Shown here: in pieces, positions 1-64,000 of the stretch | Numbering within the stretch: position 1 is the first letter of the stretch | How the letters are laid out: the number at the start of each line of letters is the position of its first letter | DNA from: Pseudomonas sediminis | Lineage (GTDB): Bacteria > Pseudomonadota > Gammaproteobacteria > Pseudomonadales > Pseudomonadaceae | DNA length: 64,000 bases | Assembly (NCBI RefSeq): GCF_002741105.1 | Contig: NZ_NIQU01000007.1 | Location: 124,001 to 188,000 of the forward strand | Direction: 5' to 3' | Translations under genes and position numbers: made by a program | Notes under the pieces: generated by a model | Told to the model about the DNA's origin: nothing | Seen by the model: only the letters and a program-made list of their open reading frames with translations | Database searches by the model: none

Positions 1-1792
1 CCTCAGGCAGCGCCAGCAGATCGCGGCCCCAGCATTGCTGCTGCACGGGCTGACCGAGGCGGCCCATGATGGTCGGCACCACGTCGATCTGGCTGCCAAC
101 GGTGTCGCGACTGCTGCCGAAGGTGTCCTGCACGCCAGGGCCGATCAGCAGCAGCGGAACGCTGAAGCGCGAAAGGTCCATCTCGGTAATCTGCTCGTCG
201 TTGCCGAAACCATGGTCACCCAGAACCACGAACAGGGTGTCCTTGAAATAGGGCTCCTGGCGCGCCTTGGCGAAGAACTGGCCGAGCGCCCAGTCGGCGT
301 AGCGCATGGCAGTCAGGTGTTCGTCCAGCGAACCGTGGCCGGTGACGCGCTCGACCGGCAGGTCTTCCGGCAGCGCGTAAGGCGTGTGGTTGGACAGCGT
401 CTGCAGCAGTGCGTAGAACGGCTTGCCCTGGCTGCCAAGCTTGGCCAGTTCTTCGGCGCCGCGGCTGAACATGTCCTGGTCGGACACGCCCCAGGTCGGA
501 TCGATGAACACCGGGTCGACGAAGTCGTCACGGCCGACGAAGTTGCGCATGCCCTGGTTAGCGAAGAAGCCGGATTGGTTATCCCAGGCGAAGCTGCCGT
601 TGTAGACATAAACGTCGTCATAGCCACGGGCACTGAGCAGTTGCGGCAGGCCGGAGAACTGATGGCCGCCTTCAGGCATGCGCATCAGGTATTCGAACGC
701 CGGCAAGTTGGGGAAGCAGGCCATGGTGGCGAACATGCCCTGGTGGGTGTGGGTGCCGTTGGAGAATACGCGCTGGAACAGCAGCCCTTGCTTGGCCAGG
801 GCATCGAAGTTGGGGGTGATGCCGTCCTGGTTGCCCATGGCGCCGATGTAGCGGCCGGCCATGCTCTCCATGAGGATCACCACCACGTTGCGCACCTGCG
901 GCAGTTGGCCTTCGGTTGGGGGCGTGTAAATGCGGCGCACGGCGGCCTGGTCAGGGTCGATCAGCTCATCGCGCGGGGTCAGCAGCAGGTCGCGGGTGAC
1001 CTGCTGTGCTTCGTCAGCCGGCAGGGTGGCCTTCCAGCTGTTGTCGCGGTGATCGGAGAAAAAGTTCTCGGCGGCGTCGACCAGGGTCAGGGTGCCATTA
1101 AGGCCCAGGTGATTGGCGAACATCGAATCGGTGGTATAGGCGTCTCCCCAACGCAGCGGCGGGCCGGAGCGCAGGGTGCCACGGGCAGCAACCACGCAGA
1201 CCAGCAGGAACAGTACGAACACGGCGGTGCGAGCCGGCCAGCGCGGCGGCGCAGCATGCCCGCGCGCACGCGTTGCGCGCTCGATACGGCGGAATAGCCA
1301 GGCCAGCAGCAGCGTCGCCAGGGCCCAGGCCAGCAGCAGGCGCAGCACCGGGAAACCGTTCCAGATCATGCTGGTAACGGTGCCCAGGTCTTCCTGCATG
1401 TACTGGAACACCAGGCTATTCAGGCGCTGGTGAAATTCGCGGTAGAAGTTCAGCTCGACCACGGCGAAGAACAGGCACAGGCTGGTGGCGAACGTCAGCC
1501 AGGCGACGTGCAGACGCCGTGCACGCATCGCCGTGACGCTGAGCAGCGACAGGCTCAACGGCACGCACAAATAGACGATCAGGCGCAGGTCGAAACGCGC
1601 GCCATTGATAAAGGCCTCGACGAAGGTGCTGGCCGGCGTATCGGCGATCAGCGCGTGGTTGTAGGCCAGAAGCCCCAGGCGAGCCAGGGCGAAGAGCAGC
1701 AGCATGCACAGCGCGCTGCCAAGGATGAACGCCAGGTGACTAGCAACACTGACCTGCGCCGCCTTGTGGGCAGCTGGTACGGATGACTGCAT
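1..1792 (-). CDS. LTA synthase family sulfatase, C-terminus beyond window
   Basis: Partial gene, about 597 residues visible; it runs off the left edge. The ATG at 1790-1792 opens a protein with several N-terminal hydrophobic segments in roughly the first 180 residues, followed by a periplasmic alkaline-phosphatase/sulfatase-like domain. Visible family marks are VVILMESMAG (near residue 308, metal-binding Glu), a nucleophile Thr in SNGTHTH (near 343) and LGDHGFGN (near 523, metal-binding Asp/His). Members of this family transfer phosphoglycerol or phosphoethanolamine groups, or hydrolyse sulfate or phosphate esters, at the outer face of the inner membrane. The substrate cannot be told from sequence. 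It is divergent from the next gene. Confidence 0.85.
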   Translation of the reverse strand, partial: MQSSVPAAHKAAQVSVASHLAFILGSALCMLLLFALARLGLLAYNHALIADTPASTFVEAFINGARFDLRLIVYLCVPLSLSLLSVTAMRARRLHVAWLTFATSLCLFFAVVELNFYREFHQRLNSLVFQYMQEDLGTVTSMIWNGFPVLRLLLAWALATLLLAWLFRRIERATRARGHAAPPRWPARTAVFVLFLLVCVVAARGTLRSGPPLRWGDAYTTDSMFANHLGLNGTLTLVDAAENFFSDHRDNSWKATLPADEAQQVTRDLLLTPRDELIDPDQAAVRRIYTPPTEGQLPQVRNVVVILMESMAGRYIGAMGNQDGITPNFDALAKQGLLFQRVFSNGTHTHQGMFATMACFPNLPAFEYLMRMPEGGHQFSGLPQLLSARGYDDVYVYNGSFAWDNQSGFFANQGMRNFVGRDDFVDPVFIDPTWGVSDQDMFSRGAEELAKLGSQGKPFYALLQTLSNHTPYALPEDLPVERVTGHGSLDEHLTAMRYADWALGQFFAKARQEPYFKDTLFVVLGDHGFGNDEQITEMDLSRFSVPLLLIGPGVQDTFGSSRDTVGSQIDVVPTIMGRLGQPVQQQCWGRDLLALPE

Positions 1793-1957
1793 GGATGTGC
1801 CTTGCTCTTTACGGAATACGTGGGCGGGGGCAGTCTGCCTGGGCATAAGTCAAAATTTCGTCAAAACGGCGCTGCCCGCACCCTACTTAGGTGCAATGGG
1901 CAACCCGGCGGGCCAGGGCCACACTGACAACATCCCGAAACTGCGAGGCGCAAGCCC
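1793..1957. other. Divergent intergenic region
   Basis: A 165-bp gap between the divergent sulfatase-like gene and the cNMP/CBS gene. It must hold both promoters. I see no clear operator, repeat or sigma-54 element in it. Confidence 0.5.
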
Positions 1958-3889
1958 ATGAGCAAGGCCGACGCAATGGCCGATGCGGGCAAGACTGCGG
2001 TGCTTCAGAACATCCACGGCACCATGGAGTTCCTGCACAAGTTCCCGCCTTTCAACCAGATGGACACCGCTCACCTGGCGTATCTGGTCGAGCACTGCCA
2101 GCTGCGCTTCTATGCCGAAGGTGACTCGATCATCAAGCCCAGCGATGGCCCGGTCGAGCACTTCTACATCGTCAAACAGGGCCGCGTGCACGGTGAGCGC
2201 CCACACAGCGCCCGGCGCGGCACCGAGACCACTTTTGAGATCACCGCCGGCGAGTGCTTCCCCCTGGCGGCACTGATCGGCGAACGCGCCACGCGCACCG
2301 AACACCTGGCCGCCGAAGATACCTTCTGCCTGCTGTTGGCCAAGCACGCCTTCATCAAGCTGTTCGCCGTTTCCAACCCGCTGCGCGACTTCGCCCTGCG
2401 CGGGGTCAGCAGCCTGCTCGATCAGGTCAACCAGCAGGTACAACTGCGCGCGGTGGAAACCCTCGGCGCGCAATACTCGCTGGACACCCGCCTGGGCGAA
2501 CTGGCCATGCGTCAACCCATCGGCTGCGCGCCCGACACGCCTGTTCGCGATGCCGTGCGGCTTATGCACGAGCAGCACGTGGGCAGCATCGTGGTGCTCG
2601 ATCCGGCCGACAAACCACTGGGCATCTTCACCCTGCGCGACCTGCGCCGGGTGGTCGCCGATGGCGTCGACCTGGCCCAGCCCATCGACAATCTGATGAC
2701 ACCCAATCCGTTTCATCTGCCGCCGGATGCCAGCGCCTTCGATGCCGCCATCGCCATGACCGAGCGGCATATCGCCCACGTCTGCCTGGTGGAACACGAG
2801 AAACTGTGCGGGGTGATTTCCGAGCGCGACCTGTTCAGCCTGCAGCGCGTCGACCTGGTGCATCTGGCGCGTACTATTCGCCATGCCGGCAAGGTAGAGA
2901 CCTTGGCCGGGCTGCGCAGCGATATTCGCCTGCTGGTCGACCGCATGCTCGCCCACGGCGCCAGTTCGACGCAGATCACCCATATCGTCACCCTGCTCAA
3001 CGACCACACCGTATGCCGGGTGATCGAACTGACCCTCGAGGAAATGGGCGATCCGGGTATCCCATTCACCTGGCTGTGCTTCGGCAGCGAGGGCCGCCGC
3101 GAGCAGACCCTGCACACCGACCAGGACAACGGCATCCTTTTCGAGGCGGAAAACGCCAGCGAGGCTGCGGCAATTCGCGAGCGCCTGCTACCGATCGCCC
3201 GCGAGATCAACCAGCGCCTGGCGCAGTGCGGCTTCACCCTGTGCAAGGGCAACATCATGGCCGGCAATCCCGAGCTGTGCCTGTCGCGCCAGGAATGGTC
3301 ACGGCGCTTTGCTGGCTTCGTCCTCGAAGCCACGCCGGAGAATCTGCTGGGCTCGTCGATCTACTTCGACCTGCGCACCATCTGGGGTCCGGACGAAGGC
3401 TGCGAACAACTGCGCGAAGAATTGCTCGGCCGCGTCGCCAGCAACAGCCTGTTCCAGAAGATGCTGGCCGAGAACGCTCTACGCCAGCGCCCGCCGGTCG
3501 GGCGCTTCCGTGATTTCGTGGTGGCCCGTTCCGGCGCCGACAAGGACACCCTCGACCTCAAGGTGCAGGGCCTGACGCCTTTCGTCGACGGCGCGCGCCT
3601 GCTGGCACTGGCCAACGGCATCAGCGCAGTCGGCACCCTCGAGCGTTTGCGCGCGTTGATCACCAAGGGCGTGATCGATGCGCTGGACGGCGCCGCCTAT
3701 GAAGAGGCCTATCATTTCATTCAGCAGACGCGTATGCAGCAGCATCAGTTGCAGGCACGTGACGAGCTGCCCTATTCCAATCGGGTCGACCCCGACCACC
3801 TCAACCACCTGGACCGGCGTATTCTGCGCGAGTCGTTCCGCCAGGCGCAGCGCCTGCAGAGCAGCCTGGCCATGAGGTATCAGTTATGA
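1958..3889 (+). CDS. cNMP-binding / CBS-pair / DUF294 nucleotidyltransferase-like signalling protein
   Basis: A soluble 643-residue protein. Domain order: cyclic-nucleotide-binding fold (about 30-140), two CBS motifs (about 170-290, each with the pattern VGSIVVLD...GIFTLRDL), a DUF294 GlnD-like nucleotidyltransferase region (about 320-455, GSEGRREQTLHTDQDNG) and the DUF294 C-terminal domain. This resembles an adenylate/cNMP-sensing regulator with a GlnD-type uridylyl/adenylyl transferase module. In many proteobacteria such genes are linked to the DUF4212/VC_2705 sodium:solute symporter pair, which lies at 6844-8880 here, and to a DnaQ-like exonuclease, which overlaps its stop codon. A role in sensing energy state to control acetate or solute uptake is inference. 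ATG at 1958 gives the family length. Confidence 0.85.
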   Translation: MSKADAMADAGKTAVLQNIHGTMEFLHKFPPFNQMDTAHLAYLVEHCQLRFYAEGDSIIKPSDGPVEHFYIVKQGRVHGERPHSARRGTETTFEITAGECFPLAALIGERATRTEHLAAEDTFCLLLAKHAFIKLFAVSNPLRDFALRGVSSLLDQVNQQVQLRAVETLGAQYSLDTRLGELAMRQPIGCAPDTPVRDAVRLMHEQHVGSIVVLDPADKPLGIFTLRDLRRVVADGVDLAQPIDNLMTPNPFHLPPDASAFDAAIAMTERHIAHVCLVEHEKLCGVISERDLFSLQRVDLVHLARTIRHAGKVETLAGLRSDIRLLVDRMLAHGASSTQITHIVTLLNDHTVCRVIELTLEEMGDPGIPFTWLCFGSEGRREQTLHTDQDNGILFEAENASEAAAIRERLLPIAREINQRLAQCGFTLCKGNIMAGNPELCLSRQEWSRRFAGFVLEATPENLLGSSIYFDLRTIWGPDEGCEQLREELLGRVASNSLFQKMLAENALRQRPPVGRFRDFVVARSGADKDTLDLKVQGLTPFVDGARLLALANGISAVGTLERLRALITKGVIDALDGAAYEEAYHFIQQTRMQQHQLQARDELPYSNRVDPDHLNHLDRRILRESFRQAQRLQSSLAMRYQL

Positions 3890-4587
3890 GCAAGTTCACC
3901 TGGTTCACCGGCCGCGGTCCGGCCCTGACCCAGCAGCAGTTGCAACGCCGCGATGCCTTGAGCGCCCCAGCAGCGTTCGACGACCGTCCGCTGCACCAGC
4001 AGCGCTTCGTCGTGCTCGATCTGGAAACCACCGGCCTGAACATGCGTCGTGACCAGGTGCTGGCCATCGGCGCGGTGGTGATCGACAACGGCGCCATCGA
4101 CTTCGCCGAACAGTTCGAATGCACCCTGCACCGCGCCGATCATCAGGCCAGCGCCAGCACCCTGATTCACGGCATCGCCCCCAGCGAAGTGGCCCGTGGC
4201 GTCGAGCCGAGCGAGGCGCTGCTGGATTTCATGGAGTTCGTCGGCAGCAGCCCGCTGCTGGCCTTCCATGCCGAATTCGACCAGCGCATGCTCGCTCGCG
4301 CACTGCGCCAGAGCCTGGGCTATCGCCTGCAGCACAGCTTCTTCGATGTCGCCGAGATCGCACCGCTACTGTGTCCGCAATCGCGTGTTCGCCAGGGCGG
4401 GCTCGACGACTGGGTCGCCGAATTCGGCCTGCAGGTACACCAGCGTCACAACGCCAGTGCCGATGCGCTGGTGACCGCCGAACTGGCGCTGATGCTGTTC
4501 AGCAAAGCGCGGCGCCAGGGCATCGACAGTCTTTGCGAGCTGGAGCGCCAACTGGCCAGCCGGCGGCGGCGCCAGCACGCCATGTAA
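3886..4587 (+). CDS. DnaQ-like 3'-5' exonuclease (DEDD family)
   Basis: A 233-residue exonuclease of the PolC/epsilon type. Motif I is VLDLETTGL (Asp and Glu metal ligands), motif II is the region FHAEFDQRML, and motif III is HNASADALVTAEL. It lacks a polymerase domain and is probably a stand-alone exonuclease, not the replicative proofreading subunit. Its ATG overlaps the upstream stop (ATGA, 3886-3889), so the two genes are translationally coupled. Why this nuclease is coupled to a cNMP/CBS protein is unknown; the pairing is recurrent in Pseudomonas. A REP-like inverted repeat follows. Confidence 0.85.
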   Translation: MSKFTWFTGRGPALTQQQLQRRDALSAPAAFDDRPLHQQRFVVLDLETTGLNMRRDQVLAIGAVVIDNGAIDFAEQFECTLHRADHQASASTLIHGIAPSEVARGVEPSEALLDFMEFVGSSPLLAFHAEFDQRMLARALRQSLGYRLQHSFFDVAEIAPLLCPQSRVRQGGLDDWVAEFGLQVHQRHNASADALVTAELALMLFSKARRQGIDSLCELERQLASRRRRQHAM

Positions 4588-4604
4588 TAGGTGCCATGTA
4601 GGGT

Positions 4605-4683
4605 CGTAGGGTGGATGAGGCTCTTTTCATCCACCATGAGGGCAACAACCCCGGTGGATGGGTGAAGCGTCATCCACCCTACG
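4605..4683. repeat. REP-like inverted repeat
   Basis: CGTAGGGTGGATGA at 4605-4618 is repeated inverted at 4670-4683, with a second pair of GGATGA/TCATCC arms between them. It lies between two convergent genes, where it may also act as a bidirectional transcript end. Confidence 0.8.
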
Positions 4684-4688
4684 GGAAC

Positions 4689-5996
4689 CTAGAGATCGCG
4701 CATCAGCAGCCCGTATTCCAATTGCACATCTGTCGGCAGCGGCAGATAAAGCACGTGACCGTCGCCCGGCGCCACCTGCTGCGCCTGGCCCTGCGCGTTC
4801 TGCAGGTGTTCCAACGTGAAACGCAGATTACCCTGTGGCGTCATCAACTCCAGTCCATCGCCCACCGCAAAGCGGTTCTTCACCCGCACCTCGACCAGCT
4901 CGCCACGGCGCTCACCGGTGAGTTCGCCAACGAACTGCTGGCGCTCCGCGACCGAGCTGCCGCGCGCGTAGTTCTGGTATTCGTCGTGCACATGACGACG
5001 CAGAAAACCCTCGGTATAACCGCGATGCGCCAGTGACTCCAGGCTGCCGAGCAGGCTCGGGTCGAAGGGTTTGCCGGCCAGCGCATCGTCGATGGCTCGG
5101 CGGTAGACCTGCGCCGTGCGCGCCACGTAGAAATGGCTCTTGGTGCGCCCCTCGATCTTCAGCGAATGCACACCCATGCGCAGCAGGCGCTCGACGTGCT
5201 GCACCGCGCGCAGGTCCTTGGAGTTCATGATGTAGGTGCCGTGCTCGTCTTCGAAAGCGGCCATTTCTTCAACTGGACGACCGGCCTCTTCGAGCACGAA
5301 AGCCTGAGTGCTCGGCGCGCCCTGCCCTAGCGTCGGCTCGACCACACGGACGATTTCGCCCAGTTCGTTCTCGGTTGCCGTCGTGGCTTGGTACTTCCAG
5401 CGGCAGGCGTTGGTACAGGTGCCCTGGTTGGGATCGCGGCGATTGATGTAGCCCGACAGCAGGCAACGCCCGGAATAGGCCATGCACAGTGCGCCGTGGA
5501 CGAACACTTCCAGCTCCATACCCGGTACCTGGCTACGGATTTCCTCGATCTCTTCCAACGCCAGCTCACGCGAGAGGATCACTCGGCTCAGCCCCTGCTG
5601 CCGCCAGAACTCGACGCTGGCCCAGTTCACCGCGTTGGCCTGCACCGAGAGGTGAATCGGCATCTGCGGATAATGCTGACGTACCAGCATGATCAGGCCC
5701 GGGTCGGACATGATCAGCGCATCGGGCGCCATCTCGATCACCGGCGCCAGGTCCTTGAGGAAGGTCCTGAGCTTGGCGTTGTGCGGGGCGATGTTGACCA
5801 CCACGTAGAACTGCTTGCCCTGCGCGTGCGCCTCAGCGATGCCGAGGGCCAGGTTGGCGTGGTCGAACTCGTTGTTGCGCACGCGCAGGCTGTAACGCGG
5901 CTGCCCGGCATACACCGCATCGGCGCCGTAGGCGAAGGCGTAACGCATGTTCTTCAGGCTGCCAGCTGGCGACAGCAGTTCGGGGAAACGGGGCAT
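4689..5996 (-). CDS. trhP: tRNA 5-hydroxyuridine (ho5U34) biosynthesis protein, U32 peptidase family
   Basis: A 435-residue U32-family protein closely matching E. coli YegQ/TrhP from the start (ELLSPAGSLKNMRYAFAYGA). It carries the family signature near HGALCMAYSGRCLLSGYIN and the cysteines of the segment ending CTNACRWKY, which are thought to bind an iron-sulfur cluster. TrhP uses prephenate-dependent chemistry to hydroxylate U34 of wobble-uridine tRNAs. Despite the U32 peptidase label, no protease activity is expected. The full family length is present and the gene appears monocistronic. Confidence 0.9.
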   Translation of the reverse strand: MPRFPELLSPAGSLKNMRYAFAYGADAVYAGQPRYSLRVRNNEFDHANLALGIAEAHAQGKQFYVVVNIAPHNAKLRTFLKDLAPVIEMAPDALIMSDPGLIMLVRQHYPQMPIHLSVQANAVNWASVEFWRQQGLSRVILSRELALEEIEEIRSQVPGMELEVFVHGALCMAYSGRCLLSGYINRRDPNQGTCTNACRWKYQATTATENELGEIVRVVEPTLGQGAPSTQAFVLEEAGRPVEEMAAFEDEHGTYIMNSKDLRAVQHVERLLRMGVHSLKIEGRTKSHFYVARTAQVYRRAIDDALAGKPFDPSLLGSLESLAHRGYTEGFLRRHVHDEYQNYARGSSVAERQQFVGELTGERRGELVEVRVKNRFAVGDGLELMTPQGNLRFTLEHLQNAQGQAQQVAPGDGHVLYLPLPTDVQLEYGLLMRDL

Positions 5997-6113
5997 GACC
6001 GCAAGCTCGAAAATCCGGGGCTGGCGATTCTATGCAGGTGGCAGGCGTGGATATTGATCTGGGTCTATCGGGCGCAGAAAAGCAGCCGAGTCAGGCACCA
6101 TCAGTGAAGGGTC

Positions 6114-6220
6114 GGTGCGCAAGGCGCACCCTACAGTGAGAGGCGTCCGCAAATAGGGAGTGATGGCCCAGTTCACGCGCACCGATGCTGCGCTTTCGCG
6201 TAGGGTGCGCCGTGCGCACC
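6114..6220. repeat. REP-type repeats, GTAGGGTGCGC family
   Basis: Two palindromic units in opposite orientation: GGTGCGC..GCGCACCCTAC at 6114-6134 and GTAGGGTGCGC..GTGCGCACC at 6200-6220. The same unit recurs near 29021-29084, 43986 and 56460-56517. Confidence 0.8.
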
Positions 6221-6245
6221 ACTGCCGCGACACAAGAATGACGGG

Positions 6246-6752
6246 CTAGCGACACACTTGGCGATACAGCGCGTCGTCCTTGTCGATGCGCTTGAGCTGG
6301 GCAAGCTGAGGCTGCTTTTTCTCGTCCAGCGGCAACAACTCGCCAGTTGCGCAATTGAGCAGATGAGCTCGGTGCGAGACGTGGTCGATGTGCTGCTTCT
6401 CGAAACGATAGAGCATGAACTCGGCCACTTGCGCGTCCGCCACCTGCTCGCGCACGACGCTCTTGCTGTCGAGCACGGTGAAGGCGGTGACCATCGGCAC
6501 GAAGTAGCTCCACGGGCGCCAGAACACGTGACCCGCTTCGGTCGCGACCACAACCGACTCCTTGGGCTGGCGCGCCTGCTGATGCTCGAACCAGGAGTAC
6601 TCGTAGAACACCTGATAGCCCAGCATCCCCAAGCCACCGAACAGCGGCACGATCCACTTCGGCAGTTTGTTACGCGTCAGTTTACGCAGCAGCAGAGCGA
6701 TACCGGCAGCGCCGAGCCCCGCCACCACGATGGCAAGCAAAGTCCACAACAT
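6246..6752 (-). CDS. Small membrane-anchored protein of unknown function
   Basis: A 168-residue protein with one or two hydrophobic segments at the N-terminus (about residues 3-22 and 33-47) and a soluble C-terminal part rich in charged residues. I do not recognise a catalytic motif. It follows the symporter genes on the same strand, but a strong terminator ends only about 13 bases before its start. It is therefore probably expressed by read-through or from a promoter overlapping the terminator. There is no strong ribosome-binding site before the ATG. Confidence 0.7.
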   Translation of the reverse strand: MLWTLLAIVVAGLGAAGIALLLRKLTRNKLPKWIVPLFGGLGMLGYQVFYEYSWFEHQQARQPKESVVVATEAGHVFWRPWSYFVPMVTAFTVLDSKSVVREQVADAQVAEFMLYRFEKQHIDHVSHRAHLLNCATGELLPLDEKKQPQLAQLKRIDKDDALYRQVCR

Positions 6753-6765
6753 ATGGTTGTTCCCG

Positions 6766-6797
6766 AAAAAAGACGGGCCTCCAGTGGAGGCCCGTCT
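6766..6797 (-). terminator. Rho-independent terminator of the symporter operon
   Basis: A perfect 12-bp stem (AGACGGGCCTCC / GGAGGCCCGTCT) with a 3-base loop, followed on the minus strand by six T. It lies 47 bases after the symporter stop codon. Confidence 0.9.
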
Positions 6798-6843
6798 GTC
6801 AGAGCCTGGACCATCGACAGATGGCGTCAGGCCAGGATTATGC

Positions 6844-8613
6844 TTAGTGGTTCAGAGCGGCACCAGCACCTTTGGGGGTACGTACGCTTTCCACCAGGTC
6901 CTGGATTTCCTGCGGCGGTGCAACAGTGACCTGCGATACGCCGTAAGCCACAGCGAAGTTGATCAGCGCACCGACGGTACCGAAGGAAGCCGGGGAGATA
7001 CCCATGAACCACTGGTCCGGGGTGTTCGGCAGCATGTTGGTGCCCGGAATGAAGAACCAGCCCAGGTAGGTGAAGATGTACAGCAGGGTGATCACCAGGC
7101 CGGCGACCATACCGCAGATCGCACCCTTGTCGTTCATGCGCTTGGAGAAGATCCCCATCATCAGCACCGGGAACAGGGTCGCCGCCGCAATACCGAAGGC
7201 CAATGCCACCACCTGCGCGGCGAATCCGGGTGGATTCAAGCCCAGGTAGGTCGCCAGCAGAATCGCCGCAGCCATCGATAGCCGCGCTGCCATCATCTCG
7301 TTCTTCTCGCTGATCTTCGGATTGATCAAGGTCTTGATCAGGTCATGACTGATCGCCGAAGAAATCGCCAGCAACAAACCAGCCGCCGTCGACAGTGCCG
7401 CCGCAATGGCGCCCGCCGCAATCAGGCCGACCACCCAACCTGGCAGGTTGGCGATCTCCGGGTTGGCCAGAACCAGGATGTCGTTGTTCACGGTCAGCTC
7501 GTTACCGTTCCAGCCACGCTCCTGAGCGGTCGCAGTAAAGGCCGGTGCAGCATCGTTGTACATCTGGATGCGGCCGTCGCCGTTCTTGTCTTCCCACTTG
7601 ATCAGGCCGGTTTGCTCCCAGTTCTTGACCCACTCAGGACGCTCGTCATAGGACAGGGCAGGAGCCGAGGCGCCTTCCGGATAGATGGTGGTCACCAGGT
7701 TCAGGCGCGCCATCGAAGCAACAGCCGGCGCGGTGAGGTAGAGCATGGCGATGAAGATCAGGGTCCAACCCGCCGACCAGCGTGCGTCGGAAACCTTGGG
7801 CACGGTGAAGAAGCGGATGATGACGTGCGGCAGACCAGCAGTACCGATCATCAGCGACATGGTGAACAGCACCATGTTCAGCTTGTTGTCGACATCGGCG
7901 GTGTAGGCAGCGAAGCCCAGGTCACGCACCACTTCATCGAGTTTCTGCAACAGCGGCACGCCGGACTCGACGTGGTCACCGAACAGGCCCAGCGGCGGGA
8001 TCGGGTTACCGGTCAGCTGCAGGGAGATGAAGATCGCCGGGATGGTGTAGGCCACGATCAGTACCACGTACTGCGCAACCTGAGTGTAGGTGATGCCCTT
8101 CATGCCACCGAATACGGCGTAGGCGAATACCACCGCTGCAGCGATCCAGATACCCGTGGAGTTGCTCACTTCGAGGAAGCGCGAGAAGGCAACACCGGCA
8201 CCGGCCATCTGACCGATCACGTAGGTCACGGAGATGATCACCAGGCAGATCACTGCAGTCAGACGTGCGCCACGGCTGTAGAAGCGATCACCGATGAAGT
8301 CCGGCACGGTAAATTTGCCGAACTTGCGCAGGTAGGGCGCCAGCAGCATCGCCAGCAGCACATAACCACCGGTCCAACCCATGAGAAAGGTGGAGTTGGC
8401 ATAACCACCGGCGGCAATAAGGCCCGCCATGGAAATGAAGGAAGCTGCGGACATCCAGTCAGCGGCTGTCGCCATACCGTTGGTGACCGGATGCACACCA
8501 CCGCCAGCGACGTAGAACTCTTTGGTGGAGCCGGCACGCGCCCAGATGGCGATGCCGATGTAGAGCGCGAAGGACGCGCCTACGAACAACATGTTGATAA
8601 CGAATTGGCTCAT
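6844..8613 (-). CDS. Sodium:solute symporter large subunit (VC_2705 / ActP-like)
   Basis: A 589-residue inner-membrane symporter of the SSS family with about 13 predicted helices, starting MSQFVINMLFVGASFALYIG. The conserved sodium-binding region ATAADWMSAASFISMAG is near residues 50-70. A hydrophilic insert at about 325-375 and the neighbouring DUF4212 subunit identify the VC_2705-type large subunit, often annotated as a cation/acetate symporter (ActP). Acetate or a related monocarboxylate is a likely substrate but not proven. I chose the ATG at 8611-8613 over the GTG two codons earlier, because the GAGGAG formed by the end of the upstream gene sits 9 bases before the ATG. Confidence 0.9.
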   Translation of the reverse strand: MSQFVINMLFVGASFALYIGIAIWARAGSTKEFYVAGGGVHPVTNGMATAADWMSAASFISMAGLIAAGGYANSTFLMGWTGGYVLLAMLLAPYLRKFGKFTVPDFIGDRFYSRGARLTAVICLVIISVTYVIGQMAGAGVAFSRFLEVSNSTGIWIAAAVVFAYAVFGGMKGITYTQVAQYVVLIVAYTIPAIFISLQLTGNPIPPLGLFGDHVESGVPLLQKLDEVVRDLGFAAYTADVDNKLNMVLFTMSLMIGTAGLPHVIIRFFTVPKVSDARWSAGWTLIFIAMLYLTAPAVASMARLNLVTTIYPEGASAPALSYDERPEWVKNWEQTGLIKWEDKNGDGRIQMYNDAAPAFTATAQERGWNGNELTVNNDILVLANPEIANLPGWVVGLIAAGAIAAALSTAAGLLLAISSAISHDLIKTLINPKISEKNEMMAARLSMAAAILLATYLGLNPPGFAAQVVALAFGIAAATLFPVLMMGIFSKRMNDKGAICGMVAGLVITLLYIFTYLGWFFIPGTNMLPNTPDQWFMGISPASFGTVGALINFAVAYGVSQVTVAPPQEIQDLVESVRTPKGAGAALNH

Positions 8614-8619
8614 GACCAC

Positions 8620-8880
8620 TTACTCCTCAACGCCATATTCTTTATCGAGTTTGTTCAGTCTCCACGCGTAGTGAAAAATGAGCCCGATAAAGAAGAGGAT
8701 TGAGCCTTGCTGGGCGAACCAGAATCCGAGGTCGGAACCGCCAACGGAGATTCCCGCGACCATCGGGCGCAGGATCATGGCGAATCCATAGGAAACCAGC
8801 GCCCAGACAATCAGGCTCCAGGTGATGAGCCGCACATTGGCCTTCCAATAGGCCGCGGCATTGCTTTGTTCAGAAGTCAT
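8620..8880 (-). CDS. DUF4212 sodium:solute symporter small subunit
   Basis: An 86-residue protein with two transmembrane helices (about 18-40 and 52-74), matching the DUF4212 family found immediately upstream of VC_2705-type symporters. It probably forms a complex with the large subunit, whose start lies 6 bases past this stop. A GGAGG ribosome-binding site precedes the ATG. The next upstream gene on this strand lies across the gap 8881-9021. Confidence 0.9.
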   Translation of the reverse strand: MTSEQSNAAAYWKANVRLITWSLIVWALVSYGFAMILRPMVAGISVGGSDLGFWFAQQGSILFFIGLIFHYAWRLNKLDKEYGVEE

Positions 8881-9021
8881 AGACGCCTCCGGTTATTGTT
8901 ATTCTGATGCAGCTTCAAGCTAGCAGCAGGCCAGTACCGACCGACAGCTAGACATTGGTATTAGCCGCATCGCAGAGCGCTTCTGGAACGTCTTATCCCA
9001 CCCGAGCAATACACAGCGCCT
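8881..9021. promoter_or_regulatory. Upstream region of the symporter operon
   Basis: 141 bp holding the promoter of the DUF4212-symporter operon. On the minus strand TGGCCTGCTGCTAGC has GG and GC 10 bases apart, as in sigma-54 promoters, but the -12 element (TAGC) is poor, so this is only a weak candidate. Confidence 0.3.
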
Positions 9022-9810
9022 TCAGTGCGGGTCGGAGACCAACTCGATCGGCAGCAGATAGCGTTCTACGCCGTACTCGATACGGAACTGGCCGCGGCGG
9101 GCATCGGCTTCGATGGTCTGGCATTCGCCATCGGCCACCACCATGCGCCGGCCAGTATAGGTTTGCCTGAAGATCAGGTCGCGATAGCCATCGCGGCCAA
9201 CCTTGTCGGTAACGATGAGCACGCCCTTGGCCTCGCCGAACGAAGCCGTGCAGTCGCCGTCTCGTTCACCGCCGAAGCTCTCCACCACCAGCCCTCCCAT
9301 CAGGGGGCGCAACCCTTGCGCTTTCAACTCGTAGAGAGCGAGCTCGGTTTCCGCGAAGGGATTCATCCACGACCCGTTGCGGCGATTGATTCGAACGCCA
9401 AAGGCCAGGTCATCACCTCGTAGTCGATAAGGCGCGGTATCCAAGACCAACCGGTCCACATAGATCGCGTCCCAATCCAGTAGATTGGGCTTGACCAGGC
9501 GCGCCACGACGTCTTGCCTCGCATGATCCAGCACCAGTATTTCAAGGTCGCTCTGGCCTTGGTCAGGCTGCGCCTCGCGTACCAGCGGCACGGCGAGCAG
9601 GGTCAACTGAGGACGCGCAGGCCAGATCTTGCAGCTGCTCTGCTCGGCATCGACCCGATAGGCACCGCGCTCATCCTGCAGCCAAGCGCCGCCGGCATGG
9701 CCGGGATGCGCCAGCTCCAGCCAGGCTGACAGTTGCACCGCGCAGTCATCGGCCAACGCCACGCTGATCGACAGCAGGCCACCCAGGCCCGTTGCGAATA
9801 GTCCTTTCAT
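9022..9810 (-). CDS. Exported protein of unknown function
   Basis: A 262-residue protein with a signal peptide (MKGLFATGLGGLLSISVALA, cleavage near residue 20) and about four cysteines in the mature part, which may form disulfides. I recognise no catalytic motif. It contains repeated beta-strand-like segments and ends in a basic/hydrophobic stretch (RGQFRIEYGVERYLLPIEL). AAGGA lies 8 bases before the ATG. It is on the same strand as creD and the small membrane gene upstream, but a 144-bp gap separates them. Confidence 0.7.
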   Translation of the reverse strand: MKGLFATGLGGLLSISVALADDCAVQLSAWLELAHPGHAGGAWLQDERGAYRVDAEQSSCKIWPARPQLTLLAVPLVREAQPDQGQSDLEILVLDHARQDVVARLVKPNLLDWDAIYVDRLVLDTAPYRLRGDDLAFGVRINRRNGSWMNPFAETELALYELKAQGLRPLMGGLVVESFGGERDGDCTASFGEAKGVLIVTDKVGRDGYRDLIFRQTYTGRRMVVADGECQTIEADARRGQFRIEYGVERYLLPIELVSDPH

Positions 9811-9954
9811 CCTTGAGTTCCTTCATTTCATCCCGGCGCGAGTCTACGCCGCCAACCGCCCACTGCCCATGATGGGCATCGCGAAACAGCCAGGCGATAC
9901 GCCGCGCCAGAAGGTGCCCGGCACGCGCCTCCTCGCGCAAGCCGATATGCCCGC

Positions 9955-10257
9955 TCATGGCCGATACCACAGGCGCATGAAGCCCAGTGCCAGCAGCAGG
10001 CCGACCTGGCCCAACGCTGCGCACAGCGACAGAAAGGAACGCAGCGTGCCGTTGCTCGCCGCGTCCTGGATACCGGTCAGGGCGTTCCAGAAACCGTCCG
10101 GCAGCACCATCAGGCTCAGGCTGGCGAGCGGCTTGCCGGTCAGCAACAGGCCGTCGATCAGGTTGAACCAGCCGCAGAACATCAGGCCGATGAGGATCAT
10201 CACCGCCACCACCAGACCGAGGCCAAGGCAGGCAGAAAATTGCATGAGAAGACGCAT
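9955..10257 (-). CDS. Small inner-membrane protein downstream of creD
   Basis: A 100-residue protein with a hydrophobic N-terminal helix (about 7-30) and a C-terminal helix (about 75-95). The family is not recognised. It starts 48 bases after the creD stop with GGAGAG six bases before its ATG, so it is probably co-transcribed with creD. A role linked to CreD is inference from position only. Confidence 0.65.
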   Translation of the reverse strand: MRLLMQFSACLGLGLVVAVMILIGLMFCGWFNLIDGLLLTGKPLASLSLMVLPDGFWNALTGIQDAASNGTLRSFLSLCAALGQVGLLLALGFMRLWYRP

Positions 10258-10305
10258 GGGGTTCTCTCCAGAGAAGTGGCGCGGCCTACGCCGCGCCAGT
10301 CACGA

Positions 10306-11649
10306 TCAGGCATGCGGAGTGCTGCGGCCGACGCCGTACCAGTCCAGTTTGCGGGTCAGCACCATCACGCTGCCGAGTACGCCGAACACCAGCAGCGAGC
10401 CCATCAACAGGGCGTAGTCCTCGGCGTTGAGCAGGCCATAGAGCATGGCGTACAGAGCGGCCAGCAACGCGCCAAAACCCATGCCACGTCGCCAGCTGTG
10501 CAGCACGAAGCTGACGTAGAAACCGATCAGGCCAACGCAGGCGCCCGCCGAAAGACCATAGGCCAGGGTGAACGGCAGATGCTCGGAGAGCGACAGCAGC
10601 AGCAGATAGAACAGCGCCAGCGACAGGCCGACCAGGGCGTATTGAACCGGGTGCACGGCCAGGCGCTTGAGCACCTCGAAGAGGAAGAAGGTGGCGAAGG
10701 TCAGGGCGATGAACAGCAGCGCATATTTGATCGCACGATCGGTCTTCAGGTACTGGTCGACCGGGTCGACGAAGCTGACCCCGAAGTTGCGGCCGAACAA
10801 AGCCTGGCAACGATCACCGCCCACGCAGTCGCGCAATGCTTCCTCCAGATTGGTGGCGAAGAAGCTGGTCTGCCACTCGGCAGTGAAGCCTGCGGCACTG
10901 ATCTCGCGGCTGCTCGGCAGGTATTCACCGACGAAGCTCGGGTGCGGCCAGTCGGAGCTCAGCTTGACCCGGCTGTCACGCCCGACCGGCACCACCGAGA
11001 GCTGCTCGGTGCCCTGCAGCTTGAGGTCGAAAGCGAACTCGAGAATCTGCCCGCCCTGCGCATCCAGAGCCGGAATCGGTGCATGCACGCCAGCGCCGAA
11101 GTTATCGTCAGCACTGCCCGGCGCGAAGCTTAGGGTCTGGCCATTGAGGCGCAGCTGCAGATCGTTGCTGATGCCGCGGATATCGCTGATGCCGACGGAG
11201 AGGAAGGGCTTCTCGAAACGGTAGAAGCCCAACTCGTCGCCCAGCCCCAGGCGCGCCGGCAGGCGGAATTGACCGCTGACCTGGCTGTCGCTGCGGTACA
11301 GGCGCGCTTCATAGATACCACGGGCACGCAATTCGGTGCCCACCTGACCTTCGAGCACGAAGCGCTCCGGCAGGAAGTACAGGCGGCCGCGACGCTGGCG
11401 CTCTTCGCTATAGCGCTCACCGGTCTTCTCGTTGGTCTTCCACTCATGAGTGGTCTTGATATACGGCAGCACCAGGATCGGCCCGGTGATCTGCTGGCGG
11501 TAGCTGGAACTGCGGGCAATGTCCTGCAGCACCTCGTAGCGCAGTCCTTGGCGCTCATCGACCAGGCCATCGATCATTAGCAGGGGAATCATCAGCAACA
11601 AAATCAGCAGGGCGATGGCGCCCAGCTTGAAGCCCAGGGAACGGCTCAT
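10306..11649 (-). CDS. creD: Inner-membrane protein CreD
   Basis: A 447-residue CreD-family protein: one N-terminal helix (about 8-27), a large periplasmic domain (about 30-300, including GPILVLPY), then about six C-terminal helices. CreD is the main effector of the CreBC two-component system and affects envelope integrity, beta-lactam response and biofilm traits; its biochemical activity is unknown. In P. aeruginosa it directly follows creBC. Here it is about 5.7 kb from creC, and CreB-type half-sites lie at 11723-11749. Confidence 0.93.
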   Translation of the reverse strand: MSRSLGFKLGAIALLILLLMIPLLMIDGLVDERQGLRYEVLQDIARSSSYRQQITGPILVLPYIKTTHEWKTNEKTGERYSEERQRRGRLYFLPERFVLEGQVGTELRARGIYEARLYRSDSQVSGQFRLPARLGLGDELGFYRFEKPFLSVGISDIRGISNDLQLRLNGQTLSFAPGSADDNFGAGVHAPIPALDAQGGQILEFAFDLKLQGTEQLSVVPVGRDSRVKLSSDWPHPSFVGEYLPSSREISAAGFTAEWQTSFFATNLEEALRDCVGGDRCQALFGRNFGVSFVDPVDQYLKTDRAIKYALLFIALTFATFFLFEVLKRLAVHPVQYALVGLSLALFYLLLLSLSEHLPFTLAYGLSAGACVGLIGFYVSFVLHSWRRGMGFGALLAALYAMLYGLLNAEDYALLMGSLLVFGVLGSVMVLTRKLDWYGVGRSTPHA

Positions 11650-11722
11650 GGTACGGCTCTCCGTAGCGAGTGAAGGTACGGCAGAGTCTGGGCAAGGGCG
11701 GTGGGAGGCGTGTGGGGCGAGC

Positions 11723-11749
11723 GTGGAGATTGTGTGGAGAATGGGTGAA
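11723..11749 (-). promoter_or_regulatory. Candidate CreB (cre/blr-tag) operator of creD
   Basis: Read on the minus strand: TTCAC-N6-TCCAC-N6-TCCAC, three half-sites spaced exactly 11 bases. The cre-tag of E. coli and Aeromonas is TTCACnnnnnnTTCAC, so the first pair matches with one mismatch. It lies about 75-100 bases before the creD ATG and just after the terminator of the upstream gene, where an independent creD promoter is expected. Confidence 0.6.
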
Positions 11750-11751
11750 AG

Positions 11752-11778
11752 AAAAAGGACGCCGATTCAGGGCGCCCT
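11752..11778 (-). terminator. Terminator of the repeat-protein gene
   Basis: On the minus strand, AGGGCGCC pairs with GGCGTCCT (one G-T wobble) around a 7-base loop, followed by TTTTTC. It separates the repeat-protein gene from the creD promoter region. Confidence 0.7.
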
Positions 11779-11828
11779 TTCTAACTGCTGTGCGGCATAA
11801 GACTGCTCCCGCGTGATGGATATCCGGA

Positions 11829-12368
11829 TCAGCTGATACGGCTGGCACCCACGCGGTCGGCACCATCTTCGGCTACACGGTTCAGACCAACGCGGTCAGC
11901 ACCACCTTCTGCGACACGGTTCGGGCCTACGCGATCAGCACCACCTTCTGCGACACGGTTCAGACCAACGCGATCAGCACCACCTTCTGCGACACGGTTC
12001 AGACCAACGCGGTCAGTGCCACCTTCTGCTACGCGGTTCAGACCAACGCGATCAGCACCACCTTCTGCTACGCGGTTCAGACCAACGCGATCAGCACCAC
12101 CTTCTGCTACGCGGTTCAGACCAACGCGGTCAGCACCACCTTCTGCAACACGGTTCGGACCAACGCGATCAGCACCATCTTCGGCTACGCGAAAACGCTC
12201 CAGAGTACGCTCGGCACCGCCTTCGGTTACGCGGTTCGGGCCGACGCGATCTGCACCACCTTCAGCGACTACAGGGGCTGCAGACTGTTGAGCGTTGATC
12301 TGCGGCAGGGCGAAAGCACCGGCGGACAGAGCGGCAATAACGAGGCTGGCGAGGATATGCTTTTTCAT
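11829..12368 (-). CDS. Secreted tandem-repeat protein (13-residue repeats)
   Basis: A 179-residue protein with a signal peptide (cleavage near AFA-LPQ, residue 20), a 13-residue linker, then eleven near-identical repeats of the form V-A-E-G-G-A-D-R-V-G-L/P-N-R up to residue 177. Repeat 2 is degenerate (14 residues, TEGGAERTLERF); repeats 3 and 11 have EDG for EGG. No transmembrane helix follows the signal, so the product is periplasmic or secreted. AGGAG lies 7 bases before the ATG. Similar short repeat proteins in Pseudomonas genomes have, to my recollection, been labelled phage infection protein, but I know of no supporting experiment. The regular Asp/Glu/Gly pattern could suggest ion binding or a beta-helix; this is speculation. 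Confidence 0.85.
   Translation of the reverse strand: MKKHILASLVIAALSAGAFALPQINAQQSAAPVVAEGGADRVGPNRVTEGGAERTLERFRVAEDGADRVGPNRVAEGGADRVGLNRVAEGGADRVGLNRVAEGGADRVGLNRVAEGGTDRVGLNRVAEGGADRVGLNRVAEGGADRVGPNRVAEGGADRVGLNRVAEDGADRVGASRIS
11838..12269 (-). repeat. Eleven in-frame 39-bp tandem repeats
   Basis: Coding repeats of the protein above, residues 34-177. Ten units are 39 bp and one (unit 2) is 42 bp. Neighbouring units differ at a few positions only, as expected for arrays that change length by slippage or recombination. Confidence 0.95.
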
Positions 12369-12581
12369 GTTCGTTCTCCTGAGGGGGTAAGTAACTGGCT
12401 ACGGTTGTCATGTTACGCACGCCCCAGAACGGCAAAAGGCACATCTCGGGATAGTGACAATCGACGCCATCGATACCTGAAAAAGCGCTTATCGATCAGA
12501 CAGATAGTTGCCACGAACACTCGCACAGCGCTGCCCTCGCCTTCCGTCTACTCGGTGCGGTAGCGGGTGAACGGCACTGGC

Positions 12582-12601
12582 ATCTGTATAAAAAACCAGT
12601 A
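12582..12601 (+). promoter_or_regulatory. LexA-box-like sequence before fan1
   Basis: ATCTGTATAAAAAACCAGTA. The core is CTGT-N8-CCAG against the LexA consensus CTGT-N8-ACAG, one mismatch. It ends 12 bases before the fan1 ATG, and TATAAA inside it could serve as the -10 element. The first 12 bases of the core match those of the perfect box at 57046-57065. Confidence 0.6.
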
Positions 12602-12613
12602 AAACTTCGCCCC

Positions 12614-14245
12614 ATGCTCAGCCTCGACGCTCCCGAACTCTATTATCTGGCCAACTTCCGCAAGGCCCTCGCCTGGCTCGACACCCATCACCGTGAACTG
12701 ATGGATGACACCGAGCGCGCCTTCGTTGCGGACTTTCCCCAGTTGCCATTGCCCTCCCAGGCGCTGCTGGTGCGCCTGGTGATGCGCAAGGGCATTCACT
12801 TTCGCGCGAGCAAACTGCGCTACGCCGAGATCGGCGATATCCCAACTGCCGCAGAACCATTGCTGGAACTGGGCTTGCTGATCGACTGCGCCGCACTGAG
12901 CTTCGACGAACTCGGCGCCCTGCTGCTCAAGGACGAACTGGCCGCGCATTTCGCCGCTGACCTGCCGCGCGGGACATTGAAGAAAAGCGAAGTGCTCGAC
13001 CATCTGCGCGAGCTGCACACAGAGCCGCGCAGCCTGGCCGACTGGTGCCCGAATATGGAGGAACGTCTGCTGAGCCTGGCTATCGGGCCGCTATGCGACC
13101 GCCTGCGCCTGATGTTCTTCGGCAACCTGGCGCAGGACTGGTCGGAATTCGTACTCGCCGACCTGGGGATATTCCGCTACGAGCAGGTGCCAATCACACC
13201 GGGCTCGCGCGGCTTTCGTCACCGCCAGGATGTGGATGACTACTTGCACCTGCGCGCCTGCCGCGAGGCTTTCGAGGTCGGCATGCCGGTGACCGAGGTT
13301 CTGCAGCACCTTGGCGATTTCTCCAGCGACAGCCCGCATATCGGCGAACGCCACCAGCGCCTGCTGCTGCAACTGGCGCAGCATCTGGAACGCGCTGGCG
13401 AGCTGGACTCTGCACTGGCGCTGTACCGCGACACCCGTGCGGTGGGCTCGCGGCAGCGGCAGATTCGCGTGCTGGAACGCCTGGGCCAGGATGCCGAAGC
13501 GCTGACACTCGCCGAACAGGTGATCGCGGCGCCGCACAATGCCGAAGAAGCGCAACTGGCCGAACGCGCACGCACGCGCCTGCGCAAACGCCTCCGCCTG
13601 CCGCCAGCAGCCAAGGCGGCGAAGCTGAACGAGGATCGCATCGACCTGCGCCTGCCGCGCGCCGCCAGCGTCGAGCTGGCCGTGGCCATGCACCTGGCCG
13701 AGCCCGATGCGCCGGTGCATTACGTGGAGAACACGCTGATCTGCGGGCTGTTCGGCCTGCTCTGCTGGGAGGCGATCTTCGCCCCACTGCCCGGCGCCTT
13801 CTTCCACCCCTTCCACACCGGCCCGGTGGATCTGCACCGCGCCGACTTCCACGCCCGCCGCGCTCCCCTGTTCGCCGCCTGCCTGGCCCGTCTGGAGGAT
13901 GGCAGCTACATCGAGGCCATACGCCGCACCCACGCCGAGAAGTTCGGCATTCAGTCGCCCTTCGTGTTCTGGGAGCTGCTCGATACCGAACGCCTGGAAC
14001 AGGCCCTGACCTGCCTGCCACCCGCGCACCTGGGCGCCTGGTTCCGCCGCCTGCTCGCAGATATCCGCGAGAACCGCGCCGGCATGCCCGACCTGATCCA
14101 GTTCTGGCCTGCTGAAGGCCGCTACCGGATGATCGAAGTGAAAGGCCCCGGCGACCGCCTGCAGGACAACCAGAAACGCTGGCTGGCCTTCTGCGCTGAG
14201 CACGGCATGCCGGTCAGCGTCTGCTACGTGGAGTGGAGCGATTGA
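12614..14245 (+). CDS. fan1: FAN1 family structure-specific nuclease (VRR-NUC)
   Basis: A 543-residue homologue of Pseudomonas FAN1, a structure-specific endonuclease/5'-3' exonuclease for DNA flaps and interstrand cross-links. An N-terminal SAP-like/DNA-binding region is followed by helical TPR-like repeats (about 230-320) and a C-terminal VRR-NUC domain. The catalytic PD-(D/E)XK residues are visible: PDL with D493, then EVKG with E508 and K510, followed by the family hallmark GDRLQDNQ. Length and spacing match characterised bacterial FAN1. It overlaps the helicase gene by 13 bases or less. The LexA-box-like site upstream suggests damage induction. Confidence 0.92.
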   Translation: MLSLDAPELYYLANFRKALAWLDTHHRELMDDTERAFVADFPQLPLPSQALLVRLVMRKGIHFRASKLRYAEIGDIPTAAEPLLELGLLIDCAALSFDELGALLLKDELAAHFAADLPRGTLKKSEVLDHLRELHTEPRSLADWCPNMEERLLSLAIGPLCDRLRLMFFGNLAQDWSEFVLADLGIFRYEQVPITPGSRGFRHRQDVDDYLHLRACREAFEVGMPVTEVLQHLGDFSSDSPHIGERHQRLLLQLAQHLERAGELDSALALYRDTRAVGSRQRQIRVLERLGQDAEALTLAEQVIAAPHNAEEAQLAERARTRLRKRLRLPPAAKAAKLNEDRIDLRLPRAASVELAVAMHLAEPDAPVHYVENTLICGLFGLLCWEAIFAPLPGAFFHPFHTGPVDLHRADFHARRAPLFAACLARLEDGSYIEAIRRTHAEKFGIQSPFVFWELLDTERLEQALTCLPPAHLGAWFRRLLADIRENRAGMPDLIQFWPAEGRYRMIEVKGPGDRLQDNQKRWLAFCAEHGMPVSVCYVEWSD

Positions 14246-16542
14246 ACCTGCGTGTCGCCGTGCGCGAGCTGTGCGAGTTCACCGCCAAGGAAGGTGACCT
14301 CGACCTGCGCTTCACCCCCTCGCCCACTGCGCAGGAAGGCATGGCCGGGCACGCCACGGTGGTGGCCCGGCGCGGCCCGGATTACGTCTCCGAGCTGCCG
14401 CTGATCGGCGAGTTCGAGGGGCTGACAGTCAGTGGCCGCGCCGATGGTTTCGACCCCGAGTTCCGCCTGCTGGAAGAGATCAAGACCCACCGTGGCGACA
14501 TCTCGCGCATCCCCGCCAATCACCGCCTGCTGCACTGGGCGCAGGTGAAGATCTACGGCTGGCTGCTGTGCCAGGAACTGGGCTTCGAGGAACTGGATCT
14601 GGCGGTGGTGTACTTCAACGTCATGACCCAGCAGGAAACGGTGTTCCGCGAGCGCCATAGTGCAGCCTCGCTGAGTGAGTTCTTCGCCCTGCACTGCCGC
14701 CGCTATATCGAATGGGCGCGGCAGGAACAGGCGCATCAGCACGCACGCAACCAGGCATTGGAAGCACTGGAGTTCCCCTACGGCGAATTCCGCCATGGCC
14801 AACGGCAACTGGCCGAAGCCGTATACCGCGCCGCGCGTGACGGCCACTACCTGCTGGCGCAGGCCACCACCGGCATCGGCAAGACCCTCGGCACCCTGTT
14901 CCCGCAGCTCAAGGCCATGCCCGGCCAACAGCTCGACCGCCTGTTCTTCCTTAGCGCCAAGACGCCAGGCCGGCGCCTGGCACTCGATGCCCTGCAACGC
15001 CTGCGCGAGCCGGACACGCCGCTGCGCGTGCTGGAACACGTGGCCCGTGACAAAGCCTGCGAACACCCGAGCAAAGCCTGCCATGGCGACTCCTGTCCGC
15101 TGGCCAAGGGCTTCTACGACCGCCTGCCGGCAGCACGCAGCGCGGCGCTGAAGGAGCGCTGGCTGGATCAACGAGCCGTGCGCAATATCGCCATCGCCCA
15201 TGGCGTGTGCCCCTATTACCTGAGCCAGGAGCTGTGCCGCTGGAGCGACGTGGTGGTGGGCGACTACAACTACTACTTCGACCTCGGCGCCCTGCTGCAC
15301 AGCCTCACCCTGATCAACCAGTGGCGCGTCTGCCTGCTGGTGGACGAGGCGCACAACCTGGTGGAACGCGGGCGCGGTATGTACAGCGCCGAGCTGGATC
15401 AGGCGCGCTTCAAGGCCATGTGCCGTGACGCGCCGAAGCGCCTGAAAAGCGTGCTGGATCGGGTCGACCGCCACTGGGATCAACTGCACCGCGAGCAGGA
15501 GGTGCCCTATCAGGTCTACCCGCTGGCGCCGGACTTGCTGCTTGCCGCGTTGGGCAAGGCCGTCAGCGCCATCACCGACCTGCTCACCGATCAACCCGAA
15601 GGCAACGGCGGAGAGCTGCTCAGTTTTTATATGGACGCCATGCTGTTCTGCCGCCTGGCGGAAAGCTTCGGCCCGCACTCGCTGTTCGATATCAACCGAG
15701 ATGAAGCCGGAAACGGGCGCAGCTACTCCACACTGTGCATCCGCAATATCCTCCCGGCGCCCTTCCTCGGCCCGCGCTTCGAGGACGCCCACAGCGCCAC
15801 GCTGTTCTCCGCCACCCTCAGCCCCAGCCACTATTACCTCGACCTGCTCGGCCTGCCGGAAGAGACCCAGTGCCTGGACGTCGCCTCGCCGTTCAGCGCC
15901 GAACAACTGCACGTGCAGCTGGTGCGCAACCTGTCGACCCGCTACCAACACCGCGACGCTTCGTTGGCGCCGATCTGCCAGTTGATGGCGCGCCAGTACG
16001 CCGAACGCCCCGGCAACTACCTGGCCTTCTTCAGCAGCTATCAGTACCTGGAACAGGTACTGCAGGAGCTGCACCGCGACCACCCGCAGATTCCGGTATG
16101 GACGCAATCGCGACAGATGGACGAAGCGGCGCGCCAGGGCTTTATCGAGCGCTTCCAGATCGGCGGCCGCGGCATCGGCTTCGCCGTACTTGGCGGCGTA
16201 TTTGGCGAAGGTGTCGACCTGCCCGGCGAACGCCTGATCGGCGCCTTCGTCGCCACCCTCGGCCTGGCCCAGCTCAACCCGATCAACGAAGAAATCCGCC
16301 AGCGCATGGACGCCCTGTTCGGCAATGGCTACGACTACACCTACCTCTACCCCGGCCTGCAAAAGGTCGTACAAGCCGCCGGCCGCGTGATCCGAACCCC
16401 GGAGGATCAAGGCGTGCTCTACCTCATCGACGACCGCTTCGCCCGCCCCGAAGTCCGCCGTTTGTTGCCGACCTGGTGGCAGGTGGAACTGCTGCGCTTG
16501 CCGCTCAAATCCCCCACACCCGAGCCGCAACCCGATTTGTAG
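14233..16542 (+). CDS. Nuclease-helicase fusion: Cas4/RecB-like domain plus XPD/DinG-type Fe-S helicase
   Basis: A 769-residue protein. Residues about 30-165 look like a PD-(D/E)XK nuclease: GRADGF (D71), EEIKT (E82, K84) and AQVKIYG (Q104, Y108). From about 180 on it is an SF2 XPD/DinG-type helicase: Walker A ATTGIGKT (211-218), Fe-S cluster cysteines C276, C283, C288 and C326, DEAH box (371-374), and motif VI QAAGRVIR (714-721). The Cas4 C-terminal cysteines are not seen, so the only likely Fe-S cluster is that of the helicase. The gene overlaps fan1. The start is GTG at 14233 or TTG at 14242, which overlaps the fan1 stop as TTGA. It probably unwinds and processes damaged DNA with FAN1. Confidence 0.85.
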   Translation: MERLNLRVAVRELCEFTAKEGDLDLRFTPSPTAQEGMAGHATVVARRGPDYVSELPLIGEFEGLTVSGRADGFDPEFRLLEEIKTHRGDISRIPANHRLLHWAQVKIYGWLLCQELGFEELDLAVVYFNVMTQQETVFRERHSAASLSEFFALHCRRYIEWARQEQAHQHARNQALEALEFPYGEFRHGQRQLAEAVYRAARDGHYLLAQATTGIGKTLGTLFPQLKAMPGQQLDRLFFLSAKTPGRRLALDALQRLREPDTPLRVLEHVARDKACEHPSKACHGDSCPLAKGFYDRLPAARSAALKERWLDQRAVRNIAIAHGVCPYYLSQELCRWSDVVVGDYNYYFDLGALLHSLTLINQWRVCLLVDEAHNLVERGRGMYSAELDQARFKAMCRDAPKRLKSVLDRVDRHWDQLHREQEVPYQVYPLAPDLLLAALGKAVSAITDLLTDQPEGNGGELLSFYMDAMLFCRLAESFGPHSLFDINRDEAGNGRSYSTLCIRNILPAPFLGPRFEDAHSATLFSATLSPSHYYLDLLGLPEETQCLDVASPFSAEQLHVQLVRNLSTRYQHRDASLAPICQLMARQYAERPGNYLAFFSSYQYLEQVLQELHRDHPQIPVWTQSRQMDEAARQGFIERFQIGGRGIGFAVLGGVFGEGVDLPGERLIGAFVATLGLAQLNPINEEIRQRMDALFGNGYDYTYLYPGLQKVVQAAGRVIRTPEDQGVLYLIDDRFARPEVRRLLPTWWQVELLRLPLKSPTPEPQPDL

Positions 16543-16614
16543 GATCGGCTGGGCGGCATTCCGTTTTAGCCGCGATCAGTTCGGCAAGTTTTAGCGTGGT
16601 GCGGGCAGCATGCT

Positions 16615-16674
16615 GTGGGAAGCGCTTCAGCGGCGACGGGTTCGTGTATCGCTCGCGGCTAAAGCTACTCCCAC
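16615..16674. repeat. 60-bp REP copy, left
   Basis: Starts GTGGGAAGCGCTTCAGCGGC and ends CTACTCCCAC. It matches the copy at 17298-17357 at about 56 of 60 positions, in the same orientation. Both have partly self-complementary ends, as in Pseudomonas REP elements. Confidence 0.85.
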
Positions 16675-16683
16675 AAGATATCT

Positions 16684-17091
16684 TTAGCCTCGATAGACAA
16701 TTGCCTGGTTCAGCGCGTCCTCAACGACCCTGATATCTGGCTCACTGTTGCTGGTTAACGCAGTGGTTTCTCCAGACGAGGTAGTGAGCACAATCTTGTA
16801 CTCAAAGCGCGGCTTGATGGATCTGAACCACCATACCCCCAGTGCAACCATAGCGAGCGGCATAAACTTTGCCATTAAGCCAGATGAGGAGAATGCGCCT
16901 AGAAGCCAGAAAGCTCCGATAACGATGAGAACGATGGGCCCCGTCTTCGATGGGGTAAGGTCCGCGACTCCAACTTTGACTGAACTGACTGACGCCATTG
17001 CATAAGTCTGCTTGTGCGCAATAAACCGAGCATTGGTTACCTTGATTCCATGCTTATCAAAAAACACTTTCTCGGACGCTATAGCTTCCAT
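16684..17091 (-). CDS. DUF6232 family membrane protein
   Basis: A 135-residue protein with two hydrophobic segments (about 52-68 and 74-92) flanked by soluble beta-rich ends. The start (ITNARFI-type segment after a short KHG motif) and layout fit DUF6232, a small family of unknown function. Its base composition is visibly more AT-rich than the genes on either side, and it lies between two 60-bp repeats, which suggests recent acquisition. No operon partner. Confidence 0.7.
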   Translation of the reverse strand: MEAIASEKVFFDKHGIKVTNARFIAHKQTYAMASVSSVKVGVADLTPSKTGPIVLIVIGAFWLLGAFSSSGLMAKFMPLAMVALGVWWFRSIKPRFEYKIVLTTSSGETTALTSNSEPDIRVVEDALNQAIVYRG

Positions 17092-17381
17092 GTGATTCCC
17101 ACCCCGTTATAGATCTCGGTGAATCTACCATCACTACGCCATCACAGAAACCCGACAAGCTCATGTGCGCAGCCGGCCAGTAGCACAGGGGCTTGTGCTT
17201 GCCGCCATCGGCGGCATACAGCGGTTTGCATACCACGGTCGCCGATCGTACCCACGCTCCGCGTGGCAATGCAGCTAGTGCTCATCGAGAAGCAGTCGTG
17301 GGAGGCGCTTCAGCGGCGACGGGTTCGTGTATCGCTCGCGGCTAAAGCCCCTCCCATAGGGCGGCCGCTGAGAGACGCAGC
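17092..17381. other. Gene-free stretch between creC and the DUF6232 gene
   Basis: 290 bp that hold the DUF6232 gene's upstream region and the right REP copy at 17298-17357. No ORF with recognisable features and no terminator with a clear T-run seen. Confidence 0.5.
17298..17357. repeat. 60-bp REP copy, right
   Basis: Starts GTGGGAGGCGCTTCAGCGGC and ends CCCTCCCAT. Direct repeat of 16615-16674, 683 bp apart, bracketing the DUF6232 gene. Confidence 0.85.
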
Positions 17382-18803
17382 CTAGACGGGTAGCATCAGA
17401 CTCACTTCCACCCCACCCTCGACATTGCCGATCTGCAACTCGCCGCCATGCAGCTCGGCCACTTCCTGCACGAAGTTCAGGCCCAGGCCAGTGCTCTTGC
17501 GCCCACCGTTGGGGCGCGGCAGCGAGTAGAAGCGCTCGGTCAGTCGATCCAGCGCGTAGTCGGGGATGGCTTCGCCTTGGTTGAACAGGCGCAGGACGAT
17601 GTGCTCGCCCTGGCGTTCGGCGGCGATGCGGATCTGCCCGCCGGGTGGGGTAAAGTCGAGGGCGTTGTCCAGCAGGTTGGCCAGCGCCTGACGCAGCAGG
17701 AAGCGCTCGCCGCGCAGGCTGAGGCCGGTCGGTATTGCCTGATCAATCTGCAGATGGGCAGCGGTGATACGCGCTTGTTGCGCTTGCAGCAGTTCGTCAA
17801 CCAGCGGCGCCAGCGGCACTGTCACGCGTTCTTCCAGGCCCTGGCGCTGCTCCACCTGCGCCAGGTGCAGCAGGCGTTCGATCAGGTTCTGCAGGCGCGC
17901 ACTTTCCTGCTGGATATTGCCCACGAAGCGCTGGCGTTGCTCGGCCGGCATATCACCTTCGAGCAGTTCGGCGGCCCCGCGGATGGCCGCCAGCGGGCTT
18001 TTCAGTTCGTGGGTCAGGGTGTGTACGTAGCGCTCGACGTAGGCCTTGCCTTCCAGCTCGGTGCGCATGCGCTCCACCGCCTTGGCCAACTGGCCCAGTT
18101 CGCCGCCACGCACAGTAGGCATTTCGGCGCGCTGCCCCTCGCTGACGGCCTGGGCGTAGCGAGTGAGCTTGCCCAGCGCCGCGCTGAGCCACCAGGACAG
18201 CGCCGCGCCGATTAGCAGGCCGAGGCCGATCAGCCCGGCGCCGAGCCAGCCAAGGCGCGTTTGCGAGCGCTCGATGTAGGGCTGCAGGGTGCGGTTGGGT
18301 TTGGCCACCGAGACCACGCCGATGATTCGCTCGCCGTCCTTGATCGGCGCGGCGACGTACATCACCGAGGAATCGGGATCGTCCGGGTCTTCGCGGGTCG
18401 AGCGGGCGCCGTACTGGCCGCGCAGGGTCAGCAGCACGTCGTTCCAGCGCGAATAGTCCTGGCCGACCGCCAGGCCTGTGGAGTCGAGCAGGACGACGCC
18501 CTTGTCGTCGGTGACGTAGATGCGATGGTTGACCTCGGCCTTGGTCACCCCCCAGATGCTCGCCTGCGGCTGGCGCCGGCCATAGGCCTCCAGCGCTTCG
18601 TGCAGGCGGCCCTGGCCGAGGGTGCCGGCCTTGACCTCGTCGCGCAGGATCTCGGCCAGCAGGTTGGCGGTATCGACCAGCGTCTCCTCGGTGCTCTGGC
18701 GCACGCCGGGGCGGATCTCGTCCATCACCGTGCTCAGCACGAACCAGCCGGCCAGGCCGACGAAGAGGAAGTAGACGAGGAAGATGCGTACGCCCAACGG
18801 CAT
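17382..18803 (-). CDS. creC: Sensor histidine kinase CreC
   Basis: A 473-residue inner-membrane kinase. TM1 is about 5-26, the periplasmic sensor domain about 27-183, TM2 about 185-207, then HAMP and a HisKA domain with the phospho-acceptor H265 in THELKSP. The ATPase domain carries N- and G-box motifs (NLLDNALDFTPPGG and STGLGLNFV). It phosphorylates CreB. In E. coli, CreC responds to carbon metabolism; in Pseudomonas and Aeromonas the system (also BlrAB) responds to cell-wall stress such as PBP4 inhibition. It starts 2 bases after the creB stop. Confidence 0.93.
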   Translation of the reverse strand: MPLGVRIFLVYFLFVGLAGWFVLSTVMDEIRPGVRQSTEETLVDTANLLAEILRDEVKAGTLGQGRLHEALEAYGRRQPQASIWGVTKAEVNHRIYVTDDKGVVLLDSTGLAVGQDYSRWNDVLLTLRGQYGARSTREDPDDPDSSVMYVAAPIKDGERIIGVVSVAKPNRTLQPYIERSQTRLGWLGAGLIGLGLLIGAALSWWLSAALGKLTRYAQAVSEGQRAEMPTVRGGELGQLAKAVERMRTELEGKAYVERYVHTLTHELKSPLAAIRGAAELLEGDMPAEQRQRFVGNIQQESARLQNLIERLLHLAQVEQRQGLEERVTVPLAPLVDELLQAQQARITAAHLQIDQAIPTGLSLRGERFLLRQALANLLDNALDFTPPGGQIRIAAERQGEHIVLRLFNQGEAIPDYALDRLTERFYSLPRPNGGRKSTGLGLNFVQEVAELHGGELQIGNVEGGVEVSLMLPV

Positions 18804-18805
18804 GT

Positions 18806-19486
18806 TCAGTGTTCCGGCTCGTAGCTGTAACCCAGACCGCGATGGGTCTGGATCGGCTCTTCGCTCGGAGCGATGGCGCGCAGTTTGGCGCGCACGCTCT
18901 TGATATGGCTGTCGATGTTGCGCTCGTAGCCGGCCTCGCTGGCCACGCCGAGGGCATCGAGCAACTGCTCGCGCGCATAGACCCGGCGTGGCTGACCGAG
19001 CAGCGTGCGCAGCAGGCGAAATTCGTGGCGGGTCAGATTCAGGGCCTGGCCGTGGTAGTGAATGCGAAAGGCGGCATCGTCGATCTGAAAGGTGCTCGGC
19101 GCGCTGGCTGCTGGTGCTTCACGCGGCGCCACGCGTTTGAGGATGGCCTTGACCCGAGCGGCCACCTCACGTGGGCTGAAAGGCTTGACCACGTAGTCGT
19201 CGGCGCCGATTTCCAGGCCCACCACACGGTCGATTTCCTCGCTCCGCGCGGTAAGAAAGATCACCGGCAGCTCGGAGAAACGGCGCAGGCGTTTGCACAC
19301 TTCAAAGCCGCTGATATCTGGCAGGCCGACGTCGAGAATGGCCAGGTCGAAGGTACCGTTTTCCAGCAGGGTCAGCGCCTCGCCGCCCAGGCTCGACCAG
19401 TGCGTGGCAAAACCTTCGGCCTGCAGGGCATAGACCAGCGTATCGGCAATCGCGGCTTCGTCTTCGACTATGAGTATCTGCGGCAT
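18806..19486 (-). CDS. creB: Response regulator CreB
   Basis: A 226-residue OmpR-type regulator: receiver domain with phospho-acceptor D52 (LAILDVGLPD), acidic pocket VEDE and switch Lys (KPFSP), then a winged-helix DNA-binding domain (ALNLTRHEFRLLRTLL). CreB binds direct TTCAC repeats spaced by six bases and activates creD, so the half-sites at 11723-11749 fit this regulator. I found no cre-tag directly before creB itself. Confidence 0.93.
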   Translation of the reverse strand: MPQILIVEDEAAIADTLVYALQAEGFATHWSSLGGEALTLLENGTFDLAILDVGLPDISGFEVCKRLRRFSELPVIFLTARSEEIDRVVGLEIGADDYVVKPFSPREVAARVKAILKRVAPREAPAASAPSTFQIDDAAFRIHYHGQALNLTRHEFRLLRTLLGQPRRVYAREQLLDALGVASEAGYERNIDSHIKSVRAKLRAIAPSEEPIQTHRGLGYSYEPEH

Positions 19487-19681
19487 CGGGCGTCCTGCAC
19501 CTGTGGGGCGACGGCAGGAGACTGCCGAGCGCGGGAGCCAGCGTCAAGCGAGGGATTGGCGAGTTTCACCCGCCCTACACGACAAGCGCCACTGCGACTG
19601 GATGGATGCAAGAGATAGAACGAAGCAGGAGGCCAGAGTCGAAAGCGTCTCCCACGAGGCTGTCGCTCACCCGTAGCCCGG

Positions 19682-20122
19682 TCAGGGAATCTCGCCGCGA
19701 ATGTACTGCTCCAGTTGACGGATCAGGTCGGCCTGTTCGGCAATGGTTTCCTTGACCAGGTCACCGATGGACAGCAGGCCGATCAGCTCGCCTTCGGCCA
19801 GCACCGGCAGGTGACGCAGGCGGCGCTCGGTCATCAGCTCCATGCAGTACTGCACGCTGTCACGCGGGCCAACGCTGATGACTTCGCTGGTCATGATTTC
19901 GTTGATCTTGGTGTTGAGCAACGAGCGCTCGGCCAAGGCCACCTTGCGCACGTAGTCACGCTCGCTGACGATGCCGACCAAGCGCCCACCGGAGAGCACA
20001 ACCAAGGCACCGATCCTATGCTCGGCGAGGATACGCAGCCCGTCGAGCAGCGAATCCTCACTGTCGACGCTGTAAACGTAGGCGTTGGCTTTATTGCGAA
20101 TAACCTCTGCGACAGTTTTCAT
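19682..20122 (-). CDS. CBS-domain pair protein
   Basis: A 146-residue cytosolic protein made almost only of two CBS motifs (about 8-62 and 72-125; GALVVLSGGRLVGIVSERDY and HLPVLAEGELIGLLSIGD). Such stand-alone Bateman modules bind adenine nucleotides or S-adenosyl ligands and regulate partner proteins; the partner is unknown. It is a single gene. Confidence 0.85.
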   Translation of the reverse strand: MKTVAEVIRNKANAYVYSVDSEDSLLDGLRILAEHRIGALVVLSGGRLVGIVSERDYVRKVALAERSLLNTKINEIMTSEVISVGPRDSVQYCMELMTERRLRHLPVLAEGELIGLLSIGDLVKETIAEQADLIRQLEQYIRGEIP

Positions 20123-20186
20123 GCGGGCGGCTCCTGTTGTTGTTATCCGTTTTTAGCAGAGTTGGCCAGCCAGGTCAGCCTCGACC

Positions 20187-22217
20187 TCAGTCGAGACTGA
20201 AGCGCCCAGTGTTCTGCGCCAGCCCTTCGCTGCCTCGACGCAGTTGTTCGGCGGCACTGCTAACGGCCTGGGCACCATCGAGTAGTTGGCCGGCAGCCTG
20301 GTCGACCTGCTGGATATTGCCACTGACCTCATCGGCGGTGGCCGCTTGCTGCTCGGCGGCCGTGGCGATCTGCGCCAGGCGGTCGCTGACGCGCTGCACC
20401 GAGTCGACGATGTTCTGCAGTTCATCGCCCATGGCCAGCACGCTGCCGATGTCGCCGTCGGCCTGGCTGCAGGCTTCTTCCATCAGGGTGACCGACTGCC
20501 CGACCACGCGCTGCAGGTTGTCCACGGTCTGGGCGATTTCCTGGGTCGAGTCCTGGGTGCGCTTGGACAACGAGCGCACTTCATCGGCGACCACGGCGAA
20601 GCCTCGCCCGGCCTCACCCGCACGCGCGGCTTCGATGGCGGCATTGAGCGCCAGCAGGTTGGTCTGCTCGGCGATGCCCTTGATCACCTCGACCACGCGG
20701 TTTATCTGCTGGGTCTGATCGCGCAGTTGCTGCAACGCTGCAGCGCTGTCGCCGAGACGGCTGCTGAGGTGGCGCATGCTGGCGCTGGTGCGCTCACTGC
20801 GCTGGTTACTGCTCAGCGCCACTTCACGGGTCTGCTGCGCTTCCACCGCCGCCTGCTCGCAGCTTTGCGCCACGCTCTGTGCGGTGGCGGCCATCTGCGT
20901 GGCGGCGGTGGCGATCTGGCTCATCTGCGCCTGCTGCTGCTCGACGGCGTCCAGGGCATCACGCGCCTGGCCACCGAGCAGTTGCACCGTGCTATCCAGT
21001 TGCTGGCTTTCGCGATTGACACCCTGCAGTGAGTCGCGCATCTGCTCGACTGCGGTATTCAGCGCCTGGGCGATGGCGGCCAGGTCGTCACGGCCATTGA
21101 CCTCCATGCGCACGCGCAGATCACCGTCACGCAGACCGCGCGCGGCTTCGATGATGTTGCTGGTGCTGATGCGGATCGAGGTGTTCAGGCACATCAGTAC
21201 GTACATCGCCAGCAAGGTGAGCGCGATAAATGCGCCAATCACCTGGATCATCGAGTGCAGCGCCTGCTGCCGGTAATAACCGAGGCTGGCGGAGAACTGC
21301 TGATAGAGCGACTGCTGCAGGCCCTGCAGTTGGGTTTCCAGCGCTTCGACACGTTGCACGAACTGCTCGGGCGTGAGCGCCATGGGGCTGGCCTCGAACA
21401 TGTCGCGGTCGATCTGGACGAGGAAGTCGTCGAACGCCTTGAGTGAGGCATCGAAAGGCGCGCTCAGTTGGCGCATGGCCTGCGGCGCCTCGCGTGACAG
21501 GGTGATCTGCGCCTTGACCAGCTGCGCCCGTTGCTCGTCGAGGCTGCGCCGCAAGTCGCGGATCAGCACCCGGCTCTGCAGGGTGAAATGCTGCGAGACC
21601 ACGGCGCCATGGCCCTGAGCGGCGAAGGTGCCAAGTTGCTCGAGCAGCCGCGGCATGACGTAGGTGATCTGCTCCATCATCAGGTAGGTGTCGAGGCGCG
21701 GATCGAGAATCAGGGTGCTGTCGGTCGCCACCTGCTCGCGCAGGGCAATCAGGTACAACAGCGCCTTCTGGTAGCGCTCCAGTGCATCGGGCAAGGGGAC
21801 CTTGGTCAGCCCTGCAGCTCGCAGACCGTCGCGCTCCCCCTGCAGGGCCTGGAAATGCTGGCGCGCCTGATCACTGATCAGCTCGCTCTGCAGCGGCTCG
21901 GCCGCCTGCTGCAAGGCCTTGTCGAGCTTGGCCTCGCGCTGCTGCAGCAAGCCTTGCGCGGCATTCTCGGTGCCTTTCCATCGCGCCAGCAGGGTGCGCT
22001 GGGCGATCAGCTCATGTTGCACCTGAGCCATACGTTCCAGCGCCTGCGCGCCTTCCACTTCGTAGTCCACGGATTGCAGGCGCGACAGGTAGTCACTGCT
22101 GATGACCCACAGCGCATAACCGAGCGGCAACGCGAACAACAGGAACACCAACTGAAACTTGTGGGCAAAACTGAAACGCTGCAGTAGCCGTACACCCGGC
22201 TTGAGTACTCCCGTCAT
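20187..22217 (-). CDS. Methyl-accepting chemotaxis protein
   Basis: A 676-residue chemoreceptor. TM1 is about 18-36. A long helical periplasmic domain (about 45-315) precedes TM2 (about 318-338). A HAMP domain and a cytoplasmic signalling domain follow; the kinase-control tip [19 protein letters not shown] is near residue 545. The ligand is unknown; the all-helical sensor is long (about 270 residues), as in helical bimodular-type receptors. No CheB/CheR-binding pentapeptide is visible at the C-terminus. Confidence 0.92.
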
Positions 22218-22379
22218 AGCGACACCTCAACGACCTAAAGGGCCTACAGGCCTGGCAAAGAATTGCATGAAGCAAAAAGCAGGCCCGGCGCCCTTATGGG
22301 CAAGGAAGTCGATACTGGGCACTCAAGACGAGTGTAATGGCCAATAGGTATCAGTCTTTTCCGAAATGCGACAATTAAC

Positions 22380-22889
22380 TCAGCATTGGGGACGATCGCG
22401 GGTGTAACGCTCGGCCGGGTCCACCGCTGCACCAAGATCGCGCATGGCGCTGGCACCGATCAGCAGGGGGTAGCTGAAGGTGCTGCGGTCGGTCAGGTTG
22501 ACCTCGATGGTGCGCTCTTCCTCGCCCAGGCAGATCGGCATCTCGATCACCGGGCGCTGCGAGTAGGCGACTTCCTTGACCTCGGCGTCGCTCTCTTCGG
22601 TACGCTTCTTGATCTCGGCGATGCGTACCAGCGGGTGCTCATACACCTTGTCTTCAGCACCATCGACGGCTAGGCGGAAGCGCACCCAATCCTCACCATC
22701 GCGCTTGAAGGGTTCGATGTCCTTGGCCGATAGCGAGGCGGTCATCGCGCCGGTGTCCATCTTGGCCTTGAGAGTCTGGCCCAGAGCGGGGAGCTTGATC
22801 AGTTCGTAGCGGCCGTAAAGGTCCGGTTGTTCATCGGCCATGGTCGGCAGACTGATGGCGGCGGCCAGCAGGAGCAGAGCGTATTTCAA
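22380..22889 (-). CDS. Exported retropepsin-like protein (PF05618, ATP-dependent zinc protease family)
   Basis: A 169-residue protein with a signal peptide (cleavage near TMA-DEQ, residue 18) and a retropepsin-like fold. The catalytic triad DTG is at residues 45-47 (AKMDTGAMTASL), followed by the expected VNLTDRSTFSYPLLIGASAM segment. The family name refers to zinc, but the visible motif is that of an aspartic peptidase. In P. aeruginosa a homologue lies next to creB, consistent with its place here near creBC. Confidence 0.8.
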   Translation of the reverse strand: MKYALLLLAAAISLPTMADEQPDLYGRYELIKLPALGQTLKAKMDTGAMTASLSAKDIEPFKRDGEDWVRFRLAVDGAEDKVYEHPLVRIAEIKKRTEESDAEVKEVAYSQRPVIEMPICLGEEERTIEVNLTDRSTFSYPLLIGASAMRDLGAAVDPAERYTRDRPQC

Positions 22890-22976
22890 GGTTAGGTCCT
22901 CTAGTTTGCAGTGACCGAACCTACGACTGCCATGCGCCTGGCATGTTCCGCCAAAAGCGTTACAACGTGCTGCAAG

Positions 22977-24215
22977 CTAGCGGCCGCGTCCCTCCAGATC
23001 CACCCCACTCCACAGCTCATCGAGCCGCTCGAAACCCCACTCCTCGGCCGATTCACGCCCGACAATGCGATCCTGGTCGGTGATCTTGCTCAGGTCGACG
23101 ACGCTCTGCGGCAGCGGCAAACGCGACTTGGCCGAGAAGAACACCTTGACCCTGGGCGCCAGCAACGCTTTGGGATTCTGCTCCATGACCACCGCCAGGC
23201 GTCCACTTTGCAGACGCACCAGGGCGCCGACCGGATAGATGCCGACGGTCTTGACGAAGGCCTGGAACACCACTTCGTCGAAATGCCCTTTCCATTCGGC
23301 CATCTTGCGGATCGACTCGGCCGGATCCCAGCCCTGCTTGTAGGGGCGATTGGAGGTGATCGCGTCGTACACGTCGCAGACCGCGCCCATCTTTGCCAGC
23401 AGACTGATCTGGTCACCTTGCAGATGATGCGGATAGCCGCTGCCGTCGACCTTCTCGTGGTGATGCAGGCACACGTCGAGAACCAGAGCGCTGACCTGCT
23501 TGCTGGCAATCAGGATATTGCCGCCAGCCTCCGGGTGCCGGCGCACCTTGGCGAACTCGTTGTCGGTGAGCTTGCCGGGCTTGTCCAGCAGCTCCTGCGG
23601 TACGGCCATCTTGCCGATATCGTGCAGCAAACCGGCCAGCCCGGCTTCACGCACAGCGGCCTCGGGCAGACCGAGCTGGCGTGCCAGGGCAATCATCAAG
23701 GCGCAGACCGCCACCGAATGCATGTAGGTGTATTCGTTGCTGTGCTTGAGCCGCGCCAGGCTGATCAGCGCATTGGGGTGGCGCATCACCGACTCGGAAA
23801 TTTCCTCGACCAGCGACTCGGCCTGCTCGAACTGCAGCGCCTGGCCCATGCGCGCATCGCTGAACATGTCCATTACCGCCTGCTTGGAGCGCGCGCAGAG
23901 CTTCACCGCGTTCTCCAGCTCCTGCTCCATTGACAGTGCCTTGACCTTGGGCGGTTCGATGGCCGCCAACAGGCGGGCCTCAGCCTCGCATTGGACCTCA
24001 GCCTCGGTAGCGGCATGGACACCAGCGGCGACATCGGTGCCCTTGCTGACATCGATCCACAGCTCGCTGATCGCACTATCGCGAATACGAGCGAGATCCT
24101 TTTCGGAGTTGAGAAGAAATTTGGACTTCCAGAAGGGATGATCCATCCAGGAGCCGCAGAATTCCTGAATGAACATTCCGACGCGTAGATCAGCGACGGC
24201 GATCCGTTTGAGCAT
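22977..24215 (-). CDS. HD-GYP c-di-GMP phosphodiesterase with DUF3391
   Basis: A 412-residue protein: N-terminal DUF3391 (about 1-135, starting MLKRIAVADLRVGMFIQEF), then HD-GYP with HD at 198-199 (LLHDIGKMAVP) and HHEKVDGSGYP at 252-262. All metal-binding and GYP residues are intact, so it should hydrolyse c-di-GMP and so affect motility and biofilm. The reading frame is open further upstream to 24368, but DUF3391 proteins begin at this methionine, so I use the ATG at 24213-24215. Confidence 0.88.
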   Translation of the reverse strand: MLKRIAVADLRVGMFIQEFCGSWMDHPFWKSKFLLNSEKDLARIRDSAISELWIDVSKGTDVAAGVHAATEAEVQCEAEARLLAAIEPPKVKALSMEQELENAVKLCARSKQAVMDMFSDARMGQALQFEQAESLVEEISESVMRHPNALISLARLKHSNEYTYMHSVAVCALMIALARQLGLPEAAVREAGLAGLLHDIGKMAVPQELLDKPGKLTDNEFAKVRRHPEAGGNILIASKQVSALVLDVCLHHHEKVDGSGYPHHLQGDQISLLAKMGAVCDVYDAITSNRPYKQGWDPAESIRKMAEWKGHFDEVVFQAFVKTVGIYPVGALVRLQSGRLAVVMEQNPKALLAPRVKVFFSAKSRLPLPQSVVDLSKITDQDRIVGRESAEEWGFERLDELWSGVDLEGRGR

Positions 24216-24377
24216 GGTGCGTACCGGCAGGTTGAAGCGCCTTCCGTGGGCGGGATGTCCCGTGGTGACGATCATTGGCTTATAGACACTGATCTGGCAA
24301 TAGGCCAGTGGGTGGAGCTTTGAGCAAATTGTTGCGCTTGCATAAGATGTCCGCTCATCGCCCGCCATGGAGTCGAC

Positions 24378-25271
24378 ATGCGCCCTCTGCTGACCGGCCT
24401 AGCCAACATCGTTTTACTGCTCGCCAACACCCTGATCCTGATCGGTCCGCTGCTGCTGATCGCCCTCGCCAAGCTCGTGTTACCCGGCCAGAGCGCCCGC
24501 GATACCTGTTCACGCGGGGTGATGTGGGTGGCCGAATTCTGGGCCGAGAACTGCAAGCGCATCTTCGCCCTGCTCACCCCGACTCACTGGGACATTCGCG
24601 GCAACGCCGAGCTGCGCAGCGACCGCTCCTACCTGGTGATCAGCAATCACCAATCCTGGGTCGACATTCCTGCCCTGGTGCAGGCGTTCAACCGCAAGAC
24701 GCCCTACTTCAAGTTTTTCCTCAAGCAGCAGCTGATCTGGGTGCCCTTCCTCGGCCTGGCCTTCTGGGCACTCGATTACCCCTTCATGAAGCGCTACTCC
24801 AAGGCCTTTCTGCAGAAGAACCCGCACATGAAGGGCAAGGACCTGGAGATCACCAGGGCCGCCTGTGAGAAGTTCAAGCGCCTGCCGGTCACCGTGGTCA
24901 ACTACCTGGAAGGCACCCGCTTCACCCCGGCCAAGCAGGCGCAGCAGCAGTCACCTTACCGCTACCTGCTAAAGCCCAAAGCCGGTGGCGTGGCCTTCGT
25001 ACTCGCGACGTTGGGTGAACAGATCGACGCCGTGCTGGACGTCACGCTGGTCTATCCCGGCAAGCAGGTGCCGGGCTTCTGGGCCTTGCTCAGCGGCCAG
25101 GTGCCGAAGGTGATCATGGATATCCAGACCCTCGAACTGGACCCGGCGCTGTATCAGGGCGACTACGAGAACGACCCGGGTTTCCGCCAGCAGGTGCAGG
25201 ACTGGGTATCGGACCTGTGGCTAGCCAAGGACAAACGCATCGAACGGTTGCGCAGCGAGAACCACGGCTAG
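24378..25271 (+). CDS. 1-acyl-sn-glycerol-3-phosphate acyltransferase, YihG family
   Basis: A 297-residue inner-membrane acyltransferase of the PlsC family with N-terminal hydrophobic segments (about 5-35). The catalytic motif NHQSWVD lies at 90-96 (His91, Asp96) and the phosphate-binding EGTRFT at 178-183. Spacing and length fit E. coli YihG and the Pseudomonas PlsC paralogues. It should add an acyl chain to lysophosphatidic acid and adjust phospholipid composition. It diverges from the HD-GYP gene. Confidence 0.88.
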   Translation: MRPLLTGLANIVLLLANTLILIGPLLLIALAKLVLPGQSARDTCSRGVMWVAEFWAENCKRIFALLTPTHWDIRGNAELRSDRSYLVISNHQSWVDIPALVQAFNRKTPYFKFFLKQQLIWVPFLGLAFWALDYPFMKRYSKAFLQKNPHMKGKDLEITRAACEKFKRLPVTVVNYLEGTRFTPAKQAQQQSPYRYLLKPKAGGVAFVLATLGEQIDAVLDVTLVYPGKQVPGFWALLSGQVPKVIMDIQTLELDPALYQGDYENDPGFRQQVQDWVSDLWLAKDKRIERLRSENHG

Positions 25272-25294
25272 CAGGAGCACAGGGCCGGAGACCG

Positions 25295-25308
25295 TTCGGA
25301 TTTCCGAA
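25295..25308 (+). promoter_or_regulatory. AauR binding palindrome
   Basis: TTCGGATTTCCGAA, a perfect match to the reported AauR palindrome TTCGGNNNNCCGAA. A second, imperfect copy (GTCGGAAGGGCGAA) lies at 25327-25340, 32 bp or about three helical turns downstream. Both are 90-150 bp upstream of the sigma-54 promoter, typical enhancer placing. Confidence 0.85.
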
Positions 25309-25427
25309 TACAGCCGCACAGGTTTAGTCGGAAGGGCGAACGGGCAAGCGTTTACGAGCATTCAGAGATGAAAATAAAACCATTAAAAATCAATTAGATA
25401 AATAAAAATCGAAACCCTCGAAAGTGC

Positions 25428-25443
25428 TGGCACACAACCTGCT
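25428..25443 (+). promoter_or_regulatory. Sigma-54 promoter of the aat operon
   Basis: TGGCACACAACCTGCT: consensus -24 TGGCAC, and GG and GC 10 bases apart. The start of transcription should fall near 25454, giving a leader of about 75 bases before aatJ. Confidence 0.8.
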
Positions 25444-25527
25444 CAAGTCACTGCAGGAATGCAGTAGACCTTCCATGAGCAAAGTGGCGTACCCGCCATC
25501 ACAACAACAACATCGAGGACTCGATTC

Positions 25528-26436
25528 ATGCGTACCTTCCACCGTGTACTGAGCGTGGCCATTGCCGCCGCCTTCCTTTCCACTCCGGTGATCGCCGAAG
25601 AACTGACCGGCACCCTGAAGAAGATCAAGGACAGCGGCACCATCACCCTGGGCCATCGTGACTCGTCCATTCCCTTCTCCTACTTCGGCGACAACTCGCG
25701 CCAGCCGATCGGTTACTCCCATGACCTGCAGTTGAAGGTAGTCGAGGCGATCAAGCAGGAACTGGGCTTGCCGGACCTCAAGGTGCGCTACAACCTGGTG
25801 ACCTCGCAAACCCGTATCCCGCTGGTGCAGAACGGCACCGTCGATCTGGAGTGCGGCTCCACCACCAACAACATCGAACGTCAGCAGCAGGTCGATTTCT
25901 CGGTTGGCATCTTCGAAGTGGGCACCCGCCTGCTGGCCAAGAAGACCAGCGGCATCAACGATTTCGACGACCTCAAAGGCAAGAACGTGGTGACCACCGC
26001 TGGTACCACCTCCGAGCGCCTGATCAAGTCGATGAACGCCGAGAAGAAGATGGGCATGAACGTGATTTCCGCCAAGGATCACGGCGAGTCCTTCCTGATG
26101 CTCGAATCCAACCGCGCCGTCGCCTTCATGATGGACGACGCCCTGCTCGCGGGCGAAATGGCCAAGGCCAAGAAGCCGGATGACTGGGCCGTGGTCGGCA
26201 CCCCGCAATCCTTCGAGATCTACGGCTGCATGGTGCGCAAGGGCGACGCTGGCTTCAAGCAAGTGGTCGACAAGGCCATCAGCGCCACCTTCGCCTCCGG
26301 CGAGATCAACGATATCTACAACAAGTGGTTCCAGCAGCCCGTCCCACCGAAGGGCCTGAATCTGAATTTCCCCATGAGCGACGAGCTGAAGAAGCTGATC
26401 GCCAATCCGACCGACAAATCTGCAGAACAGATCTGA
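25528..26436 (+). CDS. aatJ: Glutamate/aspartate ABC transporter substrate-binding protein
   Basis: A 302-residue periplasmic binding protein (GltI/AatJ family) with a signal peptide (cleavage near VIA-EEL, residue 23). The family-3 solute-binding signature lies at the start of the mature protein (GTITLGHRDSSIPFSY), and the substrate region near QTRIPLVQNGTVDLECGSTTNN fits glutamate/aspartate binding. It supplies AatQMP. Regulation by AauR and sigma-54 is supported by the sites upstream. A stem-loop after the gene probably raises its transcript level over that of the permease genes. Confidence 0.92.
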   Translation: MRTFHRVLSVAIAAAFLSTPVIAEELTGTLKKIKDSGTITLGHRDSSIPFSYFGDNSRQPIGYSHDLQLKVVEAIKQELGLPDLKVRYNLVTSQTRIPLVQNGTVDLECGSTTNNIERQQQVDFSVGIFEVGTRLLAKKTSGINDFDDLKGKNVVTTAGTTSERLIKSMNAEKKMGMNVISAKDHGESFLMLESNRAVAFMMDDALLAGEMAKAKKPDDWAVVGTPQSFEIYGCMVRKGDAGFKQVVDKAISATFASGEINDIYNKWFQQPVPPKGLNLNFPMSDELKKLIANPTDKSAEQI

Positions 26437-26483
26437 CGGTGATGCACCGCCACGCTCACAAGGCGTAACGGCGCGGGGACCCC

Positions 26484-26504
26484 GGGGAAGCCGACGGCTT
26501 CCCC
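26484..26504 (+). terminator. Intra-operon stem-loop after aatJ
   Basis: GGGGAAGCC-GAC-GGCTTCCCC, a perfect 9-bp stem with no T-run. It is more likely an RNA-stabilising or attenuating element that boosts aatJ than a full terminator. Confidence 0.65.
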
Positions 26505-26546
26505 AACCTAATTCCTGACGAAGCCGAGACCATCCGCTAAGGAAAC

Positions 26547-26644
26547 TCTGAAAAAGCCCCACACCGTCACTCCCGCGAAGGCGGGAGTCCAGGTGCAGCG
26601 GGAGTCTGGATTCCCGCCTGCGCGGGAATGACGACTATTTCAGA
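26547..26644. mobile_element. 98-bp miniature inverted-repeat element
   Basis: Outer arms TCTGAAA (26547-26553) and TTTCAGA (26638-26644). Inner arms CGTCACTCCCGCG (from 26565) and CGCGGGAATGACG (to 26633), each part of a GGCGGGA..TCCCGCC sub-hairpin. It is non-coding and of a type widespread in proteobacteria. Confidence 0.75.
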
Positions 26645-26845
26645 CCATCCCTAGACGGATACGGGGCACTGTTGCCCGCTTTCATGCTTCGTCATCGTAG
26701 CCGTACCCAGGATCTCGCGAGCTGAAGCCGCTTGACTCGCGTTGCTCAACCTTCGGGCCAGCCTGCGGCTGTTACTCCCGTTGGTCGTAGCAACGCAGCA
26801 GGGCCGACGCGCAGCAGATCCAGTCCTCACAAGAGGGAAACTGCA

Positions 26846-27592
26846 ATGAATTACAACTGGGACTGGGGTATTTACTTCAAGTCCACCGGCATCGGCAGCG
26901 AAACCTACCTGGACTGGTTCATCACCGGCCTGGGCTGGACCATCGCCATCGCCCTGGCCGGCTGGATCATCGCCCTGGCGCTGGGCTCGCTGCTGGGCGT
27001 GATGCGGACCCTGCCGAACCGCTGGCTGTCCGGCCTGGCCACCGCCTACGTGGAAATCTTCCGCAACGTGCCGCTGCTGGTGCAGCTATTCCTCTGGTAC
27101 TTCCTGGTGCCGGACCTGCTGCCCGAGCCGCTGGAGCTGTGGTTCAAGCAGGATCTCAACCCGGCTACCTCAGCCTACCTCTCGGTAGTGGTGTGCCTTG
27201 GCCTGTTCACCGCGGCGCGAGTCTGCGAACAGGTACGCACCGGCATTGAGGCGCTGCCCAAGGGCCAGACCGCCGCAGCCTACGCCATGGGTTTCCGCCT
27301 GCCGCAGATCTACACCAACGTGCTGCTGCCGCAGGCCTATCGCATCATCATTCCGCCGCTCACCAGCGAGTTCCTCAACATCTTCAAGAACTCCTCGGTG
27401 GCGTCGCTGATCGGCCTCATGGAACTGCTGGCGCAAACCAAGCAGACCGCCGAGTTCAGCGCCAACCTGTTCGAAGCCTTCACCCTGGCCACGCTGATCT
27501 ACTTCACCTTGAACATGAGCCTGATGATGATCATGCGCATGATCGAGAAGAAGGTCGCCGTACCCGGCCTGATTTCCGTAGGGGGTAAATGA
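26846..27592 (+). CDS. aatQ: Glutamate/aspartate ABC transporter permease 1
   Basis: A 248-residue inner-membrane permease (GltJ/AatQ family) with about five helices and the EAA loop (EALPKGQTAAAYAMGF, near 146-161) that contacts AatP. I start at the ATG at 26846, which has GAGGG 8 bases upstream and gives the family N-terminus MNYNWDWGIYF. The upstream extension open to 26732 is unlike the family. Its stop overlaps the aatM start. Confidence 0.92.
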   Translation: MNYNWDWGIYFKSTGIGSETYLDWFITGLGWTIAIALAGWIIALALGSLLGVMRTLPNRWLSGLATAYVEIFRNVPLLVQLFLWYFLVPDLLPEPLELWFKQDLNPATSAYLSVVVCLGLFTAARVCEQVRTGIEALPKGQTAAAYAMGFRLPQIYTNVLLPQAYRIIIPPLTSEFLNIFKNSSVASLIGLMELLAQTKQTAEFSANLFEAFTLATLIYFTLNMSLMMIMRMIEKKVAVPGLISVGGK

Positions 27593-28257
27593 TGGACTTC
27601 AGTCAGATCATCCCTGCTCTGCCGGGCCTGTGGGACGGCATGCTGGTCACCCTGCAACTGATGGTGCTCGGCGTGCTCGGCGGTGTGGTGCTGGGCACCC
27701 TGCTGGCGCTGATGCGCCTGTCGCACAGCAAGCTGCTGTCGAACATCGCCGCGACCTACGTCAACTACTTCCGCTCGATCCCGTTGCTGCTGGTGATCAC
27801 CTGGTTCTATTTCGCGGTACCGTTCATCCTGCGCTGGATCACCGGCGAGGACACTCCGGTGGGTGCGTTCAGTTCGTGCCTGGTCGCCTTCGTGATGTTC
27901 GAGGCGGCCTACTTCTGCGAGATCGTCCGCGCCGGCATCCAGGCCATCCCCAAGGGCCAGATGGGCGCCGCCTCGGCCCTGGGCATGACCTACGGGCAAA
28001 GCATGCGCCTGATCATCCTACCGCAGGCGTTCCGCAAGATGACGCCGTTGCTGCTGCAGCAGAGCATCATCCTCTTTCAGGACACCTCGCTGGTCTACAC
28101 CGTGGGCCTGATGGACTTCCTCAACGCCGCTCGTTCGCGTGGCGACATCATCGGCCAGCCCCATGAATTTTTGATCTTCGCCGGCCTGGTCTACTTCACC
28201 ATCAGCTTCGCCGCCTCGCGCCTGGTCAAGCTCCTGCAAAAAAGGTTAGCCGTATGA
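27589..28257 (+). CDS. aatM: Glutamate/aspartate ABC transporter permease 2
   Basis: A 222-residue inner-membrane permease (GltK/AatM family) with about five helices and the EAA loop ([17 protein letters not shown], near 118-134). Forms the membrane channel with AatQ. ATG at 27589 overlaps the aatQ stop (ATGATGGAC); the ATG at 27592 is equally possible. A GGGGG stretch precedes it. Confidence 0.92.
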
Positions 28258-28988
28258 TTTCCATCCAGAACGTCAACAAGTGGTACGGGGACTTCCAGGT
28301 GCTGACCAATTGCAGCACCGAGGTGAAGAAAGGCGAAGTGGTCGTGGTGTGCGGGCCGTCCGGTTCGGGCAAGTCGACCCTGATCAAGTGCGTCAACGCG
28401 CTGGAGCCCTTTCAGCAGGGCGACATCAACGTCGACGGCACCTCGATTGCCGACAAGAAGACCAACCTGCCCAAACTGCGCTCGCGCGTCGGCATGGTGT
28501 TCCAGCACTTCGAGCTGTTCCCGCACCTGACCATCACCGAGAACCTGACCATCGCCCAGATCAAGGTGCTCGGCCGCAGCAAGGCCGAGGCCGAGAAGAA
28601 GGGCCTGGCCCTGCTCGACCGCGTCGGCCTGGCCGCTCATGCGCACAAGCACCCGGGCCAGCTCTCCGGTGGTCAACAGCAGCGCGTCGCCATTGCCCGT
28701 GCCCTGGCCATGGACCCGGTGGTGATGCTGTTCGATGAACCGACCTCGGCGCTCGACCCGGAGATGGTCAATGAAGTGCTCGACGTCATGGTGCAGCTGG
28801 CCCACGAAGGCATGACCATGATGTGCGTAACCCACGAGATGGGTTTCGCCCGCAAGGTCGCCGACCGGGTGATCTTCATGGACGCCGGGCAGATCGTCGA
28901 GGACTGCCCGAAGGAGGAGTTCTTCGGCGACATCAACGCCCGCTCCGAGCGCGCCCAGCAGTTCCTGGCGAAGATCCTCCAGCACTGA
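28254..28988 (+). CDS. aatP: Glutamate/aspartate ABC transporter ATP-binding protein
   Basis: A 244-residue ATPase (GltL/AatP family): Walker [11 protein letters not shown]-loop, signature [15 protein letters not shown], Walker [14 protein letters not shown] and the switch His in VTHEMGFA. It drives uptake by AatJQM. The start overlaps the aatM stop by 4 bases. It is followed by REP repeats and then aauS. Confidence 0.94.
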
Positions 28989-29000
28989 ACGACATATGGC

Positions 29001-29084
29001 CCCGGATTGCATCCGGGCTTGGTAGGGTGCGCTGTGCGCACCACTGCCTCCGCACCACAAGCCGGTGCGCGCGGCGCACCCTAC
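29001..29084. repeat. Composite REP: CCCGGATTGCATCCGGG plus GTAGGGTGCGC pair
   Basis: A hairpin (29001-29017) is followed by GTAGGGTGCGC at 29022 and its inverted partner GGTGCGC..GCGCACCCTAC ending at 29084. The same combination recurs at 43962-44007. Confidence 0.8.
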
Positions 29085-29117
29085 TTCGGGTATCTGGCCA
29101 GTCTGGGGAGGACTATG

Positions 29118-30994
29118 ATGCAATGCCTGCCCGTCCCTCCTCGCGCCGACCTGACCGTGAAACCGCGCCTGCTCCGTCACCTGTCGCTGATTCTGCTGTT
29201 CCTGCTGCTGGTGCTCGGCTGCGGCTACGCCGGCTATCACATCAGCGATCGCGCCGGCATCCGTACGCTGGCCGAGAACGGTGAGCGCCAGCTGGAGCTC
29301 AACGCCCGCGCCGTCGAAAGTGAAATCACCAAATACACCTACCTGCCCAGCCTGCTGGAGCTGGAAGGCAACGTCTCGCGCCTGCTGCTGGCGCCCACGG
29401 CCTACCGCCGTCATCACGTCAACATGTACCTGCAGGGCCTCAACGAGCGCAGCGGCAGCCTGGCCATCTACGTGCTCGATCCGGACGGCCGGGTGATCGC
29501 CACCAGCAACTGGGACGAGGCCGACAGCTATCTGGGCGAAGATCTGTCGTTCCGCGCCTATTACCAAGACGCCATCGAGGGCCGTCCGGGCCGTTTCTAC
29601 GGCATCGGCAGCACCACCGGCGAGCCCGGTTACTACCTGGCCCATGGCCTGCGCGAAGGCGATCGCATCATCGGCGTGGCGGTGGTCAAGGTGCGCCTCG
29701 ACGCGCTCGAAGAGCGCTGGCAGCGTGCTCTGCTCGAAGCCTACGTCAGCGACGAAAACGGCATCATCATCCTCGCCAGCGATCCCATGGTGCGTTTGAA
29801 ATCCGTGCGCCCGCTCGATGAAGCCACCAAAGAGCGCCTGGCGCGGAGCCTTCAGTATCACTGGGCGGCGCTGGAAGAACTGCAGCTGTTCAACCGCTCG
29901 CCAGTGGACGACGGCATCGAACAGGTCAGCTTCGCCACCGCCGGCGTACCTGCCAACTACCTGCTGCAGACCCGCCGCCTGGAAGACACGCCCTGGCACC
30001 TGACCCTGCTCAGCCCCCTGCAGGAACAGCGCAGCGCGGCCATGAGCCACGGCATGCTGGCGGCCGTGGCAGCAGCCCTGCTGGCCTTTCTGCTGATCGC
30101 CTGGAACGAGCGACGTAAGGTCATCGCCACCCGCCTGGCCGCACGCGAGGCGCTGCAAGCGGCCAACGACGAGCTGGAGCGCAAGATCACCGAGCGCACC
30201 GCCGACCTGCAGGCCAGCAATGAACGCCTGCAAGCCGAGGTGCGTGAGCGCCAGCAAGCCGAGACCACTTTGCGCCAAGCCCAGGACGAACTGGTCCAGG
30301 CCGGCAAGTTGGCGGTGATCGGGCAGATGTCCACCAGCATCGCCCACGAACTCAATCAGCCACTGGCGGCGCTGCGTACACTGTCCGGCAATGCCGTGCG
30401 CTTCCTCCAGCGCGGCGCCCTGGATGTCGCCAGCAGCAACCTGCAGAACATCGCCGAGCTGGTCGATCGCATGGGCAAGATCACCGGTAGCCTGCGCGCC
30501 TTCGCCCGTCGTGCCGGCGATAGCGGCGAGGCCTCGCTGAGCCAGGCGGTCGACGCCGCCGTCATGCTCCTGCATCCGCGCCTGCAACGCACCAGCATGA
30601 CCATTCATCGCGACTATCTACACCCAGAGCAGGCTGACGTACGCCTGGCCATCGAACAGATTCGCCTGGAGCAGATTCTGGTCAACCTGATCAGCAACGC
30701 CCTCGACGCCATGCGCAACCAGGTCGACCGCCAGCTGTGGCTGAGCGGCACGGCGGATGCCGACGGCTACCAGCTGGAAGTGCGCGACAATGGCCCTGGC
30801 ATCGCCCCGGAAACCCGCGCGCATCTGTTCGAGCCGTTCTTCACCACCAAACCCGGCGAACAGGGCCTGGGCCTGGGCCTGACCCTGTCCGCCAGCCTGG
30901 CCGCAGCAGCAGGCGGCAGCCTCACCGTACGCCACCCGGACGAGGGCGGCACCGCCTTCATCCTCAGCCTGCCCTACCCGCGGGAGCCCAAAGC

Positions 30995-30998
<4 letters not shown>
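29118..30998 (+). CDS. aauS: Sensor histidine kinase AauS (acidic amino acid sensing)
   Basis: A 626-residue DctB-type kinase: TM1 (about 15-38), a double PAS-like periplasmic sensor (about 45-300), TM2 (about 310-330), a coiled coil, HisKA with the phospho-acceptor in IAHELNQPLAAL, and an HATPase domain (NLISNALDAM, DNGPGIAP, GLGLGL). It phosphorylates AauR and is thought to sense periplasmic glutamate/aspartate. The frame is open from 29007, but that part lies in REP DNA. I prefer the ATG at 29118, 6 bases after GGAGG. ATG at 29115 is possible. Confidence 0.9.
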
Positions 30999-32314
<1,316 letters not shown>

Positions 32315-32385
32315 TCACCGCTGCCCCTGGCAGGAGCGGCTTCAGCCGCGAAATAAGGCAAGGCCGCAACGGCCTCATGACAAAC

Positions 32386-32408
32386 AAAAAGGGAGCCCGA
32401 AGGCTCCC
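32386..32408 (-). terminator. Terminator of fdhA
   Basis: GGGAGCC-TTCG-GGCTCCC followed by TTTTTG on the minus strand, 63 bases after the fdhA stop. The UUCG-type loop makes it very stable. Confidence 0.9.
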
Positions 32409-32470
32409 GAAAGAAGACGCCAACAACTGCACCTTTGCCGTGAAAGGGGGACTAAGCCCAGGTCACGCCG

Positions 32471-33670
32471 TCACGCTGCACTGAAGGTCTTGTGCGGGTC
32501 GATGACGAATTTCTTCGGCACGCCGGCATCGAATTCACCGTAGCCACGCGGCGCATCATCCAGGCTGATGACCTGCACACCGACCACTTCGGCGATGTTG
32601 ATGCGGTTCCACATGATCGCCTGCATCAGCGCGCGGTTGTATTTCATCACCGGCGTCTGGCCGGTGTGGAAGCTGTGCGACTTGGCCCAGCCGAGGCCGA
32701 AGCGAATGCTCAAGGAGCCGATCTTCGCCGCCGCATCCACCGCGCCCGGATCTTCGGTCACGTACAGGCCGGGAATACCGATCTTGCCGGCTACGCGCAC
32801 GACCCCCATCAGCGAGTTGAGCACCGTTGCCGGCGCCTCCTGCTGGGCACCGGCATGGCCGTGACCACGGGCTTCGAAGCCCACGGCGTCGACCGCGCAA
32901 TCCACTTCCGGCTCACCCAGCAGATCAGCGATCTGCTCGTGCAACGGGGTGTCCTTGGACAAGTCGGCGATTTCGAACCCTTGAGCCTTGGCGTGAGCCA
33001 GGCGCGTTGGGTTGACGTCACCGACGATCACCACCGCAGCACCGAGCAGGCGCGCCGAGGCGGCAGCGGCCAGACCGACTGGACCCGCGCCAGCGATATA
33101 CACCGTACTGCCAGGACCAACGCCTGCGGTGACCGCGCCGTGGTAGCCTGTGGGCAGGATGTCGGACAGGCAGGTCAGGTCGCGGATTTTCTCCATGGCC
33201 TTGTCGCGATCCGGCAGCTTGAGCAGGTTGAAGTCAGCGTAAGGCACCAGCACGTACTCGGCCTGGCCGCCGGTCCAGTCGCCCATGTCGACGTAGCCGT
33301 AGGCACCGCCGGCACGCGCCGGGTTGACCGTCAGGCACACGCCAGTGTGCTGTTCCTTGCAGGAGCGGCAGCGACCGCAGGCGACGTTGAAGGGGACCGA
33401 CACCAGATCGCCGATCTGCAAACGTTCGACGTCGCGGCCCTTCTCGATCACCTCGCCGGTGATCTCGTGGCCCAGCACCAGGCCGACCTGCGCGGTGGTA
33501 CGGCCACGCACCATGTGCTGGTCGGAGCCGCAGATATTGGTGGAAACGACTTTCAGGATGACCCCGTGCTCGATCTTCTTGCCGCGCGGGTCCTGCATTT
33601 TCGGGTAGTCGATCTTCTGTACTTCGACCTTGCCCGTACCGAGATAAACCACACCACGATTACCAGACAT
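32471..33670 (-). CDS. fdhA: Glutathione-independent formaldehyde dehydrogenase
   Basis: A 399-residue zinc enzyme nearly the same length as the P. putida NAD-dependent dismutating formaldehyde dehydrogenase. Catalytic zinc ligands C47 and H68 and structural zinc cysteines C98, C101, C104 and C112 are present; the NAD-binding motif is GAGPVGLAAA. It oxidises formaldehyde made by sarcosine oxidase and betaine demethylation. I use the ATG at 33668-33670 with GGAGAG upstream; the frame is open to 33862 without a better start. Confidence 0.94.
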   Translation of the reverse strand: MSGNRGVVYLGTGKVEVQKIDYPKMQDPRGKKIEHGVILKVVSTNICGSDQHMVRGRTTAQVGLVLGHEITGEVIEKGRDVERLQIGDLVSVPFNVACGRCRSCKEQHTGVCLTVNPARAGGAYGYVDMGDWTGGQAEYVLVPYADFNLLKLPDRDKAMEKIRDLTCLSDILPTGYHGAVTAGVGPGSTVYIAGAGPVGLAAAASARLLGAAVVIVGDVNPTRLAHAKAQGFEIADLSKDTPLHEQIADLLGEPEVDCAVDAVGFEARGHGHAGAQQEAPATVLNSLMGVVRVAGKIGIPGLYVTEDPGAVDAAAKIGSLSIRFGLGWAKSHSFHTGQTPVMKYNRALMQAIMWNRINIAEVVGVQVISLDDAPRGYGEFDAGVPKKFVIDPHKTFSAA

Positions 33671-33791
33671 GCGTAACTCTCCTTTCTTGTTGTGGACACA
33701 AGACGCGACCGACTGGCCGCGCGGCCTTGCACTGGAGCTTGTTGCGTCTGTTGCCGGAAGCCGCCGGTAAAGCCTGGCAGGGCGATTTCCG

Positions 33792-33905
33792 TAGGGTGGG
33801 CCGAGCGGCGATCCGCTTTGGCCCACCAAGTTCTTCGTTGTGACTGGTGGGCTAAAGCCCACCCTACAAATGGCACCGTTACCGTAGGGTGGGCTTTAGC
33901 CCACC
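33792..33905. repeat. REP-type GTAGGGTGGGC repeats
   Basis: Three palindromic units: GTAGGGTGGGC..GGCCCACC from 33793, GGTGGGCTAAAGCCCACCCT near 33846-33866, and GTAGGGTGGGCTTTAGCCCA from 33882. A sister class of the GTAGGGTGCGC units. Confidence 0.8.
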
Positions 33906-33927
33906 AATATTCGGTTCAGCAGTGCAT

Positions 33928-34791
33928 TCAGGCGTTAAGCACCACCGTACGGTTGGCATTGAGGAACACGCGACGCTCGATGTGATAACCGACCGCGCGG
34001 GCCAGGGTCAGGCATTCGATGTCGCGGCCCTTGGCGATCAGGTCTTCGGGGTAGTGGGCGTGATCCACCGCCTCCACGCCCTGGGCGATGATCGGCCCCT
34101 CGTCGAGGTCGTTGTTGATGTAGTGCGCCGTGGCGCCAACCAGCTTGACGCCCTTCTGGTAGGCCTGGTGATAGGGTTTGGCGCCCTTGAAACCCGGCAG
34201 CAGCGAGTGGTGGATATTGATCGCCCAGCCGTCCAGCCGGCGGCAGAGCTCCGGCGACAGCACCTGCATGTAGCGGGCGAGCACCACCAGCTCCGCGCCG
34301 GTGTCCTCGATCACCTGCAGCACCTTGCGCTCCTGCGCCGGTTTGTCGGCCGGGTCGAGCGGAAAATGGTGGTAGGGAATGCCGTGCCAGCGCGCCAGCG
34401 GCTCCAGATCCGGGTGGTTGGACACCACCGCCACCACGTCCATGGCCAGTTGGCCGATACGCTGGCGATACAGCAGATCGTTCAGACAATGGTCAGCCTT
34501 GGACACCATCAGCACCACCTTGGCGCGGTAGCCCGGCGGGGTCAGCTCGACCTGCATGTCGAAGGGCGCCAGACGCTCGGCCACGCCGGCGCGGAAGGCG
34601 GCCTCGTCGAAGTCCTGCGGTTGGCGGAACTCGACGCGGATGAAGAAGCGCGAGGACAACCGATCATCGAAACTGTGGTGCTCGGTGACGTAGCAGCGCT
34701 GCTCGAAGAGAAAGCGGGTTACCGCATCCACGGTGCCGAGCACGCTCGGACAATGGGCGGTGAGAATCCAGGTGTCGGGGGTGCGGCTCAT
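33928..34791 (-). CDS. purU: Formyltetrahydrofolate deformylase
   Basis: A 287-residue enzyme that hydrolyses 10-formyl-THF to THF and formate: N-terminal ACT-like domain (about 8-85), then the formyl-transferase fold with INIHHSLLPGFKGA and the catalytic Asp in NNDLDEGPII. It recycles folate loaded by the one-carbon flux from sarcosine oxidation. A paralogue linked to the sox operon is normal in Pseudomonas. It is separated from soxG by a hairpin-rich gap. Confidence 0.92.
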   Translation of the reverse strand: MSRTPDTWILTAHCPSVLGTVDAVTRFLFEQRCYVTEHHSFDDRLSSRFFIRVEFRQPQDFDEAAFRAGVAERLAPFDMQVELTPPGYRAKVVLMVSKADHCLNDLLYRQRIGQLAMDVVAVVSNHPDLEPLARWHGIPYHHFPLDPADKPAQERKVLQVIEDTGAELVVLARYMQVLSPELCRRLDGWAINIHHSLLPGFKGAKPYHQAYQKGVKLVGATAHYINNDLDEGPIIAQGVEAVDHAHYPEDLIAKGRDIECLTLARAVGYHIERRVFLNANRTVVLNA

Positions 34792-34812
34792 AACAAACTC
34801 CGATGATTTTCA

Positions 34813-34838
34813 CCCCTCTCCCGCTTGCGGGAGAGGGG
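34813..34838. repeat. CCCCTCTCCCGC hairpin
   Basis: CCCCTCTCCCGC-TT-GCGGGAGAGGGG, a perfect 12-bp stem, followed by CGGGGGAGAGGGC. Related hairpins lie at 38938-39041 and 40341-40366, in the other gaps of this cluster. Confidence 0.8.
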
Positions 34839-34913
34839 CCGGGGGAGAGGGCCGCCGGTACAACGCGATCCGCCCTTCCCCTCTCCCCAGAGGGGAGAGG
34901 AAGCCGTTCGATA

Positions 34914-35543
34914 TCAGGCCTCGACCGCCAACCCATACTCGGCGCTGGCATCCTGCAGCCACAGCCAGAAGTAGTCGGAGAAGCTGCGGCGAATCACCAG
35001 CTCCCAGGTCTCTTCGCCGGTGTGGCGAATCACCAGCTGCGACTTGGCGAACACGGTGCCTACCGCCTTGCCGACCGGGAAGTTGCTCGGGTGCACGTCA
35101 TAGCTGCTGGACTTCATCAGCAGCTCGCGCACCTTCGGCCCGGACAGCTCCAGCAGGGTCTGCCCGCCACTGACGTTGACCACCGAAAAGTGCTGACCAT
35201 CCAGCGCCGTGCGCAGCTTGCGCTCGACCTCGAACTCGCTGCCGCCAGGCACGATGAGCAGCCATTCGTCCGGGCCCAGCCACTGCAGCGAGGTGTCGCC
35301 GTCGGCAACCAGCGTCAGCGCCACCGGCAGCTCCAGGCCCAGGGCCTTGTGCACACCGCCGGAGAAGCCAGCGTCCTTGGCATCCCCACGAATGACCAGG
35401 TGCCCGCGCAGTTTCTTCTCGCGCAGGGTGATGCCGGCGTTCTTGCGGCCCTTGCCAACCAGCTCATGCAGGCCGGCGTGATGCAGCGGCGACTGCCCGG
35501 CGATGTCGGCGGGACGTTGTTGGTAGACGTTGACGTTAGACAT
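34914..35543 (-). CDS. soxG: Sarcosine oxidase gamma subunit
   Basis: A 209-residue subunit of heterotetrameric sarcosine oxidase. It belongs to the SoxG family (related to the T-protein fold) and contacts the folate/FMN site. I chose ATG at 35541-35543, giving MSNVNVYQQRPADIAG; the frame is open to 35567. It overlaps the soxA stop by 8 bases (ATGTCTAA), so the two are translationally coupled. Confidence 0.9.
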   Translation of the reverse strand: MSNVNVYQQRPADIAGQSPLHHAGLHELVGKGRKNAGITLREKKLRGHLVIRGDAKDAGFSGGVHKALGLELPVALTLVADGDTSLQWLGPDEWLLIVPGGSEFEVERKLRTALDGQHFSVVNVSGGQTLLELSGPKVRELLMKSSSYDVHPSNFPVGKAVGTVFAKSQLVIRHTGEETWELVIRRSFSDYFWLWLQDASAEYGLAVEA

Positions 35544-38500
35544 TCTGGCGATCCCCTTTCGGGTCATAGAACACGGAGCTGCAGATTTCGGCTTCGATCA
35601 GGCTGCCATCGGCCAGCGGCGCGAACACACGCTCGCCCATGCGCTTGAGGCCGCCCTTGACCACCGCCATGGCGAAGCTGTAACCCATCGCCGCGCTCAT
35701 GTAGCTGGAGGTGACGTGACCGACCATCTGCATCGGGATGGACTGTTTCGGGTCGAACACCAGTTGCGCGCCTTCCGGCAGCACCTGGTTCGGGTTGACC
35801 GGTTTCAACCCCACAAGCTGTTTGCGGTCTTCGCGCAGGCAGTCGTCGCGGTTCATGCCGCGCTTGCCAATCCAGGAGAACGGCTTGGTGCGACCAACGC
35901 ACCAGCCCATGTTGAGATCGTCCGGGGTCACCGAGGCATCGGTGTCCTGGCCAACGATGATGAAGCCCTTCTCGGCCCGCAGCACGTGCATGGTCTCGGT
36001 GCCGTAAGGTGTCAGGTCGAACTCCTTGCCGGCTTCGATGATCTGTTCCCACACGCCCAGGGCGTAGTCGGCCTGCACGTTCACTTCGTAGCTCAGCTCG
36101 CCGGTGAAGGAGATGCGGAACACCCGCGCCGGCACGCCGCCGACCAGGCCTTCCTTCCAGCTCATGAAGGGGAAGGCGTCCTTGTCCAGGTCGATGTCGG
36201 TGACCTTGGCCAGCAGCTTGCGGCTGTTGGGGCCGGACAGGGTCATGGTCGCCCAGTGGTCGGTGACCGAGGTGAAGTACACCTTCAGCTCCGGCCATTC
36301 GGTCTGGTGGTAGATCTCCAGCCACTCCATCACGCGGGCAGCGCCGCCAGTGGTGGTGGTCATGACGAAATGGTTGTCGGCCAGACAGGCGGTGACGCCG
36401 TCGTCGAAGACCATGCCGTCTTCCTTGCACATCAGGCCGTAGCGCGCCTTGCCCACGTCCAGCTTGGTCCAGGCGTTGGTGTAGACGCGGTTGAGGAACT
36501 CGCGGGCATCCGGGCCCTGGATGTCGATCTTGCCCAGGGTCGAGGCATCGAGAATACCCACGCTGTTGCGCACGGCCAGGCACTCACGGGCCACGGCGGC
36601 ATGCAGGTCCTCGCCATTTTTCGGGAAGTACCAGGGGCGCTTCCACTGGCCAACGTCCTCGAACTCGGCGCCGTTCTTCAGGTGCCAGGCCTGCATCGCG
36701 GTGTAGCGCTTGGCATCGAACAGCTCACCACAGTGGCGACCGGCCACGGCGCCGAAAGTCACCGGCGTGTAGTTCGGACGGAACATGGTGGTGCCCATCT
36801 GCACGATGCTGATGCCCATCGAACGCGCGGCGATAGCCAGGCCGTTGATGTTGCCCAGCTTGCCCTGGTCGGTGCCGAAACCCAGTGCGGTGTAGCGTTT
36901 GACGTGCTCGACCGACTCGAAACCTTCGCGGGTGGCCAGCTCGATGCCGGCGGCGGTGACGTCGTTCTGCAGGTCGACGAACTGCTTGGGCGCCCGTGCC
37001 GTGGGTTTGTCGTGCGGCACCTGGAACAGCGCCAGCATCGGCTCTTCCTGACGTGCCTCGGCCTGCGGCAGGCTGCCACTGACGGCCTTGTAGCCAGCTT
37101 CGGCAGCCGCCTTGGCGCCGGCCTCGAAACCGTTGGCGAGCACGTCGCCGAGGGCGAACACGCCGTTCACCGCGCCGGCATCGATGCGCTGCTGGATACC
37201 GTTGCCCGGCCCCGGCACGAAACCGAGGATGTCTTCACGCCACTCCGGGCGACCGCCCAGGTGAGAGGCCAGGTGCACCACCGGGCTGTAGCCGCCGGAG
37301 CTGACGATCAGGTCGCAGTCCAGCACTTCACCGGGGCTGGTGACTTTGTGGGCCTTGACGTCGATGGCGCAGATACGCGCGCCGGTGACGCGCTTGCTAC
37401 CGCGCGCCTCGACCACCGCGCTGCCGGTGAGGATGCGCACGCCACGTGCACGTGCTTCCTCGACCCAGGCGCCACGCGGATTGCTGCGTGCATCGGCCAC
37501 CGCCACCACCTTGCGACCGGCATCGAGCCAGTCGAGCAGCACGCGGTAGGCATAATCGTTGTTGGTCGACAGCACCAGTTCCTGCCCCGGTGCCACGCCA
37601 TAACGGCGGACGTAGGTCGACACGGCGCCAGCCAGCATGTTGCCGGGCACATCGTTGTTGGCGTACACCAGCGGCCGCTCATGGGCACCGCTGGCCAATA
37701 CCACGCGCTTGGCGCGGACGCGGTGCATACGCTGGCGAGCCTGCCCCATCGGAGCGACTTCACCGAGGTGATCGGTCAGGCGCTGATGGATGGTGAGAAA
37801 GTTGTGGTCGTGGTAACCGTTGACCGTGGCGCGTGGCAGCAGGGTGACTTCCGGCAGCGTCTTCAGCTCGGCGATGGCCTGCGCCACCCAGTCGGCGGCT
37901 GGCTTGCCGTCGAGGGTCTCACGGGTGTCGAGCAGACTGCCGCCGAACTCTTCCTGTTCATCGGCGAGGATTACCCGCGCACCGCTACGGCCGGCAGCCA
38001 GCGCGGCGGCGAGACCGGCAGGGCCGGCGCCGACGATCAGCACATCGCAGTGCTGGTTCATCTGGTCATAGATATCCGGGTCGACCTCGGTGGGCGAACG
38101 GCCCAAGCCTGCGGCCTTGCGGATGTACTTCTCGTAGGTCATCCACAGGTTCTGCGGATACATGAAGGTCTTGTAGTAGAAACCGGGCGGCATCATGCCG
38201 CCGCCGACCTTGCCGAGAATGCCCATCAGGTCGGTGTTGACGCTCGGCCAGCCGTTGGTGCTGCTGGCCACCAGGCCGCTGTACAGCGCCTGCTGGGTGG
38301 CGCGCACGTTGGGAATCTGCGCCGCCTCGCTGGAGCCGATCTGCAACACGGCGTTGGGCTCTTCGGCGCCAGCCGCGACGATGCCACGTGGACGCGAATA
38401 CTTGAAGCTGCGGCCGACGATGTCGACGCCGTTGGCCAGCAGCGCGGCGGCCAGGCTGTCGCCGGCGAAGCCCTGATAGGTCTGGCCATTGAAGGTGAAG

Positions 38501-38559
38501 CTCAGCGCCTGGCTGCGGTCGATACGACCACCCTTGGCAAGACGATTGACCTGGCTCAT
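35536..38559 (-). CDS. soxA: Sarcosine oxidase alpha subunit
   Basis: A 1007-residue subunit. The N-terminal part binds NAD and contains an Fe-S/dinucleotide domain starting SQVNRLAKGGRIDR; then the nucleotide motif GAGPAGLAAALAAG (about 176-189); the C-terminal 400 residues resemble the glycine-cleavage T-protein and bind tetrahydrofolate. With SoxB, D and G it oxidises sarcosine to glycine, forming 5,10-methylene-THF or formaldehyde. Full family length. It starts in the soxD stop (ATGA overlap). Confidence 0.94.
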   Translation of the reverse strand: MSQVNRLAKGGRIDRSQALSFTFNGQTYQGFAGDSLAAALLANGVDIVGRSFKYSRPRGIVAAGAEEPNAVLQIGSSEAAQIPNVRATQQALYSGLVASSTNGWPSVNTDLMGILGKVGGGMMPPGFYYKTFMYPQNLWMTYEKYIRKAAGLGRSPTEVDPDIYDQMNQHCDVLIVGAGPAGLAAALAAGRSGARVILADEQEEFGGSLLDTRETLDGKPAADWVAQAIAELKTLPEVTLLPRATVNGYHDHNFLTIHQRLTDHLGEVAPMGQARQRMHRVRAKRVVLASGAHERPLVYANNDVPGNMLAGAVSTYVRRYGVAPGQELVLSTNNDYAYRVLLDWLDAGRKVVAVADARSNPRGAWVEEARARGVRILTGSAVVEARGSKRVTGARICAIDVKAHKVTSPGEVLDCDLIVSSGGYSPVVHLASHLGGRPEWREDILGFVPGPGNGIQQRIDAGAVNGVFALGDVLANGFEAGAKAAAEAGYKAVSGSLPQAEARQEEPMLALFQVPHDKPTARAPKQFVDLQNDVTAAGIELATREGFESVEHVKRYTALGFGTDQGKLGNINGLAIAARSMGISIVQMGTTMFRPNYTPVTFGAVAGRHCGELFDAKRYTAMQAWHLKNGAEFEDVGQWKRPWYFPKNGEDLHAAVARECLAVRNSVGILDASTLGKIDIQGPDAREFLNRVYTNAWTKLDVGKARYGLMCKEDGMVFDDGVTACLADNHFVMTTTTGGAARVMEWLEIYHQTEWPELKVYFTSVTDHWATMTLSGPNSRKLLAKVTDIDLDKDAFPFMSWKEGLVGGVPARVFRISFTGELSYEVNVQADYALGVWEQIIEAGKEFDLTPYGTETMHVLRAEKGFIIVGQDTDASVTPDDLNMGWCVGRTKPFSWIGKRGMNRDDCLREDRKQLVGLKPVNPNQVLPEGAQLVFDPKQSIPMQMVGHVTSSYMSAAMGYSFAMAVVKGGLKRMGERVFAPLADGSLIEAEICSSVFYDPKGDRQNV

Positions 38560-38882
38560 GCCGTTACTCCTTCTGCCACGGCTTGCTTGTCGGTGGCCGC
38601 GGCCGCGGTGACCGAAGGCTTCTCACCGACCTTGTAGGTCTCGAGGATCTCGTAGGTCACGGTGTGGCGGGTGACGTTGAAATACTTGCGGCAACCGGCC
38701 GCGTGCACCCACAGCTCATGGTGAATGCCGCGCGGGTTGTCGCGGAAGAACATGTACTCGCCCCACTCCGCATCACTGCAGGCATCGGGATCGAGCGGGC
38801 GCGCGATGTGCGCCTGGCCCTTGGCGTGGAATTCCTCTTCGGAGCGCAGTTCGCCACAGTAGGGGCAGAAGATGTGCAGCAT
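38556..38882 (-). CDS. soxD: Sarcosine oxidase delta subunit
   Basis: A 108-residue small subunit with a zinc-binding CPYCGELRSEEEF motif near the N-terminus and a further Cys/His set (AAGCRKYF, near 62-69). ATG at 38880-38882 gives the family start MLHIFCPYCG. It overlaps soxA by 4 bases. The C-terminal 20 residues are low-complexity Ala/Val/Thr-rich. Confidence 0.9.
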   Translation of the reverse strand: MLHIFCPYCGELRSEEEFHAKGQAHIARPLDPDACSDAEWGEYMFFRDNPRGIHHELWVHAAGCRKYFNVTRHTVTYEILETYKVGEKPSVTAAAATDKQAVAEGVTA

Positions 38883-38937
38883 GTTGGCCTCCTGAAACAC
38901 TCCCCGTTCGCAGATGCCAACGGGGTTTATCTTGTCT

Positions 38938-39041
38938 CCCCTCTCCCACTTGTGGGAGAGGGGTCGGGGGAGAGGGCTACGGCGCTGGCCGAACTACCCT
39001 CTCCCGCCCTTCGGGCACCCTCTCCCGCAAGCGGGAGAGGG
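38938..39041. repeat. CCCCTCTCCCAC/CGC hairpins in the soxB-soxD gap
   Basis: Two hairpins: CCCCTCTCCCAC-TT-GTGGGAGAGGGG (38938-38963) and CCCTCTCCCGC-AA-GCGGGAGAGGG (39018-39041). Confidence 0.8.
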
Positions 39042-39067
39042 TCATCAGCTTTGCGCTACGCGCGCTT

Positions 39068-40318
39068 TTAGTGAGCCACGGCAGCGGCGCCGTGCTCGTC
39101 GATCAGTGCGCCGGTGTGGAAACGGTCAATGGAGAACGGCTTGGCCAGCGGGTGCATCTCACCCTTGGCCAGGCTGGCCGCGAAGACGTGGCCCGAACCC
39201 GGCGTGGCCTTGAAGCCACCGGTGCCCCAACCGCAGTTGAAGAACAGGTTGTCCACCGGAGTCTTGGAGATGATCGGGCAGGCGTCCGGGCTGGTATCGA
39301 CGATGCCGCCCCACTGGCGGTTCATGCGCACCCGCGAGAGCACCGGGAACATCTCGACGATGGCCTGCAGGGTGTGCTCGATGGTGCCGTAGGAGCCGCG
39401 CTGGCCGTAGCCGTTGTAGCCGTCGATGCCGGCACCGATGACCAGGTCGCCCTTATCCGACTGGCTGATGTAGCCATGCACGGCGTTGGACATGATCACG
39501 CTGTCGATGATCGGTTTGATCGGCTCGGACACCAGCGCCTGCAGCGGGTGCGATTCCAGTGGCAGGCGGAAGCCGGCGAGCCCCGCCATGTGCCCGGAAT
39601 TACCGGCAGTGACCACGCCGACGCGCTTGGCGCCGATGAAACCCTTGTTGGTCTCCACGCCGATCACCGCACCGTTCTGCTTGCGGAAACCGATCACCTC
39701 GGTGTTCTGGATCAGATCGACGCCCAGGGCATCGGCGGCACGTGCGTAGCCCCAGGCCACGGCGTCGTGACGGGCAACGCCACCGCGACGCTGTACGGTG
39801 GAACCCATCACCGGGTAACGGGTGTTCTTGCTGCAGTCGAGGTAGGGAATCTCCGCCTCGACCTGCTTGGCATCGAGCAGTTCGCCATCAACGCCGTTGA
39901 GGCGGTTGGCGCTGACGCGGCGCTCGGCGTCGCGCATGTCCTGCAGGGTGTGGCAGAGGTTGTAGACGCCACGTTGGGAGAACATGACGTTGTAGTTGAT
40001 GTCCTGCGACAGCCCTTCCCACAACTTCATCGCGTGTTCGTAGAGCTGCGCGGACTCGTCCCACAGGTAGTTGGAACGCACGATAGTGGTATTGCGCGCT
40101 GTGTTGCCGCCGCCGAGCCAGCCCTTCTCCACCACGGCGACGTTCTTCACGCCGAACTCCTTGGCCAGGTAATAGGCGGTGGCCAGGCCGTGGCCGCCAC
40201 CGCCGACGATGATCACGTCGTACACCGGCTTGGGCGTCGGGTTACGCCACATGCGCTGCCAGTTCTCATGGTGGCTGAACGAGTGCTTGAACAGGCCGAA
40301 GCCGGAATAACGTTGCAT
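39068..40318 (-). CDS. soxB: Sarcosine oxidase beta subunit
   Basis: A 416-residue flavoprotein subunit that carries the sarcosine oxidation site with FAD and covalent FMN: FAD motif VIIVGGGGHGLATAYYLA (near 36-53) and the segment RRGGVARHDAVAW, whose His is a candidate covalent-FMN ligand. I use the ATG at 40316-40318 (MQRYSGFG): GGAG lies 7 bases upstream, while the ATG at 40324 would be only 1 base from it. Confidence 0.94.
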   Translation of the reverse strand: MQRYSGFGLFKHSFSHHENWQRMWRNPTPKPVYDVIIVGGGGHGLATAYYLAKEFGVKNVAVVEKGWLGGGNTARNTTIVRSNYLWDESAQLYEHAMKLWEGLSQDINYNVMFSQRGVYNLCHTLQDMRDAERRVSANRLNGVDGELLDAKQVEAEIPYLDCSKNTRYPVMGSTVQRRGGVARHDAVAWGYARAADALGVDLIQNTEVIGFRKQNGAVIGVETNKGFIGAKRVGVVTAGNSGHMAGLAGFRLPLESHPLQALVSEPIKPIIDSVIMSNAVHGYISQSDKGDLVIGAGIDGYNGYGQRGSYGTIEHTLQAIVEMFPVLSRVRMNRQWGGIVDTSPDACPIISKTPVDNLFFNCGWGTGGFKATPGSGHVFAASLAKGEMHPLAKPFSIDRFHTGALIDEHGAAAVAH

Positions 40319-40340
40319 GGGCATGCTCCAGGGTTCTACT

Positions 40341-40366
40341 CCCCTCTCAGCGTTACGCGAGAGGGG
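40341..40366. repeat. CCCCTCTC hairpin in the glyA-soxB gap
   Basis: CCCCTCTCAGCG-TTA-CGCGAGAGGGG, with a small bulge: a degenerate member of the hairpin family at 34813 and 38938. Confidence 0.7.
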
Positions 40367-40384
40367 CCGAGAGAAAGGGTTGGC

Positions 40385-41638
40385 TTAGCGATACACCGGG
40401 TAGTCCGCGCACAGCCCGGCGACCAGCTTGGCCACCTGCGCCTCGACATCGGCATCGCCGAGGTGATCGAGGATGTCGCAGATCCAGCCGGCCAGCGCCT
40501 GGCACTGGGCGACCTTGAAGCCACGGGTGGTGACGGCCGGCGTACCGATGCGGATGCCCGAGGTCACGAACGGCGACTGCGGGTCGTTGGGTACGGCGTT
40601 CTTGTTCACGGTGATGCCGGCACGGCCGAGGGCGGCGTCAGCCTCCTTGCCGGTCAGCCCTTGCTTGATCAGGCTGAGCAGGAACAGGTGGTTGTCGGTG
40701 CCACCGGAGACCACCTCGTAGCCGCGCTCGATAAAGACCTTGGCCATGGCCTGGGCGTTATCGATCACCTGCTGCTGGTAGGCCTTGAACTCCGGCTCCA
40801 TGGCTTCCTTGAAGCACACGGCCTTGGCGGCGATGACGTGCATCAGCGGCCCGCCCTGGGCACCGGGGAAGACGGCGGAATTGAGCTTCTTCTCGATCTC
40901 TTCGTTGGCCTTGGCCAGGATCAGGCCGCCACGCGGGCCACGCAGAGTCTTGTGGGTGGTGGTAGTGACCACATCGGCGAAGGGAATCGGGTTCGGATAC
41001 AGCCCCGCCGCGACCAAACCGGCGACGTGGGCCATGTCGACGAACAGCAGCGCACCGACCTTGTCGGCGATGGCGCGAAAGCGCGGGAAATCCAGGGTCT
41101 TGGAGTAGGCGGAGAAGCCGGCGACGATGATCTTCGGCTTGTGCTCGACGGCCAGGCGCTCGACTTCGTCGTAATCGATCAGCCCGGTGGCGGTGTCCAG
41201 GCCGTACTGCACGGCGTTGTAGAGTTTGCCCGAGGACGACACCTTGGCGCCGTGAGTCAGGTGGCCGCCGTGGGCCAGGCTCATGCCGAGGATAGTGTCG
41301 CCGGCATTGAGCAACGCCAGGTACACGGCGCTGTTGGCCGACGAGCCGGAGTGCGGCTGAACGTTGGCGTAATCGGCGCCGAACAGGGCCTTGGCGCGGT
41401 CGATGGCGAGTTGCTCGACCTTGTCGACGTACTCGCAGCCACCGTAATAACGCTTGCCCGGATAACCTTCGGCGTACTTGTTGGTCAGGCCGCTGCCCTG
41501 CGCTTCCATCACCCGCTGGCTGCAGTAGTTCTCCGAGGCGATCAGCTCGATGTGCTCTTCCTGACGGCGTTCTTCCTGATCGATCGCCGCGAGCAACTCG
41601 TCGTCGTAACCCTGAATCTGATCCTGCTTGCTGAACAT
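40385..41638 (-). CDS. glyA: Serine hydroxymethyltransferase
   Basis: A 417-residue PLP enzyme interconverting serine and glycine with tetrahydrofolate. The PLP lysine is in [16 protein letters not shown]. This copy heads the sox operon, as the glyA1 paralogue does in P. aeruginosa, and consumes the glycine and methylene-THF made from sarcosine. ATG at 41636-41638 with AGGAGAG upstream; the frame is open to 41836 but that part lies in the operator region. Confidence 0.95.
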
Positions 41639-41762
41639 CTCGACTCTCCTGCAGCGCCTGTGGGCGGCGGTCTTGGACGGGCGGGCCGGCAAGGCCCTGT
41701 GCAGCGATGGTAGGGCCGCCCCTGCCCACTCAAATGCCTGCCAACGCCGTGAGAGCATTCGT

Positions 41763-41784
41763 TTGCGACATGGTCTTGTCGCAA
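41763..41784. promoter_or_regulatory. Candidate operator of the glyA-sox operon
   Basis: TTGCGACA-TGGTCT-TGTCGCAA, a perfect 8-bp inverted repeat, about 125 bases before the glyA ATG. The known regulators of this operon in P. aeruginosa are SouR and GbdR (AraC/GATase-like), whose targets include gbcA; the TGCGACA half also occurs in the gbcA-gbcB gap at 45216. Assignment to either is inference. Confidence 0.55.
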
Positions 41785-41838
41785 TCAGGCGCGTCGAGAT
41801 CAGTTCGCGGTTTTGCGCACAAATAACGGGGATCAAGC

Positions 41839-42269
41839 TGTGGATAAACCGTGCACAGTGCTCCTCGCCCCAGCGCCTGCAGGCACTCCAGGGAAAAGAT
41901 CATTTCCTGATCGATATCAAGCAGTTAATAACGCAGACCATGCACAGAAGCCGTGGACTAGCCTGTGGAAAAGCTGTCAACAGATGGCCAGGGGCTTGGC
42001 CAGCCGTGGCCTCGGCAGCGCTGTTCGATATCCATACACCCACGCAGACGCCCTGGCTTATCCACCAGCGACATGAGCGAAAGGCGAGGATCGGTTGGGG
42101 ATATGCACAGAAGATGTGGATGACACTGTGCATAGGCTGTTCGACATGGGCCAGCAGCCAGGGCTGCCGCGGCCTGCCGGGATGCGGCTAAAAATCGAAC
42201 AGGGTCAAAGATATAGAGCAGGCTTGTGCACAAATACTGTGGGCGGCGCTGTGCATGGCCTGTGGAAAC
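41839..42269. repeat. Three 37-bp direct repeats with DnaA-box-like sites
   Basis: Motif TGCACA-N6-GTGG(A/G)-N5-CTGTG(C/G)-N5-CTGT at 41941-41977, 42104-42140 and 42227-42263, all three with identical spacing. DnaA-box matches (TTWTNCACA, read on the minus strand) at 41839-41847 and 41964-41972; one-mismatch versions at 42058, 42115, 42127, 42225 and 42261. Confidence 0.7.
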
Positions 42270-42332
42270 ATGGCGCTGGGCCAGAGCCCATGGGGCTCCG
42301 GCGCCAGCGCCTGCTATTTGCTCAACGACACC

Positions 42333-42632
42333 TTAAGGCTTGAGCTTGCCAGCACAGCTGCTGGAGGCATTCACCAGACGCTGCTGCATGGCAGGGTCAG
42401 GCGGGGATTGGCGGCTGATTTCCTGCAACTCGGCTTCGCTGAATTCCTTGCTGACGTTGGTCGCAGCGCAGTCGCAATAAGCACGCAGTTGTGGCTCCTC
42501 GTAGCCTGCCGGTGCGCCAGCAATGCACTGCTGAACGAATTCGGTCTTGGCATTATCCGACCACTCGGCGGCGGAAACGGGCAGCGCCACGGCCAGCGGC
42601 AGGGCAAGGGCGAGCAGGTGACGATAAGTCAT
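42333..42632 (-). CDS. Small exported protein of unknown function
   Basis: A 99-residue protein with a signal peptide (MTYRHLLALALPLAVALPVSA, cleavage near SA-AEW) and four cysteines in the mature part (CIAGAP.., CDCAATN, CAGKLKP), likely two disulfides. An equivalent small gene lies between ltaE and glyA in P. aeruginosa, so it belongs to the local cluster; its function is unknown. I use the ATG at 42630-42632 with AAGGAG upstream. Confidence 0.75.
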   Translation of the reverse strand: MTYRHLLALALPLAVALPVSAAEWSDNAKTEFVQQCIAGAPAGYEEPQLRAYCDCAATNVSKEFSEAELQEISRQSPPDPAMQQRLVNASSSCAGKLKP

Positions 42633-42776
42633 GGGAAACTCCTTCTCTTGATTGCGGAGAGCGGATCGACTGCCGCCCTCTGGTAAGTGTGAACGCCAGA
42701 GCAAGCTTCAAGTTCCATCTGCTAGCCGAACGAGTGGCCACGAACCGACTCGACAGTACGCTTCAGCGCAACAACT

Positions 42777-42789
42777 CGTCGCGGCGACG
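42777..42789. promoter_or_regulatory. Short palindrome upstream of ltaE
   Basis: CGTCGC-G-GCGACG, 83 bases before the ltaE ATG. It contains a GCGAC half similar to the sites near glyA and gbcA; weak evidence only. Confidence 0.3.
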
Positions 42790-42871
42790 GACGCCTGACA
42801 GATAGCCGCAGGGTTAAAGTAGAGGCTTTCCCGGCAGACCCGCCGGCAGGTTTTTCAGAAGGAACGCGCCA

Positions 42872-43912
42872 ATGCCCGACAATGCCCAGCAATTCGCCAG
42901 CGACAACTACTCCGGCATCTGTCCCGAAGCCTGGGCCGCCATGGCCGAGGCCAACCAGGGCCACCAGCGCGCCTATGGCGATGACGAATGGACGGCGCGC
43001 GCTGCCGATCACTTCCGCCGCCTGTTCGAGACCGACTGCGAGGTGTTCTTCGCCTTCAACGGCACCGCCGCCAACTCCCTGGCCCTGGCCTCGCTGTGCC
43101 AGAGTTACCACAGCGTGATCTGCTCGGAGACCGCCCACGTCGAAACCGACGAGTGCGGCGCGCCGGAGTTCTTCTCCAACGGCTCCAAGCTGCTGCTGGC
43201 CAATACCGATAATGGCAAGCTGACGCCGCAGGCGATCCGCGAGATCGCCCTCAAGCGTCAGGATATTCACTACCCGAAACCGCGTGTGGTCACCCTCACC
43301 CAGGCCACCGAAGTCGGCACTGTCTATCGCCCGGAAGAAGTCCGCGCCATCAGCCAGGTCTGCGAGGAGCTGGGCCTGCACCTGCACATGGATGGCGCGC
43401 GCTTCTCCAACGCCTGCGCCTTCCTAGGCTGCAGCCCGGCCGAGCTGACCTGGAAGGCCGGCGTCGATGTGCTGTGCTTCGGTGGCACCAAGAACGGCAT
43501 GGCCGTCGGCGAGGCCATCATCTTCTTCAACAAGGCGCTGGCCGAAGACTTCGACTACCGCTGCAAGCAGGCCGGCCAGTTGGCCTCGAAGATGCGCTAC
43601 CTGTCCGCACCCTGGGTCGGCATCCTGCAGGACGATGCCTGGCTGAAGTACGCCAACCACGCCAACCGCTGCGCGCAGCTGCTGGCCACCCTGGTCGAGG
43701 ACGTACCCGGCGTCAGCCTGATGTTCCCGGTGGAAGCCAACGGCGTGTTCCTGCAACTGTCGGAGCCGGCCATCGCTGCCCTCACCGCACGCGGCTGGCG
43801 CTTCTACACCTTCATCGGCGCTGGTGGCGCGCGCTTCATGTGCAGCTGGGATACCGACGAAGCCCGTGTGCGTCAGTTGGCTGCGGATATCCGTGAAGTG
43901 ATGAGCGCCTGA
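42872..43912 (+). CDS. ltaE: Low-specificity L-threonine aldolase
   Basis: A 346-residue PLP enzyme that cleaves L-threonine and allo-threonine to glycine and acetaldehyde. The PLP lysine lies in CFGGTKNGMAVGEA (near residue 209); the substrate region includes MDGARFSNA. It belongs to the Pseudomonas ltaE type linked to the betaine cluster, where it handles glycine and beta-hydroxy amino acids. GGAACG precedes the ATG. Confidence 0.93.
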   Translation: MPDNAQQFASDNYSGICPEAWAAMAEANQGHQRAYGDDEWTARAADHFRRLFETDCEVFFAFNGTAANSLALASLCQSYHSVICSETAHVETDECGAPEFFSNGSKLLLANTDNGKLTPQAIREIALKRQDIHYPKPRVVTLTQATEVGTVYRPEEVRAISQVCEELGLHLHMDGARFSNACAFLGCSPAELTWKAGVDVLCFGGTKNGMAVGEAIIFFNKALAEDFDYRCKQAGQLASKMRYLSAPWVGILQDDAWLKYANHANRCAQLLATLVEDVPGVSLMFPVEANGVFLQLSEPAIAALTARGWRFYTFIGAGGARFMCSWDTDEARVRQLAADIREVMSA

Positions 43913-43927
43913 ACGACGCCATGACGT

Positions 43928-44007
43928 ACCTGTGGGAGGGGCTTTAGCCGCGACCGTAACCCGGATGCAATCCGGGCTAGGGCCCCGTAGGGTGCACTGC
44001 GCGCATC
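43928..44007. repeat. REP and composite repeat between ltaE and gbcB
   Basis: CTGTGGGAGGGGCTTTAGCC (from 43930), then the hairpin CCCGGATGCAATCCGGG (43962-43978) and GTAGGGTGCACTGCGCGCAT. The last two match the composite at 29001-29084. It lies between two convergent genes. Confidence 0.75.
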
Positions 44008-44032
44008 AACACTCCCAGAGTCAAAGAGGCGA

Positions 44033-45136
44033 TCAATAGTCGATCGCCACATCTCCTTTCGGCACGCTGCAGCACGACAGGATGTAGCCCTCGGCCACAT
44101 CCTCGTCGGTGATGCCGCCGTTGTGCTCCATCTCAACGTCCCCGGCGGTCTTCATCACCTTGCAGGTGCCGCAGATACCCATGCCACAGGCCTTGGGAAT
44201 ATGCAGGCCGAGCTTGGCCGCAGCGGCGTGCACGGTTTCGCCGGGCGCCACACGGATGCTCTTGCCGGTGCTGGTGAATTCCACCTGATTGAGTTCGGCA
44301 ACCGGCACTTCCGGCGCATCTGCGGCTTCGGCAGCCAGCTCCTTGACCTCGGCGCGAATCTCCGGCGGCGTCGGGCCGAAGGCTTCTTCGTGATAGCGAC
44401 TCATCTCGTAGCCAGACGCCTCGAGCAGGCGCTTGACCGCACTCATGTAGGGCGTCGGCCCGCAGCAGAAGATCTCGCGCTCGAGATAATCCGGGGCGAT
44501 CAGCTCCAGCATCGTCTTGTTCAGGTAGCCGCGATAGCCGGCCCAGGCTTCGCCCAGCCCGTGTTTCTCGCAGATCACGTGCAGGCTGAAGTTGTTGATG
44601 CGCGCCGCCATGTGCTCCAGCTCACGCTGGTAGATGATGTCCTTCGGCGAGCGAGCGCTGTGCACGAAGACCATGTCGACATTGGCGTTGGTGTCGTAGA
44701 ACCAGCGCGCCATCGACATCACCGGGGTGATACCGACGCCACCGGACAGATACAGCACTTTCTCGGAAGGGAAATCGATGGCATTGAACAGCCCGACCGG
44801 CCCATGCACTGGCACCTCGTCGCCTTCCTTGAGGTTGTCGTGCAGCCAGTTCGACACCTTGCCGCCCGGCACCCGCTTGATGGTAATGGAGAAGCTGTAA
44901 GGCACCGAAGGCGAGCTGGAGATGGTGTAGGAACGCATGATCGGCTGGCCGTCGATCTCCAGCTCCAGGGTGACGAACTGCCCCGGCTTGAAGAAGAACA
45001 GTACCGGCTGATCGGCCATGAAGCAGAAGGTGCGCACATCCCAGGTTTCCTGGATCACCTTGACGCAACGTACCAGATGGCGGCCGTTGGTCCAGGTTTG
45101 CGTCGTAACCGGATTGAGGAAGGCGTTGGCGGTCAT
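44033..45136 (-). CDS. gbcB: Glycine betaine demethylase reductase subunit
   Basis: A 367-residue electron-transfer protein: FAD- and NAD-binding ferredoxin-reductase domains (RSYTISSSPS and GVGITPVMSM) and a C-terminal plant-type [2Fe-2S] ferredoxin domain with CGMGICGTCKVMK and a fourth Cys in SCCSVPKGD. It passes electrons from NAD(P)H to GbcA. It is divergent from gbcA, as in P. aeruginosa. Confidence 0.93.
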   Translation of the reverse strand: MTANAFLNPVTTQTWTNGRHLVRCVKVIQETWDVRTFCFMADQPVLFFFKPGQFVTLELEIDGQPIMRSYTISSSPSVPYSFSITIKRVPGGKVSNWLHDNLKEGDEVPVHGPVGLFNAIDFPSEKVLYLSGGVGITPVMSMARWFYDTNANVDMVFVHSARSPKDIIYQRELEHMAARINNFSLHVICEKHGLGEAWAGYRGYLNKTMLELIAPDYLEREIFCCGPTPYMSAVKRLLEASGYEMSRYHEEAFGPTPPEIRAEVKELAAEAADAPEVPVAELNQVEFTSTGKSIRVAPGETVHAAAAKLGLHIPKACGMGICGTCKVMKTAGDVEMEHNGGITDEDVAEGYILSCCSVPKGDVAIDY

Positions 45137-45449
45137 GAACGGCTCTCCACGCGGCCGGATATCGGCCCATATGCGGCGAATTGTGCGAAAGGCCGCCGGC
45201 TGTCATTTATCTACCTGCGACATCCGCATGCTTATCGCGACCTGCCCGATAGCACGGGGCCTGGCGCGTCGGAAACAAATCTGGCCATGTCGCCCATGGA
45301 TAAGGTTTCACCTTGTGCCGGCTCCACACTCCGCTCACCAAGCATGCACGCCCATTGCAGGCAGCAGCGATTGATCGAGACCTTGCGGCATATACCGTAT
45401 CAGCCACTATTTCCGGCAGGCGCGAGGCGCCCGCCAATGAGGAGCCACC
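45137..45449. other. gbcB-gbcA divergent promoter region
   Basis: 313 bp without a gene; it should hold both promoters and the operator of the betaine regulator. The only motif I can point to is the pair of GCGAC half-sites at 45216 and 45236. Confidence 0.6.
45216..45241. promoter_or_regulatory. Candidate GbdR operator
   Basis: TGCGAC (45216-45221) and CGCGAC (45236-45241), direct half-sites with 20-bp spacing, as is usual for AraC-type activators such as GbdR. The first half matches half of the palindrome upstream of glyA. Confidence 0.4.
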
Positions 45450-46742
45450 ATGGACTGCACCCAAAATCTGAGCCTGGGCGACCCGCTGGAACCCGCGCGT
45501 AAGGCCACTGCGCAGATGCTGCATGATCGCGACCGTACATTCTCCCTGCCGCAGCCGTTCTACAGCGACGAGCGCCTGTTTCAGGTCGACATGCAGGAGA
45601 TCTTCCACAAGGAATGGCTGATCGCCGGCATGACCTGCGAGATTCCGGCCAAAGGCAACTTCCTCACCCTGCAGATCGGCGACAACCCGATCCTGGTCAT
45701 TCGCGGCGCTGAAGGCCAGATCCACGCCTTTCACAACGTCTGCCGCCATCGCGGCTCGCGCCTGTGCGTGAGCGACAAGGGCAAGGTGGCCAAGCTGGTC
45801 TGCCCCTACCACCAGTGGACCTACGAACTGGACGGCCGCCTGCTGTTCGCCGGCACTGAAATGGGCGCTGACTTCGACCTCAAGGACTACAGCCTGAAGC
45901 CGGTGCAGTGCAAAACCGCCGGCGGCTACATCTTCATCTCCCTGGCGGAAAACCCGCCGGCCATCGACGAGTTCCTCGCCACCCTGGCGCACTACATGGA
46001 ACCGTACGACATGGAGAACACCAAGGTGGCCGTGCAGACCACCCTGATGGAAAAGGCCAACTGGAAGCTGGTGATCGAGAACAACCGCGAGTGCTACCAC
46101 TGCAACGGTTCGCACCCGGAACTGCTCAACACCCTGCTGGAATGGGATGACGTCACCGATCCACGCGCCAGCCAGGCGTTCAAGGATCAGGTCGCCGAGT
46201 GCACCACCCGCTGGGACAAGGACAAGATCCCCTACGCTCACGCCAGCTTCGGCCTGCGCAACCGCATCGTGCGCATGCCCCTGCTCAAGGGCACCGTATC
46301 CATGACCATGGACGGCAAGCAGGGCTGCAAGAAACTCATGGGCCGCATAACCGACCCTGACCTGGGCTCCATGCGCATCCTGCACCTGCCGCACTCGTGG
46401 AACCACTGCATGGGCGACCACCTGATCGTCTTCACCGTGTGGCCGATCAGCGCGCAGCAAACCATGGTCACTACCAAGTGGCTGGTCCACAAGGACGCCG
46501 TCGAAGGCGTCGACTACGACGTCGCCCGCCTGCGCCAGGTATGGGACGCCACCAACGACCAGGACCGCCGCCTGGCCGAGGAAAATCAGCGCGGCATCAA
46601 CTCCACCGCCTACCAGCCAGGCCCGTACTCGAAGACCTACGAGTTCGGCGTGATCAACTTCCTCGACTGGTACAGCGAGCGCCTGCTCAACAACCTCGGC
46701 GACACCCCAGCGCAATCGCTGCGCCAGGTGGCAGGCGAGTGA
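45450..46742 (+). CDS. gbcA: Glycine betaine demethylase oxygenase subunit
   Basis: A 430-residue Rieske non-heme iron oxygenase. The Rieske [2Fe-2S] ligands are visible at C98, H100, C118 and H121 (CRHRG and CPYHQW); the catalytic iron ligands lie in ENNRECYHCNGSHPE. With GbcB it converts glycine betaine to dimethylglycine and formaldehyde, the first step of aerobic betaine catabolism. Its stop codon overlaps the ATG of a 24-residue ORF. Confidence 0.94.
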   Translation: MDCTQNLSLGDPLEPARKATAQMLHDRDRTFSLPQPFYSDERLFQVDMQEIFHKEWLIAGMTCEIPAKGNFLTLQIGDNPILVIRGAEGQIHAFHNVCRHRGSRLCVSDKGKVAKLVCPYHQWTYELDGRLLFAGTEMGADFDLKDYSLKPVQCKTAGGYIFISLAENPPAIDEFLATLAHYMEPYDMENTKVAVQTTLMEKANWKLVIENNRECYHCNGSHPELLNTLLEWDDVTDPRASQAFKDQVAECTTRWDKDKIPYAHASFGLRNRIVRMPLLKGTVSMTMDGKQGCKKLMGRITDPDLGSMRILHLPHSWNHCMGDHLIVFTVWPISAQQTMVTTKWLVHKDAVEGVDYDVARLRQVWDATNDQDRRLAEENQRGINSTAYQPGPYSKTYEFGVINFLDWYSERLLNNLGDTPAQSLRQVAGE

Positions 46743-46816
46743 TGACGCTGAGCCTGCTGGTGGTGATCGGGCTGGCAGCTTATGGGTTGCTGGCCTGTCG
46801 GCCGCAGCGTGACTGA
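46742..46816 (+). CDS. Predicted 24-residue membrane peptide coupled to gbcA
   Basis: The ATG shares one base with the gbcA stop (TGATG at 46740-46744). The product is one hydrophobic helix (LSLLVVIGLAAYGLLA, residues 3-18), then a short basic tail (CRPQRD) and a TGA stop, ahead of a strong terminator. The TGATG arrangement is typical of coupled genes, and this is the only hydrophobic ORF between gbcA and its terminator. It is too short for homology claims; whether it is translated is unknown. Confidence 0.5.
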   Translation: MTLSLLVVIGLAAYGLLACRPQRD

Positions 46817-46854
46817 AGCCGCTCCTACCGAGCTAACAGCATCCACAACAAAAA

Positions 46855-46880
46855 GCCCCGCCAGATCGTTCTGGCGGGGC
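46855..46880. terminator. Bidirectional terminator between gbcA and typA
   Basis: GCCCCGCCAG-ATCGTT-CTGGCGGGGC, a perfect 10-bp stem flanked by AAAA before and TTTT after, so it can end transcription from both sides. Confidence 0.9.
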
Positions 46881-46913
46881 TTTTCATTTACAGCCGAGGC
46901 TAGTCGCTAAGCG

Positions 46914-48737
46914 TCAGGCCTTGTTGGCTTTCTTGGCAGCGCGGGTGCGCTCGCCTTCGTCGAGGATCTTCTTACGCAGACGGATCGACTTCGGCGTCAC
47001 TTCGCACAGCTCGTCATCCTGGATGAATTCCAGAGCCTGCTCCAGGGTGAAGCGAACCGGCGGCACCAGGGCGATGGTTTCGTCCTTGCCCGAAGCACGC
47101 ATGTTGTCGAGCTTCTTGCCTTTGGTGGGGTTCACGCCCAGGTCGTTGTCGCGGCTGTTCAGGCCGACGATCTGACCGTTGTAGATTTCCTGGCCGTGCT
47201 CGACGAACAGCTTGCCGCGCGCCTGCAGGGTTTCCAGGGAGTAGGTCAGCGCCTTGCCGGTATCGATCGAGACCAGTACGCCGTTCTGACGGCCAGACAT
47301 GCTGCCCGGCTTGACGGTGTCGTAACGATCGAAGATCGAGGTCAGGATGCCGGCGCCGTTGGTCAGGGTCAGGAACTGGTTACGGAAACCGATCAGGCCG
47401 CGAGCCGGGATGTTGTATTCCAGGCGCACGCGACCTTTGCCGTCCGGCGACATGTTGGTCAGGTCGCCCTTACGCAGGCCCATTTCTTCCATGACCTTGC
47501 CCTGGGACTCCTCAGGGATGTCGATGGTGACGTTCTCGAACGGCTCCTGCTTGACGCCGTTGACTTCGCGGATGATCACTTCCGGACGGCCAACGCCCAT
47601 TTCGAAGCCTTCGCGACGCATGGTTTCGATCAGTACCGAGAGGTGCAGCTCACCACGGCCGGAGACCTTGAATTTGTCGGCGCTGTCGCCTTCTTCAACG
47701 CGCAGGGCCACGTTGTACAGCAGCTCCTTGTCCAGACGCTCCTTGATGTTGCGGCTGGTGACGAACTTGCCTTCTTTACCGCAGAACGGCGAGTCGTTGA
47801 CCTGGAAGGTCATCGAGACGGTCGGCTCGTCAACGGTCAGCGGCTTCATCGCTTCGACGTGGTTGATGTCGCACAGGGTGTCGGAGATGAACAGCTGATC
47901 CATACCGCTGACGCAGACGATGTCACCAGCGGTGGCTTCTTCGACGTCTACGCGGTGCAGGCCGTGGTGGCCCATCAGCTTGAGGACGCGGCCGTTACGC
48001 TTCTTGCCGTCGACATCGATGGCAATGACCGGGGTGTTCGGCTTGACCTTGCCACGGGCAATACGGCCAACGCCGATGATGCCGAGGAAGCTGTTGTAGT
48101 CCAGTGCGGAGATCTGCATCTGGAACGGGCCGTCTAGGTCGACGTTCGGGGCCGGTACGTGGTCGACAATGGCCTGGTACAGCGGGGTCAGGTCTTCGGC
48201 CATGTTCTCATGGTCGAGACCGGCGATGCCGTTCAGGGCGCTGGCGTAGACGACCTGGAAGTCCAGTTGCTCGTCGGTGGCGCCGAGGTTGTCGAACAGG
48301 TCGAAGATCTGATCCATGACCCAGTCAGGACGCGCGCCCGGACGGTCGATCTTGTTGATCACGACGATCGGTTTGAGGCCGGCTTCGAAGGCCTTCTTGG
48401 TCACGAAGCGGGTTTGCGGCATCGGGCCGTCCTGGGCGTCAACCACCAGCAGTACGGAGTCGACCATGGACATTACGCGCTCAACTTCGCCACCGAAGTC
48501 GGCGTGGCCGGGGGTGTCGACGATGTTGATGCGGTAGTCGTTCCACTTGATGGCGGTGTTCTTCGCCAGAATGGTGATGCCGCGCTCTTTTTCCTGGTCG
48601 TTGCTGTCCATCACGCGCTCGTCGTTGAGCTCGTTACGTTCCAGGGTGCCGGACTGACGCAGCAGGGCGTCGACGAGGGTGGTTTTGCCATGGTCGACGT
48701 GGGCGATGATGGCGATGTTGCGTAGATTTTCGATCAC
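46914..48737 (-). CDS. typA: Ribosome-associated GTPase TypA/BipA
   Basis: A 607-residue translational GTPase: G1 [11 protein letters not shown]3 DTPGHADF, G4 NKID, then EF-G-like domains II, III and V and the BipA-specific C-terminal domain. It acts on ribosomes under stress and in biogenesis at low temperature. The start is the GTG at 48735-48737, giving [18 protein letters not shown] as in relatives; the frame is open to 48869, into the mobile element. Confidence 0.95.
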
Positions 48738-48819
48738 TGTGTGTATCTCGATCAGAGGATTCGGTGTGTCGCCCAGCCTGGACGACGAATATGAAGAAAC
48801 TGGGATCAGCGAGCTGATC

Positions 48820-48973
48820 GGGGTACCTCTAAAAACGTAGGCGAGGCAGTCAGTGCAAGGCAGAAACAAGCGAAAAACGGTCGGAGTCGCGCTCGACTTT
48901 ACGAGCTATGTGAGCATTTTGAGCTTGTTTTTAACGCAGCAATGACAACGCAGGTAGTTTTTAGAGGTGCCCC
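48820..48973. mobile_element. 154-bp MITE upstream of typA
   Basis: 17-bp terminal inverted repeats: GGGGTACCTCTAAAAAC (48820-48836) and GTTTTTAGAGGTGCCCC (48957-48973), 16 of 17 matching. It has further internal symmetry (ACAAGC..GCTTGT) and no coding capacity. I see no clear target-site duplication. Confidence 0.8.
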
Positions 48974-49021
48974 GGGTCGGGAGGGCGATGGCGGATACTG
49001 CCGCCATTCAACCCCGGCGTT

Positions 49022-50476
49022 CTATGCCGGACGATAAACGCGCACATTGGCATGTCCCTCGCTCAGCAGATGGTGGGCGTGCAGGCGGCTCATGACGCCC
49101 TTGTCGCAATACAGCAGGTACTGGCGGTTCTCATCCAGTTCCTTGAATTTGTTGTTCAACGCATAGAACGGTAGCGCCTGCACCTCGATGCCCGGCACGT
49201 CCAACGGCTCGTCTTCGGCAGCGTCAGGGTGACGGATGTCGATGACGATCTGGCCAGCCAGCGCTTCACCTACTTCCTCGACCTGCACGTCCTTGCCCAA
49301 CTCGTCGATCACGCGGTCGATGGGCAGTTGGGTGGCGCGCTCCAGAGCGCGCTCGAGGATGGCCATGTCGAACTGGGCCTCCTCCCTCTCCACGCGATAG
49401 CCACGGGCCTTGGTGGTCGGGTTGACCGAGATCACGCCGCAGTACTCGGGCATGTTCTTGGCGAACTCGGCGGTACCGATCTGCGTGGCGGTGTCGATGA
49501 TGTCCTGCTTGTGGCTGGCAATCAGCGGGCGCATGACCAGCATGTCGGTCGCCGAATCGATCACCGCCAGATTGGTCAGAGTCTGGCTCGACACCTGGCT
49601 GATCGCCTCGCCGGTGACCAACGCTTCGATCTGCAGTTTTTCGGCAACACGGGTGGCGGCGCGCAGCATCATGCGTTTGAGGATCACACCCATCTGGCTG
49701 TTGTCGACCTTACCGAGAATCTCGCCGACCACTTCCTCGAACGGCACGCTGACGAACAGCACGCGCTGCGAGCGGCCGAACTTCTGCCATATATAGTGCG
49801 CCACTTCCATCACGCCCAATTCGTGGGCACGACCACCGAGATTGAAGAAGCAGAAGTGGCTGACCAGGCCGCGACGCATCATCTGGTAAGCCGCCACGGT
49901 GGAGTCGAAGCCGCCGCTCATCAGCACCAGGGTCTGCTCCAGCGAGCCCAGCGGGTAACCGCCGAGGCCTTCATGACGGTTGTGCACCACGAACAGGCGC
50001 TGGTCGCGAATCTCCATGCGCACTTCGACGTCCGGCTTCTTCAGGTCGATGCCGGCAGCGCCGCACTCCAGACGCAGGCGCGAACCGACATGACGCTCGA
50101 CGTCGATGGAGGAGAACCCGTGCTTGCCACCGCGCTTGCAGCGCACGGCGAAAATCTTGCCCGGCAGTTGCTCGGCGTAATGACGCTTGCAGTGTTCGGT
50201 GATGTCGTCCAGATCGCCCAGCGGGTATTCATTGATCTCGAGGAACAGACCGATACCCGGCGTGTTGCGCAGGCGTTCAGTCATCTCGGCAAGCAGCTTG
50301 GGATCGTCCAGATCGGTTTCGACCTCGAGGTTGTCCCAGACACCGGTCACCCGCAGTTCGGGGTCAAGATCGCGCAGCACGGAGCGAATGTTCTTCCCCA
50401 ACTGGCGGATGAACTGCTTGCGCACCGGGCGGCTCTTGATGGTGATTTCCGGGAAAACTTTGACGATGAGCTTCAT
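49022..50476 (-). CDS. thiI: tRNA 4-thiouridine sulfurtransferase / thiazole biosynthesis protein
   Basis: A 484-residue enzyme: N-terminal ferredoxin-like and THUMP domain, PP-loop adenylation domain (SGGFDSTVA) and C-terminal rhodanese domain with the persulfide Cys in [11 protein letters not shown]. It makes s4U8 in tRNA and, where the rhodanese is present, supplies sulfur for the thiamin thiazole. ATG at 50474-50476 gives [11 protein letters not shown]; the frame is open to 50539. Confidence 0.95.
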
Positions 50477-50573
50477 GAATAGAGCGCCCGCTTGGGGGAC
50501 GAAAAAACAGGGGCGCGGATTATAGCGGAAATTGTTCAAGCTTTGACCAAAAATACTGCACCACCCATATGAC

Positions 50574-50619
50574 GCACCAAAATGGATCTTTTGCGAAATT
50601 AAAGGCCCTTAAATGGTGC
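50574..50619 (+). promoter_or_regulatory. NtrC sites upstream of glnA
   Basis: GCACC-N5-GGATC (50574-50588) and GCCCT-N5-GGTGC (50605-50619) against the NtrC consensus GCACC-N5-GGTGC. Each has one half perfect. They lie 31 bp apart, about three helical turns, about 90 bp before the -24 element. A further half-site GCACC is at 50558. Confidence 0.65.
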
Positions 50620-50692
50620 AAATATTTCTGGTGAATTGCCGCGCAGACGCCGCAGCACCTGAGTTTCGTGGCTTCTGCCCAATAAAGGGCAC

Positions 50693-50708
50693 TGGCATGC
50701 AATTTGCT
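50693..50708 (+). promoter_or_regulatory. Sigma-54 promoter of glnA
   Basis: TGGCATGCAATTTGCT: near-consensus -24 TGGCA and -12 TTGCT, with GG and GC 10 bases apart. This is a standard nitrogen-controlled glnA promoter. Confidence 0.85.
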
Positions 50709-50804
50709 CCCTTGTGAGGCAGGTCGCCCTGGAGGACTATCCCGCCGGGCTTCACCGCATCTTCAAGGCTTATCGATAAGAGCCTTTTCCACCTGGAGGA
50801 CAAC

Positions 50805-52211
50805 ATGTCTAAGGCTGTTCAACTGATCAAAGAACACGACGTGAAGTGGGTAGACCTGCGCTTCACCGATACCAAGGGCAAGCAGCACCACGTGACCATG
50901 CCGGCCCGTGACGCCCTGGACGACGATTTCTTCGAGCACGGCAAAATGTTCGACGGCTCCTCCATTCATGGCTGGAAAGGCATCGAAGCCTCCGACATGA
51001 TCCTGATGCCGGTAGACGATACCGCCGTTCTGGACCCGTTCACCGAAGAGCCGACCCTGATCCTGGTCTGCGACATCATCGAGCCGAGCACCATGCAAGG
51101 CTACGACCGCGACCCGCGCTCCATCGCCAAGCGCGCTGAAGAGTTCCTCAAAGGCACCGGCATCGGTGACACCGTATTCGTTGGCCCGGAGCCCGAGTTC
51201 TTCATCTTCGACGAAGTGAAGTTCAAGTCCGACATCTCCGGCTCGATGTTCAAGATCTACTCCGAGCAAGGCTCCTGGATGACCGACGGCGACGTCGAAG
51301 GCGGCAACAAGGGCCACCGTCCAGCCGTCAAAGGCGGTTACTTCCCGGTTCCGCCGTGCGACCACGACCACGAAATCCGTACTGCCATGTGCAACGCCAT
51401 GGAAGAAATGGGCCTGGTCGTCGAAGTGCACCACCACGAAGTGGCCACTGCCGGCCAGAACGAAATCGGCGTGAAGTTCAACACCCTGGTCGCCAAGGCT
51501 GACGAAGTTCAGACCCTGAAGTACTGCGTGCACAACGTAGCCGACGCCTACGGCAAGACCGCCACCTTCATGCCGAAGCCGCTGTACGGCGACAACGGCT
51601 CGGGCATGCACGTGCACATGTCGATCTCCAAAGACGGCAAGAACACCTTCGCTGGTGAAGGCTATGCCGGCCTGTCCGAGACCGCTCTGTACTTCATCGG
51701 CGGCATCATCAAGCACGGTAAGGCCCTGAACGGCTTCACCAACCCGTCGACCAACTCGTACAAGCGTCTGGTTCCGGGCTTCGAAGCACCGGTGATGCTG
51801 GCCTACTCGGCTCGCAACCGCTCCGCCTCGATCCGTATCCCGTACGTTGCCAGCCCGAAAGCCCGCCGCATCGAAGCGCGCTTCCCGGACCCGGCTGCCA
51901 ACCCGTACCTGGCCTTCGCTGCTCTGCTGATGGCCGGTATCGACGGCATCCAGAACAAGATCCACCCAGGCGATGCGGCCGACAAGAACCTGTACGACCT
52001 GCCACCAGAAGAAGGCAAGCTGATCCCGCAAGTCTGCGGCAGCCTGAAAGAAGCCCTGGAAGAGCTGGACAAGGGCCGCGCGTTCCTGACCAAGGGCGGC
52101 GTGTTCTCCGACGACTTCATCGATGCCTACATCGAGCTGAAATCCGAAGAAGAAATCAAGGTACGTACCTTCGTACACCCGCTGGAATACGACCTGTACT
52201 ACAGCGTCTAA
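50805..52211 (+). CDS. glnA: Glutamine synthetase, type I
   Basis: A 468-residue GS-I beta enzyme that makes glutamine from glutamate, ammonia and ATP. Visible are the Asp-50 loop region (MFDGSSI), the ATP-binding [14 protein letters not shown] signature and the adenylylation Tyr in NLYDLPPEE, so activity should be controlled by GlnE. GGAGG lies 7 bases before ATG. Nitrogen control via NtrC and sigma-54 is supported by the upstream sites. Confidence 0.96.
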
Positions 52212-52247
52212 GCCAGTCTCGCGCCGCCCTCGTGCGGCGCGTTTCAA

Positions 52248-52283
52248 AAGCCCTGCCCGGTTCTGCCTGGCGGGGCTTTTTTA
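52248..52283 (+). terminator. glnA terminator
   Basis: AGCCCTGCC pairs with GGCGGGGCT (one G-T wobble), followed by TTTTTT, 36 bases after the glnA stop. Confidence 0.85.
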
Positions 52284-52308
52284 TGGACACGCAGCGGCAC
52301 CATGCCCT

Positions 52309-52374
52309 GTAGGAGCGAGCATCGCGAGCGAACCTGGCGACCTGAAGAGCTTCGCTCGCGACGCTCGCTCCTAC
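52309..52374. repeat. REP-type inverted repeat
   Basis: GTAGGAGCGAGC (52310-52321 region) and its inverse GCTCGCTCCTAC (to 52374), with GCGAGCG inner arms. A classic Pseudomonas REP pair; a relative is at 60345-60407. Confidence 0.8.
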
Positions 52375-52487
52375 GGCAGATCCGAGTCCACTTTTTGTAG
52401 CCAAACATCACAGCCATGGCGCCCTGCGCTTGCCAGGAACCGCCAGCAGTGCAAGGCTTAGCGCATCATCCGCGGAAGGATCGGCCC

Positions 52488-53054
52488 ATGCGCCCGCTAC
52501 TCGCCTGCCTGCTGCTTGCCCTGGCCTTGCCGGCCAGTGCGCAGATCTACAAATACACCGACGCCAACGGCAACACGGTCTTCACCAATCAGCCACCGGA
52601 TGGCACGGCCGCCGAGAGCGTCAATCTGCCGCCAACCAATACGGTGGAGATGCAGACGCCCAGCATTCCTGCGGACACCAGCGGCGACACCTCAGCACAG
52701 AGCGCGGCCCTTTACTCCGTGTTGAGCCTGACCGGTATCCCGGATGATGAAGCCATGCGCGCCAACAACGGCACCTTCGTCGTCGGGGTGAACATCCAGC
52801 CACGTCTGCAACCCGGCCACCAGCTACGGCTGATTCTCGATGGCGAGCCATACGGCCAGGCCAGCAACGTACCGAGCCTGCAGCTGACCAATGTCGAGCG
52901 CGGCGAACACAGCCTGGCGGTGGCAGTGGTCTTGGGTGACCGCATCATCCAGCAGAGCGCCACCGAAACCTTTACCGTGCAGCGCATCAGCGTCAACAGC
53001 CCTGCCCGCCCACCTGTCACGCCACCGCGTCCGACCCCAAGACCTGCGAACTGA
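52488..53054 (+). CDS. Exported DUF4124 domain protein 1
   Basis: A 188-residue protein: signal peptide (cleavage near ASA-QIY, residue 18), then the short DUF4124 motif (IYKYTDANGNTVFTNQPP) and a C-terminal Ig-like beta domain (about 90-165) and a Pro-rich tail. Function unknown. Two such genes between glnA and ntrB are usual in Pseudomonas. ATG at 52488 is preceded by GGAAGGA. Confidence 0.8.
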   Translation: MRPLLACLLLALALPASAQIYKYTDANGNTVFTNQPPDGTAAESVNLPPTNTVEMQTPSIPADTSGDTSAQSAALYSVLSLTGIPDDEAMRANNGTFVVGVNIQPRLQPGHQLRLILDGEPYGQASNVPSLQLTNVERGEHSLAVAVVLGDRIIQQSATETFTVQRISVNSPARPPVTPPRPTPRPAN

Positions 53055-53059
53055 TCACG

Positions 53060-53677
53060 ATGCGTACACTGCTGCTCTGCCTGCTGTTCATCACCCAAGC
53101 AGCTTCGGCTCAGGTCTATACCTATATCGATGCTGAAGGTAACCGCGTTTTCACTGACAAACCGCGCAGCAGCAATGCCGAACGGGTGATGCTCGCGCCG
53201 TCCAACAGCGCGCAAATGAGCCAGACCCCGCCCACGGTGCGCATGGCCCCGCCACCTGCGGTTAGCAAACCGACCGTGCACTATCAGCTGCTGCGCATTC
53301 TGGTGCCGGAGCCGGACGCCTCGATCCATAACGGTTCCGGCGACATGATCGTCACCCTCAATAGCGAGCCGGGCCTGCTGCCCGGCCACAGCTACCGACT
53401 GCTGCTCGACGGCGCGCCCCAGGGCGAGATCAGCCGCAGCCCGGTCTTTTCCCTGCAGCACGTCGACCGCGGCACGCACCAACTGGTGGCAGAAATCATC
53501 GACTCCGCTGGGCTAATCGTCGAGCGCACCCCCGCGCAACCCTTTCATATGCACCGCATGACCCTGGCGCAGAAACGCAAGGTCAATCCGTGCAAGAAGG
53601 ACGAATACGGCGTGCGCCCCGAATGCCCACTGAAAGACAAGCCCAAGGAAGAGGTCAGCATCCTTCCTTTCTTCTGA
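53060..53677 (+). CDS. Exported DUF4124 domain protein 2
   Basis: A 205-residue paralogue of the preceding gene, beginning 5 bases after its stop: signal peptide (cleavage near ASA-QVY, residue 18), DUF4124 (VYTYIDAEGNRVFTDKP), then the same Ig-like layout and a basic C-terminus with two cysteines (PCKKDEYGVRPEC). Function unknown; the pair looks like an old tandem duplication. Confidence 0.8.
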   Translation: MRTLLLCLLFITQAASAQVYTYIDAEGNRVFTDKPRSSNAERVMLAPSNSAQMSQTPPTVRMAPPPAVSKPTVHYQLLRILVPEPDASIHNGSGDMIVTLNSEPGLLPGHSYRLLLDGAPQGEISRSPVFSLQHVDRGTHQLVAEIIDSAGLIVERTPAQPFHMHRMTLAQKRKVNPCKKDEYGVRPECPLKDKPKEEVSILPFF

Positions 53678-53687
53678 AAAGCATATC

Positions 53688-53702
53688 GCACCTTAATGGT
53701 GC
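53688..53702 (+). promoter_or_regulatory. NtrC binding site upstream of ntrB
   Basis: GCACC-TTAAT-GGTGC, a perfect dyad match to the NtrC consensus. A further half-site GCACC follows at 53711. It lies about 120 bp before the -24 element, within enhancer range. Confidence 0.8.
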
Positions 53703-53820
53703 AATCTCACGCACCACCTCCTAAGCTCTCCCTGTTTTGGGTCGCTTTTCTTTACCCAGTCGCGCCGCAGCACCACCAAAACCTGGCAGACCGCACAAAT
53801 AATGCGTCTTTTCGGGGCCT

Positions 53821-53836
53821 TGGTTTGCTTCTTGCA
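53821..53836 (+). promoter_or_regulatory. Sigma-54 promoter of ntrBC
   Basis: TGGTTTGCTTCTTGCA: TGG at -24 and TTGCA at -12, with GG and GC 10 bases apart. With the NtrC site upstream it suggests autoregulation. Confidence 0.7.
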
Positions 53837-53867
53837 TTTTCCTGCCTATCGCCGGAACGCACTGCCT

Positions 53868-54956
53868 ATGACCATCAACGACGCGCTGCACCGCCTGCTA
53901 CTCGACAACCTGACCACCGCCACCCTGCTGCTCAACAGCCAGCTGTGCCTTGAGTACATGAACCCGGCGGCGGAGATGCTCCTGGCCGTCAGCGGCCAAC
54001 GCAGCCACGGTCAGTTCATCAGCGACCTGTTCACCGAATCGCCCGAGGCGCTGTCATCCTTGCGCCAGGCGGTGGAACAGGCGCACCCATTCAACAAGCG
54101 CGAAGCCGTATTGACCTCGGTCACCGGCCAGACGCTGACCGTGGACTACGCGGTAACGCCGCTGTTCAGCATGGGCGAGACCCTGCTGCTGCTGGAGGTG
54201 CACCCGCGCGACCGCCTGCTGCGCATCACCAAGGAAGAGGCGCAGCTGTCCAAGCAGGAAACCACCAAACTGCTGGTGCGCGGCCTGGCCCACGAAATCA
54301 AGAACCCACTCGGTGGCATTCGCGGCGCAGCACAACTGCTGTCGCGCGAACTACCCAACGAAGAGCTCAAGGACTACACCAACGTCATCATCGAAGAGGC
54401 CGACCGCTTGCGTAACCTGGTCGACCGCATGCTCGGCTCGAACAAGTTGCCGTCGCTGTCGATGACCAACGTGCACGAGGTGCTGGAGCGCGTCGCCAAC
54501 CTGATCGAGGCGGAAAGCCAAGGCAGCATCACCTTGGTGCGCGATTACGACCCGAGCATTCCGGATCTGCTGATCGACCGTGAGCAGATGATCCAGGCCG
54601 TGCTCAATATCGTGCGCAACGCCATGCAGGCCATCGCCGGGCAGAAGCACGACATGGGCCTCGGGCGCATCAGCCTGCGTACCCGCACCCTGCGCCAGTT
54701 CACCATCGGCCACACCCGCCACCGCCTGGTGGTCAAGGTCGAGATCATCGACAACGGCCCCGGCATCCCGCCTGAGCTGCAGGAAACCATCTTCTATCCC
54801 ATGGTCAGCGGGCGTGCCGACGGCACCGGCCTGGGCCTGGCCATCACCCAGAACATCATCAGTCAGCACCAGGGCCTGATCGAGTGCGAGAGCTATCCCG
54901 GCCACACCGTATTCTCGATCTTCCTACCGCTGGAACAAGGAGCGCCCACGCCATGA
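53868..54956 (+). CDS. ntrB: Nitrogen regulation sensor kinase NtrB
   Basis: A 362-residue soluble kinase: N-terminal PAS domain (about 10-115), HisKA with H142 (GLAHEIKNPLGG), and HATPase (NIVRNAMQAI, DNGPGIPP, GTGLGLAI). Controlled by PII (GlnB/GlnK), it phosphorylates or dephosphorylates NtrC. ATG at 53868 gives the family N-terminus MTINDALHRLLLDNL; the frame opens upstream at 53802, within the sigma-54 promoter. Confidence 0.95.
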   Translation: MTINDALHRLLLDNLTTATLLLNSQLCLEYMNPAAEMLLAVSGQRSHGQFISDLFTESPEALSSLRQAVEQAHPFNKREAVLTSVTGQTLTVDYAVTPLFSMGETLLLLEVHPRDRLLRITKEEAQLSKQETTKLLVRGLAHEIKNPLGGIRGAAQLLSRELPNEELKDYTNVIIEEADRLRNLVDRMLGSNKLPSLSMTNVHEVLERVANLIEAESQGSITLVRDYDPSIPDLLIDREQMIQAVLNIVRNAMQAIAGQKHDMGLGRISLRTRTLRQFTIGHTRHRLVVKVEIIDNGPGIPPELQETIFYPMVSGRADGTGLGLAITQNIISQHQGLIECESYPGHTVFSIFLPLEQGAPTP

Positions 54957-56386
54957 GCCGCAGTGAAACCGTCTGGATTGTCGACGACGATCGTTCCATC
55001 CGCTGGGTACTGGAAAAGGCCCTGCAACAGGAAGGCATGACCACCCAGAGTTTCGACAGTGCCGACGGTGTACTCGCCCGCCTGACCCGCCAACAGCCGG
55101 ACGTGATCATCTCCGACATCCGCATGCCCGGCGCCAGTGGCCTCGACCTGCTGGCACGCATCCGCGAGCTGTATCCACGCTTGCCGGTGATCATCATGAC
55201 CGCGCATTCGGACCTGGACAGCGCGGTAGCCAGCTACCAGGGCGGCGCCTTCGAGTACCTGCCCAAGCCTTTCGATGTCGATGAGGCCGTTTCACTGGTC
55301 AAGCGCGCCTTCCAGCATGCCCAGGAACAGCAGAGCCTGGCCGTACCGGCGGCACAGGCGCGCACCCCGGAAATCATCGGTGAAGCACCGGCGATGCAGG
55401 AGGTGTTCCGCGCTATCGGCCGCTTGAGCCACTCCAATATCACCGTGCTGATCAACGGCGAATCCGGCACCGGTAAAGAACTGGTAGCGCATGCCCTGCA
55501 TCGCCACAGCCCGCGTGCTGCCGCGCCCTTCATCGCGCTGAACATGGCGGCGATCCCCAAGGACCTGATGGAGTCCGAGCTGTTCGGCCACGAGAAAGGC
55601 GCCTTCACCGGCGCGGCCAACCAGCGCCGCGGCCGTTTCGAACAGGCCGATGGCGGTACCCTGTTCCTCGACGAAATCGGCGACATGCCAGCTGACACCC
55701 AAACACGCCTGCTGCGCGTATTGGCCGATGGCGAGTTCTACCGCGTTGGTGGTCACACCCCGGTGAAAGTGGACGTGCGCATCATCGCCGCCACCCACCA
55801 GAACCTGGAAACCCTGGTGACCGCCGGCAAGTTCCGCGAAGACCTGTTCCACCGTCTCAACGTCATTCGCATCCACATTCCGCGTCTGGCCGACCGCCGT
55901 GAGGATATCCCGACCCTGGCTCACCATTTCCTCGCCCGTGCCGCGCAGGAACTGTCGGTCGAACCCAAGCTGCTTAAGAGCGAAACCGAGGACTACCTCA
56001 AGCACCTGCCCTGGCCAGGCAACGTGCGCCAGCTGGAGAACACCTGCCGCTGGATCACCGTCATGGCCTCCGGTCGCGAAGTCCATGTCGACGACCTGCC
56101 GCCTGAGCTGCTGACCCAACCGCAGGACGCTGCCCCAGTGACCAACTGGGAGCAGGCGCTACGCCTGTGGGCCGACCAAGCTCTGGCACGTGGCCAGTCC
56201 AACCTGCTCGATAGCGCCGTACCGGCTTTCGAGCGCATCATGATCGAGACTGCACTCAAGCACACCGCCGGCCGCCGCCGCGATGCCGCCCTGCTGTTGG
56301 GGTGGGGTCGCAACACCCTGACTCGCAAGATCAAGGAGCTGGGCATGAAGGTCGACGGCGGGGACGACGACGACAGCGACGACTGA
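54953..56386 (+). CDS. ntrC: Nitrogen regulator NtrC
   Basis: A 477-residue sigma-54 activator: receiver with D55 (IISDIRMPG), AAA+ with Walker A GESGTGKE and the canonical GAFTGA loop, and a C-terminal Fis-type helix-turn-helix ([21 protein letters not shown]). Activates glnA and other nitrogen genes. Its ATG overlaps the ntrB stop (ATGA). A Glu/Asp-rich tail (GGDDDDSDD) ends the protein. Confidence 0.96.
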
Positions 56387-56402
56387 TCCCGCCAGCGTTA
56401 CG

Positions 56403-56432
56403 AAAAAGGGCATCCCACGGGATGCCCTTTTT
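56403..56432 (+). terminator. ntrBC terminator
   Basis: AAAAAGGGCATCC-CACG-GGATGCCCTTTTT: an 8-bp GC stem extended by A/T pairs, 16 bases after the ntrC stop. It can act in both directions. Confidence 0.9.
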
Positions 56433-56459
56433 ATTTGCAGTCAGTGGCCGGCCATTGGT

Positions 56460-56517
56460 GGTGCGCACAGCGCACCCTACCCAGAGCGCGACGACCGTAG
56501 GGTGCGCCGCGCGCACC
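56460..56517. repeat. GTAGGGTGCGC REP pair
   Basis: GGTGCGCACAGCGCACCCTA (from 56460) and, inverted, GTAGGGTGCGCCGCGCGCAC (from 56497). Confidence 0.85.
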
Positions 56518-56533
56518 GCCTATTGAGACAGGC

Positions 56534-56932
56534 TCAACCGCGTTGCGCGTTCTTGATCGAGATCTGCGTGTTCAGCGTCCAGAAGTCGTAGAGCACGCCG
56601 ATCAGGAACAGGCCGCCGGTAAACAAGTAGATGATCCCGGTGATCCACTTGCCCTGATACATGCGGTGCACGCCGAACACGCCGAGGAAGGTCAACAGAA
56701 TCCACGCCACGTTGTAGTCGGTTTCACCTGCGGTAAAGCGCAGATCGGCCTCGCGATCCATCGCAGGAATCAGGAACAGGTCGATGATCCAGCCGATGAA
56801 CAGCAGGCCGAGGGTGAAGAACCAGATGGTGCCGGTGACCGGTTTGCCGTAGTAGAAACGGTGCGAACCGAGGAAACCGAAGATCCACAACAGGTAGCCG
56901 ATCAGCTTGCTGTGCGTATCGGGTCGTTGCAT
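56534..56932 (-). CDS. TM2 domain protein with two TM2 modules
   Basis: A 132-residue inner-membrane protein of four helices arranged as two TM2 modules: the first (about 8-52) has the pattern GFLGSHRFYYGKPVTGTI, the second (about 74-118) GVFGVHRMYQGKWITGII. TM2 modules are found in many bacteria without a known function. I use the ATG at 56930-56932 (AAGGAG 7 bases upstream) over the one at 56953. It ends near a REP repeat. Confidence 0.85.
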   Translation of the reverse strand: MQRPDTHSKLIGYLLWIFGFLGSHRFYYGKPVTGTIWFFTLGLLFIGWIIDLFLIPAMDREADLRFTAGETDYNVAWILLTFLGVFGVHRMYQGKWITGIIYLFTGGLFLIGVLYDFWTLNTQISIKNAQRG

Positions 56933-57045
56933 GGCGAACTCCTTGATAGACATATAGCTTCAGACGCTGCCTGCAGACATAAGGTTTCACGCGCTCAGAG
57001 GCGACACGACACAACGAATGACTTGATAGCTGTACGGAGCCCATA

Positions 57046-57065
57046 TACTGTATAAAAAAACAGTA
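57046..57065 (+). promoter_or_regulatory. Perfect LexA (SOS) box
   Basis: TACTGTATAAAAAAACAGTA: a CTGT-N8-ACAG core with full outer TA symmetry. It ends 15 bases before the ATG of the radical SAM gene, and TATAAA inside can serve as -10, so LexA would block RNA polymerase. Confidence 0.9.
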
Positions 57066-57080
57066 TAGATATGGCCTGCC

Positions 57081-58292
57081 ATGCAACTGATCGAAAAGCT
57101 CACCATCCTCGCCGACGCCGCCAAGTATGACGCCTCCTGCGCCAGCAGCGGCGCACCAAAGCGCAGCTCCAAGGGCAAGGACGGCATCGGCTCGACCAAC
57201 GGTATGGGCATCTGTCACAGCTATACACCGGACGGTCGCTGCGTGGCGCTGCTGAAGATTCTGCTGACCAACTTCTGCCTGTACGACTGCCAATACTGCA
57301 TCAACCGTCGTTCCAGCGACGTGCCGCGTGCGCGCTTCACGCCCGAGGAAGTGGTGACGCTGACCCTGGACTTCTACAAGCGCAATTGCATCAGTGGCCT
57401 GTTCCTCAGCTCCGGCATCATCCGCTCGGCGGACTACACCATGGAGCAGCTGATCCGCGTCGCCAAGCTGCTGCGCCAGGAGCACCAGTTCCGCGGCTAC
57501 ATTCACCTCAAGACCATTCCCGATGCCGCGCCGGAACTGATCGCGGAGGCCGGGCTGTATGCCGATCGCCTCAGCGTCAATATCGAGCTGCCCACCGAAA
57601 CCAGCCTGGTACGCCTGGCACCGGAAAAGAACGTCGGCAGCATCCACCAGGCCATGCACAGCATTCATCTCGGCGAGCGCGAGGCCAAGGAAGAACGCCG
57701 CGCGCCGCGCTTTGCCCCGGCCGGGCAGAGCACGCAGATGATCGTCGGTGCCGACGCCACCGATGACAGCACCATCCTGCACAACGCCCAGAGCCTGTAT
57801 CACGACTACCGCCTGCGCCGCGTCTACTACTCGGCCTTCAGCCCGATTCCTCAGAGCCCGAAAACCGTGCCCTTCGAGGCGCCGCCGCTGCTGCGCGAGC
57901 ATCGCCTGTACCAGGCCGACTTCCTCATGCGCGGCTACGGTTTCAGCGCCACGGAGCTGCTCGCAGGCCCTGGCAACCTGGCGCTGGACATCGACCCCAA
58001 GCTGGCCTGGGCCCTGGCCAACCGCGCGCAGTTTCCCGTCGATCTCAACCGCGCCGACGAATCACTGATTGCCCGTGTGCCCGGCATCGGCGTGCTCAGC
58101 GCACGACGCCTGGGCGCGCTGCGGCGGGAACGGCGTATCCGCTACGAAGACCTGACCCGCCTGCGCTGCGTACTGGAAAAGGCTAAACCCTTCATCGTCA
58201 CTCAGGACTACCGGCCACCGCGCGCCGAACACGAATCCGTGGTGCTGCGTCAGCAGCTACGCGACACCCCGGCACAGATGGCGTTGTGGTGA
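57081..58292 (+). CDS. Putative DNA modification/repair radical SAM protein (TIGR03916)
   Basis: A 403-residue radical SAM protein of the type linked to UDG-like proteins. The cluster motif C-x3-C-x2-C is in NFCLYDCQYCIN (near 69-78), and a C-terminal helix-hairpin-helix (VPGIGVLSARRLGALRRE) suggests DNA binding. The family is predicted to act in DNA repair or modification but its reaction is unknown. Its stop overlaps the next start (TGATG). The LexA box upstream supports a damage-induced role. Confidence 0.9.
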   Translation: MQLIEKLTILADAAKYDASCASSGAPKRSSKGKDGIGSTNGMGICHSYTPDGRCVALLKILLTNFCLYDCQYCINRRSSDVPRARFTPEEVVTLTLDFYKRNCISGLFLSSGIIRSADYTMEQLIRVAKLLRQEHQFRGYIHLKTIPDAAPELIAEAGLYADRLSVNIELPTETSLVRLAPEKNVGSIHQAMHSIHLGEREAKEERRAPRFAPAGQSTQMIVGADATDDSTILHNAQSLYHDYRLRRVYYSAFSPIPQSPKTVPFEAPPLLREHRLYQADFLMRGYGFSATELLAGPGNLALDIDPKLAWALANRAQFPVDLNRADESLIARVPGIGVLSARRLGALRRERRIRYEDLTRLRCVLEKAKPFIVTQDYRPPRAEHESVVLRQQLRDTPAQMALW

Positions 58293-59179
58293 TGCACAGT
58301 CTGCGCTTCGACGGCAGCTTCGCCACCTGGCGCCAGGCCGCACGCCGCGCCTTGTTGCAAGGCCTGGCCCCGCACCAGTTGCAATGGCTGGACGAGGAGG
58401 CCCCACCCAGCCTGTTCGATCAGCCCGCCGAGGGCGCGCCGGAGCCTAGCGGCCGCTTGCGCGTCTCCCCCGAACTGCTCGATCTGCTGGAAAGCGCCGC
58501 CCAGTACCGCGGCGATGAACGTTGGAGCCTGCTCTACCGCGTGCTCTGGCGCTTCGTGCAGGGTGAACGCAGCGCCGTGCTGGCCGGCGACCCCGATGGC
58601 AGCGAGCTGCATCGCCGGCTCAAGGCGGTGCGCCGCGAGGCGCATCATCTGCATGCCTTCGTGCGTTTCCAGCCATGCAAAATCCCTGACGCGCCGGACT
58701 TCGTCGCCTGGTTCGAACCCGCGCATGACATTCTCGCCTCGGCCAGCGGGCACTTCGCCGAACGCCTGGGCAAACACAGCTGGCTGATCGCGACGCCGCG
58801 TGACGGCGTGTACTGGGATGGCCAGCACCTGCAGCATGAGCGCCGCTGCCCAGCGCAGTGGCAAGCCTGGGCGCAACAGCCCGAGGATGACGGCCAGGCG
58901 CTGTGGCGCGCCTATTACGGCAGCACCTTCAACCCGGCGCGGCTCAACCGCACAGTGATGCAGCAGCATCTGCCATTGAGGTTCTGGAAGCACCTGCCGG
59001 AAGGCCCGCTGATTCCCCAACTGATGAGCGAAGCACGCGCTGGCGCGCAGCGCGATGGCCAGGCATTGGTGCTGGCCGGCAGGAAGGGCAAACGCATCGC
59101 CCAGATAAACGAGGGGGACGCAGCGCGTCCCCCGTCAGCCAGCGTCAGCGGAAGCGACGCCCCGGATCTTCCTCGCTGA
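58292..59179 (+). CDS. UDG-linked DNA repair protein (TIGR03915, DUF4130)
   Basis: A 295-residue protein of the family that always accompanies the radical SAM gene, whose partner domain resembles uracil-DNA glycosylases. Visible are DFVAWFEPAHDILASASGHFAERLG and the conserved WDGQHLQH region. The ATG overlaps the radical SAM stop. The last 30 residues (after about 265, GKRIAQINEGD...) are unlike the family, include a 9-bp hairpin at DNA level and overlap pilU by 35 bases, so the stop codon may have been lost. Confidence 0.82.
   Translation: MHSLRFDGSFATWRQAARRALLQGLAPHQLQWLDEEAPPSLFDQPAEGAPEPSGRLRVSPELLDLLESAAQYRGDERWSLLYRVLWRFVQGERSAVLAGDPDGSELHRRLKAVRREAHHLHAFVRFQPCKIPDAPDFVAWFEPAHDILASASGHFAERLGKHSWLIATPRDGVYWDGQHLQHERRCPAQWQAWAQQPEDDGQALWRAYYGSTFNPARLNRTVMQQHLPLRFWKHLPEGPLIPQLMSEARAGAQRDGQALVLAGRKGKRIAQINEGDAARPPSASVSGSDAPDLPR
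59113..59133. terminator. Hairpin at the end of the UDG-linked gene
   Basis: GGGGGACGC-AGC-GCGTCCCCC, a perfect 9-bp stem, about 12 bases past the pilU stop on the minus strand. No T-run of useful length follows, so it is a weak terminator of pilU or an unrelated RNA structure. Confidence 0.5.
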
Positions 59180-60290
59180 CCTCCAGCGCCAGGCCCTGGG
59201 CCATGCTGGTCAGGTGATCGCCATCGGTTTCCGAACCGAGCTTGATCATCAGGCGCAGGTCGTTGGCCGAGTCGGCGTAGAGCAGCGCATCTTCGTAGGT
59301 GATCTCGCCCTGGGTGTAGAGGTTGTACAGCGCCTGATCGAAGGTCTGCATGCCCTGTTCGGTGGAGCGCTTCATCAAACCCTTGAGTTCGTGCACTTCG
59401 CCCTTGCGGATCAGGTCGGCAGCCAGCGGGGTGTTGATCAGCACCTCGATTACCGCGCGGCGACCTTTACCATCTGGGGTTGGAATCAACTGCTGAGCGA
59501 CGATGGCCTTGAGGTTGAGCGACAGGTCCATCCACACCTGGTTTTGCCGATCAGCCGGGAAGAAGTTGATGATGCGGTCCAGCGCCTGGTTGGCGTTGTT
59601 GGCGTGCAGGGTGGCCAGACACAGGTGACCGGTTTCGGCGAAGGCCACGGCATGATCCATGGTCTCGCGGGTCCGCACCTCACCGATGAGGATCACGTCC
59701 GGCGCCTGACGCAGGGTGTTCTTCAGCGCCACTTCGAACGACTCGGTGTCGATGCCCACTTCACGCTGAGTGACGATGCAACTCTGGTGCTGGTGGATGT
59801 ACTCGATCGGGTCTTCGATGGAGATGATATGACCGCTGCTGTTCCTGTTGCGGTAGCCGATCATTGCCGCCAGAGAGGTCGACTTGCCGGTGCCCGTGGC
59901 ACCGACGAACAGCACCAGCCCGCGCTTGGTCAGCGCCAGTTTCTTGAGAATTTCCGGCAGCTTGAGTTCGTCGATGGTCGGGATGGTCGTCTCGATCCGA
60001 CGCAGCACCATGCCCACCAGGTTGCGCTGGTAGAAGGCGCTAACGCGGAAACGACCGATACCACGGGCGCTGATAGCGAAGTTGCACTCATGGTTCTCGG
60101 CGAAATCACGGCGTTGCGCCTCGTTCATCACGCCGAGCACGGTTTCGCGAGTCTGCTCCGGCGACATGGCGTTCTTGGTCACGGGCATGATCTTGCCGTT
60201 GACCTTCATCGACGGCGGGACACCAGCGGTGATGAACAGGTCGGAGCCGCCTTTTTCGACCATCAGGCGCAGTAGTTTTTCGAATTCCAT
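59145..60290 (-). CDS. pilU: Type IV pilus retraction ATPase PilU
   Basis: A 381-residue ATPase of the PilT/GspE family: Walker A GATGTGKST, Asp box IISIEDPIEYIHQH, Walker B VILIGEVRTRE and His box TGHLCLATLHAN. It lacks the AIRNLIRE motif of PilT. It powers or supports pilus retraction together with PilT. It lies 126 bases after the pilT stop. Confidence 0.95.
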   Translation of the reverse strand: MEFEKLLRLMVEKGGSDLFITAGVPPSMKVNGKIMPVTKNAMSPEQTRETVLGVMNEAQRRDFAENHECNFAISARGIGRFRVSAFYQRNLVGMVLRRIETTIPTIDELKLPEILKKLALTKRGLVLFVGATGTGKSTSLAAMIGYRNRNSSGHIISIEDPIEYIHQHQSCIVTQREVGIDTESFEVALKNTLRQAPDVILIGEVRTRETMDHAVAFAETGHLCLATLHANNANQALDRIINFFPADRQNQVWMDLSLNLKAIVAQQLIPTPDGKGRRAVIEVLINTPLAADLIRKGEVHELKGLMKRSTEQGMQTFDQALYNLYTQGEITYEDALLYADSANDLRLMIKLGSETDGDHLTSMAQGLALEVSEEDPGRRFR

Positions 60291-60344
60291 CGTCGTTCTC
60301 GCCGCTTCGTGTGCAATGCCGTTCGGCAGCCATCTGCCGAATCA

Positions 60345-60407
60345 TGGGAGCGAGCTGTGCCCGCGAACAGGGTGACGCAAAAGCTTCGCGAGCAACGCTC
60401 GCTCCCA
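60345..60407. repeat. REP-type inverted repeat between pilT and pilU
   Basis: TGGGAGCGAGC (60345-60355) with inverse GCTCGCTCCCA (60397-60407), related to 52309-52374. Confidence 0.8.
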
Positions 60408-60416
60408 CACCAGTTC

Positions 60417-61451
60417 CTAGAAGTTTTCCGGGCTCTTGGCCTTCTCGCGCGCACTGTCGCGGCTGACCAGTCCCTTGGACACCAACGTCTTCAGGCAGGC
60501 ATCGAGGGTCTGCATGCCCAGCGCGCCGCCGGTCTGGATCGCCGAATACATCTGCGCGACCTTGTCCTCACGGATCAGGTTACGGATGGCCGGCGTACCG
60601 ATCATGATTTCGTGAGCAGCAACACGACCGCCGCCGATCTTCTTCAGCAGGGTTTGCGAGATCACCGCCTGCAGCGACTCGGAGAGCATCGAACGCACCA
60701 TCGACTTCTCCTCGGCCGGGAACACATCGACCACCCGGTCGATGGTCTTGGCAGCGGAGGTGGTGTGCAGGGTGCCGAACACCAGGTGACCGGTTTCCGC
60801 GGCGGTCAGCGCCAGGCGGATGGTTTCCAGGTCGCGCATCTCGCCCACCAGGATGATATCCGGGTCTTCCCGCAGGGCCGAGCGCAGGGCTTCGGAGAAG
60901 CCGTGGGTGTCGCGGTGCACCTCGCGCTGGTTGACCAGGCACTTCTTCGACTCGTGGACGAATTCGATCGGGTCTTCGATAGTGAGAATGTGGTGGTACT
61001 TGTTGCTGTTGAGGTAGTCGAGCATCGCCGCCAGGGTGGTCGACTTGCCCGAGCCGGTGGGGCCGGTGACCAGCACCAGGCCGCGCGGCACGTCGGTGAT
61101 CTTGCGAAACACCTCGCCCATGCCCAGGTCTTCCATGGTCAGCACCTTGGACGGAATGGTACGGAACACCGCACCGGCGCCACGGTTCTGGTTGAAGGCG
61201 TTGACCCGGAAACGCGCCACGCCCGGTACTTCGAAGGAGAAGTCGGTCTCGAGGAACTCTTCGAAGTCTTTGCGCTGCTTGTCATTCATGATGTCGTAGA
61301 TCAGCGCGTGTACCTGCTTGTGATCCAGCGGCGGCAGGTTGATGCGGCGCACATCGCCGTCGACGCGGATCATCGGCGGCAGACCCGCCGAGAGGTGCAA
61401 ATCCGACGCGCCTTGCTTGGCGCTGAAGGCGAGCAGCTCAGTGATATCCAT
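60417..61451 (-). CDS. pilT: Type IV pilus retraction ATPase PilT
   Basis: A 344-residue hexameric ATPase: Walker A GPTGSGKST, Asp box ILTIEDPIEFVH, Walker B IILVGEMRDLET, His box TGHLVFGTLHT and the retraction-specific AIRNLIRE motif. It depolymerises the pilus for twitching motility. ATG at 61449-61451 gives MDITELLAFSA; an in-frame TTG four codons earlier is unlikely. The gene is divergent from yggS, as in P. aeruginosa. Confidence 0.96.
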   Translation of the reverse strand: MDITELLAFSAKQGASDLHLSAGLPPMIRVDGDVRRINLPPLDHKQVHALIYDIMNDKQRKDFEEFLETDFSFEVPGVARFRVNAFNQNRGAGAVFRTIPSKVLTMEDLGMGEVFRKITDVPRGLVLVTGPTGSGKSTTLAAMLDYLNSNKYHHILTIEDPIEFVHESKKCLVNQREVHRDTHGFSEALRSALREDPDIILVGEMRDLETIRLALTAAETGHLVFGTLHTTSAAKTIDRVVDVFPAEEKSMVRSMLSESLQAVISQTLLKKIGGGRVAAHEIMIGTPAIRNLIREDKVAQMYSAIQTGGALGMQTLDACLKTLVSKGLVSRDSAREKAKSPENF

Positions 61452-61526
61452 GGGACTCCCCAATTACAAGCAAGCAGGTAGAATGCCGCAAACCCTCTAG
61501 GGGTCAGGCTTTATAGAGCGCAGGTA

Positions 61527-62219
61527 ATGTCCACGATAGCAGAGAATATTGCAAAGGTCGGAGCGCGCATCCGTGAGGCGGCGCAAGCCTCGCAGCGTAA
61601 TTTGGCGGATATCGGCCTGCTCGCAGTGAGCAAGACCAAACCGGCAGCGGCCATTCGTGAAGCGCATGCGGCTGGTTTGCGCGATTTTGGCGAAAACTAC
61701 CTGCAGGAAGCCGTGGAAAAACAGGCCGAACTGAGTGACCTGCCCTTGATCTGGCACTTCATCGGCCCCATTCAGTCGAACAAGACCCGGCCCATCGCCG
61801 AGCATTTCGACTGGGTACATTCCGTGGATCGCCTGAAAATCGCCCAACGTCTCTCCGAGCAGCGCCCCGCGCACCTGCCGCCGCTGAATATCTGCCTGCA
61901 GGTCAATGTCAGCGCTGAGGACAGCAAATCCGGCTGCAGCCCAGAAGCGCTGCCAGAACTGGCCAAGGCCGTCGTCGCCCTGCCCAACCTGCACCTGCGT
62001 GGACTGATGGCGATTCCCGAACCTACCGACGATGGCGCCGCGCAACATGCCGCCTTCGCCCGCCTGCGTCAGCTACGTGATGACCTGGCGCTCGATCTCG
62101 ATACCCTGTCCATGGGCATGAGCCATGACCTGGAGGCCGCCATCGCCGAAGGCGCCACCTGGGTGCGCATCGGTACCGCCCTGTTCGGTGCCCGCGATTA
62201 CGGCCAGCCCACTCACTGA
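61527..62219 (+). CDS. yggS: PLP homeostasis protein, YggS family
   Basis: A 230-residue PLP-binding barrel protein with the Schiff-base Lys in LLAVSKTKP (near residue 36), plus the HFIGPIQSNK and SMGMSHDLEAAIAEG motifs. It helps to balance free PLP and amino acid pools; no catalytic turnover is known. First gene of the yggS-proC-yggT-DUF167 set. Confidence 0.93.
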   Translation: MSTIAENIAKVGARIREAAQASQRNLADIGLLAVSKTKPAAAIREAHAAGLRDFGENYLQEAVEKQAELSDLPLIWHFIGPIQSNKTRPIAEHFDWVHSVDRLKIAQRLSEQRPAHLPPLNICLQVNVSAEDSKSGCSPEALPELAKAVVALPNLHLRGLMAIPEPTDDGAAQHAAFARLRQLRDDLALDLDTLSMGMSHDLEAAIAEGATWVRIGTALFGARDYGQPTH

Positions 62220-62236
62220 ATGAAGGATTTTCTGCA

Positions 62237-63055
62237 ATGAGCAACCCGACCATCGCCTTCGTCGGCGCCGGCAACATGGCCGCTAGCCTGATTGGTGGCC
62301 TGCGTGCCCAGGGCGTGGCAGCCAGCGCCATCCGCGCCAGCGAACCTGGTAGCGAACAACGTACTCGTCTGCAGCAGGAACACGGCATCGCCACCTTTTC
62401 CGATAACGCTGAAGCGATCAAAGGCGCGGACCTGATCGTGCTGGCGGTCAAGCCTCAGGTCATGAAGACAGTGTGCCTGGACCTGGCCGCCCACCTAGCG
62501 CCGAATCAGGTGATCATTTCCATCGCCGCCGGCATCAGCTGCGCCAGCCTAGAGAACTGGCTTGGCCAGCGCCCGGTAGTGCGCTGCATGCCCAATACGC
62601 CGGCGCTGCTGCGCCAGGGTGTTTCCGGCCTGTTCGCCAACCCGCGCGTCAACGCCGCGCAGAAAACCCAGGCCGAGCAGGTGCTGAGCGCCGTCGGCCT
62701 GGCCCTGTGGCTGGACGACGAAGCGCAGCTCGATGCAGTGACTGCCGTCTCTGGCAGCGGCCCTGCCTATTTTTTCCTGCTGATCGAGGCGATGACCGAA
62801 GCTGGCGAGAAACTCGGCCTGCCGCGTGAGACCGCTGCGCGTCTGAGCATCCAGACCGCACTGGGCGCTGCGCGCATGGCCAGTGAAAGCGATGTCGACG
62901 CGGCCGAATTGCGTCGCCGTGTTACCTCACCGAACGGAACCACCGAAGCGGCAATCAAAACCTTCCAGGCCGGCGGCTTCGAAGCGCTGGTACAACAGGC
63001 ACTGAATGCCGCCGCCAATCGCTCGGCCGAACTGGCCGAACAACTGGGTCAATAA
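62237..63055 (+). CDS. proC: Pyrroline-5-carboxylate reductase
   Basis: A 272-residue NAD(P)H enzyme, last step of proline biosynthesis: Rossmann motif FVGAGNMAASLIGGL (near 7-21), the substrate region VRCMPNTPALLRQG, and the C-terminal signature (RRRVTSPNGTTEAAI). 17 bases after the yggS stop, so probably one operon. Confidence 0.95.
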   Translation: MSNPTIAFVGAGNMAASLIGGLRAQGVAASAIRASEPGSEQRTRLQQEHGIATFSDNAEAIKGADLIVLAVKPQVMKTVCLDLAAHLAPNQVIISIAAGISCASLENWLGQRPVVRCMPNTPALLRQGVSGLFANPRVNAAQKTQAEQVLSAVGLALWLDDEAQLDAVTAVSGSGPAYFFLLIEAMTEAGEKLGLPRETAARLSIQTALGAARMASESDVDAAELRRRVTSPNGTTEAAIKTFQAGGFEALVQQALNAAANRSAELAEQLGQ

Positions 63056-63066
63056 AGGAAGCACAC

Positions 63067-63660
63067 ATGTCCGGACTCATCGAAGCCCTGATCTACATCA
63101 TTCAGACCCTCGGCAGCCTGTATCTGCTGATCGTCCTGCTGCGTTTCATCCTGCAACTGGTACGTGCAGACTTCTACAACCCGCTGAGCCAGTTCATCGT
63201 CAAGGCCACGCAGCCGCTGGTAACTCCACTGCGCCGGATCATTCCGGGCTTCGCCGGGCTGGACCTGGCCTCGCTGATCCTGGCGATTCTGGTGCAGTTG
63301 TTGCTGATGGTCGTAACCCTGACCCTGATGGGCTACAACGTCGGCGGTTTCATCCTGCAGTTGCTGGTGTGGTCGATGATTGGCGTGACCTCGCTGTTCC
63401 TCAAGGTGTTCTTCTTCGCCCTGATCATCAGCGTGATCCTTTCCTGGGTCGCACCGGGCAGCTACAACCCGGGCGCACAGTTGGTGAACCAGATCTGCGA
63501 GCCGCTGCTGGCGCCGTTCCGCAAGCTGCTGCCGAACCTCGGCGGCCTGGATATCTCGCCGATTTTCGCCTTCATCACCATCAACCTGATCGATCGCTTC
63601 GTGATTGGCGGGCTGGCGGCCTCTACTGGTCTGCCGCCGATGCTCAGCCCCTTCCTCTGA
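63067..63660 (+). CDS. yggT: YggT family membrane protein
   Basis: A 197-residue inner-membrane protein with four hydrophobic segments in two YggT modules (each with an RADFYNPLSQFIVKATQP-type or NPGAQLVNQICEPLLAPFR-type stretch). It is conserved next to proC; a role in osmotic or division-related membrane biology has been proposed in other bacteria, with no fixed function. Confidence 0.9.
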   Translation: MSGLIEALIYIIQTLGSLYLLIVLLRFILQLVRADFYNPLSQFIVKATQPLVTPLRRIIPGFAGLDLASLILAILVQLLLMVVTLTLMGYNVGGFILQLLVWSMIGVTSLFLKVFFFALIISVILSWVAPGSYNPGAQLVNQICEPLLAPFRKLLPNLGGLDISPIFAFITINLIDRFVIGGLAASTGLPPMLSPFL

Positions 63661-63954
63661 GTGACAAGCTACTTTCGCTGGGATGGCGAGGACCTGATCC
63701 TCGACTGCCATCTGCAGCCCAAGGCGAGCAAGGACGAGTTCGCCGGGCTACAGGGTGAGCGGCTGAAAATCCGCCTCACCGCCCCGCCGGTAGACGGCAA
63801 AGCCAACGCCCACCTGCAGGCCTTCCTGGCCAAGGCCTTCGGCGTCGCCAAGAGCCAGGTGAGCCTGGAAAGCGGTGAACTCAATCGGCATAAACGCCTG
63901 CGTATCCGCGCCCCGCGAAGCCTGCCGCCGATTCCTGGGCTGCAGCGCACCTGA
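63661..63954 (+). CDS. DUF167 (YggU) family protein
   Basis: A 97-residue protein of the DUF167 family: LILDCHLQPKASKDEFAGL and RLTAPPVDGKANAHLQAFLA are the family hallmarks. The start is GTG at 63661 directly after the yggT stop (TGAGTG). Function unknown; it is conserved in this operon. Confidence 0.88.
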   Translation: MTSYFRWDGEDLILDCHLQPKASKDEFAGLQGERLKIRLTAPPVDGKANAHLQAFLAKAFGVAKSQVSLESGELNRHKRLRIRAPRSLPPIPGLQRT

Positions 63955-64000
63955 CGACCGCTCAGCCGCCGCACCCGACCATAAGGCGGGACTGTAGAAG
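63955..64000. other. Right edge of the window
   Basis: 46 bases after the DUF167 stop with no feature I can support. In P. aeruginosa metX follows, but no start is visible here. Confidence 0.4.

Follow-up and report, generated by a model that had tools for sequence, protein, structure and literature searches.

The glyA gap and its three-box cores

The window analysed here is the whole 64-kb stretch C15:124001-188000 of a Pseudomonas genome (4.88 Mb, 18 contigs). Within it, a non-coding gap of 694 bp (41639-42332) lies upstream of glyA, as the first-pass annotation had described. The gene downstream of the gap is glyA itself, encoding serine hydroxymethyltransferase (40385-41638, minus strand; NF000586.1, E=3.2e-198), and on the gap's other side is a small ORF of 99 amino acids with a signal-peptide-like start and no known family (42333-42632, minus strand). 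Mobile or repeated DNA was ruled out for the gap, given its single occurrence in this genome. The three copies of a 37-bp motif reported to start at 41941, 42104, and 42227 were recovered, but the spacers first assigned to them (N6/N5/N5) had to be revised: taken literally, that pattern is without a match in the window or the genome. The corrected pattern, TGCACA-N6-GTGG-N6-CTGTG-N6-CTGT, has exactly three perfect matches in the 4.88-Mb genome, all in the gap, and its reversed control had no match genome-wide. A genome-wide search at 3 mismatches identified a fourth, previously overlooked copy at 41816, as well as five further copies elsewhere in the genome.

When aligned to the DnaA box TTATNCACA, each copy resolves into a core of three boxes: box I forward, box II reverse after 5 bp, and box III reverse after a further 3 bp. 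The best copy, core c2 (42101-42135, plus strand), carries box I ATATGCACA at 42101-42109, box II TGTGGATGA at 42115-42123, and box III TGTGCATAG at 42127-42135, each with one mismatch to the consensus. The copy missed in the first pass, core c0 (41813-41847, plus strand), comprises TTGCGCACA (41813-41821), CGGGGATCA (41827-41835; 3 mismatches), and TGTGGATAA (41839-41847), the last an exact DnaA box on the minus strand. Core c1 (41938-41972, plus strand), which includes the motif copy at 41941, has its box I at 41938-41946, a box II with 3 mismatches at 41952-41960, and box III TGTGGAAAA at 41964-41972. Core c3 (42224-42258, plus strand), which includes the copy at 42227, consists of TTGTGCACA (42224-42232), a box II with 4 mismatches (42238-42246), and TGTGCATGG (42250-42258). 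Core c2 alone is thus close to consensus, whereas c0, c1, and c3 are degenerate, their box II having 3 to 4 mismatches; these three may therefore bind DnaA weakly. The final CTGT of the original motif, 3 bp past box III, could be a fourth box, yet it is only weakly conserved (mean 0.84, P 0.04) and is not claimed here.

The same four sites emerged from an outside template that combined the Escherichia coli geometry (gaps of 5 and 3 bp) with a generic box consensus, mismatches being counted out of 24. The top four triples of the window began at 42101 (3 mismatches), 41813 (5), 41938 (6), and 42224 (7), each of them on the plus strand; the fifth had 9. Box I stands opposite to boxes II and III clearly at 42101, and with degenerate boxes at 41813, 41938, and 42224. 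Among a grid of 49 spacings over the 64-kb window, no other yielded a comparable set, and among 60 windows simulated with matching dinucleotide composition, none contained a triple with at most 6 mismatches (3 observed).

Beyond the cores, the gap holds an additional DnaA box, TTATCCACC, between c1 and c2 (42058-42066, plus strand), and a candidate IHF site, TATCAAGCAGTTA (consensus WATCAANNNNTTR), 10 bp before core c1 (41915-41927, plus strand). The two exact DnaA boxes previously counted in the gap hold under the relaxed consensus TTWTNCACA (41839 and 41964); under the strict box there is one, TTATCCACA (41839-41847, minus strand), alongside three with one mismatch.

Two inverted repeats also lie in the gap. 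The first, TTGCGACA-N6-TGTCGCAA (41763-41784), is perfect, is located about 125 bp upstream of glyA, and is kept in orthologous gaps; homology to other Pseudomonas stops just past it. It looks like an operator of the glyA operon and is a candidate for that role; as a guess, its regulator would be of the AraC type, from sarcosine/glycine betaine catabolism. The second, CTGTTCGA (42137-42144) and TCGAACAG (42195-42202), has conserved arms 50 bp apart and falls just after core c2.

Conservation in relatives and recurrence across genomes

Conservation in related genomes, which the first-pass annotation had set as a check, was found well beyond one strain. Seventeen relatives carry the array in their orthologous gap, at an overall identity of 75-94%, and the exact 37-bp motif, mostly in groups of 2 or 3, occurs in named P. 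mendocina/oleovorans/alcaliphila-group species. Alignment identity reached 0.94 for box I, 0.92 for box II, and 0.96 for box III, versus 0.78 elsewhere in the stretch, and none of 20,000 background resamplings attained any of the three box values; the 3-bp gaps between boxes were conserved no better than background. No other 35 bp of the gap are as conserved as core c2, whose boxes have an identity of 0.99 over 18 sequences. Core-to-core distances of 125, 163, and 123 bp are kept within a few bases across the 17 orthologous gaps, including one (L007) with a distance of 126 bp, for which the value of 109 in the alignment is an artefact of an incomplete row. The IHF consensus TATCAAGCAGTTA, of which there are just 2 sites in the 64-kb window, was matched strictly in 15 of the 18 aligned sequences, and the extra DnaA box at 42058-42066 is kept in nearly all 18, amid an otherwise variable stretch. 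The array is intergenic, conserved among relatives, and similarly placed relative to dnaA in four closed relatives (at 8-12%), but the glyA gap of most of the genus is without it: most other Pseudomonas retain just the part proximal to glyA. One such species has a pair of DARS-like cores (at 2894 and 3399 of L109, G017:C1:4192000-4199000) adjoining gbcA and about 9 kb from glyA; in that species the array may have relocated without leaving this neighbourhood.

The core itself recurs far more widely than the array. The pattern used for genome searches, TTNTNCAC-N6-TGTGNANAA-N3-TGTGNANAA with at most 3 mismatches, was matched in all of 149 Pseudomonas genomes, 4 to 13 times in each, while the same pattern read backward gave 8 hits in total over the 149. 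One extra base between boxes I and II (gaps of 6 and 3 bp) reduced the matches to 47/149 genomes and about 66 hits, some 14-fold fewer. Across the class, the 5/3 pattern was found in 257 of 276 genomes (254 of the 273 of good quality, 93%), typically 1 to 4 times each; with one extra base between boxes II and III (5/4), it was found in 67/276 (66/273 of good quality), many of these hits being shadows of true sites. At the level of the phylum, 169 of 249 genomes matched, with 84/89 within the class (counted from rows). Among these were genomes of one family of the class whose two best hits were near-identical to DARS1 and DARS2 and serve as a positive control, the family having been assigned from these sequences. 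Outside the class, members of one family (f177; genomes of about 2-3 Mb) had several 5/3 triples per genome in the phylum-level search.

In its own genome, the core occurs at 11 sites with 3 or fewer mismatches, intergenic as far as ORF calls show. Three core sites are syntenic with those of a distant Pseudomonas: one adjoins genes for an FKBP isomerase and a DUF1232 protein, one adjoins rmuC, and one adjoins rarD and an ACT-domain gene. A second array in this genome (L102, C1:854024-857370) contains five DARS-like cores in two groups, which flank genes for a LysE-type transporter, a lysine-decarboxylase-like (LOG) protein, and a DUF808 protein. Many Pseudomonas genomes also share a further pair of cores, separated by 202-203 bp and exemplified by those at 3299 and 3501 of L110 (G125:C1). 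With respect to chromosomal position, four closed relatives have the glyA array at 10.2, 10.3, 8.4, and 12.2% of the chromosome length from dnaA. Of the 46 site loci in eight closed genomes, 44 fall at 4-35% from dnaA (binomial P 1.6e-5, an overstated value, since some of the loci are orthologous to one another and rounded lengths were used for four genomes).

Comparison with known DnaA-binding loci and alternative readings

DARS elements have been described for E. coli strains (PMC4585315), and the DARS2 core is conserved in gammaproteobacteria related to E. coli (PMC4245941). DARS1 and DARS2 share identical box spacing, with box I opposite to boxes II and III (PMC5742627). Scanning the corresponding regions of E. 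coli K-12 for their best triple gave TTATCCACT-ATTCC-TGTGGATAA-CCA-TGTGTATTA for DARS1 (bioD-uvrB) and TTATTCACC-TTTTC-TGTGGATAG-AGT-TGTGAAGAA for DARS2 (rppH-mutH), both with gaps of 5 and 3 bp, as in the cores of the glyA array. DnaA ChIP peaks in E. coli are found at both DARS1 and DARS2, with the same II-III pairs listed, and DnaA requires box pairs 2-3 bp apart (PMC11317965). The array resembles DARS1 (101 bp) in its three-box core, inverted box I, 5/3 gaps, and location in a non-coding gap; in contrast, DARS1 has one core with near-consensus boxes at 33% from oriC, and the glyA array has four cores, three of them degenerate, at about 10%. DARS2 (455 bp) shares the core geometry, extra DnaA boxes, and an IHF-type site nearby, but has one strict core with required Fis and IHF sites in a different gene neighbourhood. 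The glyA array has no shared synteny with either E. coli locus. Boxes II and III of the array also form a pair of the kind known as double DnaA boxes in the E. coli DnaA regulon (PMC11317965), 3 bp apart, although the definition of such pairs includes no inverted third box at a distance of 5 bp.

The multi-copy DnaA-binding array proposed in the first pass is well supported by these sequence features. We consider it likely, at a probability of roughly 0.6, that the gap is a multi-core DARS-type element, made up of four triples, a further DnaA box, and an IHF-type site, which would bind DnaA and probably aid the conversion of ADP-DnaA to ATP-DnaA. By analogy with DARS1 and DARS2, DnaA binding with a preference for the ADP form, nucleotide exchange, and a contribution of IHF would be expected. 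DnaA, preferentially ADP-DnaA, would assemble head-to-tail on boxes II and III and contact the DnaA on the inverted box I; DNA bending at the IHF site would help the complex to release ADP, and the freed DnaA could then take up ATP and become able to start replication at oriC. Because the gap has four copies of the three-box pattern of DARS1 and DARS2, it is probably a site of chromosome replication control.

The main rival to the DARS reading is a DnaA sink or datA-like site, a negative locus whose boxes would sequester DnaA from oriC once that part of the chromosome has been duplicated or, together with IHF, would accelerate the hydrolysis of ATP bound to DnaA. Titration of DnaA on the chromosome is supported in E. 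coli (PMC12371093), and the array shares with datA a cluster of DnaA boxes with a candidate IHF site; its multi-copy form would suit such a role as well. The IHF consensus sits between the DnaA boxes at 41839 and 41938, which may parallel the arrangement of datA, where DnaA boxes (2, 3, and 7) stand on either side of one IHF site. At about 10%, the origin distance is also nearer that of datA (10.1%) than those of DARS1 (32.9%) and DARS2 (20.6%) in E. coli. However, the inverted-direct-direct geometry with 5/3 gaps is that of DARS, and datA is without a good triple of this kind, its best fit having 6 mismatches, 4 of them in box I; datA was accordingly rejected as a template for the array. A sink also needs no fixed spacing between boxes I and II, yet a single added base there had the genus-wide cost given above. 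The titration locus suggested in the first pass is possible without being the closest match, since in the order, orientation, and spacing of its boxes the array agrees with the E. coli DARS core. We regard a sink or datA-like role as rather unlikely, though it deserves real weight.

It is improbable that the array serves DnaA-controlled transcription of glyA or of the small-ORF gene, by which one-carbon/glycine metabolism would be tied to replication. The array does lie upstream of glyA, and E. coli DnaA regulates nucleotide-synthesis genes, where it binds paired boxes with a 3-bp gap (PMC11317965). Control of glyA is nonetheless unlikely because most of the genus retains the glyA-proximal block (41684-41790) without the array. 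Furthermore, a promoter/terminator scan found nothing in the array and no promoter was predicted near it, related cores adjoin unrelated genes, and the separate inverted repeat nearer glyA has the look of that gene's operator.

Still less probable is that the motif belongs to another protein with a DnaA-box-like site, or that the repeats are decayed and functionless. Box II is poor in three copies and the TGTGCACA palindrome could be read by other regulators, but across the genome the motif's counterparts consist of near-perfect DnaA boxes at the same spacing, and the boxes remain conserved at 75% overall identity, which argues against decay. Least probable of all is a non-coding RNA made from the gap, a possibility raised in the first pass: fold energy was below that of shuffles (z -3.4 and -3.0), but the signal was equal on both strands, as inverted boxes predict, the covariation term of +0.33 denotes no covariation, neither an Rfam match nor a predicted promoter was found in the gap, and conservation is concentrated in the DNA boxes.

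Possible control of DnaA in Pseudomonas and its class

The papers searched contained no account of DARS in Pseudomonas, although the founding paper (Fujimitsu 2009) may already mention one; judged by this literature, multi-core DARS arrays would be a new arrangement. More tentatively than for the element itself, we suggest that control of DnaA in Pseudomonas might operate as a distributed network of many DARS-type cores (4 to 13 clear cores in each genome, a number of them grouped in arrays of 3 to 5 with fixed spacing, and nearly all at 5-35% from oriC), that within this network the multi-core arrays near 10% could be hubs that hold and recharge DnaA, and that the DARS core might be a gammaproteobacterial device of the whole class, beyond the relatives of E. 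coli. With the core geometry present in 149/149 Pseudomonas and 93% of the good-quality genomes of the class, the class as a whole may recycle its replication initiator, and a class-wide core makes such recycling directly testable outside E. coli. The conserved place and spacing of the multi-core arrays, in turn, ask what a single core does not do.
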